Positions 1 to 38,931 of a stretch of DNA of 38,931 nucleotides are shown here, piece after piece. The notes under the pieces were generated by a model that was not told the origin of the DNA, made no database searches, and saw nothing but the letters and a program-made list of their open reading frames with translations. How positions within the stretch are numbered: the stretch's first letter is position 1; every line of letters starts with the position of its first letter. This stretch comes from Pseudomonadota bacterium. Its GTDB lineage: Bacteria > Desulfobacterota > Desulfobulbia > Desulfobulbales > Desulfocapsaceae. The translations under genes were made by a program, and so were the position numbers. The stretch spans positions 1 through 38,931 of the forward strand of contig JAHJKP010000006.1 in the NCBI GenBank assembly GCA_018821985.1, given 5' to 3'.

Positions 1-86
1 TTCCTGAGTATACGTAACAACAAGGTGTAAAATTAGCTCGGAACTGTCTCCCAAATTATGTCAGATCAAGTCTGAATAACTACAGA

Positions 87-884
87 TCAGTATAGATCAG
101 CCTCGATGAACAGACAGGTGTCTCTTCCCGGGATGAAGGGAGCGAGCTCATAGCCGCTGAACTGCCGGCGAATTCTGAATCCTGAGTCGTGGAGAAGTGC
201 CTGCCATTTTTCCGCGGGAAAAGCTGCAAGCTGCAGAATGTGGCTTAGATCTTCATTGGCCATCCCTGCTTGCCGGGGGCGGACCCGATATCGCTCTTCG
301 AGGGTGAGTTGTTCACAGGTGTAGCCGCGGCGGATCTCTTTGATCACCTTTCCGCCTCCCGGTTGATCAAACATCTGGAATTGAAAGAGTTTCTTGGTGC
401 CCAGGGCCAGGATGGTCTGGTCAGGGATAAAGAGCTGCAGGAGCAGTCTGCCATTCTGCTTCAGAACAGTCCTGATCTGCTCCAGACAGGTTTTTGTCTT
501 ATCTGCGGTTAGAAGGAGGTTCAGGGTATGATAGGGGATAATCACGGTGTCGAATTGCCGTGATAGGGCCAGTGCGGTCATATCCATGCATAGATAGGAA
601 ATGTTTGTTGGTCTGGTATTGAGCTTGGCCAGGCGCAGCATGGAAAGGGAGAGGTCAATGGCGGTGATATCTGCCCCGGTCGCCGCCAGTTGCCGGCACA
701 GGCGTCCGCTTCCGCAGCCAATCTCGAGGATGGTGCCTGGAGCCTTTATTCTTTCCAGGTAAAATGGCAGATCAGCATGGAAATCTGCCATTTCCATGTC
801 GTAAAACTGACAGTAGCGTTCACTGCTGAGGGGCAGGAAAACCGCATCCGGCTCCTTGTGGCTGTCAAAGATATCGACTGTCAT
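87..884 (-). CDS. Class I SAM-dependent methyltransferase
   Basis: A 265-residue protein with a Rossmann-type methyltransferase core. Motif I (ILEIGCGSGR) lies near residues 52-61 and binds S-adenosylmethionine. It is followed by an acidic motif II (ITAIDLS) and a DTVIIPYHTLNLL motif typical of small-molecule methyltransferases of the Methyltransf_25/11 type. The start at 884 is the first ATG, with no clear ribosome binding site in front of it. The substrate cannot be read from the sequence, and the neighbours (mscL on the same strand, nothing to the left) give no pathway. The fold is secure; the function is not. Confidence 0.8.
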   Translation of the reverse strand: MTVDIFDSHKEPDAVFLPLSSERYCQFYDMEMADFHADLPFYLERIKAPGTILEIGCGSGRLCRQLAATGADITAIDLSLSMLRLAKLNTRPTNISYLCMDMTALALSRQFDTVIIPYHTLNLLLTADKTKTCLEQIRTVLKQNGRLLLQLFIPDQTILALGTKKLFQFQMFDQPGGGKVIKEIRRGYTCEQLTLEERYRVRPRQAGMANEDLSHILQLAAFPAEKWQALLHDSGFRIRRQFSGYELAPFIPGRDTCLFIEADLY

Positions 885-954
885 TATCTGTTTTTATCTG
901 TTCTTTTCTGGTTCCCATACTGCATGCGAATCAGATACGTTCACGCCCTGGAAT

Positions 955-1362
955 TTATTTTGTTTTCAGCAGGTCGCGGATCTCGGTAAGCAACAGCTCT
1001 TCCTTGGTGGGTGCCGGTTCGGCGGGAGGCTCTACTTTGGCGGCCTCTTGTCGTTTCAGAGAGTTTATGCCTTTGATCATGATGAAGATGGCAAAGGCGA
1101 TGATGGTAAAATCAACGGCGGTCTGGACAAACTTGCCATAGGAGATGACGACCGCTTCAGTGCCCTCCGATGCCGCCTGCAGGGTGATGGCGAGTTTGCT
1201 GAAATCTATGCCGCCAATGAGCAGACCAATCGGCGGCATGATAACATCACTCACCATGGAAGAGACAACCTTGCCAAAGGCTGCCCCGATAATAATACCG
1301 ACAGCCATATCGATAACGTTCCCTTTAATGGCAAACTCTTTGAATTCTTTGAGTACACTCAT
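955..1362 (-). CDS. mscL: Large-conductance mechanosensitive channel MscL
   Basis: A 135-residue inner membrane channel that opens under membrane tension to release solutes on osmotic downshock. The N-terminus ([20 protein letters not shown]) followed by [17 protein letters not shown] is the MscL signature covering the amphipathic N-helix and TM1 pore helix. TM2 ([16 protein letters not shown]) follows the periplasmic loop, and the C-terminus ends in the usual charged helix ([15 protein letters not shown]). I chose the ATG at 1362 over an in-frame start 12 codons earlier because GGAG sits about 8 bases in front of it and the family begins there. It stands alone next to the methyltransferase gene, with no visible operon partner. 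Confidence 0.96.
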
Positions 1363-1559
1363 TTTCAATTCTCCACGGGTTGAGTTGGGGAAATACAAGT
1401 CATGTCCAAGTGTTAACAGTATGGCTTTTTTCTGTAGAAGGTTTAGCTCGGAAATGAGGAGATCTATCTCACTGTCTTCAGCTTCGTTTTAGGGATAGAG
1501 GATCATAAGCTAAAAATTCGATTTTCTGCAAGGGTGATTTGGTATTTTTAAATTTATCG

Positions 1560-1587
1560 TTGACTTGTGCTGGCATTTTCAGTAATC
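1560..1587 (+). promoter_or_regulatory. Possible sigma-70-type promoter for the riboswitch-btuB transcript
   Basis: TTGACT at 1560-1565 is followed at a 15-16 base spacing by AGTAAT/GTAATC. It lies just upstream of the cobalamin riboswitch, where a promoter is needed. The -10 element is weak and the spacing is short, so this is tentative. Confidence 0.3.
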
Positions 1588-1599
1588 GTTGTCGAGAAA

Positions 1600-1768
1600 A
1601 TTTCAGATGCTCGTAACTGAGCTTAAAAGGGAACCCGGTGACAGTCCGGGACGGGCCCGCCGCTGTGACCGGGGACGACCGTTGCATTCAAGCCACTGAC
1701 CTTATTTTTCAGGTTGGGAAGGCGCAACAGGGAGGACGATCCGGGAGTCAGAAGACCTGTCTGAAATC
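1600..1768 (+). ncRNA. Cobalamin (B12) riboswitch
   Basis: The region holds the conserved blocks of the AdoCbl/cobalamin riboswitch in order: AAAAGGGAACCCGGTG near 1625-1640, CCGGGACGGGCCCGCCGCTGTGA (the B12-box region) at about 1647-1668, GCCACTG near 1692, GGGAAGG near 1716, and GAGTCAGAAGACCTG at about 1745-1759. It lies in the leader of a TonB-dependent receptor gene. An intrinsic terminator follows at 1829-1868, so B12 binding is expected to stop transcription before the receptor gene. The exact 5' boundary is approximate. Confidence 0.95.
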
Positions 1769-1828
1769 AAGAAGGATGTCTCCGTGGACAAGGGGCAGAC
1801 CTGTGTCATCTGTGGATAAAACAAGGCA

Positions 1829-1868
1829 ATCCCCGGATCAATATCTATTGGTCCGGGGATTTTTTTTT
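1829..1868 (+). terminator. Riboswitch-controlled intrinsic terminator
   Basis: A perfect 9-bp stem (ATCCCCGGA at 1829-1837, TCCGGGGAT at 1852-1860) with a 14-base loop is followed by eight T residues. It lies between the cobalamin riboswitch and the receptor start at 1917. This is the arrangement of a transcription-terminating OFF switch. Confidence 0.9.
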
Positions 1869-1916
1869 GCCTTTTTACTGGCCTGCCCCGGACTGCTTTT
1901 CTTGAAGGAGAAAAAA

Positions 1917-3968
1917 ATGAAGAAGCGGTATCCTCGACAATGTTTTTGTTTAGCAGTTTGTAGTTTGTTTTTCTCTGATGTAAGTGGCGTGCTGGCTGTG
2001 GAAGGTGGGCAACCGCCGATTCCGGCGGGCGATGTGGTGGCTGTTTCCCCGGATGTCGAGCAATTGCCGCAAATCGAGACCGTCAACGGCAAGACCTATT
2101 TGACCATCACGGCCACTCGGGTACCGGAAAAGAGCAGTGGGGTGAGCGCCAATCTGACGGTGATCAATCGCGAGGAGCTGGACCAGGCTGCGGCCGATAA
2201 TGTAGGCGATCTCCTGGCTGAAAAGGGCCTCGGCCATGTCCAGAAATATCCGGGGGCGTTGACCACCATCGGTATTCGCGGTTTTCGCACCGAGACCCAC
2301 GGCAATGATCTTCAGGGCCATGTCTTGATCCTCCTCGATGGCCGCAGGTCCGGGACCGGTAATCTGGCCAAGATCCTGACCAAAAATGTGGAACGGATCG
2401 AGATTGTCCGCGGCCCGGGAGCAGTCCAGTATGGCTCCGGCGGCATGGGTGGGGTGGTCAATATTATCACCAGGCAGGGCCGGAACAATTCCGCTTTCCT
2501 TGAGGCTGGAGGCGGCACCTTCGGGCAGGCAGTGGGGAGTCTCGGCGGCACCGCCAAAGGACAGGGGTTTGATTTCGCCGGGGCCTTTTCCTCGGCCACC
2601 CATGATGACTATGAGACGGCAAGTGGCGTCACTTTTGCCAATACCGCTCTCCATTCTCAGATTGGGGCCAGCGCCAATGTGGGCTATGAGTTTGCGCCGC
2701 ATAACCGGGTCGGAATGATCGTCACCGATTTTGATGCCGACAAGGCCGGCAATCCCGGCTATCTGAGTGTCAATGATACCGACAATTATACCGATAGCAG
2801 CAACTATTCCGTGGACAGCCGCTACAGCGGCCAGAACAGTTCCGGCCGCTATCAGTGGATGGGACGCTACTTCTTCGGCAGGGATAAAAACGTCTGGATC
2901 GACCCAATGTCATCCAATCCTACGGGCTGGGATAACGGTATCGATTCCCGCAACACCACCGATCAGCAGGGGGGGCAGGCCCAGATCAGCGGAACCTTCG
3001 GAGTGCTGAGCCTGACCACCGGCCTGGATTGGCTCCATTATGCGGTGGAAAACAGCTGGAGCCCGCAGCAGACCAGCTACACCAATCCGGCCCTTTTCCT
3101 GCTGGCCAGGGTCGGGCTTCTTAATGACCGCATCATTGTTTCCGGCGGGGTGCGCCAGGACTGGTATACAGTTGAGGTGCAGCAGCCGACTGGCTCCAAG
3201 GTCGATGACTCTCATTTTACGCCCCAACTTGGCCTGGCCTGGATGGTAACTGATGGTCTCAAGCTGCGGGGCCAGGTGGCCCAGGGTTTTGTCATGCCCT
3301 CGGCCGACCAGTTCGCCATCGATATGGTTTCTTTTGGCCGCCGCACCATTGGCAATCCCGACCTTGATCCTGAAAAAAGCCTGACTTGGGAGGGCGGCGC
3401 CGATTATAGCAAAGCAGGCTTTTCCAGCTCACTCACCTGGTTTGCCACAGATTTTGAAGATAAGATTGTCAGCAATAAAGTGGCCAGTGGGGCCAGCTCC
3501 TATACCAATATGGGCAGTGCCACTATCAACGGTCTGGAGGCCGCACTCTCCTATGACCTCGGTACTCCACTGCACTGGGCCTGGGAGGTCCGGCCCTTTG
3601 TTGATATGACCTGGCTCAACCAGTATGAGGATGACGCCACGGGCCTTGATCTCACCTATGTGAGTGATCTGACCCTGTCAACGGGGCTTACCTTTTCTGA
3701 TTCCGGTGCCTTTTCCGGCCGTCTCAATGTGACCTATACCGGGCCGCAGCAGGTGGATGACTGGGAAGAGAGCTATGAGGTGGTGGAGAAGGGCAGCTTT
3801 GTGGTTACCGACCTGACGCTCAGCTATCGTTTCTTGCAGGATGCAACCTTGGGGGACTTCACGGTGCGGGGGGAACTGCGTAATCTTTTTGATCAGGACT
3901 ATGCCTATGTCAAGGGCTATCCCATGCAGGGGCGTTCGGCCTTTGTCAGCCTGAAGTGGGAGTATTAA
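1917..3968 (+). CDS. btuB: TonB-dependent outer membrane receptor, BtuB-like (cobalamin uptake)
   Basis: A 683-residue outer membrane receptor. A signal peptide covers roughly residues 1-27. A TonB-box-like segment (LTITATR) comes next, then the plug domain (GVSANLTVINREELDQ through VRGPGAVQYGSGGMGGVVNIITR), and then a long beta-barrel ending in the aromatic SLKWEY expected for an outer membrane protein. The ATG at 1917 has AGGAG six bases upstream and starts the signal peptide; longer upstream readings run through the riboswitch terminator and are not real. Substrate assignment as B12 rests on the cobalamin riboswitch in its leader and on the BtuF-like protein that follows with overlapping stop and start codons. 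A cobinamide or other corrinoid substrate is equally possible. Confidence 0.9.
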   Translation: MKKRYPRQCFCLAVCSLFFSDVSGVLAVEGGQPPIPAGDVVAVSPDVEQLPQIETVNGKTYLTITATRVPEKSSGVSANLTVINREELDQAAADNVGDLLAEKGLGHVQKYPGALTTIGIRGFRTETHGNDLQGHVLILLDGRRSGTGNLAKILTKNVERIEIVRGPGAVQYGSGGMGGVVNIITRQGRNNSAFLEAGGGTFGQAVGSLGGTAKGQGFDFAGAFSSATHDDYETASGVTFANTALHSQIGASANVGYEFAPHNRVGMIVTDFDADKAGNPGYLSVNDTDNYTDSSNYSVDSRYSGQNSSGRYQWMGRYFFGRDKNVWIDPMSSNPTGWDNGIDSRNTTDQQGGQAQISGTFGVLSLTTGLDWLHYAVENSWSPQQTSYTNPALFLLARVGLLNDRIIVSGGVRQDWYTVEVQQPTGSKVDDSHFTPQLGLAWMVTDGLKLRGQVAQGFVMPSADQFAIDMVSFGRRTIGNPDLDPEKSLTWEGGADYSKAGFSSSLTWFATDFEDKIVSNKVASGASSYTNMGSATINGLEAALSYDLGTPLHWAWEVRPFVDMTWLNQYEDDATGLDLTYVSDLTLSTGLTFSDSGAFSGRLNVTYTGPQQVDDWEESYEVVEKGSFVVTDLTLSYRFLQDATLGDFTVRGELRNLFDQDYAYVKGYPMQGRSAFVSLKWEY

Positions 3969-4828
3969 TGGCCATATCACGTTTTTTTCTCTGGTTGGCA
4001 CTGGCCCTGACCGCTATCCTCCAGCCAGCCCTGGCGTTCAGTCAGAGCGGGATCTTTCCCCAGCGGATTGTCTCACTCGGGCCGATCAATACCGAAAATG
4101 TCTTTTTGCTGGGGGCGGGGGATCGTCTGGTGGCCGACACCAGCTATTGCGTGCATCCGGCAGCGGCCCGCGACAAGGTGAAGATCGGCTCGGTGATGCA
4201 GCTCAATATCGAACAAATCCTGAGCCTGCAGCCGGATCTGATCCTTGCCACCGGGCTGACCAGTCCGCAGCAGGTGGCTCAGTTGGCAGCCTCCGGGGTG
4301 CGGGTGGTTCATTTCCCGCAGCCTCAAGGTTTTGCCGCGATCTGCGCTCAGTTTCTGGAGCTTGGGAAGCTCCTGGGTCTTGAGGCCAGGGCCCGTGAGA
4401 TCATTGCTGAAGCGCAGAAGGAAGTCCGGGCCATCCAGCAGCGGATCAAGGAGCTGCCTGCCAGGAAGGTGTTTCTGCAGGTGGGCGCCCATCCCTTGTT
4501 TGCCTCGGTTCCAAGTTCCTTTACCAATGACTATATCGTGCTGGCCGGCGGCATCAACATTGCCGCCGGTCAGCACGATGGCCGCTATAACCGGGAAAAG
4601 GTGACGGCCCAGAACCCGGATGTGATCATTATAGCGGTCATGGGCAGCGAAGGGGGGATCGGTGCCAGGGAAAGAGACGAGTGGCTGCGTTTTGCGCCCA
4701 TCTCAGCGGTGCAGAACAGGCAGGTCTTTGTCGTGGATCCGGATATCATCTGCAGCCCCTCGCCCCTGACTTTTGTCAAGGGTCTGGTAGAGATCGCGGC
4801 GCTTATTCATCCGCAGGAAGGGCAATAG
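3968..4828 (+). CDS. btuF: Periplasmic corrinoid-binding protein, BtuF-like
   Basis: A 286-residue substrate-binding protein of the BtuF/FhuD (helical-backbone) class. A signal peptide (residues 1-24, ending near ALAFS) precedes QRIVSLGPINTENVFLLGAGDRLV, the usual N-terminal strand of this family. Lobe motifs IEQILSLQPDLILAT and VVHFPQPQGFAAI follow. Its ATG overlaps the stop of the receptor gene (TAATG), with GGAG about six bases upstream, so the two are translationally coupled and share the B12 riboswitch. No BtuC permease or BtuD ATPase follows, so this binding protein must use a transporter encoded elsewhere. The family is secure; the corrinoid ligand is inferred from context. Confidence 0.85.
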   Translation: MAISRFFLWLALALTAILQPALAFSQSGIFPQRIVSLGPINTENVFLLGAGDRLVADTSYCVHPAAARDKVKIGSVMQLNIEQILSLQPDLILATGLTSPQQVAQLAASGVRVVHFPQPQGFAAICAQFLELGKLLGLEARAREIIAEAQKEVRAIQQRIKELPARKVFLQVGAHPLFASVPSSFTNDYIVLAGGINIAAGQHDGRYNREKVTAQNPDVIIIAVMGSEGGIGARERDEWLRFAPISAVQNRQVFVVDPDIICSPSPLTFVKGLVEIAALIHPQEGQ

Positions 4829-5072
4829 CAACAATGTCTTCCTTGTCGATCGTTGTTCGCACGCTCCAGCTGGGACGGAGCATTGTGTGTCGATGCAATG
4901 TGGCCAAGCAGAAAACCGCTGTTTATTGATTCATTAAAACAGCAACTCGAAATTTGACTATCTGAAGCTGTGGTGGCATTCTAAAAATGAACATTTTTTT
5001 AAGAGTGGCTTAGCCTCTCCACGATCAGGTATTGGACAGGTGAATAAAATCATTTTATTTAAAGGAGTCCTT

Positions 5073-5495
5073 GTGAAAACTAAAATCCTCATTATCAGTT
5101 TGATCCTCCTGGTTGCCATTCAGTTTGTCCCGTACGGCAAAAATCATGTTAATCCCCAGGTTATCGCCGAACCTCAATGGGACAGTCCGGAGACAAGAAC
5201 CCTTTTTATGAGGACTTGCGGCGACTGTCACTCCTATGAGACTAAATGGCCGTGGTACAGCAGTGTTGCACCGGCCTCCTGGCTTGTTACCAGTGACGTA
5301 AATGAAGGGCGGCAGAATTTTAACGTTTCCGCCTGGAACCATCAGGAGAGGAACAAAGGCAACGAAGCTGCTTACGAGCTGCGTGAAGGTAAGATGCCGC
5401 CGCTGCCCTATCTTTCGGCACATCCGGAAGCGCGCTTAGGTGAGCAGGAAAAGGCGGCGTTGCTCAGCGGGATAAGCTCGACGTTTGGACACTAA
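5073..5495 (+). CDS. Small haem-binding domain protein with CxxCH
   Basis: A 140-residue protein with an N-terminal membrane anchor or signal segment ([15 protein letters not shown]). A single CGDCH c-type haem motif (Cys49, Cys52, His53) follows, then [19 protein letters not shown] and a [10 protein letters not shown] segment. This arrangement matches the haem-binding domain family (PF14376-like) found as small periplasmic cytochromes in many Proteobacteria and Bacteroidetes. The conserved Met-Pro-Pro near the C-terminus may supply the second haem ligand. I chose the GTG at 5073 because AAAGGAG lies five bases upstream. The electron partner is unknown and the neighbours do not help. Confidence 0.8.
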
Positions 5496-6017
5496 ATGCA
5501 GATTAGTGCTTCCATAGATGACTAAAGGTATTTATCGCAGGACTATAATAACAACCGTTACGATTGCGCTCATGGTCGTGATGATCGTTTAAGCATTGGT
5601 GTAACACTCACTTGTCCCGAATCATATTGCCGCATAATGTATGCTGAAAGCAGGTCATTTCAGGCGGCGGGTAATGATTGTCGATGAATAATCCACCATG
5701 CGGAGGCGTTACCGAAATATATCATGCAAAAAATAAACCCTGCCATTGGCAGGGTTTATTTTTTGTACGCCAGCGCACAGAGGCGATAACTAGCCAATGT
5801 CACAGTATACGTCCCGTGCGGACGATACGGAGCTTACACTATAAAAAGACTCATGCCTTATTCATTATGAAAATTATGCCAGATCAGCGTATTTCTTCAT
5901 TTTATTGAAAAGGTTACCGATATGGATTAAAGGGACTTATCTCTTCACAGGCAGCCCGCAAGAAATTCGGTACATCTCACAATCAGATCTTTTTTGAAAT
6001 TTTCCTCGGAGTAGTTA
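5496..6017. other. Gene-poor interval
   Basis: About 520 bases between the haem-binding gene and the HDOD gene. The only clear element is the hairpin terminator at 5728-5766. A 24-codon open frame at 5518-5592 and a longer open frame crossing the terminator lack ribosome binding sites and recognisable similarity. I see no supported gene. Confidence 0.6.
5728..5766. terminator. Bidirectional intrinsic terminator
   Basis: A 14-bp stem (AAATAAACCCTGCC at 5731-5744, GGCAGGGTTTATTT at 5748-5761) with a three-base loop is flanked by A residues on the left and T residues on the right. It could stop transcription in either direction. Confidence 0.8.
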
Positions 6018-7622
6018 ATGACGGTCAGTAAAACAAATAGGATCACAGGAGAACAACTACTTAACCGGATGAATGAGAAGGGCGAATTTCCAGCAGTGCT
6101 TCAACATATCACCGAAATAAATGTAAAGACCTCTCCTTTGAGCACGACTTCCGCCAATGAACTGGCCAGTCTCGTTCTGAAAGATTACTCCCTGACCAGC
6201 AAATTACTTAAAGTGGTAAACTCGGCGATGTACCGTCAATTCTCAGGTCAGATTTCAACTGTCTCACGGGCCGTGGTTATTCTTGGGTTTGAACAGGTCC
6301 GGATTACCGCGACCGGGCTTATGTTTTTCGCTAATCTGCAGGACAAAACCACAGCACAGTATGTCAAGGAGGAGGTGTTTTCTTCTTTCCTCACCGGAAT
6401 ACTGGCCCAGGACCTCTCGAAACATTTGAAAATGGAAGATGGGGAAGACCTCTTCATTTGTGGCATGTTCCACAATTTCGGGCGGTTGCTGATTATGTAT
6501 TGTTTTCCGGACAAGTATGAGGAATATCTGGAATTGGTGGCGGAAGGGGAACTAACCGACGAGATGGCCATGCAGAGCACTCTTGGCACCACCTTTGATG
6601 AACTGGGAATGGAAGTGGCCGATTTATGGCACTTGCCGACATTAATTATTACCAGCATGAAAACGATTCCGCTGCAGGAGATAAAGAACAGAAACGCAAA
6701 AATCGATCGACATAGGAAACTGGCCAATTTTGCCAATGAGCTTTGTGGTATCACAATTAATTCTTCACCCGAGCAGCGGCAAGAGCAACTTCGCAGTGTG
6801 TTGAAAAAATACAAGTCCTCCTATAGCATCCCGGATGAAGAAATCGTTCAGATGATGGACTCGGCTCTCTCAAAGATGCGGGACTTTGCCGATGTGCTCA
6901 ATCTCAAACAGACTGATCTGTGCAAACTTGACCTGCACAGCTTTAAACTGCAATCCGATCTGCCCACCGTTAACGTCCTTGATGACTCCGTCAATACCCT
7001 TGGTGAGCAAGCCAGCGCCGTCGATTCGGCTGAAGCCCCTGAGCGTTTTACAGTTAGAGCCGGAGCGCCGCCAGCACCGAGCATCACCCGCAACGAAGAC
7101 AAGCCGCTGGTGATATTGGACGCTATACAGGAGATCACCAATGCCATGCTCGATGATTTTACTTTCGATCCGGTGCTCACCATGATCCTGGAAACCGTTT
7201 ACCGCGGAATCGGTTTTGACCAGGTTATCATTTTCTTTCGCAACTCGAAAACGAATATCATGCAGCCTCGTTTCGTTCTTGGTCAGAATGTCGAGGAATT
7301 ACAGATGAAATTCAATTTTCCGGTGGAGGAGAGCTCTGGAGATTTGTTTAATCAGGCCCTGGCCGAAGGCCGGGATCTCTACATTGAGAACATTGATGCT
7401 TTTGACGTCAACCACCGTAAACCTACTTGGTTTCGGGGTGTGATCTTTGCACCAAGTGTCGTGCTTTACCCTATCATAATTAACAGAAAAGCCGTTGGCC
7501 TTATTTACGGTTCCTATCTTTCGCTGGGCCACCATCTTAACAAACAGCAGTTGGAGTCCCTAAAAACATTGCGGAATCAGGCAGCTCTTGCCATCAAGTT
7601 AAGCTCCGTCGGTATCCTTTGA
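6018..7622 (+). CDS. HDOD-GAF signalling protein
   Basis: A 534-residue cytoplasmic protein. Residues about 17-215 form an HDOD domain, a degenerate HD-type module without the catalytic HD pair, with typical segments such as LASLVLKDYSLTSKLLKVVN and ISTVSRAVVILGFEQVR. A charged linker (about 270-355) follows, then a GAF domain (about 365-530) containing VIFAPSVVLYPIIINRKAVG and ending in LRNQAALAIK. HDOD-GAF proteins of this kind are widespread in sulfate reducers and are usually linked to cyclic-nucleotide signalling or stress control, but no enzymatic residues are visible. It is a single-gene unit with its ATG at 6018 and GGAG about seven bases upstream. Confidence 0.87.
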   Translation: MTVSKTNRITGEQLLNRMNEKGEFPAVLQHITEINVKTSPLSTTSANELASLVLKDYSLTSKLLKVVNSAMYRQFSGQISTVSRAVVILGFEQVRITATGLMFFANLQDKTTAQYVKEEVFSSFLTGILAQDLSKHLKMEDGEDLFICGMFHNFGRLLIMYCFPDKYEEYLELVAEGELTDEMAMQSTLGTTFDELGMEVADLWHLPTLIITSMKTIPLQEIKNRNAKIDRHRKLANFANELCGITINSSPEQRQEQLRSVLKKYKSSYSIPDEEIVQMMDSALSKMRDFADVLNLKQTDLCKLDLHSFKLQSDLPTVNVLDDSVNTLGEQASAVDSAEAPERFTVRAGAPPAPSITRNEDKPLVILDAIQEITNAMLDDFTFDPVLTMILETVYRGIGFDQVIIFFRNSKTNIMQPRFVLGQNVEELQMKFNFPVEESSGDLFNQALAEGRDLYIENIDAFDVNHRKPTWFRGVIFAPSVVLYPIIINRKAVGLIYGSYLSLGHHLNKQQLESLKTLRNQAALAIKLSSVGIL

Positions 7623-7755
7623 TGGAATAAATGTTCAACTCGGGAATATTATTTTCTGACGTAGCGAAAACACCTTTCAAGCGTCTGTCCTGAAAAAGTA
7701 AAGTAAGTGCATGCATAGCCGGATTGCCAGGGAGAAGGACAGCTCTTTGTGAAAA

Positions 7756-8172
7756 TCAAGTCAGGTCATGACCGGTGGTGGTCATGACCAGTTTCCCGTG
7801 TTTGACCCCTTTGACGCCGATCAGCTCATCGGCTATCTGTCTGATTTCCTGAGCTGTTCCTCGCACCACAAGGACTTCCAGGCAGTTATGGGCGTCGAGG
7901 TGGACGTGGAGGGAGGAGATGATCTGGTCGTGATGGGAGTGCTGCTGTTCCGTCAGCTTGTCGGAAAGATCGCGCACGTGGTGGTTGAAGATGAGGGTGA
8001 CGGTGCCGATGGCTTCTTCTGTCGATTCGGACTTGTTCTCCACCAATGAGGTGCGGATGAGGTCGCGGATCGCCTCGGAGCGGTTGGTGTATTTTTTCTG
8101 CTCAATCAGCTGGTCAAAGTTGAACAGCAGTTGTTCATCCAGCGAAATTCCAAATCTGACAGTTTTTCCCAT
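7756..8172 (-). CDS. nikR: Nickel-responsive regulator NikR
   Basis: A 138-residue ribbon-helix-helix repressor with a C-terminal ACT-like nickel-binding domain. The RHH part ([20 protein letters not shown], then [11 protein letters not shown]) occupies residues 4-41. The nickel ligands of E. coli NikR (His76, His87, His89, Cys95) have counterparts at His78, His89, His91 and Cys97 ([13 protein letters not shown]). The ATG at 8172 is preferred over one ten codons upstream because GGAGAGAAGGA precedes it and the family starts at MGKTVRFG. It diverges from cbiM, with the operator at 8355-8383 between them, so it probably represses the cbiMQO genes when nickel is plentiful. Confidence 0.95.
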
Positions 8173-8322
8173 GTTCCTTCTCTCCGGTGCAATTTTTTTC
8201 ATGACGAACTTTGACCAAGAATAACTGATTCCTGAGGAAAAACAATCGAATTCCCTATGCTTAAGGAGCAGGCAATGTATTTGCCTTTTTCCGGGCCCCC
8301 TCTGCTCTTGTCAGAAAAGATA

Positions 8323-8351
8323 TTGACATACGAAATATATTATCGTACACA
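8323..8351 (+). promoter_or_regulatory. Possible cbiM promoter with inverted repeat
   Basis: TTGACA at 8323-8328 is followed after 17 bases by TACACA at 8346-8351, a perfect -35 with a weak -10. The same stretch contains the inverted repeat TACGA-N9-TCGTA (8329-8333 and 8343-8347), which may be a second regulator site. The NikR operator begins just downstream, where a bound repressor would block RNA polymerase. Confidence 0.45.
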
Positions 8352-8354
8352 GTG

Positions 8355-8383
8355 TGTGTTACTTTTTGTTATTTTGTAACACA
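8355..8383. promoter_or_regulatory. NikR operator
   Basis: TGTGTTAC at 8355-8362 and GTAACACA at 8376-8383 form a perfect inverted repeat with a 13-base spacer. The inner part is exactly GTGTTAC-N13-GTAACAC, the NikR motif described for Geobacter-type NikR and predicted in related bacteria, and unlike the E. coli GTATGA motif. Its position between nikR and cbiM supports the assignment. Confidence 0.88.
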
Positions 8384-8426
8384 TAATTACTGGTCACTGT
8401 ATCGTATTATTTAGGAGGAAAGAACC

Positions 8427-9473
8427 ATGCATATGGCAGATGCGCTTTTGTCACCGGCAGTCGGGGGTACCATGTGGGGAGTTGCCGCCGGTACCATCGC
8501 CTACAGTTCCATGAAGGTGAAAAAGGAGCTTGATGACAGCAAAGTCCCGCTCATGGGAGTTCTTGGCGCCTTTATCTTCGCTGCTCAGATGATCAACTTT
8601 ACCATTCCTGCCACCGGTTCCAGCGGGCATCTGGGAGGGGGGCTGCTGCTCGCGATTCTGCTCGGCCCCTATGCCGCCTTTCTCACCATCGCCTCTGTCC
8701 TGGTGGTGCAGTCGCTGTTCTTTGCCGACGGCGGCATCCTGGCTCTCGGCTGCAATATCTTCAACCTCGGCTTCTTTCCGGCCTTTATCGCCTATCCCTT
8801 CATCTACCGCAAAATAGCAGGCAGCCGGCCTGGCCGGACCCGGTTGAGCATTGCCGCCATGATTGCCGCGGTCGTCGGTCTGCAGATGGGGGCGTTTTCC
8901 GTGGTGCTGGAAACCGTCTCTTCGGGTATATCTTCCCTGCCATTTTCCACCTTTGTGGTGCTTATGCAGCCGATTCATCTGGCCATCGGCATCGTTGAAG
9001 GCCTGGTGACGGCGACGGTTGTCTCCTTTGTCGCTGCTGCCAGACCTGAGATACTCAGGGCGGCAAGCGAATCGGTAACCCTTGGCAGCCTGTCGCTGCG
9101 CAAGGTTCTGCTTTCTTTTCTGGCGGCCTCCCTGCTCATCGGCGGCATTGTCTCCTGGTTTGCCTCGGAAAACCCGGATGGGCTGGAATGGGCCATCGCC
9201 AAAGTGACCGGCAGCGAAGAGGTGACTGGCACGGACGAGGGTGTGCACACCATGCTGGCTTCCCTGCAGGAGAAAATCGCCTTTCTGCCCGACTACTCCT
9301 TCAAGAAAGACGTGGCAACGGCATCTGAAGGGGAAGCCAAGGTCGGTGCGGTAAAAGAGGACACGACGGGCAGGCTCGGCACAAGTGTGGCCGGCGGCGT
9401 CGGTGCCCTGCTTTCGCTTGCCCTGGCCTTTGTCATCGGTATTGCCTTAAGGCGGCGTCAACAGTTCGCCTGA
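8427..9473 (+). CDS. cbiM: CbiM/NikM-type ECF metal transporter component with fused N-like domain
   Basis: A 348-residue membrane protein that forms the substrate-binding part of an energy-coupling-factor Ni2+/Co2+ transporter. The N-terminus MHMADALLSP is the metal-binding signature of the family: the Met1 amino group and His2 coordinate the metal, with a later His in SSGHLGGG. About seven hydrophobic segments follow. From about residue 220 a CbiN/NikN-like domain is attached (LLSFLAASLLIGGIVSWFAS, a periplasmic loop with the segment LPDYSF, and a last helix), so M and N functions are one chain. AGGAGG lies eight bases before the ATG. The NikR operator directly upstream argues for nickel rather than cobalt. 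Confidence 0.93.
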   Translation: MHMADALLSPAVGGTMWGVAAGTIAYSSMKVKKELDDSKVPLMGVLGAFIFAAQMINFTIPATGSSGHLGGGLLLAILLGPYAAFLTIASVLVVQSLFFADGGILALGCNIFNLGFFPAFIAYPFIYRKIAGSRPGRTRLSIAAMIAAVVGLQMGAFSVVLETVSSGISSLPFSTFVVLMQPIHLAIGIVEGLVTATVVSFVAAARPEILRAASESVTLGSLSLRKVLLSFLAASLLIGGIVSWFASENPDGLEWAIAKVTGSEEVTGTDEGVHTMLASLQEKIAFLPDYSFKKDVATASEGEAKVGAVKEDTTGRLGTSVAGGVGALLSLALAFVIGIALRRRQQFA

Positions 9474-9606
9474 TCCTGTCGCTCTTTTTCGTTGGATATC
9501 AAAAACTGCACGACAGGCTAAACCAGACGAACTTTTTGCAATGATGTCTGTCCCTGGCTTATGGCGCAGGGCTTCTGACTCTTGACCTTCTGATTTTTTA
9601 ATTGCC

Positions 9607-10419
9607 ATGCGATCCATTGACGGAGCAGTACTTGATCTGAAACGGCTGGATCTGCTGGCAACAGGAGATTCGGTCATCCATCGCCTGGACGCCCGGGCCA
9701 AGGTGCTGACAACCCTCGTCTTCATCGTCACCGTGGTTTCCTTCAACCGCTATGAGTTTACCGCCCTCTTTCCCTTTTTCATCTATCCCGTGGTTACCGC
9801 TTCGCTTGGCAATCTGCCGGGCGGCTATATCGTCAGAAAGATCATCATGGTGATCCCTTTTGCCTTTGTGGTGGGCATGCTGAACCCGATCTTTGACCGG
9901 GAGCTCTTTGTCCGGATCGGCCCCCTTGCCATCACCGGCGGCTGGATATCCTGCGCCTCGATCATCCTTCGCACCGTGCTCACCGTCGGCGCCGCCTTTA
10001 TCATGGTGGGGGTGACGGGTTTTCTCTCCGTCTGCCAGGCCCTTGAACGGTTGGGCACGCCGAGAACCTTCACCGTGCAGCTGCTTTTCCTCTATCGCTA
10101 TATCTTCGTACTCACCGAGGAAGGGGCCAGGGCCTCACGGGCCCGTGAACTCCGCTCCTGCGGCAGGAAAGGGCTGGGGCTCGCCAGTTTCGGCCCGCTC
10201 ATCGGCCATCTGCTGATCCGCACCTGGCTGCGGGCCGAGCGGATCCACATGGCCATGCTGGCCCGCGGCTTCATCGGTGAATTCCACTCGCACCAGGTAT
10301 CAGGTTTCGGCTGGCGTGAGCTGTTCTATGTGGCCGGCTGGTCAGCCGTGTTTGTCGTCCTCAGGATGGAAAATGGTGCCCAATGGATGGGCCGGCTGGT
10401 TACGGGGGTTCTGTCATGA
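9607..10419 (+). CDS. cbiQ: ECF transporter transmembrane protein CbiQ/NikQ
   Basis: A 270-residue integral membrane protein that couples the CbiM subunit to the ATPase. It carries the family's early DARAKVL-type segment (HRLDARAKVLTTL) and the two coupling motifs with an Ala-Arg-Gly pattern: ASRARELRSCGR at about 175-186 and MAMLARGF at about 216-223. About five transmembrane segments are visible. It starts 133 bases after cbiM and no good ribosome binding site is seen before 9607, so the start is less sure than the gene. Its stop overlaps the cbiO start (ATGA). Confidence 0.93.
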   Translation: MRSIDGAVLDLKRLDLLATGDSVIHRLDARAKVLTTLVFIVTVVSFNRYEFTALFPFFIYPVVTASLGNLPGGYIVRKIIMVIPFAFVVGMLNPIFDRELFVRIGPLAITGGWISCASIILRTVLTVGAAFIMVGVTGFLSVCQALERLGTPRTFTVQLLFLYRYIFVLTEEGARASRARELRSCGRKGLGLASFGPLIGHLLIRTWLRAERIHMAMLARGFIGEFHSHQVSGFGWRELFYVAGWSAVFVVLRMENGAQWMGRLVTGVLS

Positions 10420-11171
10420 GTCATCATATTGTCGAGGTCAAACATCTGCAGCATATCTATGCCGATGGCACCGTTGCCCTGCAGGATGTCTCCTTTACTA
10501 TCCATCATGGCGAGTCGGTGGCGATTATCGGCGCCAACGGGGCCGGGAAATCAACCCTCCTCCTCCACCTCAACGGCTACCTGACCGCCCATTCCGGTGA
10601 GATCCGCATCGGTGATTTTCCGCTCACCAGGAAAACCCTGCCGGAGATCCGGCGCACGGTGGGCATGGTCTTCCAGGATGCCGACGACCAGCTCTTCATG
10701 CCCACAGTCTTTGATGATGTGGCCTTCGGGCCGTTCAACCTGGGGCTGCCGGTGGAGGAAGTCAAACAGCGGGTCAGGGATGTGCTCGAACAGGTGGGCG
10801 CGGCCCATCTGAAGTTCAAGCCGCCCTATCATCTCTCCGGCGGGGAGAAGAAACGGGTGGCCATTGCCACGGTCCTTTCCATGTCGCCGGACATCCTGGT
10901 CATGGATGAGCCGACCAGCGGCCTTGACCCTTTCGCTCGTCGCCAGCTCATGGGCCTGCTCCGCGATTTCCAACACACAAAAATATTCACCAGCCATGAT
11001 CTGGACATGGTGGTCGAGCTCTGTCCGCGGACCATCGTCCTCCACCAGGGAACGGTCAAGGCCGACGGAGCCACCCTGGAGATCTTCAACGACGACGCCC
11101 TGCTGGCCGAGTGTCGCCTGGAAAAACCGCTCTCCATGCAGGGCTGTCCGGTTTGCGGCAAGGGCGTGTAA
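10416..11171 (+). CDS. cbiO: ECF transporter ATP-binding protein CbiO/NikO
   Basis: A 251-residue ABC ATPase that powers the CbiMQ transporter at the inner face of the membrane. Walker A is GANGAGKST (residues 39-47), the Q-loop lies in [10 protein letters not shown], the signature is [12 protein letters not shown], Walker B is [12 protein letters not shown] and the switch histidine lies in FTSHDLDMV. The ATG at 10416 overlaps the cbiQ stop, so the two are translationally coupled. The C-terminus ends in CPVCGKGV, a CxxC that could bind metal. Co-transcribed with cbiM and cbiQ, and expected to be under NikR control. Confidence 0.95.
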
Positions 11172-11353
11172 TTTCGGCGGTAGTTCATCTTGTCCGGGAA
11201 TGTTGGCCAACCATCGAAGATCAAAGATAATTCCCCATTCTGCTTGAGAATTTTACATCCTGCTGCTACAACATAGATGTGTTCTGAATTTTACAGTAGT
11301 TAATTGACTGACGTATGTTGTTCCCCCTTTTTTTTAACGTTTTTGGAGTCATT

Positions 11354-12160
11354 ATGGTATCCCCACGATTAATAGCAAAAATTGAGTCCGAAGAACCAAC
11401 CCTTCGATTGGCAGTTTTAATTGATGCTGACAATGCTCAAGCTGCTGTGATTGAAGGTCTACTTGCAGAAATTGCAAGATTTGGGGAAGCAACGGTGAGG
11501 CGAATTTATGGAGATTTCACTGCTCCAACGAGCGCTTCATGGAAAAAAGTGTTGCAGAAATATGCCATTAAGCCGGTTCAACAATTTGCGTACACAACCG
11601 GAAAGAATGCCACGGATAGCACTCTGATTATCGATGCGATGGATTTGTTGTACACCCGTAAATTTGATGGTTTTTGCCTAATCACAAGCGACAGTGATTT
11701 CACAGGTCTTGCGATGCGATTGCGTGAAGAGGGGCTTACGGTTCTTGGGTTTGGTGAAAAGAAAACACCGGATGCGTTCCGTAATGCCTGCCACAAGTTT
11801 GTGTTTACTGAAGTCCTTCGTCCAAGTACCTTAGTCAAGCCAGTCAGTCAGTCGTCAAAAGGTGAGAGTGAAAGAAAATCCGTGTCATCTCAGGTCCCTA
11901 CAGAAATAATAGAGCCAAGCCATGAATTTCCAAAAGAATTCGTCCTAACTGCTCTGGAACAGTCAACTGATGATGCTGGATGGGCACAGCTTGGTACTTT
12001 CGGGAGTTACCTTACAAAATTACAACCCGATTTCGACTCTAGGTTGTACGGTTACAAGAAGCTTTCTGATCTTGTTAAAGCAAAGACAGATCTCTTTGTG
12101 ACTGAAGAACGGCAAGCATCAGGATCAAATCAGAAAGTCTTGTATCTACGTGCGAAATAG
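11354..12160 (+). CDS. NYN-domain ribonuclease-like protein with C-terminal LOTUS/OST-HTH domain
   Basis: A 268-residue protein of the bacterial LabA/DUF88-like group. Residues about 17-155 form a NYN (PIN-like) domain with the acidic cluster expected for a metal-dependent RNase: VLIDADNAQ, then NATDSTLIIDAMDLLY and LITSDSDFTGLAMRLRE. A linker leads to an OST-HTH/LOTUS domain (about 198-265: WAQLGTFGSYL, then LYGYKKLSDLVK), an RNA-binding module. The ATG at 11354 has TGGAG five bases upstream. Base composition is clearly more A+T-rich than the cbi and DEAD-box genes on either side, which suggests separate ancestry. The RNA target is unknown. Confidence 0.87.
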   Translation: MVSPRLIAKIESEEPTLRLAVLIDADNAQAAVIEGLLAEIARFGEATVRRIYGDFTAPTSASWKKVLQKYAIKPVQQFAYTTGKNATDSTLIIDAMDLLYTRKFDGFCLITSDSDFTGLAMRLREEGLTVLGFGEKKTPDAFRNACHKFVFTEVLRPSTLVKPVSQSSKGESERKSVSSQVPTEIIEPSHEFPKEFVLTALEQSTDDAGWAQLGTFGSYLTKLQPDFDSRLYGYKKLSDLVKAKTDLFVTEERQASGSNQKVLYLRAK

Positions 12161-12346
12161 TTTTTTTAACCCTTTCGTCCAGCGAACCGTCTTCAGCGAC
12201 GACCGCTGGTCTCTATGTTATATACCCTTTGGTGAGTCTGTAGCCGGAGGCAATATAATCCTCTGCAATGGTTAATTTTTCTGTTTCGCTAGGCAGCGCC
12301 ATGTCCCCCGGTCGAGACCTTCAACCTCTTTTCGAGAAACCGCCTT

Positions 12347-13624
12347 ATGTCATTTGCTTTCCTCGGACTCTCCGAAGTCCTTCTTCGTGCCCTTGATGAA
12401 AGCGGCTACACCACTCCCACGCCAATCCAGCTCAAGGCGATCCCGGCAGTCCTCTCCGGCAAGGATGTCATGGCCGCGGCCCAGACCGGCACCGGCAAGA
12501 CCGCCGGTTTTGTTCTGCCACTGTTGCAGCGTCTGGCTGGCGGCCCCAAGGTTCAGGCGAACCACATCCGCGTGCTGGTGCTGACCCCGACCCGGGAGCT
12601 GGCGGTGCAGGTTGAGCAGAGCGTTGCCACCTATGGCAAATACCTGTCGCTGAAGACGGGCGTGGTCTACGGGGGGGTGAAGATCAATCCGCAGATGATG
12701 AAGCTGCGCGGCGGGATCGACGTGCTGGTGGCAACCCCGGGCCGGTTACTGGATCTGTTCAACCAGAACGCCGTGAAGTTTGCCCAGGTGGAGGCACTGG
12801 TGCTTGATGAGGCCGACCGGATGCTCGATCTGGGCTTCATCAATGATATCCGCAAGATCCTCGCCCTGCTGCCGCCCAGGCGCCAGAACCTCCTCTTCTC
12901 GGCCACCTTTTCCAGTGACATCCGTACGCTCACCGAGGGGCTCCTCAGAAATCCGGTGCAGATAGAGGTCAGCCCGCGCAACTCCGCTCCCGGAAGTGTG
13001 AAGCAGTGGCTCTATGAGGTCGACAAGGGCAAGAAGCCAGCCCTGCTCAGTCATATGGTGCGCAACCAGGGCTGGGAACAGGTGCTGGTCTTCGTCCGCA
13101 CCAAGAACGGGGCCGACAGCCTGGCGCGGAAACTGGGGGGCGACGGTATCATGACGGCGGTGATCCACGGTGACAAGTCTCAGTCCGAGCGTTCCCGCGC
13201 CCTGGCCGATTTTAAGGAGGGCAGGGTCCGGGTCCTGGTGGCCACCGATATTGCCGCACGCGGTATCGACATCAGTGAACTGCCGCACGTGATCAACTTC
13301 GATTTGCCCAAGGTCGCTGAGGACTACGTCCACCGCATCGGCCGTACCGGTCGTGCCGGTTCCAAGGGAGAGGCGATCTCCTTGGTCAGCGCCGATGAGG
13401 TCCTGCTGCTCTCGGCGATCGAGACGTTGATCGGCCAGCTTCTGGTGCGCGAGGTGGCGACCGGTTTTATCCCGACCCATCATGTTCCCTTGACCCGCCA
13501 GCTTCAGGTGCGCCCCAAAAAGCCGAAAAAACCAAAGCCGGTGCAGACGCGGGGTGAGGTCCGGAAAACAGATGGGGAACAGAAAAGCGGGGGCCACAAA
13601 CCGCGCCGGGGCCGCAAGACATAG
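12347..13624 (+). CDS. rhlE: DEAD-box ATP-dependent RNA helicase, RhlE-like
   Basis: A 425-residue RNA helicase with all core motifs: the Q motif ([12 protein letters not shown], about 22-33), Walker A AQTGTGKT (45-52), [20 protein letters not shown] (about 155), the SAT motif in [29 protein letters not shown] and [13 protein letters not shown]. The C-terminal 45 residues are a Lys/Arg/Pro-rich tail ([10 protein letters not shown] onward, ending RRGRK) of the kind that helps RhlE proteins bind RNA or ribosomal precursors. The likely role is RNA unwinding in ribosome assembly or mRNA decay. The rhlE label reflects family level only. Confidence 0.93.
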
Positions 13625-13741
13625 GCTGCCGGCAAAATCGTATGAGGTAGCGGAAGACCGAAAAAAACATCTGCTTTTCCGTTGCCGGAACGTATCATGG
13701 ATGTCCTCCGTATTTCTGCTGCCACTTCTGGAGCTAAGGTG

Positions 13742-14974
13742 ATGAAGATTCCGTCCTCTTTTTTGGCCGTACCGTCCTGGCTCAAGGAAATCCTTGACGA
13801 TCCTTTCCGCAGGTACTTTTTCCTTGCCCTGTTTCTCCTTGCCCTGATCCTTATTGTCCGCGGGGAGGAAAAGCGGCCCAATGAGGGGCTGGTTAGTCAG
13901 GATGCGGTCCATTTCTTTTATCATCCCACCTGTCCCCACTGCCGCGCCCAAAAACAGTTCAATCTCTATCTGCAACAGAAATACTCGGAACTCTCGATCA
14001 TTGCCCATGACACCTCCAGGCCCGAGGAAGCCAGCCGTATGCTGGCGATGGCCAGGGAACGGGGGGTAGCCCCAGAGCGCCTGGCCGTGCCGATCACCTT
14101 TGTCGGTCCTTATGTGCTGATCGGTTTCGATCGCCCGGAAAACAGCGGGGTGACCATTGAAAAGGCCATCGCCGCCCATATCTACAAGACACCTGAGGTC
14201 TTTACCGAGAGTGATGAACAGTGGCTGGCCAAGGATACGGTGGAACTGGGGTGGTTCGGGGTGATCCGGACGAGTGACTATTCACTGCCCGTGCTCACTG
14301 TCCTCTTTGGATTGATCGACGGTTTCAATCCCTGCGCCATGTGGGTGCTGGTCTACATGCTTTCCCTGGTGGCCAGCCTGAACGAGAGAAAAAAGGTCTG
14401 GATTCTGGTTGGCTCCTTTCTCATCGCCTCGGCAATCCTCTATTTCCTGCTGATGACCGCCTGGCTCAATGTCTTCCTGTTTTTTGGATACCTGCGTCCC
14501 CTCACCATTGTCATCGGCTGTTTTGCCATGGGCGCTGGAGGGCTGAGTGTCCGGGAATATATACGGGAAAAAGGGGAGGTCACTTGCCAGGTGGGTGATC
14601 CCGCGAGCCGGAAAAAAACCATGAGTCGGATCGAGCGGGTGATGGCGGCGCCGCTGAGCCTCACTACCCTGTCGGCCGTCATCATCCTCGCCTTTGTCAT
14701 CAATTCCATAGAGTTTGCCTGTTCTGCGGCCCTGCCGGCCATTTACACCCATATTCTCTCCCTTCACCATCTTGCTACCCTCAGATATTACGGCTATATA
14801 CTCCTTTATGATTTTTTCTTTATGCTCGACGACCTGATCATCTTTACCCTGGCTGTCCTTGCCCTGGAGAGCAGGGTAGGACAAAGATATGCCGGCCATT
14901 GCAAGGTCGTGGGCGGGGTTCTCCTTCTGGTTCTGGGGGTAATCATGGTCTTTTGGCCGGAGCTGTTGCGCTGA
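13742..14974 (+). CDS. Thioredoxin/glutaredoxin-like domain fused to a CcdA/DsbD-type membrane domain
   Basis: A 410-residue fusion. One transmembrane helix (about 26-40) is followed by a redox domain with FFYHPTCPHC (Cys64, Cys67, a CxxC of glutaredoxin-like spacing) and a cis-Pro segment (VPITFVGPYVLIGF). From about residue 180 a multi-helix membrane domain begins with LTVLFGLIDGFNPCAMWVLVY and later SIEFACSAALPAIY. These carry the paired membrane cysteines and the helix-breaking Pro pattern of CcdA/DsbD transporters. The protein could shuttle reducing equivalents across the membrane. The ATG at 13742 has GGAG about eight bases upstream. The target is unknown; no cytochrome biogenesis genes are nearby. 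Confidence 0.85.
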   Translation: MKIPSSFLAVPSWLKEILDDPFRRYFFLALFLLALILIVRGEEKRPNEGLVSQDAVHFFYHPTCPHCRAQKQFNLYLQQKYSELSIIAHDTSRPEEASRMLAMARERGVAPERLAVPITFVGPYVLIGFDRPENSGVTIEKAIAAHIYKTPEVFTESDEQWLAKDTVELGWFGVIRTSDYSLPVLTVLFGLIDGFNPCAMWVLVYMLSLVASLNERKKVWILVGSFLIASAILYFLLMTAWLNVFLFFGYLRPLTIVIGCFAMGAGGLSVREYIREKGEVTCQVGDPASRKKTMSRIERVMAAPLSLTTLSAVIILAFVINSIEFACSAALPAIYTHILSLHHLATLRYYGYILLYDFFFMLDDLIIFTLAVLALESRVGQRYAGHCKVVGGVLLLVLGVIMVFWPELLR

Positions 14975-15074
14975 TTTTCTTACTAAAAACACCCTGCGGC
15001 CTGAACGATCTGGTTGCCATTCTTTTCGACCGGACGGACATCAGTACGCATCCACCATTGAGGAGCAGTAAACA

Positions 15075-15650
15075 ATGAGTACAGAACAAGCATTACAGGC
15101 ACGGAGCGAATCCCAGTGTGAATTGTGTGGCGTAACAAAGGGGCTCGCTGTCTATGAAGTTCCCCCTCGCTCACATGGCAGTGCTGATGAGTGCGTACTT
15201 ATCTGTGAAACGTGCCGTGAACAGATTGAAGATCCGGAAAAAGTGGATGTCCAGCACTGGCGGTGCCTGAATGAGAGCATGTGGAGCCAGGTGCCGGTCG
15301 TGCAGGTCATGGCATGGCGGATGCTCAAACGTCTGAGCACGGAAGGCTGGGCGCAGGGTTTACTGGACATGCTCTATCTGGATGAAGATACCCAGGCCTG
15401 GGCCCAGGCAACGGGTGCAGGGGGTGAAGGTGCGGTCAAGCATGTCGACAGCAACGGCACAACGCTTGAGGCAGGCGACACGGTCACCCTGATCAAGGAT
15501 CTCAATGTGAAAGGGGCCAACTTTACGGCCAAGCGGAGTACAGTTGTCCGCGGTATTTCGCTGGTTGCCGATAACCCTGAGCAAATTGAGGCCCGCGTCA
15601 GTGGCCAGCAGATTGTTATTCTGACGAAGTATGTGAAGAAGGCGAACTGA
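15075..15650 (+). CDS. PhnA/YjdM-type zinc-ribbon protein
   Basis: A 191-residue protein. The N-terminal half has zinc-ribbon CxxC pairs (CELCGVTKGL near 16-25 and CETCREQI near 44-51). The C-terminal third is the PhnA domain (VKHVDSNGTTLEAGDTVTLI, then LNVKGANFTAKRSTVVRGI and QIVILTKYVKK), an SH3-like barrel. This is the longer form of the YjdM family; the short E. coli protein was once named for phosphonate use but is not the phosphonoacetate hydrolase. Its role is not established. It is a lone gene, and no phosphonate genes surround it. Confidence 0.88.
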   Translation: MSTEQALQARSESQCELCGVTKGLAVYEVPPRSHGSADECVLICETCREQIEDPEKVDVQHWRCLNESMWSQVPVVQVMAWRMLKRLSTEGWAQGLLDMLYLDEDTQAWAQATGAGGEGAVKHVDSNGTTLEAGDTVTLIKDLNVKGANFTAKRSTVVRGISLVADNPEQIEARVSGQQIVILTKYVKKAN

Positions 15651-15736
15651 TAAAAATGATGCTCCGGGGCTAGGGGCATTGCCTGCCAGTGGTACTGAGT
15701 TCTCCTGCTGAGCCAATAAAATGATAAGGAGCTGAC

Positions 15737-16030
15737 ATGAACATTTGCCTGATAGACCAAGGCTGGAATGATCAATATGACCAAGAGCTTTGCTAAAATT
15801 CTGGGGCCGGGCGGTGTTGTGATCAATGCCGTTGCTGCTGGCCCTGTTGAAACCGAGATGCTTCATGTTATTCCCGAACAGAGAAAAAAGATATTAAACG
15901 AGCAGTCTCCACAGGAAGATTTATCTATCCTGAAGAAGTGGCGGATACTATTTATTGGTTGGCGACAGCAAGTCCGGAATACATAAATGTCACCTGCGTT
16001 GATATCAACAATGGCGCCTTCCCTCGGTGA
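15737..16030 (+). pseudogene. Remnant of a short-chain dehydrogenase/reductase
   Basis: An ATG at 15737 with AAGGAG upstream gives six codons (MNICLI). The sequence then resembles the C-terminal half of an SDR (FabG-like) enzyme in another frame from 15756: TKAGMINMTKSFAKILGPGG, then VVINAVAAGPVETEML. Near 15915-15925 the reading shifts back to the first frame and continues as YPEEVADTIYWLATASPEYI and then NVTCVDINNGAF to a stop at 16030. The Rossmann NAD(P) motif and the catalytic Ser-Tyr region before the TKAG helix are missing, so an internal deletion of roughly 140 codons plus a frameshift are implied. It cannot make an active enzyme. Confidence 0.8.
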
Positions 16031-16188
16031 AACTTGGTATATAATATGGTGACGTAATCTGAAGGGTGTTGAAATGATTGGGGTTTTGTCGTACCATATT
16101 ATGGATATTGAATAGAGAGTTTGTTTTGCCTCACAAGGTGGCGACCTCAGAGGCTATTATATATCTTTTATAGCTACGGGAACAGGGA

Positions 16189-16599
16189 ATGACTACGGAA
16201 CAAACAGACCAGAACAAAAGAAAAAATGTCCGCTATAACATCGAACTCGGCTCTTTTGCTGTCTTCCGGCACGATTTGTCGGTACTGCCGGGTTTAATTG
16301 TTGATATAAGTAAGGGGGGACTTGCTTTTTTCTACCATGAAGATGAGGACTGGCCTCAGGACAACTCTGAACTTTTCTACCTCTTTGGTGACAAATATAA
16401 TGTAGAGAATGTATCGTTGATCACCACCTATGATGCTGAGTTCACTGACACGAATCATCCTATTTATAAGGTTCTTGCTCAACAGAAAACCGGTCCGATT
16501 AAAATCCGTCGAAGAGGTGTTGAATTTGGGCTCCTTTCCAGAGAGCAGGAGGAGGCTGTCGAGGCACTTACCAATGAGTATCATGCCAGCCAGAAATGA
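16189..16599 (+). CDS. PilZ-domain protein
   Basis: A 136-residue cytoplasmic protein that looks like a single PilZ domain. The N-terminal NKRKNVRYNIELGSFAVF supplies the basic RxxxR-type motif, here in the weaker form KRKNVR. LIVDISKGGLAFFY is the family's (D/N)xSxxG strand. The closing strand GVEFGLLSREQEEAVEALT is typical of PilZ C-termini. Such proteins bind cyclic di-GMP and control motility or exopolysaccharide, though the imperfect RxxxR means binding is not certain. It converges with feoB, and a hairpin lies between them. Confidence 0.8.
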   Translation: MTTEQTDQNKRKNVRYNIELGSFAVFRHDLSVLPGLIVDISKGGLAFFYHEDEDWPQDNSELFYLFGDKYNVENVSLITTYDAEFTDTNHPIYKVLAQQKTGPIKIRRRGVEFGLLSREQEEAVEALTNEYHASQK

Positions 16600-16639
16600 G
16601 CACTTCTGGGAATTGATAAAGCTCATTCCTTCCCTATAA

Positions 16640-16679
16640 CCCCTTTATTTCTGCCCAGGAAACTCCAGAGATAAAGGGG
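16640..16679. terminator. Hairpin between convergent genes
   Basis: CCCCTTTAT (16640-16648) and ATAAAGGGG (16671-16679) form a perfect 9-bp stem, extended by TCTG/CAGA with one mismatch. It sits between the PilZ gene and feoB, which run toward each other. There is no T tract, so it may be a factor-assisted terminator or a transcript-end stabiliser. Confidence 0.5.
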
Positions 16680-16780
16680 CCGCATAACTATTTAAGAACT
16701 GGATATAATATCTTTCTGATTTCTCAACGTTCGTAACGTTACCTGGGAAAAGGTGATTATTGCAAAGGAGAGAGAACGTG

Positions 16781-18985
16781 CTATCCCAGCCAGGTGCCAA
16801 TCTGATAGACGGCTGTGGCCATGAGAAAGGCAAAGAAGGTATTGAAGGACATGGAGAACAGGGCCCAGCCCCAGTGTCCTGCTTCTTTGGCGATACAGAC
16901 CACCGTGACAAAACAGGGGGCGTAAAACATGATGAAAATCAGGGCAGCCACTGCCACTACCTTGTTCCAGTTGGGGTCACGGGTCAATCTTTTCCCTAAA
17001 GAGTCAGAGGCCTCCGCCTTGACGTCACCCATGGAGTAAGCGGTTCCCAGGGTGGAGATGATCACCTCTTTGGCCGCAAAACCGCCAACCAGGGCAATGT
17101 TGGTGCGCCAGTCAAATCCGGCCAGCCTGGAGATGGGTTCCAGAGCGATGCCGATCCTGCCGGCAATAGAGTTGCGCAGAGCCTGTTCCGATTCCTGATT
17201 GGAAAGGGCGATGACCTGCTGCCGGAGCCTCTGTGCCTCTTCTGATACTACATCCTTCTCCGAGCTGCTCTCGGCTATGATCTCTGGTGCAAATGAAGAA
17301 GTCACGGCCTGTCTCTGTTGTTCATAATCAGCCTTGGTTGCCGCCGGCAGTCCGGGATAGGTCATCAAGGCCCAGAGGAGGATGGATATGCCCAGAATTA
17401 CGGTTCCGGCCTTTTTGATGTACTGCCAGGTGCGTTCCCAGGTGTGAATGGCAAGGCCGCGCAGGGTGGGGAAACGGTAGGGAGGCAGTTCCATGACAAA
17501 GGGTGTGGCTTCACCCTTGAGCACAGTGGCGCGGAGAAACTTTGCCGCCAGAAGGGCGACCGCCCAGGAGATCAGGGTAAAGAGAAACATGTACATGGCC
17601 TTGTTCTCACTGAAAAAAGCGCCAATCAAGAGGGCGATAACCGGCACCTTGGCTCCACAGTTCATGAAGGGGACGGTGAGCAGGGTGGCCATCCGTTCCT
17701 TGGGGGAACGCAGGGTTCGGGTGGCCAGGACCCCAGGCACCGCACAGCCTCCGGCGATCCCGCCCGAGACGATAAAGGGCATGACCGAGGAGCCGTGCAG
17801 GCCAAAAATACGGAAGATACGATCCATCATGAAGGCGACTCTGGCCAGATAGCCGGAGTCTTCAAGGACGGCAATCCCCAAAAACATGAACATGATCAGC
17901 GGAACAAATCCAAGCACGCCTCCCATCCCGTTGATCACTCCTGAAATAATCATGGATTTAACCGGGCCGTCGGGCAGGATGGTTTCCACATGTTCGCCCA
18001 GCCAGCCAAAAAGCAATCCCAGCCAGGAGACCGGAAACTCGCTCCAGGAAAAGGTGAACTGGTAGAGGCCAAAGAGGATCATCAGCATGAACACGGGGCC
18101 CATGAGACGATTGGTGAGGACCTTGTCGATTTTGTCGGAGGTGTAGAGCCTGTCGGTGTCAAAGCTATGGGTCTGGACGCCCTGGCGGAGGATGGATTTG
18201 ATAAAACCATAGCGATGGTCAGCAATGATTGCCTCGGGGTAGGCGTCCATGGTCTTCAGGAGGTGGTCAGAGACCTGGGTGACATTTTTTTCAAGGCGTG
18301 CCGCGGTGGCGCTGTCGTCCTCTTGTCCTTTCTGCAGGATCTGGTCATCATGTTCAAGGTATTTGATGGCGGTAAAACGGGCAGGATAGGTATGGGCCAG
18401 GAAAGTATTTTCTGAGATGATAGCGATCAACTCCATGATGGCCTCGTCCAGGTCTTCACCATAGGATATGTCACGGGGCTGCCATTCTTGTGTTACCTGC
18501 AGTATGGCCTGGCTGATCAGAGTCTCGGTGCCCTGTCCGGAACGGGCGATGACCGGAACCACTGGCACTCCCAGCAGTTCAGCCAATTTCTCGGCCCTGA
18601 TCTCAATGCCGCGATCCTTTGCCACATCAATCATGTTGAGGGCAATAATCAGAGGGCAGCCAAGCTCCAGAAACTGGGTGGTCAGATAGAGATTACGCTC
18701 GAGGTTTGAGGCGTCAACGATATTGATCACCACCTGCGGCTTCTCATTTACCAGATAATCTCTGGTCACGACCTCTTCCACCGAATAGGCCGTCAGGGAG
18801 TAAGTTCCCGGCAGGTCGGTGATGGTAATTTCCTGATTATTATGAGTGAAGTTACCTTCCTTGTAATCAACGGTGATGCCTGGGTAGTTTCCTACATGTT
18901 GTCTGGCCCCGGTCAGGGTGTTAAACAGGGTGGTTTTTCCGGCATTGGGATTGCCGGCAAGGGCCATGCGTATATTCTCTTTCAT
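16781..18985 (-). CDS. feoB: Ferrous iron transporter FeoB
   Basis: A 734-residue inner membrane Fe2+ transporter. The N-terminal G domain has G1 GNPNAGKTT (11-19), a G3 DLPGTYSL and G4 NMID, followed by the guanine-dissociation helical domain. The membrane part has both Gate regions: the first around GVLGFVPLIMFMFLGIAVLE with SVMPFIVSGGIAGGCAVPGV, the second including NCGAKVPVIALL and GGFAAKEVIISTLG. The start at 18985 (MKENIRMALAGNP) fits the family; an in-frame GTG 12 codons upstream lies inside the preceding small gene. It follows the 58-residue Cys-rich protein with a 7-base gap. The DtxR-like box at 19191-19204 probably controls both. Confidence 0.97.
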   Translation of the reverse strand: MKENIRMALAGNPNAGKTTLFNTLTGARQHVGNYPGITVDYKEGNFTHNNQEITITDLPGTYSLTAYSVEEVVTRDYLVNEKPQVVINIVDASNLERNLYLTTQFLELGCPLIIALNMIDVAKDRGIEIRAEKLAELLGVPVVPVIARSGQGTETLISQAILQVTQEWQPRDISYGEDLDEAIMELIAIISENTFLAHTYPARFTAIKYLEHDDQILQKGQEDDSATAARLEKNVTQVSDHLLKTMDAYPEAIIADHRYGFIKSILRQGVQTHSFDTDRLYTSDKIDKVLTNRLMGPVFMLMILFGLYQFTFSWSEFPVSWLGLLFGWLGEHVETILPDGPVKSMIISGVINGMGGVLGFVPLIMFMFLGIAVLEDSGYLARVAFMMDRIFRIFGLHGSSVMPFIVSGGIAGGCAVPGVLATRTLRSPKERMATLLTVPFMNCGAKVPVIALLIGAFFSENKAMYMFLFTLISWAVALLAAKFLRATVLKGEATPFVMELPPYRFPTLRGLAIHTWERTWQYIKKAGTVILGISILLWALMTYPGLPAATKADYEQQRQAVTSSFAPEIIAESSSEKDVVSEEAQRLRQQVIALSNQESEQALRNSIAGRIGIALEPISRLAGFDWRTNIALVGGFAAKEVIISTLGTAYSMGDVKAEASDSLGKRLTRDPNWNKVVAVAALIFIMFYAPCFVTVVCIAKEAGHWGWALFSMSFNTFFAFLMATAVYQIGTWLG

Positions 18986-18992
18986 CGGTAAA

Positions 18993-19169
18993 TTATCTTT
19001 TTTCCTTCTGGCTCGGTGCACATCCTTGGGAAGAACAGCCGGAGCAACCGCAGCCGCAGCTCATTTTTTCTTTGGGATCTGTTGCGATCTTGAACTGTCT
19101 GTAAAGCTTTCTACCAATAAAGAAAAGGCAGAGTATAAGAATAAGGGCTACTGAGAGAGATTGCCACAT
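18993..19169 (-). CDS. FeoB-associated Cys-rich membrane protein
   Basis: A 58-residue protein beginning MWQSLSVALILILCLFFIGR, a single transmembrane helix. A short basic-acidic linker and a dense cysteine tail (MSCGCGCSGCSSQGC, six cysteines in 15 residues) follow. This is the layout of the FeoB-associated Cys-rich membrane protein family, found beside feoB in many anaerobes. The cysteines probably bind metal in the cytoplasm close to FeoB, though the role is not proven. The ATG at 19169 has GAGG about six bases upstream, and the stop at 18993 is seven bases before feoB, so the two are one operon. Confidence 0.9.
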   Translation of the reverse strand: MWQSLSVALILILCLFFIGRKLYRQFKIATDPKEKMSCGCGCSGCSSQGCAPSQKEKR

Positions 19170-19190
19170 GGTATTCCTCGGTATTAATAG

Positions 19191-19204
19191 TTAGGTCGTC
19201 CTAA
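19191..19204. promoter_or_regulatory. DtxR/IdeR-like iron box upstream of the feoB operon
   Basis: TTAGGTCGTCCTAA is a perfect TTAGG-N4-CCTAA inverted repeat, resembling half-sites of IdeR/DtxR-family operators (TTAGG repeats). It lies 22 bases upstream of the 58-residue gene. A related site lies upstream of the FeoA-like gene at 19596-19609. No regulator gene of this family is in the window. Confidence 0.6.
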
Positions 19205-19216
19205 ATATGAGGCGCC

Positions 19217-19240
19217 AAAAAAAACCGCAGAGAATGCGGC
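19217..19240 (-). terminator. Intrinsic terminator after the FeoA-like gene
   Basis: Read on the minus strand, CCGCA-TTCTC-TGCGG is followed by eight T residues (complement of 19217-19239). It ends the transcript of the Cys-rich FeoA-like gene before the feoB operon starts, so the two units are likely transcribed separately. Confidence 0.75.
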
Positions 19241-19250
19241 TTGTTGTCTT

Positions 19251-19568
19251 TTATACTTCTGTCACCATAATGTTTCTGGTGGCAGTACTGTCAAGACTCA
19301 GGGTGGCGCCTTGCAGTTTTAACAGGCACTGTGAACCGTTTTCAGGGCAGAGTAGTTCAGCCTCTTCTCCGGCATAAACGCCAAGTGATGCCATTCTGGC
19401 GCAAAGTTTTCTATCCCCGGTGATCTTGCAGATCTTTACCCGCCCAGACCGGCAGGACTCTGAGAGGGGAGTGATCTGTCCGGGACAAGAAGATTGCTTA
19501 ATGCAATTCTTTACTTTGTCTGCCAAGCAGGCACATTTGTGATTGAGTTTTTTAAAGGTCATGCTCAT
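19251..19568 (-). CDS. FeoA-domain protein with Cys-rich N-terminal extension
   Basis: A 105-residue protein. The last 70 residues are a FeoA (SH3-like) domain: PLSESCRSGRVKICKI, then LCARMASLGVYAGEEAELL and a closing IMVTEV. The first 32 residues contain four cysteines (KCACLADKVKNCIKQSSC), which plain FeoA lacks and which could bind iron or an Fe-S centre. AAGGG about five bases before the ATG at 19568 supports this start over an earlier in-frame one. A second, ordinary feoA lies at 19903-20145. Probably an accessory regulator of FeoB; the box at 19596-19609 suggests iron control. Confidence 0.82.
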   Translation of the reverse strand: MSMTFKKLNHKCACLADKVKNCIKQSSCPGQITPLSESCRSGRVKICKITGDRKLCARMASLGVYAGEEAELLCPENGSQCLLKLQGATLSLDSTATRNIMVTEV

Positions 19569-19902
19569 GTTTCCCTTTGTGAAAGAAAGCAATGTTTAGG
19601 TACACCAAACATTAATACCTGTCAATATTTTTTCAAGGGCTAGGGGGTGTAGCGCTGGATATTTAAGAGGCCGTAATCAGAAGATCATTTTTTTCTTCAG
19701 GCCATTTTGTTCTGCCGGCTACTGGTCTTTTATAGGAAAGTGCTTTTGGTGCATGGATGAAGGGTGACCAGCGTGCCTTGTAAGGCGGTGGCGGTCGATG
19801 TTGCGTTTGTTCTTGAACAAGGGATTGACGCCATGATCTCAGAGAAAGATTCTTGCCGGCAGGGTATTTGGTGGGGGAAAGGAACGATTTTGTTGCTGCT
19901 AT
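19569..19902. other. Intergenic stretch between the two FeoA genes
   Basis: About 330 bases that hold the iron-box-like site at 19596-19609 near the right-hand gene start. A 59-codon plus-strand open frame (about 19746-19924) has no start with a ribosome binding site and no recognisable family, so I do not call it a gene. Confidence 0.5.
19596..19609. promoter_or_regulatory. DtxR/IdeR-like iron box upstream of the FeoA-like gene
   Basis: TTAGGTACACCAAA matches the site at 19191-19204 in 10 of 14 positions and keeps GGT/ACC symmetry around its centre. It lies 28 bases upstream of the FeoA-like start. The match to a DtxR-family consensus is weaker than for the feoB site. Confidence 0.45.
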
Positions 19903-20145
19903 TCAGTCGTTGTCATCGACGATGACGGTAATATGGTCGGCCTCATTGTTGCGCAGGGTCAGAACTCCACCCATCACCCGCAGGGCCACCGGATCATTGA
20001 GTGGTGCCCGGCCCTGAATCGTGATTTTTGTGCCGGGAACCAGGCCCATCTCGCGCATTCTGAGGCCGAGTTCGCCACCAGCTTTTATGGAGGAAATGAT
20101 CCCGGATTGATCTTTCTTCATCTGACGCAGGTTCATCTCAGCCAT
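19903..20145 (-). CDS. feoA: Ferrous iron transport protein FeoA
   Basis: An 80-residue SH3-like FeoA protein, the usual small cytoplasmic partner of FeoB. It shows SGIISSIKAGGELGLRMREM, then GLVPGTKITIQGRAPLNDPV and LRNNEADHITV, the standard FeoA core. GGAG lies about seven bases before the ATG at 20145. It is the first Feo gene on the minus strand and is followed, after 334 bases, by the Cys-rich FeoA-like gene and then by the feoB operon. Having two FeoA-type proteins beside one FeoB is common in anaerobes. Confidence 0.93.
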   Translation of the reverse strand: MAEMNLRQMKKDQSGIISSIKAGGELGLRMREMGLVPGTKITIQGRAPLNDPVALRVMGGVLTLRNNEADHITVIVDDND

Positions 20146-20270
20146 TCTTTTCTCCGGATATTTGTGTTAGGGGACGGATTTATGTCTTTAAAAACAGCAT
20201 TTTTATAGCCATCGCTGACAAGGATGTCAAGCACCCCGGGCGCGGACACGTTCTTAATATGTTGTATAAC

Positions 20271-20307
20271 AAAAAAAAGGCCTTCCACGAAAATCGCAGA
20301 AGGCCTT
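20271..20307 (-). terminator. Intrinsic terminator downstream of tRNA-Glu
   Basis: On the minus strand a 9-bp stem (AAGGCCTTC with GAAGGCCTT, 20277-20285 and 20299-20307) with a 13-base loop is followed by a run of T (complement of the A tract at 20271-20278). It directly follows the tRNA gene. Confidence 0.88.
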
Positions 20308-20314
20308 GAATGAA

Positions 20315-20389
20315 TGGTGACCCCAAGGGGAATCGAACCCCTGTTTACGGCGTGAGAGGCCGCTGTCCTAACCGCTGGACGATGGGGCC
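20315..20389 (-). tRNA. tRNA-Glu (CUC anticodon)
   Basis: On the minus strand the sequence starts GGCCCCATCGTCCAGC and closes to a cloverleaf. The acceptor stem is GGCCCCA with TGGGGTC, the D-loop lies in GCGGTTAGGACA, the anticodon stem GCGGC/GCCGT encloses loop CTCTCAC, and the T-arm has GGTTCGATTCC. The anticodon CTC reads GAG (Glu). The 3' CCA is encoded in the DNA. A T-rich terminator follows. Confidence 0.96.
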
Positions 20390-20498
20390 TAAAGGTCGAT
20401 GTCTTTTTACAGGAATCGGATTCCCTTGTCAAGGAATTGTTCGAGGATTATCGAGGATAAATGCTGGGTTGTAATGAAAAGGAATTTACCAGGATCTC

Positions 20499-21077
20499 TC
20501 AGCTCTTGCCGCTTGCAATTTTTCGGCCCAGAGCTAGGGCCTGGGCCAGGATCTCAGTCTTTTTTTGCATGGCCCCACGTTGATCGACCCCCCTGACTAG
20601 CAAGGACTCTCCGTTTTCCAGATCGAGAGCGTCAAAGAGGGTACGTGCGGTAAGCAGTGCGCCGTCAAAGATTTTTTTTCCTTCGGTTGCTGCGGTTACC
20701 AGGAGGGTGCCTTGACGCTTTTCATCATGTCTGAAACGTATTCCTGAGAGATATTTCCTTGCCCAACGGGCCTGGAAACGGTCGATGAAGGTCTTGCATT
20801 GGGCCGACAGAGCATAAAAATATATGGGGCTTACCAGAATCAGATGGTCGCAGTTGTCAACCTTTTCGTAGAGGGCTGTCATGTCATCGTTGATAACACA
20901 GGTTGAGGTTTTATCGCAGCCGCCACATCCCTGGCAGGGGGATATCTGCAGGTCGTTCAGCCGAATGAATTCAAGGGTGGCATCAGAATTCTGCTCTATG
21001 CCGCTGGCTACGCTTCGGGCCAGGGTCTCGCTGTTGCCATTCTTGCGGGGGCTGCCAAGGATGATGAGGGTATGCAT
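20499..21077 (-). CDS. Flavodoxin-fold NAD(P)H-dependent FMN reductase-like protein
   Basis: A 192-residue protein of the NADPH-dependent FMN reductase/flavodoxin-fold group. ILGSPRKNGNSETLA near the N-terminus is the flavin-phosphate loop. LNDLQISPCQGCGGCDKTSTC is the cysteine-rich segment of the iron-sulfur flavoprotein-like branch, and ILVSPIYFYALSAQCKTFIDR is the second flavin-binding block. Together these suggest an FMN protein that may carry an Fe-S centre. AGGAG six bases before the ATG at 21077 supports this start. It follows malQ by 11 bases on the same strand, so the two are probably co-transcribed, although no shared function is obvious. Confidence 0.87.
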   Translation of the reverse strand: MHTLIILGSPRKNGNSETLARSVASGIEQNSDATLEFIRLNDLQISPCQGCGGCDKTSTCVINDDMTALYEKVDNCDHLILVSPIYFYALSAQCKTFIDRFQARWARKYLSGIRFRHDEKRQGTLLVTAATEGKKIFDGALLTARTLFDALDLENGESLLVRGVDQRGAMQKKTEILAQALALGRKIASGKS

Positions 21078-21088
21078 AGGGACTCCTG

Positions 21089-22642
21089 TCAAGGTAGGTC
21101 GGTCTTCACAGCCTTTTTCGGGCAGCGACCAAAGAGATCTGTTTCGGTCCGTAACCAGGAACTTAATGATTCCGTTAAAAAACGAGGGGCGCAGCGCCAT
21201 GTCCAGTTGCCTTTGCTGGTTCCGGGACTGTTCATCCTGCAGTCGTTACCAAACCCCAGGATATCCTGGAGGGGGAAAATGGTCAGGCGACCGATGGAGG
21301 CCATGGCCAGGTAGATAAGATCCTTGTGTATTGTCGAGGGGTTGTCATCTTCCTGGTTGGCATTTTTTTTAATACGCCATCTCTGCGAGGGAGTCAGGTG
21401 ATCACTGAGGAACCAACCGACGGTGGTGTCATTATCATGGGTTCCGGTATAGACTACACAGTTTGAACTCGAGAAGTTGTGGGTGAGGAAGGGGTTATGC
21501 GGGTTATCATCAAAGGCGAATTGCAGCACTTTCATGCCGGGGAAACCAAGGGTGCGACGAAGCACAGTCACTTCCGGAGTGATTATGCCTAAGTCTTCGG
21601 CGATGATATCGAGCGGGCCGAGGGCGCTGAATATTTTGTCAAAAAAGAGTTTCCCGGGTCCTTTGAGCCATTCGCCTTCTATAGCTGTTTTCTCTTCTTC
21701 CGGAATGGACCAGTAAGCCTCAAAAGCTCGAAAATGGTCGATGCGTGCTGTGTCAACCATCTGAAATACGGTACGAAATCGTTCAACCCACCAGGCGGCC
21801 ATTTTTTTCTGGATGTTTTGATCAATGCTCTGCCATCTGTAAAGAGGGTTGCCCCATCGTTGTCCGGTGGCGCTGAAATAATCGGGCGGAACACCGGCAA
21901 CATGAGTGGGGCGGAGGCTTTCAGGGTCAAGGGTAAATATCTCCTGATTGGCCCAGACATCCACGCTGTCCCAGCCCATATAGATGGGGATGTCGCCGAT
22001 GAGTTTAATGTTTTCTTTTTTGGCCTTTGCCCGCAGAATCTGCCATTGCCGGAAGAATTCAAACTGCTCAAAAGCATAATATTGTATGCGATCGTGGTGT
22101 TTCAGGCGTAGGGCATCCAGGGTTTCAGCTTTGCGGGTGGCGATTTCGACAGGCCAGTCAAACCAGCCAAGGCCATGGAACTCCTCTTTCAGGACCATGA
22201 ACAAGGTGTAATCCTCCAGCCATGGAGTATTTTCTCTGAAGGCGATAAATTGTTGCGAATCTGCAGAAAAATTTAAAAATGCCTCTTGCAGAATTTTTCC
22301 TTTAAAGAGACTGACTTGTGGGAAGTCGGCGCGGTACTCGGAAAAAATTGGCGCGGTTTTTAGGGAACTCTCTTGGATCAATCCTTGATCAAGCAGCAGT
22401 TCTGGTGAAATCAGCAATGGAGAGCCGGCAAAGGCCGAACTGCTCATGTAGGGAGAGTTGTCAAAAACTGGATTACCGGGTCCTGTGGGGAGAAACTGCC
22501 AATGCCCTTGTCCGGCCCGGGCCAGGAATTCAAGAAAGGCGTGGCTGGAGGAGCCTATGTCGCCAATACCGTATGGAGAAGGGAGAGAGGTGATATGGGC
22601 CAGGATGCCACTGCCACGTTGTAGGGGGGGGAGAGCTTGCAT
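21089..22642 (-). CDS. malQ: 4-alpha-glucanotransferase (amylomaltase)
   Basis: A 517-residue GH77 disproportionating enzyme that transfers alpha-1,4-glucan segments in glycogen or maltodextrin metabolism. The N-terminus RGSGILAHITSLPSPYGIGD is the family start. IGDIPIYMGWDSVDVWA, GVPPDYFSATGQRWGNPLY, the nucleophile region VDTARIDHFRAFEAYW (catalytic Asp), IIAEDLGIITPEV (acid/base Glu) and YTGTHDNDTTVGW (third acidic residue) are all intact. The C-terminus includes PLQDILGFGNDCRMNSPGT, as in full-length members. The ATG at 22642 has only a weak ribosome binding site. It heads a two-gene unit with the flavodoxin-fold gene. Confidence 0.96.
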   Translation of the reverse strand: MQALPPLQRGSGILAHITSLPSPYGIGDIGSSSHAFLEFLARAGQGHWQFLPTGPGNPVFDNSPYMSSSAFAGSPLLISPELLLDQGLIQESSLKTAPIFSEYRADFPQVSLFKGKILQEAFLNFSADSQQFIAFRENTPWLEDYTLFMVLKEEFHGLGWFDWPVEIATRKAETLDALRLKHHDRIQYYAFEQFEFFRQWQILRAKAKKENIKLIGDIPIYMGWDSVDVWANQEIFTLDPESLRPTHVAGVPPDYFSATGQRWGNPLYRWQSIDQNIQKKMAAWWVERFRTVFQMVDTARIDHFRAFEAYWSIPEEEKTAIEGEWLKGPGKLFFDKIFSALGPLDIIAEDLGIITPEVTVLRRTLGFPGMKVLQFAFDDNPHNPFLTHNFSSSNCVVYTGTHDNDTTVGWFLSDHLTPSQRWRIKKNANQEDDNPSTIHKDLIYLAMASIGRLTIFPLQDILGFGNDCRMNSPGTSKGNWTWRCAPRFLTESLSSWLRTETDLFGRCPKKAVKTDLP

Positions 22643-23054
22643 AAAAGGATATATTGTCGTAGTTGAAAAAAATAAATGTTTTTATTTTAGTATGTTATGT
22701 GCGTTTGTCGGTGATGGTGAAAAAAGATTGTGTCACCTCTCTTGCCTGTTTGATGAATCAATCTTACAATGCTGTAACTGTGAGTTTTGTTTTTAGAAAA
22801 AATTATTATTCCCCTTTTGATGTAATCCAATTTTATTTATTTGTTTTTTGTGGTCAGGCGTTGTACGCTACTATGTTTTGATAAGAATTTTGCAGGCGGC
22901 TGGATTTTTAAGTCGTTTTTTTTTTTGATTTCTTATCGCCAGAGAAGTTGGTGTCAACCGACCGGAATTCTCGATGTGTCAATGTTTTAGACTAAAATTT
23001 TTACTGTAATTATTGGGTTTTGTAAATAGATGAGTTGTTTTAAAAATATAAGCA
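22643..23054. other. Divergent promoter region, A+T-rich
   Basis: About 410 bases between malQ (minus) and the sigma factor gene (plus). It is strongly A+T-rich with several T tracts. I see no gene, and no single promoter stands out clearly enough to report. Confidence 0.5.
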
Positions 23055-24404
23055 ATGGAGTATGTCCCAGTGCTCTCTGAATTAAAAGAAAATCTACTGA
23101 AAGCGGGTCAGACTGAAGGATGTCTCAGTTTTAGTGATTTGAATGAATTGTTGCCTGATGAGATTAAAGATCCGAATGCCATTGAAAATATCTTTAATTT
23201 CCTGGGGGCCAATAATATTCAGATCGTCACCGTTGAAAAAAACGGTGAAAAGAGAACCTTGTCTGGAGAGGCGTGGGATCATGATAAGGCTGAAAGCGAT
23301 GATGATGAGGATCTGACAGATGGCTCAATCATGGCTGCGGGCGATATCAGCCATGAAGCAGAAGAGACCACAACCACATACCTCCGTGAAATGGGGCAAT
23401 TTGATCTCTTGACCCCTGATGAAGAGGCGAAGTACTCCAAGTGCATCCGTGAGGGGTTTGATCAGATTATTTTGGCCATACGGGAAGATGTCACTGGGGT
23501 TGCAGAGATGGGCTTGCTGTGTACCCGGATTGACCTCTGGGAAAAGCGCGATCCCACCTTGAAACCCAAAAAACAGCAGCTTAATTTCATGCGCTACAGT
23601 GTGATCAGCGCTGCCAAGAAGTATTCTGATAAGCGGGAATTGCATGAATTGCAGGCCAAGATTGAGGCCTACAGCCGTTCCATTGAGGTTGCAAAGGATG
23701 CAATGATTCGCGCCAACCTGCGTCTGGTGGTCTCCATTGCCAAACGCTATATGCATCAGGGACTGACCCTTGCCGATTTGATCCAAGAGGGAAATCTGGG
23801 TCTGATGCGTGCGGTCTTTCGTTTTGATTATACCAAGGGCAATAAGTTCTCCACCTATGCCAGTTGGTGGATCAGGCAGGCCATCACCCGGGCGATTCTT
23901 GATAAGACCAGGACCATTCGTCTGCCGGTGCATTTTCTCGAGTTGCGCAGCCAGTTTTTCAAGGCCTTTTACGCCCTGTTCAAGGAGCTGGGCCGTGAAC
24001 CAACGCCACTTGAGATCTCCAAGAGCACCGAGCTGCCCATGGATAAGATCCTGGCCATCCTGGAGGCATCACGGGAGCCCATTTCCCTGGAGACACCGGT
24101 TGGTGATGATGACTCAACCCTGGGCGATTTTCTCGAAAACAATGACTCTCAGTCGCCGTATGATACGGTGCAGACCAGGGAGCTTGCCGGGCGGGTGACC
24201 GAGATCCTGTCAACCCTCAGCGAACGGGAAGAAAAGATTATCCGGCTTCGTTTCGGTATCGGCGAAAAGGCCGAATATACCCTGGAAGAGATTGGCAAGC
24301 GATTTAATGTCTCCCGTGAGCGGATTCGCCAGATTGAAAAAAAGGCCTTGAATCGGCTGCGCCATTCCAGCAGACGTGATCAATTGAAATATTTTCTTGA
24401 TTAA
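23055..24404 (+). CDS. RpoD/RpoS-family sigma-70 factor
   Basis: A 449-residue sigma factor. Residues 1-55 resemble a region 1.1 (FSDLNELLPDEIKDPNAIEN). Region 1.2 is TTTYLREMGQFDLLTPDEE. Region 2 runs through RANLRLVVSIAKRYMHQGLT, DLIQEGNLGLMRAV and FSTYASWWIRQAITRAILD; region 3 follows, and region 4.2 is YTLEEIGKRFNVSRERIRQI. The non-conserved insert of housekeeping RpoD is short here, and the region after 2.4 reads RTIRLPVHFLELRSQFFKAF instead of the usual RIPVHMIETINK. I therefore favour an RpoD paralogue or RpoS-like factor over the primary one. The ATG at 23055 lacks a ribosome binding site, but a GTG at 23070 has GGAG nine bases upstream and may be the true start. Confidence 0.85.
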   Translation: MEYVPVLSELKENLLKAGQTEGCLSFSDLNELLPDEIKDPNAIENIFNFLGANNIQIVTVEKNGEKRTLSGEAWDHDKAESDDDEDLTDGSIMAAGDISHEAEETTTTYLREMGQFDLLTPDEEAKYSKCIREGFDQIILAIREDVTGVAEMGLLCTRIDLWEKRDPTLKPKKQQLNFMRYSVISAAKKYSDKRELHELQAKIEAYSRSIEVAKDAMIRANLRLVVSIAKRYMHQGLTLADLIQEGNLGLMRAVFRFDYTKGNKFSTYASWWIRQAITRAILDKTRTIRLPVHFLELRSQFFKAFYALFKELGREPTPLEISKSTELPMDKILAILEASREPISLETPVGDDDSTLGDFLENNDSQSPYDTVQTRELAGRVTEILSTLSEREEKIIRLRFGIGEKAEYTLEEIGKRFNVSRERIRQIEKKALNRLRHSSRRDQLKYFLD

Positions 24405-24429
24405 GAGATAACATTGTACTTTAGTATGA

Positions 24430-24459
24430 AGCCGGACTTTGTGTCCGGCTTTTTTTTTT
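24430..24459 (+). terminator. Intrinsic terminator after the sigma factor gene
   Basis: AGCCGGAC (24430-24437) and GTCCGGCT (24443-24450) form a perfect 8-bp stem with a five-base loop, followed by a run of ten T. It separates the sigma gene from the menaquinone cluster. Confidence 0.92.
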
Positions 24460-24577
24460 AGGTGTCGTTCGTAAGATAGCATGCTTTTGACGCTATTTCG
24501 TAACGTCGGCCATGGGCGGCATAGTCTCGCTCGCTCCAAGGCTGAATGTCACGTTCGACCGGTTCCTTCTGTCGATT

Positions 24578-24604
24578 TTGACATCCAACTGACTATTTTA
24601 TTTT
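24578..24604 (+). promoter_or_regulatory. Possible promoter of the menaquinone operon
   Basis: A perfect TTGACA (24578-24583) is followed after 15 bases by TATTTT (24599-24604). The spacing is short, and the mqnE start at 24621 would leave a very short leader. Tentative. Confidence 0.35.
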
Positions 24605-24620
24605 TTATTTGCGGTTTATT

Positions 24621-25718
24621 ATGAAATCTTTTGTGCAACAGGCAGGACTTGGGGATATTCTGGAAAAGGTGGAGGCCGGTGAGAGGCTGAATCTGCAAGA
24701 CGGGCTGGCCCTGTATAATACCAAGGAAATCCTGGCCCTTGGCTATATGGCCAACCTGGTCAGGAACAGGATGAATGGCGACAAGGCCTATTTCATCTAT
24801 AACCAGCATATCAATTATTCCAATATATGCACCAACCTCTGTAAATTCTGCGCCTTTGGCAAGGATAAGGGTTCGGATCTCGCCTATGAGATGGATCTGG
24901 CTCAGGTCAAGGAGAAGGTGCGGGCCCGGCTTGATGAGCCTATTACTGAGATCCATATGGTGGGTGGAATCCATCCTGACCTGCCTTTTGACTATTACCT
25001 GGAACTGTTGCGCGGCATCAAACAGGTCAGGCCCGATGTCCATATCCAGGCCTTCACCTGTGTCGAGATTGCCCATCTGGCCGGGCTGGCCGGTAAGTCT
25101 GTGGCCCAGACCCTTGATCTCCTGCGGGATGCGGGCTTAGGCTCCATCCCCGGCGGCGGGGCCGAGGTCTTTGCACCTCGCATCCGGGCGATAACCTGTG
25201 AAAAAAAACTCTCAGGCGAGCAGTGGCTGGAGGTGGCCAAGACCGCCCATCGCCAGGGTCTGCACACCAATGCCACCATGCTCTATGGTCACATTGAGAC
25301 CATGGAGGAGCGCCTGGAACACCTCGACGCCCTCCGTACGGCCCAGGATGAAACCAAGGGCTTCCTTGCCTTTATCCCGCTCTCCTTTCATCCCAAAAAT
25401 ACTGAGATGAGCAGTCTCTCCCGCACTACCGGCATTGATGACCTGAAAAATATCGCTGTTGCCAGGCTTTTCCTCGATAACTTCCCGCATATCAAGGCCT
25501 ACTGGGTTATGATCGGACCCAAAATGGCCCAGGTCGCTCTCTCCTTCGGGGCTGACGATATGGACGGCACGGTCAAGGAAGAGGTGATCACTCACATGGC
25601 CGGTGCCGACACCGACCAGGCCATCGGCAGTAAGACCCTGGTGCGGTTGATCAAAGAGGCGGGCCGGGTTCCTGTGGAACGGGATACGCTATATAATGTG
25701 ATCAAGGTGCATGACTGA
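24621..25718 (+). CDS. mqnE: Aminodeoxyfutalosine synthase MqnE
   Basis: A 365-residue radical SAM enzyme that joins SAM to 3-[(1-carboxyvinyl)oxy]benzoate in the futalosine route to menaquinone. The Fe-S motif CTNLCKFC gives Cys70, Cys74 and Cys77. Segments that match MqnE rather than MqnC include EIHMVGGIHPDLPFDYYLEL, IQAFTCVEIAHLA, TNATMLYGHIETMEERLEHL and FIPLSFHPKNTEMS. The ATG at 24621 has little ribosome binding site; a TTG four codons earlier is possible. The gene heads the mqnE-mqnC-amidohydrolase-mqnA-ubiX-ubiA run. Confidence 0.95.
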   Translation: MKSFVQQAGLGDILEKVEAGERLNLQDGLALYNTKEILALGYMANLVRNRMNGDKAYFIYNQHINYSNICTNLCKFCAFGKDKGSDLAYEMDLAQVKEKVRARLDEPITEIHMVGGIHPDLPFDYYLELLRGIKQVRPDVHIQAFTCVEIAHLAGLAGKSVAQTLDLLRDAGLGSIPGGGAEVFAPRIRAITCEKKLSGEQWLEVAKTAHRQGLHTNATMLYGHIETMEERLEHLDALRTAQDETKGFLAFIPLSFHPKNTEMSSLSRTTGIDDLKNIAVARLFLDNFPHIKAYWVMIGPKMAQVALSFGADDMDGTVKEEVITHMAGADTDQAIGSKTLVRLIKEAGRVPVERDTLYNVIKVHD

Positions 25719-25731
25719 TGAGGGGGTACAG

Positions 25732-26814
25732 ATGAAGGGGTTGCAGAAAGAGGTGATGGAATCCATTACAGGAAAGGTTCTGGCGGGCGGTAGGATCAGT
25801 GACGAGGAGTTTCTTGCGCTTGAACGGGACGCAGACCTTTATCAACTTGGATTTCTGGCTGATAGTATCAGGAGGCGCCTCCATCCGGAGGGCAATGTCA
25901 CCTATGTTGTTGACCGCAATGTGAACTACACCGATATCTGTATCTCCGCCTGTAAATTCTGTGCCTTTTTCAAGGCGCCCGAGGATCAGACCGGCTACCT
26001 GCTCACCTTTGATGAACTTGCACTGAAGATCCGGGAAACCCAGGATCTGGGCGGGACTCAGATCCTGCTCCAAGGTGGACTTCACCCCGATAAACCACTG
26101 GAATATTACGAAGAGATGTTGCGCTTCATGAAGACCACCGGCATCCATGTCCATGGCTTTTCGCCCCCGGAGGTCTGTCATTTTGCCACCCTCTCGGGCC
26201 TTTCGATCCGTGAGGTACTGCAACGGCTGATCGCTGCCGGTCTTGATTCCATCCCCGGAGGAGGCGCCGAGATCCTTTCCGATCGGGTGCGGGAGGCCAC
26301 TGCTCCCCGGAAGTGTTCGGCTGATCAGTGGATTGAGGTCATGGAAGAGGCCCATAAGCAGGGCTTGCGCACCACCGCCACCATGATGTTCGGCCATATC
26401 GAGACTGTTCCCGAGCGGCTGGAGCATCTGCGTCGTCTGCGGGAGCTGCAGGACAGGACCGGCGGTTTTACCGCCTTTATCCCCTGGCCGTTTCAGCCCG
26501 ACAACACCGCTCTCTCCCAACAGGTCGAGATGGAAAAGACTACCGGCATGGGCTATCTGCGTATGCTGGCCTTGTCGCGAATCTATCTTGATAACTTTGA
26601 GAATGTCCAGGCCTCCTGGGTGACCCAGGGACCGAAGATTGCCCAGCTCTCTCTTTTCTTTGGGGCCAATGATTTTGGCAGCACCATGCTCGAGGAGAAT
26701 GTGGTGGCGGCTGCCGGGGTCAGCTTCAGGCTCTCAGAACAGGAGATCAGACGTCTGGTCGTTGATGCCGGCTTTGAACCGCGGCAGCGGCTGATGGATT
26801 ATACGGTGATTTAA
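25732..26814 (+). CDS. mqnC: Cyclic dehypoxanthinyl futalosine synthase MqnC
   Basis: A 360-residue radical SAM enzyme that cyclises dehypoxanthine futalosine, the carbon-ring-forming step of the futalosine pathway. The cluster motif CISACKFC places Cys70, Cys74 and Cys77. GGTQILLQGGLHPDKPLEYY, VHGFSPPEV, LDSIPGGGAEIL and FIPWPFQPDNTALS are MqnC-type. I prefer the ATG at 25732 because GAGGGGG lies about six bases upstream; an in-frame ATG at 25711 overlapping the end of mqnE is the alternative. MqnE and MqnC are paralogues here lying next to each other, as in many sulfate reducers. Confidence 0.95.
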   Translation: MKGLQKEVMESITGKVLAGGRISDEEFLALERDADLYQLGFLADSIRRRLHPEGNVTYVVDRNVNYTDICISACKFCAFFKAPEDQTGYLLTFDELALKIRETQDLGGTQILLQGGLHPDKPLEYYEEMLRFMKTTGIHVHGFSPPEVCHFATLSGLSIREVLQRLIAAGLDSIPGGGAEILSDRVREATAPRKCSADQWIEVMEEAHKQGLRTTATMMFGHIETVPERLEHLRRLRELQDRTGGFTAFIPWPFQPDNTALSQQVEMEKTTGMGYLRMLALSRIYLDNFENVQASWVTQGPKIAQLSLFFGANDFGSTMLEENVVAAAGVSFRLSEQEIRRLVVDAGFEPRQRLMDYTVI

Positions 26815-26827
26815 GGAAGGTATCTTC

Positions 26828-28108
26828 TTGCCATCTCCAGTACCCACATCTCTGTCTGCAAAGAACGAGCTCCCTTCTTCCCCTTTTTCTCTCTATCTGG
26901 CCCCCTGGGTCGTGCCGATCAGTTCGCCGGTTATCCGGGATGGTGCTGTTGCTGTCAGCAATGGCAGGATCCTTGCTGTGGGCAGCTCCTCTTCCATCCA
27001 AGCCCAGTTTGCCGGTGCACGCGTTAAGAACTGTCAGGGGGTGTTGCTGCCCGGTCTGGTGAACGCCCATATCCATCTTGAGTTGTCTGCTTATCACCAT
27101 GTTCCGCATCCGTCCCCTGATGAGACCTTCTGCGACTGGATTCGCTCCCTGCTTCAACTCAGGCAGGAAGGAGGGATTGAGCCGGAAGATATGGCCCGTG
27201 CGGCCCGGAATATGCTCCAGCAGCAGCATGATGCCGGAGTTCTCCTCCTGCTCGATATCGGCAATATCCTGCCATCTCCCCCAGCAACCATAGCGTCTTC
27301 TGTCCAAGTTTCCTTTCTCCTTGAACTGCTGGGACCCACTGCCAAGGCTGAAGAACAGGTCCTGGCCAGGATTGCCTCCCTGTCCGACTCAGTGGCGGCC
27401 ACTCCCCATGCGCCTTATTCGACCACTCCCGGAATCATGACGTCCCTGAAGCAGAGGGCAGATCGTCTGCAGCATATTTTTTCCCTCCATGTGGCGGAAT
27501 CAGCTGATGAGATTGAACTGCTGCAGAGTGGCAGGGGCTGCTTTCGTAGCTTTCTTGAAGAACGGGGTGGTTGGGAGAATATTTTTCCCAGTCCGGGAAT
27601 GGACGGCCGTGGGGCTGTGGAGTACTTGGAGCAGCTGGGACTGCTGGATGCGAATCTGCTCTGTGTCCATTGTGTCCATGTGAGCGAAAAAGAGGTGCAG
27701 ATGCTGGCGGCGCAGGGTTGCAAGGTCTGCCTCTGTCCAGGCAGCAACCGCTTCCTTGGAGTTGGGGTCGCGCCCCTGGAGTTGATGCTGGCTCATCACC
27801 TGCTGCCTGCCCTCGGTACGGACTCCATCGCCTCCAATGAAGAGCTTGATCTGTGGCGGGAGATGCAGATCCTGCGTGAAGATCATCCCGGGGTGGCTCC
27901 TGCCGCGGTCATGGCCATGGCAACCCTGGGCGGGGCGCAGGCCATGGGGTGTGAAGAGGAATTCGGTACCCTGTCCCCTGGTCGAAAAGCCATCTTGCTC
28001 AATGTCGACAGCCCCTCTCTGCAAGGCGTGGACAATGGGGAGCAGCTCCTTGATACCCTCACCAGCGGCGGTCGTCCCGAAAATATTCGCTGGATCGTTG
28101 AAGCTTGA
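26828..28108 (+). CDS. Amidohydrolase, probable aminodeoxyfutalosine deaminase
   Basis: A 426-residue metal-dependent hydrolase of the amidohydrolase superfamily (chlorohydrolase/adenosine-type deaminases). GLVNAHIHLELS carries the first two metal ligands, and ATPHAPYSTTP and HVAESADEIEL are conserved active-site blocks. LCVHCVHVSEKEV supplies a metal-binding His, and LGTDSIASNEELDL the catalytic Asp. Position between mqnC and mqnA makes deamination of aminodeoxyfutalosine to futalosine the natural role; the classical mqnB hydrolase would then act downstream. The only in-frame start I find before the conserved N-terminus is a TTG at 26828, with GGAAGG about nine bases upstream. Its stop overlaps the next gene. 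Confidence 0.87.
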   Translation: MPSPVPTSLSAKNELPSSPFSLYLAPWVVPISSPVIRDGAVAVSNGRILAVGSSSSIQAQFAGARVKNCQGVLLPGLVNAHIHLELSAYHHVPHPSPDETFCDWIRSLLQLRQEGGIEPEDMARAARNMLQQQHDAGVLLLLDIGNILPSPPATIASSVQVSFLLELLGPTAKAEEQVLARIASLSDSVAATPHAPYSTTPGIMTSLKQRADRLQHIFSLHVAESADEIELLQSGRGCFRSFLEERGGWENIFPSPGMDGRGAVEYLEQLGLLDANLLCVHCVHVSEKEVQMLAAQGCKVCLCPGSNRFLGVGVAPLELMLAHHLLPALGTDSIASNEELDLWREMQILREDHPGVAPAAVMAMATLGGAQAMGCEEEFGTLSPGRKAILLNVDSPSLQGVDNGEQLLDTLTSGGRPENIRWIVEA

Positions 28109-29274
28109 TGGCTAACCGGTCGAAAGCAGATTCCATGTCCTGGAAGTCTGAATGTCAGGCGGGAAGCGGGGCTGAATCCGTTCCCAGACAAATGAAGACG
28201 TCTGCAGTCAATACATCGGTATTCCCGATTCTCAGATTTATCGCGGCCAGTATCGTGGTTTTTTTTCACTTTGGCCAGAAGCTTGAGTATTATCCGCAAG
28301 TCCCGGTGATATTCAGAGCAGGTCCCCAGATGGTTACATTTTTCTTTGTGCTATCCGGATTCGTGCTGTATCTGGGGTATCAAAGGAGGGAACTTGTCTT
28401 TGGGCAATATCTTCTGAAGCGCGCAATCAAGATATTGCCTTTGTATTTTCTGGCATTCTTGATGTCGGTGGTGCTCAGGATTTTATCCGGTCACTTGTCT
28501 TTTGCCGAGTTCCTGCTGAATCTTTTCTGCCTGCAATCCTGGTTTCCGCATCCGCTCTCTTTGAACTTTACCAGTTGGTTTGTTTCGGATTTGCTCTTCT
28601 TTTATTGCGTCTTTCCCCCCATCTTGTTCGTTCTGAAAAAAACAAGACCAGATGGCTGGAAAATGGTAACAGTGAGTTTGCTGCTCTGGGCTTTCACGCA
28701 AGGCGTCTTGATTATCTTGATCAAGCTCCTCAACACAGGCATGTATGCCGTCCATTCTTACCCTATTTATGAGTTGATTATGTATTTCCCTCTTTCCCAT
28801 TTTTGTAGTTTTTTCATGGGGATATGCGGAGCATATTTTATTCAAAGCAATGGCGTCGCAAGGCGGCAGGGGACAACACTGTCCTTGTTGCTGACATTGT
28901 TTATCCTCTGTGCAGTGGGATTGATGGTTCAGTTCCAGCCTGAATTAAATAAACTGGCAGACTGTAAGTTGCCCTTTGTTTCCAGCTTTTACGCGCCTGT
29001 TGTTCTGGTCCTGCTTTGTCATATGACCCTGTCAACTAATTCTTTGTTAAGAGTATTGTCGTGGCCGAAGTTTATACTCTGGGGAGAAGTGAGTTATGCC
29101 CTCTATATATTGCAGGCACCCATGCATACGCTGTATAAATATATTCTTCCTGAAGATGTCGCTGTGCAGCCGGGAATGTATTTTGTTTGGTTTTTTGTAT
29201 TGCTTCTATTCACCGCTTTTCTGGTAACCTGGGTGGAAAAAACAATCATCAGGCGACTGAAGATAATTGTATAA
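28108..29274 (+). CDS. Acyltransferase 3 family membrane protein (OafA/YrhL-like)
   Basis: A 388-residue integral membrane protein with about ten hydrophobic segments. RFIAASIVVFFHFGQKLEY carries the conserved His of the acyltransferase 3 (PF01757) family, and VTFFFVLSGFVLYLGYQRR is the second signature with its FFVLSGF stretch. Such proteins O-acetylate surface polysaccharides or other envelope molecules. The start at 28108 overlaps the amidohydrolase stop, so it is co-transcribed with the mqn genes, but a polysaccharide substrate is unrelated to menaquinone. It is a non-pathway gene inserted in the operon. A later ATG at 28192 is possible. Confidence 0.87.
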   Translation: MANRSKADSMSWKSECQAGSGAESVPRQMKTSAVNTSVFPILRFIAASIVVFFHFGQKLEYYPQVPVIFRAGPQMVTFFFVLSGFVLYLGYQRRELVFGQYLLKRAIKILPLYFLAFLMSVVLRILSGHLSFAEFLLNLFCLQSWFPHPLSLNFTSWFVSDLLFFYCVFPPILFVLKKTRPDGWKMVTVSLLLWAFTQGVLIILIKLLNTGMYAVHSYPIYELIMYFPLSHFCSFFMGICGAYFIQSNGVARRQGTTLSLLLTLFILCAVGLMVQFQPELNKLADCKLPFVSSFYAPVVLVLLCHMTLSTNSLLRVLSWPKFILWGEVSYALYILQAPMHTLYKYILPEDVAVQPGMYFVWFFVLLLFTAFLVTWVEKTIIRRLKIIV

Positions 29275-29293
29275 TTTGAAAGGATAAAAAGTG

Positions 29294-30130
29294 ATGAAGC
29301 TGCCAGTCACGGCCAGGATCGGCATGGTAAACTATATCAATACCGCGCCGATTTATGAGAGCTGGAAGAAAAGGGAACATCCTGCCCAATGGCATCTGGT
29401 TGAGGCTCCGCCTTCCACCCTGAACCGGATGCTGGCGGCGGGAGAGCTTGATCTCGGATTTGTTTCTTCCCATGAGTATTGCGCCCGTCCTCAACTGTAT
29501 CGAATTCTGGCTCATCTGTCGATCAGCTCAAGCGGTTCAGTGGGCTCAGTGTTCCTCTTCTCCCGGATTGATCCCAGCAAACTTGATGGGTGTCCGGTGT
29601 TGCTCAGCGGACAGTCACAGACCTCGGTTTTTCTGGTCAAGATCATCTTGGAGGAATTTTATGGGGTCAAACCCGTTTATAGCTCCGGCGATGTCAGCGG
29701 TGATATGAGCACCAAGGCTACGGCCTTGCTGGCTATTGGCGATCAGGCCCTGCGTCTGGTGGGAGATCCTCAGTTTCCCTATCAGCTTGATCTGGGTGCG
29801 GTGTGGCAGCATCATACCGGCTTGCCCTTCGTTTTTGCCGTGTATGCAGTGCGGGAGGATTTTTGCCGGAGAGATCCAGAGACCCTGGCCCTGATTCATC
29901 GGGAACTTGTTTGCTGTGTTCGGGAAGGGCGGCAGAATCTTGAGGCCATCTGCCAGGTGGCAGCTCCGAGGATCCCCATGCACCCTGATGAATGTTATGT
30001 CTATCTGCGGGCCATCGAGTATGATCTGGGTGCGGAAAAACAGTTGGCCCTGGAGAGGTTTTTCCGCTATCTGATAGATCGGGACGAGGGCTCGGCGCAA
30101 TCGCTGCCCTTGAAGATAGTTGAAAGTTAA
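29294..30130 (+). CDS. mqnA: Chorismate dehydratase MqnA
   Basis: A 278-residue enzyme of the MqnA/MqnD periplasmic-binding-protein fold that removes water from chorismate to start the futalosine pathway. The N-terminus ARIGMVNYINTAPIYESW is the family motif. LDLGFVSSHEYCARPQLYR and VLLSGQSQTSVFLVKIILEE fit MqnA, as does TGLPFVFAVYAVRED. It lies after the acyltransferase gene with a 19-base gap. An in-frame GTG directly precedes the chosen ATG; AGGA a few bases upstream serves both. Confidence 0.94.
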   Translation: MKLPVTARIGMVNYINTAPIYESWKKREHPAQWHLVEAPPSTLNRMLAAGELDLGFVSSHEYCARPQLYRILAHLSISSSGSVGSVFLFSRIDPSKLDGCPVLLSGQSQTSVFLVKIILEEFYGVKPVYSSGDVSGDMSTKATALLAIGDQALRLVGDPQFPYQLDLGAVWQHHTGLPFVFAVYAVREDFCRRDPETLALIHRELVCCVREGRQNLEAICQVAAPRIPMHPDECYVYLRAIEYDLGAEKQLALERFFRYLIDRDEGSAQSLPLKIVES

Positions 30131-30169
30131 TGGTGGAAAGATGAAGGACGAAAGTGGAGATTGCAGGTG

Positions 30170-30748
30170 ATGGGAAAGAGGCAGGTACCAAAAAAGATCC
30201 TGGTGGCAGTGACTGGTGCCTCGGGCATGCTTTATCTCCAGTCTTTTCTGACAGCCATTGCCGATCTTGATCTGGTGGTGCATGGCATCTGCTCCGAGGC
30301 GGGGCAGAAGGTGCTCGGGTTGGAAAAGGGGATAACCCCGCAGGATCTGCCGGCGGTCAGTACCTGGTTCGACTGCCGTGATTTTGGTGCGCCTCCGGCC
30401 TCCGGTTCCAGCGGCTATGATGCCATGCTGGTCCTGCCCTGCAGCATGGGAACGCTGGCAGCCATTGCCGCCGGGATCTCGGCCAACCTGATTCAGCGTT
30501 GTGCTGATGTGATGCTCAAAGAGCGGAAGGATCTGGTGCTGGTGGTGAGAGAAACCCCATTTAACAGGACGCATCTCAAGAATATGCTGGCGGTCCATGA
30601 TGCCGGGGCCATTATCTGTCCGCCCATGCCGGGCTATTATCTGCAACCGGCCAGCCTGGAAGAGGCTGCCGATACCTTTTCCTGGCGACTTGCCGATCAG
30701 GTAGGGATCGATATCCCTGGTCGGCGGCGCTGGGGCACAGAGGAATAA
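30170..30748 (+). CDS. ubiX: UbiX-type flavin prenyltransferase
   Basis: A 192-residue enzyme that prenylates FMN to make the cofactor of UbiD-type decarboxylases. VAVTGASGMLYLQSFL is the N-terminal FMN-binding strand. LVLPCSMGTLAAIAAGISAN supplies the conserved flavin/phosphate-binding loop. KDLVLVVRETPFNRTHLKNM and PPMPGYYLQP are the family's prenyl-phosphate region. In the futalosine pathway it supports decarboxylation of the prenylated dihydroxynaphthoate; a UbiD partner is not in the window. The start could also be the GTG one codon earlier. Confidence 0.93.
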   Translation: MGKRQVPKKILVAVTGASGMLYLQSFLTAIADLDLVVHGICSEAGQKVLGLEKGITPQDLPAVSTWFDCRDFGAPPASGSSGYDAMLVLPCSMGTLAAIAAGISANLIQRCADVMLKERKDLVLVVRETPFNRTHLKNMLAVHDAGAIICPPMPGYYLQPASLEEAADTFSWRLADQVGIDIPGRRRWGTEE

Positions 30749-30751
30749 AAA

Positions 30752-31612
30752 ATGTTGAAAAAGATAGCTATTCTCCTGGAGATGGTGAAATTTAAACTCA
30801 CAATCTTCGCCATGCCTTTTGCCTTGATGGGGGCCTTTCTGGCGGGTCGCGGCGTGCCGGATGGGTTGACTTTTCTGTGGATTATCCTGGCCATGGTGGG
30901 GGCCAGAACCTGCGCCATGGGTTTTAACCGGATTGTAGACCGCCATTTTGACCGCGCCAACCCCCGGACGGCAGGCAGGGCAATACCGGCTGGAGAGGTG
31001 CGCCTGGTAGAGGCCTGGGCCATGGTAATCCTGGCCGGGCTCCTTTTTTTCTTTGCCTGCTATAATCTGAATGCCCTGACCCTGAAGCTGGCGCCCCTGG
31101 CCCTCTCCTTGACCCTTTTTTATTCTCTGACCAAGCGATTTACCTCGTTCTGCCATCTGGTGCTCGGTGTGGCCCTGGCTTTTTCACCCTTGGGCGGTTG
31201 GGTGGCGGTCTCGGGAGACCTCTCTGGGTTCCCTTGGGTGCTCTCCCTTGGTGTTCTCTTCTGGGTGGCTGGTTTTGATACCATCTATGCCTGTCTGGAT
31301 GCAGATTTTGACCGGGCCTCCGGCCTTCATTCCCTGCCCTCCCTTCTGGGGCGCGAAAATGCCTTCAGGTTGGCGATTGGCTTTCATCTCCTGGCTTTTA
31401 TCCTCTTTGTTCTGACCGGGGTACAGGCCCGTCTTAATCTCTGCTATTATATCGGTATCGTGCTTACAGCCGCAGTCCTGTTCTATCAGCATCTGGTGGT
31501 CAACCCCAGGGATCTGTCCCGGATCCAGGGTTCCTTTTTTTCTCTGAACGGGGTGATCAGCCTCACCCTTTTTGCTGCCACCTGGCTTGCCCTGCTGACC
31601 GAAAAAGGGTGA
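30752..31612 (+). CDS. mqnP: UbiA-family prenyltransferase, probable MqnP
   Basis: A 286-residue integral membrane prenyltransferase with about nine transmembrane segments. The two Asp-rich motifs are NRIVDRHFDRANPRTAGRAI and DADFDRASGLHSLP, which bind the Mg2+-diphosphate of the prenyl donor. It starts three bases after ubiX and sits inside the mqn cluster, so the substrate is most likely 1,4-dihydroxy-6-naphthoate. It is the UbiA-like menaquinone type rather than MenA. Confidence 0.9.
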   Translation: MLKKIAILLEMVKFKLTIFAMPFALMGAFLAGRGVPDGLTFLWIILAMVGARTCAMGFNRIVDRHFDRANPRTAGRAIPAGEVRLVEAWAMVILAGLLFFFACYNLNALTLKLAPLALSLTLFYSLTKRFTSFCHLVLGVALAFSPLGGWVAVSGDLSGFPWVLSLGVLFWVAGFDTIYACLDADFDRASGLHSLPSLLGRENAFRLAIGFHLLAFILFVLTGVQARLNLCYYIGIVLTAAVLFYQHLVVNPRDLSRIQGSFFSLNGVISLTLFAATWLALLTEKG

Positions 31613-31616
31613 AACA

Positions 31617-32471
31617 GTGGCAGGATTCTGTGCGACTCTTTACTGCGTGCTCGTTCTCTTTTTTGGTGTGACTGGTGCTGTCGCGGCAGAAACTCCTCCC
31701 CTCGGTGTGCCTGATTCTGCACTGCTGTGTTCCGCCTATGGTGGTGATGAGAGTGGTGATGAGACCTTTCGCTATGATGTCTCCTGGAGCGGGGGCATCA
31801 AAATCGGTGAACTGCTTCTGCGGATAAACCGGATTGCTCGGGATCAGGACACCTTCGAGATCCATGCCCGGGTTACAGATTACGGGGCCTTCCGTTTTTT
31901 TTATCCTGTTGATGACACCTTTGTCACCCAGGTGCAAGGGGAAGATCGCTTGCCGGTCAAATATGAAGTAGAACAAAAAGAGGGACGCAGTTACAAGGCG
32001 CATCGTCTGACCCATTATGATCAGGAGGGAAATCTCGTGCACTATCGGAAGAATGATGAGCCGGAGAAACAGTATGTCGTGGCCGGCAGGGTACATAATG
32101 AGTTCTCATCATTTTTTTTCACCAGGGTGCTTCCCTTTGCGCCGGGCGCATCCCTTGTCGTACCCACCTTTGCCGATGATAAACGTCATGAGGTGGTGGT
32201 AACTCCCAGGGAGTGGACCCATTTGGAAGAAACCCTGCTGGGCCCGGTGAACGTGATTGAGGTCCTGCCGCGCATGACCTTCAAGGGCTTGTATGACAAG
32301 AGTGGAGATACGGTGATCTGGTTTACCGATGATGGCTGCCGGGTGCCGGTGCGGATTCGCTCGAAGATCCTGATCGGCTCGCTCACCGCGGAACTGGTAT
32401 CGTACCAAGGCTCATCCTGTGGCAGGCGTTGGGATCTGGAGAAGAAGGTCTTGAAAATCAACGGAGATTGA
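31617..32471 (+). CDS. DUF3108 domain protein, exported
   Basis: A 284-residue protein with a cleavable signal peptide (ATLYCVLVLFFGVTGAVAAE, cleavage near residue 24). The mature part is a DUF3108 domain: FRYDVSWSGGIKIGELLLRI, then a central beta-rich segment with RLTHYDQEGN and a long tail ending WDLEKKVLKING. DUF3108 proteins are periplasmic beta-rich proteins of unknown function. It starts with GTG four bases after the UbiA-like gene, with AAGGGTG upstream, so it is the last gene of the operon. No link to quinones is established. Confidence 0.8.
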   Translation: MAGFCATLYCVLVLFFGVTGAVAAETPPLGVPDSALLCSAYGGDESGDETFRYDVSWSGGIKIGELLLRINRIARDQDTFEIHARVTDYGAFRFFYPVDDTFVTQVQGEDRLPVKYEVEQKEGRSYKAHRLTHYDQEGNLVHYRKNDEPEKQYVVAGRVHNEFSSFFFTRVLPFAPGASLVVPTFADDKRHEVVVTPREWTHLEETLLGPVNVIEVLPRMTFKGLYDKSGDTVIWFTDDGCRVPVRIRSKILIGSLTAELVSYQGSSCGRRWDLEKKVLKINGD

Positions 32472-32509
32472 GCAAGGGAATGGAGCGGCTATCGGCCCGA
32501 AACAGGGGT

Positions 32510-32543
32510 GATATCCGGGCTGTACCACTTACGCCCGGATATC
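32510..32543. terminator. Hairpin between convergent genes
   Basis: GATATCCGGGC (32510-32520) and GCCCGGATATC (32533-32543) form a perfect 11-bp stem around a 12-base loop. It overlaps the end of the 66-residue gene and lies just past the DUF3108 gene. There is no T tract, so termination strength is uncertain. Confidence 0.55.
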
Positions 32544-32729
32544 GATGATCCTGCCGGTTGTTGCGGTATTGGTGGATGATGCAGGTGCGGGGCTTGGCGT
32601 CGGGCTTTGCATATTCTGGCTGCTGGCCGTACCCTCCAGCGACTTTTGCAGAAGCTGTAGAGCCAACTCCGGTTGTTTATTGGCATACGCTAAAACAGAT
32701 AAACCACTGCTGGCGCTAATTCCTTCCAT
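32529..32729 (-). CDS. Small protein, possibly YjfB-like
   Basis: A 66-residue protein. Residues 1-35 look helical (SVLAYANKQPELALQLLQKS). A Ser/Thr/Pro-rich linker follows, and the last six residues are IIDIRA. AGGAGG about seven bases before the ATG is a near-perfect ribosome binding site, so it is very likely translated. The helical start plus IDIRA-type end recalls the short YjfB-like putative motility proteins, but similarity is weak. It runs toward the DUF3108 gene, and a hairpin lies between their ends. Confidence 0.65.
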   Translation of the reverse strand: MEGISASSGLSVLAYANKQPELALQLLQKSLEGTASSQNMQSPTPSPAPASSTNTATTGRIIDIRA

Positions 32730-33147
32730 GGTAACTCCTCCTTTATTTTTTTATAAAATAGATTGTTAATGGTAGTTTGTCAAAGGCCTGCTTTAAAAAA
32801 AAATGGTGTGAGCGTTTGGCAGCAGAACAGGAGGTTGCAAAAATTGGATCGGTTAATATGTTCTGCCGGGGCAAAACAGCGTGCAATATGAGATCTTGTC
32901 GATAATACAAATTTAATATTGTCAGTTCTTAAGACGTCTGCATTCGTAACGCTTGAGAATCATTTAAAGATAATGGATAGCAATCAGTCTGGTCACTTCT
33001 GGTTGATTATCAGAGTTATATTTCACTGGCGTTGAACAAAAAAGTGTTTATATTATTTTCCATTTTATACCCTTGGACAAACAAGGGGCATATCTGAAAA
33101 TTGCAATAACTGCATGAAGATTTTATTCTAATAATAAGGAGAGGATA
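32730..33147. other. Intergenic stretch upstream of adk
   Basis: About 420 A+T-rich bases between two divergent starts. A possible adk promoter lies at 33101-33129 (TTGCAA, 17 bases, TATTCT), placing the transcript start very near the AAGGAGAGG ribosome binding site. I see no gene here. Confidence 0.45.
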
Positions 33148-33795
33148 ATGAAACTGATTCTGTTGGGCGCCCCCGGCGCTGGAAAAGGCACCGTCGCCAA
33201 ATTGTTGACCGCACTCGATGGCTCTGTCCAGATTTCCACCGGCGATATCCTGCGTGGTGCTGTCCAGGCGAAAACCGATCTGGGCCGCGAGGCCGAGGGC
33301 TTCATGAAACGTGGCGATCTTGTGCCTGATTCCCTGATCATGGGGATCATGGAAAAAAGATTGCAGGAGCCTGACTGTGCCAAGGGCTTTCTCCTTGACG
33401 GTTTTCCCCGGACCATTCCTCAAGCCGAGGAGTTGACCCAGCTGCTGGACAAACTCAATATTAAACTGGATATGGCCGTTGATATTGATGTCCCCCGTGA
33501 TATCATCCTTGACCGTCTCTGTACCCGCCGGACCTGCGAGAATCCAAAATGCCAGGCCATTTATAATGTGAAGTCCAATCCACCCAAGGTGGAGGGGATC
33601 TGCGACAAGTGCGGCGCCAAGGCAGTTCAGCGTGAGGATGAGACCGAGGAGGCTATCACCCATCGTCTTGAGACCTATAACGAGAAGACCGCCCCTCTTA
33701 TCGGTTTCTACCGGGAGAAAGGCCTGCTGATGAGTGTGCCTGCCACCTCCAGCGATGATGTGATTAATGCAGTGAAGGCAAAACTGAATCTGTAG
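33148..33795 (+). CDS. adk: Adenylate kinase
   Basis: A 215-residue enzyme that interconverts ATP, ADP and AMP. LILLGAPGAGKGT (residues 3-15) is the P-loop, STGDILRGAV and GFLLDGFPRTIPQAE are the AMP-binding blocks, and the lid holds four cysteines (Cys130, Cys135, Cys152, Cys155) that would bind structural Zn, in a Cx4C-x16-CxxC arrangement. Length matches the long-lid bacterial form. AAGGAG lies about six bases before the ATG. It is a single gene, followed by strong hairpins rather than by the usual secY or map neighbours. Confidence 0.97.
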   Translation: MKLILLGAPGAGKGTVAKLLTALDGSVQISTGDILRGAVQAKTDLGREAEGFMKRGDLVPDSLIMGIMEKRLQEPDCAKGFLLDGFPRTIPQAEELTQLLDKLNIKLDMAVDIDVPRDIILDRLCTRRTCENPKCQAIYNVKSNPPKVEGICDKCGAKAVQREDETEEAITHRLETYNEKTAPLIGFYREKGLLMSVPATSSDDVINAVKAKLNL

Positions 33796-33801
33796 AATTT
33801 T

Positions 33802-33854
33802 AGGTGCCGTTATGAAATAAGCAGTGCCTTGTTGCTTATTTTATTACGGCACCT
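33802..33854 (+). other. Long hairpin downstream of adk
   Basis: 22-base arms (33802-33823 and 33833-33854) pair with one mismatch and one G-T pair around a 9-base loop. No T tract follows. It begins six bases after the adk stop. It could protect the adk mRNA 3' end or act as a weak terminator. Confidence 0.6.
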
Positions 33855-33864
33855 TATGCCGCTT

Positions 33865-33900
33865 CCAGGAAACAGCCAATCTTTTCCGGCTCTTTCCTGG
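33865..33900 (+). other. Second hairpin in the adk-purC interval
   Basis: CCAGGAAA-C-AGCC pairs with GGCT-C-TTTCCTGG (12 base pairs with one C-C mismatch) around a 10-base loop. With the previous hairpin and the terminator at 33927-33964 it forms a row of three stem-loops before purC. I recognise no known riboswitch motif. Confidence 0.5.
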
Positions 33901-33926
33901 AGTGGCGTCTGGCAGATAACACACAG

Positions 33927-33964
33927 GGAGGCTGTTCGGCGATGACCGGTCAGCCTCCTTTTTT
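33927..33964 (+). terminator. Intrinsic terminator upstream of purC
   Basis: GGAGGCTG (33927-33934) and CAGCCTCC (33951-33958) form a perfect 8-bp stem with a 16-base loop, followed by six T. It ends the adk transcript or acts in the purC leader. Confidence 0.82.
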
Positions 33965-34000
33965 AACTCAAGCTACCCTCAAACAAGGAGTTGTGGACAA

Positions 34001-34894
34001 ATGACTCAGGCAATTGTGAAAACTGATTTTGCGGGGCTCAACCTGGTGCATCGGGGAAAGGTCAGGGATATGTATGCCATCCCCGGTCATGATGATAAGC
34101 TGCTTATGGTGGCCACCGATAGGATCTCTGCCTATGATGTGGTGATGGATGATGCGGTTCCGGGCAAGGGCAGGATCCTTACTCAGATCTCCCTCTTCTG
34201 GTTTGACCTGCTGGGCGACATTGTTGACAATCACCTGATCACCGCCAATGTGGATGAGTATCCCGCGCTCTGTCAACCCTATGCCGACCAGTTGCGCGAC
34301 CGTTCCATGCTGGTTCGTAAAACCCAGCCCCTGTCCATAGAGTGCATTGTCCGCGGCTATCTCTCCGGTTCCTTCTGGAGTGCCTATAAGAAAAATCCAA
34401 CGGTCTGTGGTTTTGAACTGCCCGCAGGGATGCAGGAATCCGACCAGTTCCCCCAGCCTCTGTTTACCCCCTCCACCAAGGCGGCCCTGGGCGACCATGA
34501 CGAGAATATCTCCGTTGCCACCATGGAGACCATGGTGGGCAAGGAGCGAGCCCGTGAGATCGCGGATATCAGCATTAAATTGTATAGCCGGGCTGCGGAG
34601 TATGCCCGGAAAAAGGGGATCATCATTGCCGATACCAAGTTTGAGCTTGGTCAGCTGGGCGACCGGCTGATCCTGATTGACGAGGTGCTGACCCCCGATT
34701 CTTCCCGCTTCTGGCCGGTGGATGAGTATCAGCCGGGCCGCGGCCAGGCAAGTTTTGACAAGCAGTTTCTGCGCGATTATCTTTCCTCTCTCGATTGGGA
34801 CAAGACCCCGCCGCCACCCAAACTTCCAGTGGAGATCATTGAAAAGACAAAATCCCGCTACGAAGAGGCCCTGCGCAAGCTTACCGAGGGCTAA
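34001..34894 (+). CDS. purC: Phosphoribosylaminoimidazole-succinocarboxamide synthase
   Basis: A 297-residue SAICAR synthetase of purine biosynthesis. GKVRDMYAIPGHDDKLLMVA and TDRISAYDVVMDD are the ATP-binding N-terminal blocks. ECIVRGYLSGSFWSAY is the central PurC signature, FTPSTKAALGDHDENIS the loop before the second domain, and DTKFELGQL and LIDEVLTPDSSRFWP the conserved C-terminal catalytic residues. Length matches the long bacterial form. The ATG at 34001 follows AAGGAG at a distance of about ten bases. It is preceded by a terminator, so it has its own promoter or an attenuated leader. Confidence 0.97.
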   Translation: MTQAIVKTDFAGLNLVHRGKVRDMYAIPGHDDKLLMVATDRISAYDVVMDDAVPGKGRILTQISLFWFDLLGDIVDNHLITANVDEYPALCQPYADQLRDRSMLVRKTQPLSIECIVRGYLSGSFWSAYKKNPTVCGFELPAGMQESDQFPQPLFTPSTKAALGDHDENISVATMETMVGKERAREIADISIKLYSRAAEYARKKGIIIADTKFELGQLGDRLILIDEVLTPDSSRFWPVDEYQPGRGQASFDKQFLRDYLSSLDWDKTPPPPKLPVEIIEKTKSRYEEALRKLTEG

Positions 34895-34976
34895 GTTGTA
34901 AGGACACAGGGTAAAGGTCATCATCGGGATGGCAGAAACTGCAGGCGTTCTCTTCCGCAATCCCTGTTCTGTGTAA

Positions 34977-35028
34977 GGAGCCGTGGCGCAACGCTCAAGG
35001 ACAATAGTGCTTGTGGCGTAACGGCTCC
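34977..35028 (+). other. Inverted repeat between purC and the MarC gene
   Basis: GGAGCCGT (34977-34984) and ACGGCTCC (35021-35028) are perfect inverted repeats enclosing 36 bases with further partial complementarity. No T tract follows. It has no attC core sites. Confidence 0.45.
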
Positions 35029-35085
35029 TCCATTCTCGAGGGACGCGATCTCGTTTCACGGTTATTCTACGGGAGAATGAATGTC

Positions 35086-35715
35086 ATGCTCGATTTTACG
35101 GAATATACCAAGATCTTTATTGCCTTGCTGGCCATTGTCAATCCCATCGGGGCAATCCCCATTGTCATGGCCTTGACCGCAGATGCCTCGGAGGAGGAAT
35201 TCAAGCGGACCACCAAGACCACGGTTGTTGCTGTCCTGGTGATCCTGCTCACTGCCTTGTTGACGGGTGAAGTGCTGCTCGGTTTTTTTGGTATCAGCAT
35301 CAGCTCGTTCAGGGTCGGCGGTGGAATCTTGATCCTGCTCATGGCCATCTCCATGCTTCATGCCCGCCAGAGTCCGATCACCTTCAGCAAGGAGGAGGCC
35401 AGTGACGGGAACCGGGAATCGGTGGCAGTCGTTCCCATCTCCATGCCTCTGCTTGCAGGCCCCGGGGCCATCAGTACAGTCGTTCTCTATACCCAGAAAA
35501 GCCACGCACCTCTGCACTATCTGTGCATGGGTTTGGATATCTTGCTGCTGGTGCTGGTTCTGTGGGTCGCCTTCCTCTCCATTCCCTGGATCTCCAAACA
35601 TACCACCCAGACGGGTATCAATATCTTTTCACGGGTCATGGGGCTGATTCTGGCCGCCATTGCCGTTGAATTTATTGCCAATGGCTTGAAGGGCTTGTTC
35701 CCAGCCCTTGCCTGA
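35086..35715 (+). CDS. MarC-family integral membrane protein
   Basis: A 209-residue protein with six predicted transmembrane helices. FIALLAIVNPIGAIPIVMAL near the N-terminus is the family's NPxG motif, and a second such motif is replaced by LLAGPGAISTVVL in the middle, as is usual for MarC (UPF0056). These proteins were named for the E. coli mar locus but their transport function is unproven. GGGAG ten bases before the ATG at 35086 supports this start; an ATG three codons earlier is too close to that site. Confidence 0.9.
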   Translation: MLDFTEYTKIFIALLAIVNPIGAIPIVMALTADASEEEFKRTTKTTVVAVLVILLTALLTGEVLLGFFGISISSFRVGGGILILLMAISMLHARQSPITFSKEEASDGNRESVAVVPISMPLLAGPGAISTVVLYTQKSHAPLHYLCMGLDILLLVLVLWVAFLSIPWISKHTTQTGINIFSRVMGLILAAIAVEFIANGLKGLFPALA

Positions 35716-35726
35716 ATGATTCGAAC

Positions 35727-35775
35727 AAAAAAAAGCCATGATCGCCCATTTCCAGGGTGAGCATGGCTTTTTTTT
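35727..35775. terminator. Bidirectional intrinsic terminator after the MarC gene
   Basis: An AAGCCATG-type left arm (35733 onward) pairs with GCATGGCTT on the right (35761-35769), with a short inner CCC/GGG pairing. A tract of A lies on the left and T on the right. It separates the MarC gene from the gene cassettes to the right. Confidence 0.85.
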
Positions 35776-35930
35776 GTTCATGCTTTCGGCTGGCAAGATA
35801 TATGAAGTATGCCCCCGTATTTTAAAAGTCTGCTCGGTGCGCTACGCGTAATGATGAGACTAAAACACCTCGCGAACCTGATCCATAAGCCTGATATCGG
35901 GATTCGGATGAAATTGTGGTTTGTTTTCCT

Positions 35931-35959
35931 TTGACTTTCCATAATGCGTCCCATAGTAT
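35931..35959 (+). promoter_or_regulatory. Sigma-70-type promoter reading into the cassette array
   Basis: TTGACT (35931-35936, five of six matches to TTGACA) and TAGTAT (35954-35959, four of six) are separated by exactly 17 bases. It points to the right, about 150 bases before the first cassette, where the cassette promoter Pc of an integron would lie. Activity is inferred. Confidence 0.6.
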
Positions 35960-35991
35960 CGTAATATCTAGAAATCAACCAGAGAAGATGC

Positions 35992-36116
35992 AATAAGCGG
36001 ACAAGAAACTCTTTGAGTTTCTATGTTTCATTGAGCAATATAAAAATAAGCGGAAACTCCGTCCACCTATAAGGGGTGATATGATGGAAAAATTTCCACT
36101 TATTACACTGTTAAGC
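35992..36116. repeat. AATAAGYGGA repeats at the cassette entry point (possible attI-like region)
   Basis: AATAAGCGGA occurs at 35992-36001 and 36045-36054 in direct orientation, and its near copy lies inverted at 36095-36104 (TCCACTTATT). They surround a hairpin (AGAAACTC-TTT-GAGTTTCT, 36004-36022) and end at the core GTTAAGC (36110-36116) where the first cassette begins. Direct and inverted integrase-binding repeats next to a single core site are a feature of attI sites. The assignment is an inference; a decayed attC is the alternative. Confidence 0.4.
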
Positions 36117-36125
36117 GTAAAAATC

Positions 36126-36845
36126 ATGAAAACGAAATTCGGCATACTTCTATCTATCTTTCTCCTCATTGTCGCATGTAACAGTGCACAATCAGAATCC
36201 AAGGCAGACGTTCCAAAGGCATTCGCCAGTGTTATTCCAACTGAGTTAAAAGGAAATTTAAAACTGATTGAGGTTAAAGATCGTTGCGAAGGCTGTGAAC
36301 CCTGGAGGTATATCGATTATTACAGCAATGACAGCAACGAACCGTTAAAAAAAGAAAAAGTATCCGTTCAAACAGGTTATCGTGCAATGTATGCCTATCC
36401 AGGCACGGAATACTTTTCAAATACAAAAATAGAGCAAAGTATATCAGGCAACTATCCTCAAGATAAAGCTACGGTGATTGATGCGATAACCCATGAATAT
36501 AATAGAAAAAAAGAAAGGGTCAAAAGTTACCTCGAGCAGACACCTGGCCTTAGGGAAAAAATGGAGCCATTCAAGGCTAAAGGGAAGGACCATATAACTT
36601 TTGAGCACGAAACAATAAATGGCTACGAATACGTGTCATATACTGAAAATGTCATTGGTTTACTCGGCAATACTATAAGCCAAATAATACATATTTTCGT
36701 GCCGGAGCAAGAAATCATTATCACGGCATATTTGTTACGCCAAAAAAATCAAAAGTTCAAAGATATCGAAGAATTTTTAGGGTTAAAGAAAGATTTTATC
36801 GAGAGCTACACTGAATTTATTAAAGAGAATCGCTTAACAAAATAA
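36126..36845 (+). CDS. Cassette 1: putative lipoprotein of unknown function
   Basis: A 239-residue protein with a lipoprotein signal peptide (MKTKFGILLSIFLLIVAC, lipidated Cys18). The mature part has a DRCEGCEPW segment with two cysteines, a charged middle (ITHEYNRKKERVKSYLEQ) and a beta-rich C-terminal half. I recognise no family. The ATG at 36126 is chosen because the cassette itself begins at 36111; ATGs at 36081 and 36084 have a better ribosome binding site (AAGGGG) but lie outside the cassette, so a natural fusion to upstream sequence is possible. The stop codon lies within attC1, as is common in cassettes. Confidence 0.75.
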   Translation: MKTKFGILLSIFLLIVACNSAQSESKADVPKAFASVIPTELKGNLKLIEVKDRCEGCEPWRYIDYYSNDSNEPLKKEKVSVQTGYRAMYAYPGTEYFSNTKIEQSISGNYPQDKATVIDAITHEYNRKKERVKSYLEQTPGLREKMEPFKAKGKDHITFEHETINGYEYVSYTENVIGLLGNTISQIIHIFVPEQEIIITAYLLRQKNQKFKDIEEFLGLKKDFIESYTEFIKENRLTK

Positions 36846-36922
36846 TTCAGCGGATGGCGTTAACGTTGGCGGCGCTGACGCGGCAAGTTCTTTGGCGCCA
36901 CCGCTGATTATCAGCGTTGGGC
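36832..36922 (+). other. attC site 1
   Basis: R'' GCTTAAC (36832-36838) and R' GTTGGGC (36916-36922) both fit RYYYAAC/GTTRRRY. The inner arms ATAATTCAGCGG (36842-36853) and CCGCTGATTAT (36901-36911) pair except for one extra T on the left. A second unpaired base, A36854, precedes TGGCG/CGCCA pairing. Extrahelical bases in one arm are what IntI recognises in folded attC. Confidence 0.9.
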
Positions 36923-36964
36923 CTCAAAAACAATTCTACATAAAGATTTGGACTAACTTTAAAG

Positions 36965-37570
36965 TTGAAGAATGTTGAAAAAATATTAGCAATTGCATCA
37001 TTCGTAATTGCATTAATAGCTATAGGCATATCGCTGAAAAGTTGTGATATTTCTCAACGTGCTCTTGAAATCACCGAGAGTGACTTTATGGGATCAAGAA
37101 CGTTAGTTTTGATTGCATCATATATGAAAAATAACGAAACCATCAAATGGGCTCCCGTGGATGATCAAATAACACTTCAAAGTATGCGAATTATTTTTCC
37201 GCCAATACTAAATGTTAATCCTTGGCCAGTTTTACCACCTCAATGGGAGTTGCCAACACCTGTACTTACCAATTCTCTGAGAAATAGCGTTCTAAAAGAA
37301 ATTAAAAGGCCACCGAAAGATCAGTCATTAGTTGGTCTTAACAGAATGTTGCCAATAATAGTCGAAGCAGCTTATATAGCTAAAGGTCAAGTGATAAACG
37401 TAAGGAGTTGTTACAATATTCTTTTTGATTTATCAATTTCGGATAGAGATTTCGTCCCACCACAAATTGATTATAGAGGTTCTGTTCTTGTTGCTCATAC
37501 ACCTAATTTAGAACCATCTTTTTTGAATAGTATGTGGAAAGAGCAGCTCTCTACAATGAAGGAAAAATAA
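36965..37570 (+). CDS. Cassette 2: single-pass membrane protein of unknown function
   Basis: A 201-residue protein with one N-terminal transmembrane helix (ILAIASFVIALIAIGISL, about residues 7-24) and a soluble remainder containing SQRALEITESDFMGSRTLVL. Similar small anchored proteins of unknown function are frequent in accessory regions. The only start that keeps the membrane helix is a TTG at 36965; no ribosome binding site is seen, a common trait of cassette genes. The stop lies six bases before the attC2 R''. A role in envelope stress or phage defence would be speculation. Confidence 0.7.
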   Translation: MKNVEKILAIASFVIALIAIGISLKSCDISQRALEITESDFMGSRTLVLIASYMKNNETIKWAPVDDQITLQSMRIIFPPILNVNPWPVLPPQWELPTPVLTNSLRNSVLKEIKRPPKDQSLVGLNRMLPIIVEAAYIAKGQVINVRSCYNILFDLSISDRDFVPPQIDYRGSVLVAHTPNLEPSFLNSMWKEQLSTMKEK

Positions 37571-37575
37571 AATTG

Positions 37576-37702
37576 GCCCAACAAGACATTCCAGTGGAAA
37601 ATCAAGGGTTAGGTTTATCAAAGTTCCATTGGTAATTTTGACGTTCAGTGTTTCAAACAAACACTTCGTATCCCCTGTTTTCCACTGAATTCGGCGTTCG
37701 GT
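37576..37702 (+). other. attC site 2
   Basis: R'' GCCCAAC (37576-37582) is the reverse complement of the core at 36916. R' is GTTCGGT (37696-37702), with C where GTTRRRY expects a purine. Arms ATTCCAGTGGAAAA (37588-37601) and TTTTCCACTGAAT (37678-37690) pair except for one extra C on the left. At 127 bases it is longer than its neighbours but within the attC range. Confidence 0.87.
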
Positions 37703-37714
37703 GTAAGAGAATAA

Positions 37715-38734
37715 ATGACAATCAACCTTGATTCTTCAGCGAGGCTTCTACATGAAGCGATTCAGCAAATGGGTTGGTCTTCAGACCCAGCATTACTCGT
37801 TGATAGAGTAAAACGGTTAGATCTTGGATTACCTGCTGAAGATGAATTTATTTTCATATTATCTTGGCTTGGAAAATGCGCTCTCACACATAAATTAGAC
37901 CAAAGTCAATTCCCTCCTAGGTCTAAAGATACTTATCAAGTGCCTGACTTATTAGCTTCTTTCCAAACCAGAGTTGGCCCTAAGCTGGTACTCATTGAGA
38001 TAAAAGTAACAAACAAGCAAAAATTGAAATGGAAAGCAGATTATTTTGGAAAACTTAAAAGATATTCAGACCTGCTTGGTATCCCGTTGCTTGTAGCATG
38101 GAAGTTCTATGGTCTGTGGCTTTTGGTCGATATAGAATGTTTTCAAAAAGCAACATCAAATTTCCATTTGTCACTAGAAACAGCGATGAAGAATAATCTG
38201 ATGAGCTTCCTTGCTGGAGATTTTGGCTATGTATTTAAACCAAATGTTGGTCTTCATTTTGTCATAAAGAAAGATAAACTTGTTGACCGAAAAGCAACTG
38301 GCGAGAGTTCAGAAGAACAACAATGGCTGGTCAGAATTGAAAAAGCTTATTTCACAAATTCGGAAGGGGTCGAGACCACTAATCTTCCAAGTGGTCTTTG
38401 GCCTTTATTCATTTCTGCTGGACCAGAGGCGCATGATAAAGTTGAACTAGATTATATCTATCAACGCTTTGTAATCCCAGACAATAACGGAATAAAGTTT
38501 GCTCACACAGCTCTGCCTATATTGTTAAATTTCTCAAATAATGAGGAAGAAAAAATTCATTGGCGAAAACAACTTGAAGAGCATCATTATCCAGTCGAAT
38601 ATACAATATTTTGTGATGCAGCAAAGGCTGGTATTGAAAGAAAATTCGTGCAATATATTTTTCATGTTCAGCCTTTCGAGATTCCAAGTTTTCTCAAAGA
38701 ATTAAAGATAACCGAACAAGGTTTTTCAACCTGA
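37715..38734 (+). CDS. Cassette 3: PD-(D/E)xK nuclease-like protein
   Basis: A 339-residue protein. VPDLLASFQ (Asp78) followed by LVLIEIKVTN (Glu95, Lys97) fits the D-x(n)-ExK catalytic core of PD-(D/E)xK nucleases, with the D and E on successive strands. The following KLKRYSDLLGIPLLVAWKFY has the helix and strand expected after the core. About 200 further residues are unrecognised and may form a partner or DNA-binding domain. The ATG lies 13 bases after the attC2 core, and the last eight codons lie inside attC3. Restriction-like or phage-defence activity is plausible but inferred only. Confidence 0.75.
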   Translation: MTINLDSSARLLHEAIQQMGWSSDPALLVDRVKRLDLGLPAEDEFIFILSWLGKCALTHKLDQSQFPPRSKDTYQVPDLLASFQTRVGPKLVLIEIKVTNKQKLKWKADYFGKLKRYSDLLGIPLLVAWKFYGLWLLVDIECFQKATSNFHLSLETAMKNNLMSFLAGDFGYVFKPNVGLHFVIKKDKLVDRKATGESSEEQQWLVRIEKAYFTNSEGVETTNLPSGLWPLFISAGPEAHDKVELDYIYQRFVIPDNNGIKFAHTALPILLNFSNNEEEKIHWRKQLEEHHYPVEYTIFCDAAKAGIERKFVQYIFHVQPFEIPSFLKELKITEQGFST

Positions 38735-38799
38735 CCGCCGGGAGCTGCGTTCTCCGAATCTTGTGCAATGGCGGCAGCAGGTTAAAAACGGCGTTATGT
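38711..38799 (+). other. attC site 3
   Basis: R'' ACCGAAC (38711-38717) is the exact reverse complement of the core at 37696, and R' is GTTATGT (38793-38799). The arms GTTTTTCAACCTG (38721-38733) and CAGGTTAAAAAC (38778-38789) pair except for one extra C on the left; CCGCC/GGCGG extends the stem after an internal loop. Confidence 0.9.
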
Positions 38800-38819
38800 G
38801 TAAATCAAGAAACTGATCA

Positions 38820-38931
38820 ATGGCAAATAACTGGAACATACCTGCCTGGCTAGAGAAAGAAGTCAGGGAAAGAGACAAGGTGTGTGTGTATTGTGCTGTT
38901 GAGTTCACTCCAGCTAAAGTATCTAAAAAAA
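38820..38931 (+). CDS. Cassette 4: start of a CxxC (HNH-like) protein, truncated by window edge
   Basis: The first 37 codons of a gene starting 26 bases after the attC3 core. WNIPAWLEKEVRERDKVCVY followed by a further Cys gives a CxxC (Cys22, Cys25) after a basic helix, the usual N-terminal lead-in of HNH endonucleases whose catalytic HNH would follow. Only the start is visible, so the family call is tentative. No stop, ribosome binding site or attC can be seen. Confidence 0.6.
   Translation, partial: MANNWNIPAWLEKEVRERDKVCVYCAVEFTPAKVSKK

Follow-up and report, generated by a model that had tools for sequence, protein, structure and literature searches.

An attI-bearing cassette array beside marC lacks its own integrase gene and is probably fed in trans by an integron integrase encoded elsewhere in the genome

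The stretch of DNA analyzed here (the window; 38,931 nucleotides of contig C33 from genome G000) ends in what is probably the attI-proximal part of a chromosomal integron platform without an integrase gene of its own, supplied in trans by the IntI encoded on contig C16. The cassette array has its own attI, which the initial annotation missed; the integrase gene stub next to it, the C16 integrase and the corresponding loci of sister species likewise went unnoticed. The trans-fed platform is proposed because of the attC sites, the attI, the stub, the presence of IntI elsewhere, a junction found in four species, and cassettes that differ near attI and are shared further away from it; the five of 15 attI loci without an exact core match are counted against it. 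The features of the locus are as follows.

35077..35715, forward strand: marC (PF01914, 193.5 bits), the conserved left neighbor of the attI platform
35828..35942, reverse strand: 5' stub of intI, dead, about 40 codons, frameshifted, catalytic part gone
36018..36112, forward strand: attI, with the cassette junction at 36109/36110 between ACT and GTT
36071..36110, forward strand: leader with Shine-Dalgarno-like AAGGGG and an ATGATG start (MMEKFPLITL..), crossing the cut
36111..36916, forward strand: cassette 1, gene 36126-36845 for a putative lipoprotein (by eye), family not recognized
36832..36922, forward strand: attC 1, from scanner and covariance model
36917..37696, forward strand: cassette 2, gene 36965-37570, family not recognized, hydrophobic stretch at the N-terminus (by eye)
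37576..37702, forward strand: attC 2, from scanner; the covariance match stops at 37649
37697..38793, forward strand: cassette 3, gene 37715-38734 with a Hjc-like nuclease domain (PF01870)
38711..38799, forward strand: attC 3, from scanner and covariance model
38794..38931, forward strand: cassette 4, truncated at the contig end; its start looks HNH-like, by eye only

Window positions 35828-36112 (285 bases) match the intI 5' end and attI of C16 with 90% identity. The two copies agree through ACT and GTT and then diverge, so that attI ends and cassette 1 begins at 36109/36110. The site scores 96.2 bits against R1, an attI sequence model built from 16 sites, the window's own among them. The stub covers only residues 7-57 of IntI (tblastn), and its frame is shifted after MESQRK; the shifted reading is common to four marC-linked copies, one of which (G002) contains a stop. 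The locus has an attI beside the first cassette, as a complete integron does, and no intact intI beside that attI; its three attC sites and the absence of an intact intI nearby put it in the IntegronFinder class of CALINs (attC clusters without integrase), for which two attC sites suffice. A scan of 35700-36200 for a Pc promoter returned two sites against 1.2 expected, no clear excess over chance. Insertion of the cassettes at a non-canonical genomic site (attG) next to marC is hardly credible: use of attG sites by IntI is reported in sections of two papers (PMC12901181, PMC12444791), but homology of the site to a cognate attI over about 285 bases, together with the intI stub, already contradicts this explanation.

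The initial annotation described an integron cassette array of chromosomal or environmental type at 36110..38931. The attC sites and self-consistent cassettes support this description, and the array, which runs off the contig end, does occupy that interval; its start was missed, since 35828-36112 holds attI and the intI stub. Three attC sites are found at exactly the boundaries proposed, 36832-36922, 37576-37702 and 38711-38799, with the proposed R''/R' cores: GCTTAAC/GTTGGGC in attC 1, GCCCAAC/GTTCGGT in attC 2 and ACCGAAC/GTTATGT in attC 3. Lining up the arms bears out the extra left-arm bases T, C and C, respectively. In all three complete cassettes the 5' core is the exact reverse complement of the cassette's own R'' (GTTAAGC with GCTTAAC, GTTGGGC with GCCCAAC, and GTTCGGT with ACCGAAC). 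An independent attC scanner, which scores the cores and arm pairing, gives attC 1-3 the top three scores of the window (49.6, 45.5 and 40.0; next 37.0); in 100 dinucleotide shuffles of 36101-38931 the best score was 37.6 and the third-best site reached at most 27.4.

We also searched 36100-38931, as had been suggested, with an attC covariance model whose 22 source sites belong to other loci, none of them to the window. This check recovers all three left ends and the 3' ends of attC 1 and attC 3, and ends early in attC 2. The full extent of attC 1 is matched (36832-36922; 38.3 bits, E 3e-8), the model being not fully independent for this site, since one of the model's sites lies in a stretch of G012 C45 that is 92% identical to it. 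The match to attC 3 is also full (38711-38799; 20.9 bits, E 6e-4), and attC 2 is matched at its left end only (37576-37649; 16 bits, E 0.009). Applied unfiltered to the entire window, the model returns attC 1 and attC 2 as short, wrong-ended matches with E of about 0.4 and misses attC 3; attC 2 is absent from the model's match list for its own genome. In single-strand DNA folding the bottom strands of attC 1-3 have z-scores of -2.0, -2.5 and -1.2, only mildly better than shuffles, and the top strand of attC 1 folds better than the bottom one.

The cargo is as previously characterized: two of the proteins have no Pfam match, a third weakly matches a nuclease family, and a fourth gene is represented by its start. 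The cassette 3 protein weakly matches the Hjc type of Holliday-junction resolvase (PF01870, E 8e-5) and scores 24.2 bits against the NCBIfam Hjc model, below the cut-off of 70; its gene is confined to the window genome in a search of 78 relatives (E 1e-10). Pfam, NCBIfam and PADLOC yield no function for cassettes 1, 2 and 4, and the 37 residues available from cassette 4 match no family. None of the four cassettes fits a PADLOC defense model, and Rfam at gathering scores detects nothing in the array.

The IntI of C16 is the sole integron integrase of G000 above the profile cut-off (429 bits versus 265). Its contig ends 421 bases past its attI, and IS-like sequence is visible by eye at that end. 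One might therefore suppose that an assembly break has separated the window array from the C16 integron, of which it would be the distal piece, and the window contig does end inside the array. This is very unlikely: the window's own attI is 90%, not 100%, identical to that of C16, the marC junction is common to four assemblies, and in G002 a single contig reaches from marC to mlaE. Among named integrase loci, the nearest carry the labels Desulfocapsaceae and Desulfocapsa. In the flanks of 80 named IntI loci attC sites are few: of 44 candidates on the two strands, 21 at six loci were kept, some of these 21 being one site read from both strands. This scarcity may arise because many of those contigs stop close to the integrase gene. 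Adjacent attC pairs in these flanks are chain-consistent in 11 of 12 cases.

The trans-fed platform is best viewed against the same locus in other species of the genus, each represented by one genome. marC is present in 16 of the 17 genus genomes searched, and stub and attI follow it in four of the 16, belonging to four species (G000, G012, G006 and G002). Different sequence follows marC in the other 12, the stretch compared ending 200-300 bases past marC in two of them (G004 and G001). An integron-free site is seen in G011, with marC, tRNA-Leu and mlaE on one contig, and G016 has marC and tRNA-Leu together. Aligned by blastn with window positions 35000-38931, the sister loci show identities of 96.6% (G012), 92.2% (G006) and 90.9% (G002), and homology ends at window positions 36113, 36112 and 36113, respectively—within 4 bases of the attI cut. 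Past this point blastn finds no cassette match between the window and G006 or G002, and a single further match to G012, 81 bases long, at attC 1. The first cassettes of the four marC-linked loci carry different reading frames. The marC-linked attI sites form a clade apart from intI-linked attI (support 0.993, seven sequences). Better conservation of attI than of the dead stub is not seen in the marC clade: G000 and G006 are 90.2% identical in attI and 95.3% in the stub. The G002 contig runs through marC, attI, a cyclase-like cassette, an SMR-transporter-like cassette (both named by eye), tRNA-Leu and mlaE, with no integron-integrase match on it; the first core agrees with its R'' at five of seven bases, and the last attC has no recognizable R'. 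An IntI of the same profile family is encoded elsewhere in G002, a genome 83% complete, without an R1 match beside it.

In G000, tRNA-Leu and mlaE lie near the end of contig C2, with cassettes beyond them. Cassettes at the C2 end are 99.5% and 97.9% identical to G012 cassettes located 2.5-3.4 kb behind attI. One shared C2 cassette is cut by an apparent IS end. We infer the joining of C33 and C2 from synteny with relatives, not from the assembly. If the two are joined they form one array whose attI-proximal part is new and whose distal part is old; turnover would then lie at the attI end, the pattern predicted by cassette entry at attI.

These comparisons bear on two further explanations. The locus could be a fossil, an integron that has lost intI and persists as a decaying CALIN with no further capture. 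The reduction of intI to a frameshifted stub fits this, as does the portrayal of CALINs as proposed degraded integrons in one paper (PMC9024848). We nevertheless consider it unlikely, since the first cassettes differ at all four orthologous loci behind sequence that is 91-97% identical as far as attI, the two distal cassettes are held in common with G012 at 97.9% and 99.5%, and the cores and attC sites of the window are intact. Alternatively, whole-array homologous exchange between relatives, instead of IntI acting at the marC-linked attI, could explain the cassette differences. One genome per species cannot separate such exchange from capture, but all three comparisons put the breakpoints at most 4 bases from the attI cut, where crossovers in the flanks would not be expected to end, and exchange is thus quite improbable, more so than a fossil. 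According to the trans-fed model, the platform between marC and tRNA-Leu would have kept its attI, intI stub and cassette array after the loss of intI, and the intact IntI of the C16 integron would, judging from sequence comparison, insert new cassettes by recombination in trans at the marC-linked attI.

The attI sequence is not limited to these loci. R1 matches 16 of the 17 genus genomes (E at most 0.01), and 22 places in the genus score at least 50 bits. These include all 16 model sites (four with full intI, three with broken intI, nine with a stub or none), the model having added six. A full or nearly full IntI (344-354 of 354 residues) is encoded in cis at four of the 22 places and a broken or partial one (258, 124 and 83 residues) at three; the other 15 have intI matches of at most 57 residues. 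Without the window and its three sisters, 11 further attI-like places remain in this last group. The ACTGTT motif is missing from five of the 15, and four of those five have no GTT at the cut; the intI-linked attI sites of G012 C45 and G011 C183 have GAT there instead of GTT. The varied stub lengths suggest that these places are copies of an intI-attI unit from which intI was lost later. Three of the genomes (G008, G004, G014) share the left neighbor of an attI-like place and have different genes to its right, and another left neighbor is common to G006 C42 and G002 C7. Partial attI-like matches on contigs C19 and C39 of G000 look like relics and were not counted as platforms; the G006 C42 and G002 C7 places, which lack GTT at the cut and are counted in the 22, are probably relics too. 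A NYN-like gene of the window (11315-12160) was considered as a gene behind an attI relic, like its homologs in G006 and G002, and was rejected, as there is no attI-like sequence there.

In an own-core test we looked within 3 kb for an exact attC-like match to the core behind each attI. The test covers 15 attI loci, leaving out G000 C16, G011 C81 and G011 C183, which have too little sequence on the right, and the four places without GTT. An exact match is found at 10 of the 15 loci, compared with 10 of 206 swapped cores; when one mismatch is tolerated, the counts (13 of 15 versus 75 of 206) are little better than chance. Seven of the 11 loci with a stub or no intI have an exact match: the window, G012 C112 and five elsewhere (G008, G013, G012 C151, G009 and G003 C15). 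The test does not use the model R2, in which three of the seven exact sites, the window's excluded, are also present, so that R2 matches at those three are not independent.

Across the family, R1 matches 28 of 79 genomes (E 1e-5), comprising 13 of 14 drawn from the window's genus and 15 of 65 drawn from other genera. Twenty non-genus places from seven genomes were picked by score and number, not at random, and five of the 19 with enough sequence have an exact own-core match, against 4 of 330 swapped. A full intI lies in cis at three of these five (G050 982416, G103 C114 and G095 C78) and not at the other two (G050 556938 and 2500954); in G038 none of seven places has an exact own-core match, and the intI fragments span 28-160 residues. 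Six attI-like places occur in G050, which belongs to another genus and is assembled in two contigs; a full IntI adjoins the first of them, a broken IntI the next, and the remaining four have no intI match in 1.7 kb. A second full IntI of this genome, at 3265233, has no R1 match beside it. To the left of 556938 there is no intI match in 1.7 kb, and the site is followed by four attC-like sites that form a perfect chain, with scores (32.8-37.5) that are each modest alone. One attC-like site follows 2500954, and none was found at the other two intI-less places, one of which lacks GTT. Among 27 chosen attI, the mean identity of the last 36 bases falls from 90.7% for the 39 pairs that share a genome to 84.5% for the 35 pairs from different genomes of one genus and 55.0% for the 277 pairs from different genera, a pattern that fits lineage-wise spread, concerted change, or both.

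It is conceivable, with slightly less than an even chance in our estimation, that the integron of this family is distributed: one IntI would act in trans on several dispersed attI, many CALINs would be living platforms able to expand, and the intI-attI module would multiply around the chromosome as the extra integrase genes decay. Each landing pad would then be a copy of the intI 5' end with attI, and attI copies would be alike within a genome. What lowers our estimate for this wider reading is that three of the five self-consistent non-genus attI have intI in cis.

Mobilization or capture of CALIN cassettes in trans is already in print, as portions of two papers describe (PMC12444791, PMC9668308); the attI-bearing, multi-locus form was not found in print, and a search of the open-access literature returned no paper on dispersed intI-less attI copies served by one integrase. 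Unlike a plain CALIN, the window array has a cognate attI and an intI stub at its head, its locus is common to four species, and it appears to turn over at its attI end. According to one paper, attI sites are not detected outside class 1 (PMC9024848), and a locus like that of the window would consequently be reported as a plain CALIN. A survey quoted in the same paper puts CALINs and complete integrons at about equal frequency (2961 versus 2760; PMC9024848). The sedentary chromosomal integrons of Xanthomonas at ilvD, according to sections of one paper, occupy a fixed locus with intI degraded or truncated in some genomes, and further CALINs occur elsewhere (PMC12444791). The window locus resembles them in its fixed position and decayed intI, but G000 has an intact intI at another locus, and attI copies occur at several loci. 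If a cognate attI fed in trans is retained by many CALINs, a genome would be able to capture cassettes at several sites instead of one, each with its own neighbors, and the origin of CALINs would become testable through lineage-specific attI in front of arrays.

One more feature of attI is its leader reading frame. In the window, the frame open from the attI ATG is in frame with the lipoprotein gene of cassette 1, and this start codon may aid translation of the first cassette. In class 1 integrons, ORF11 of attI1 is likewise a short reading frame within attI, upstream of the first cassette. By analogy, the leader might play a role like that of ORF11, which is named in constructs in one paper (PMC2791841). 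Among 15 attI, ATG codons stand 29 and 26 bases before the cut in 13, a G-rich Shine-Dalgarno-like stretch precedes the ATG in 11 (counted by eye), and the leader frame stays open past the cut in 14.

Model R2, a covariance model of attC sites, places attC-like sites on two other contigs of the window's genome, C4 and C44, with scores of 17.6-27.2 bits. Features of this genome include:

C4, 20721, 21741 and 24925, plus strand: attC-like sites (model R2)
C4, 696 and 1435, minus strand: attC-like sites (model R2)
C44, 60672, 76078 and 78246, minus strand: attC-like sites (model R2)
C19, stretch L099, 3018-3121: relic of the intI 5' region, no attI
C16, stretch L013, about 4820-5099, contig end: IS-like sequence (by eye)
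C2, stretch L224, contig end: IS-like sequence (by eye)
Window, 1588-1778: Cobalamin riboswitch (114.6 bits)

In the stretches examined around the C4 and C44 sites, no attI-like sequence was found. These sites are possibly CALINs or lone cassettes. The relic on C19 is directly followed by a gene that, by eye, resembles an antiporter. C28 (L014) and C42 (L015) hold clusters in which several tyrosine recombinase reading frames lie side by side; these match the integrase profile partially, scoring far under its cut-off of 265 bits. Both integron arrays of the genome are broken by the IS-like sequences, at the same points as the contig ends.

The first 12 bases from the cut onward (GTTAAATGAGAC) are identical in three attI copies (L234, L237 and L240) of G038, a genome outside the window's genus; this may reflect a shared first cassette or a unit that was copied. 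In G050, a genome of another genus, two attI-like places (L233 and L231) have near-identical reading frames on their right side that by eye resemble group II intron maturases. In the window, an outer-membrane-receptor-like gene (by eye) comes after the riboswitch.
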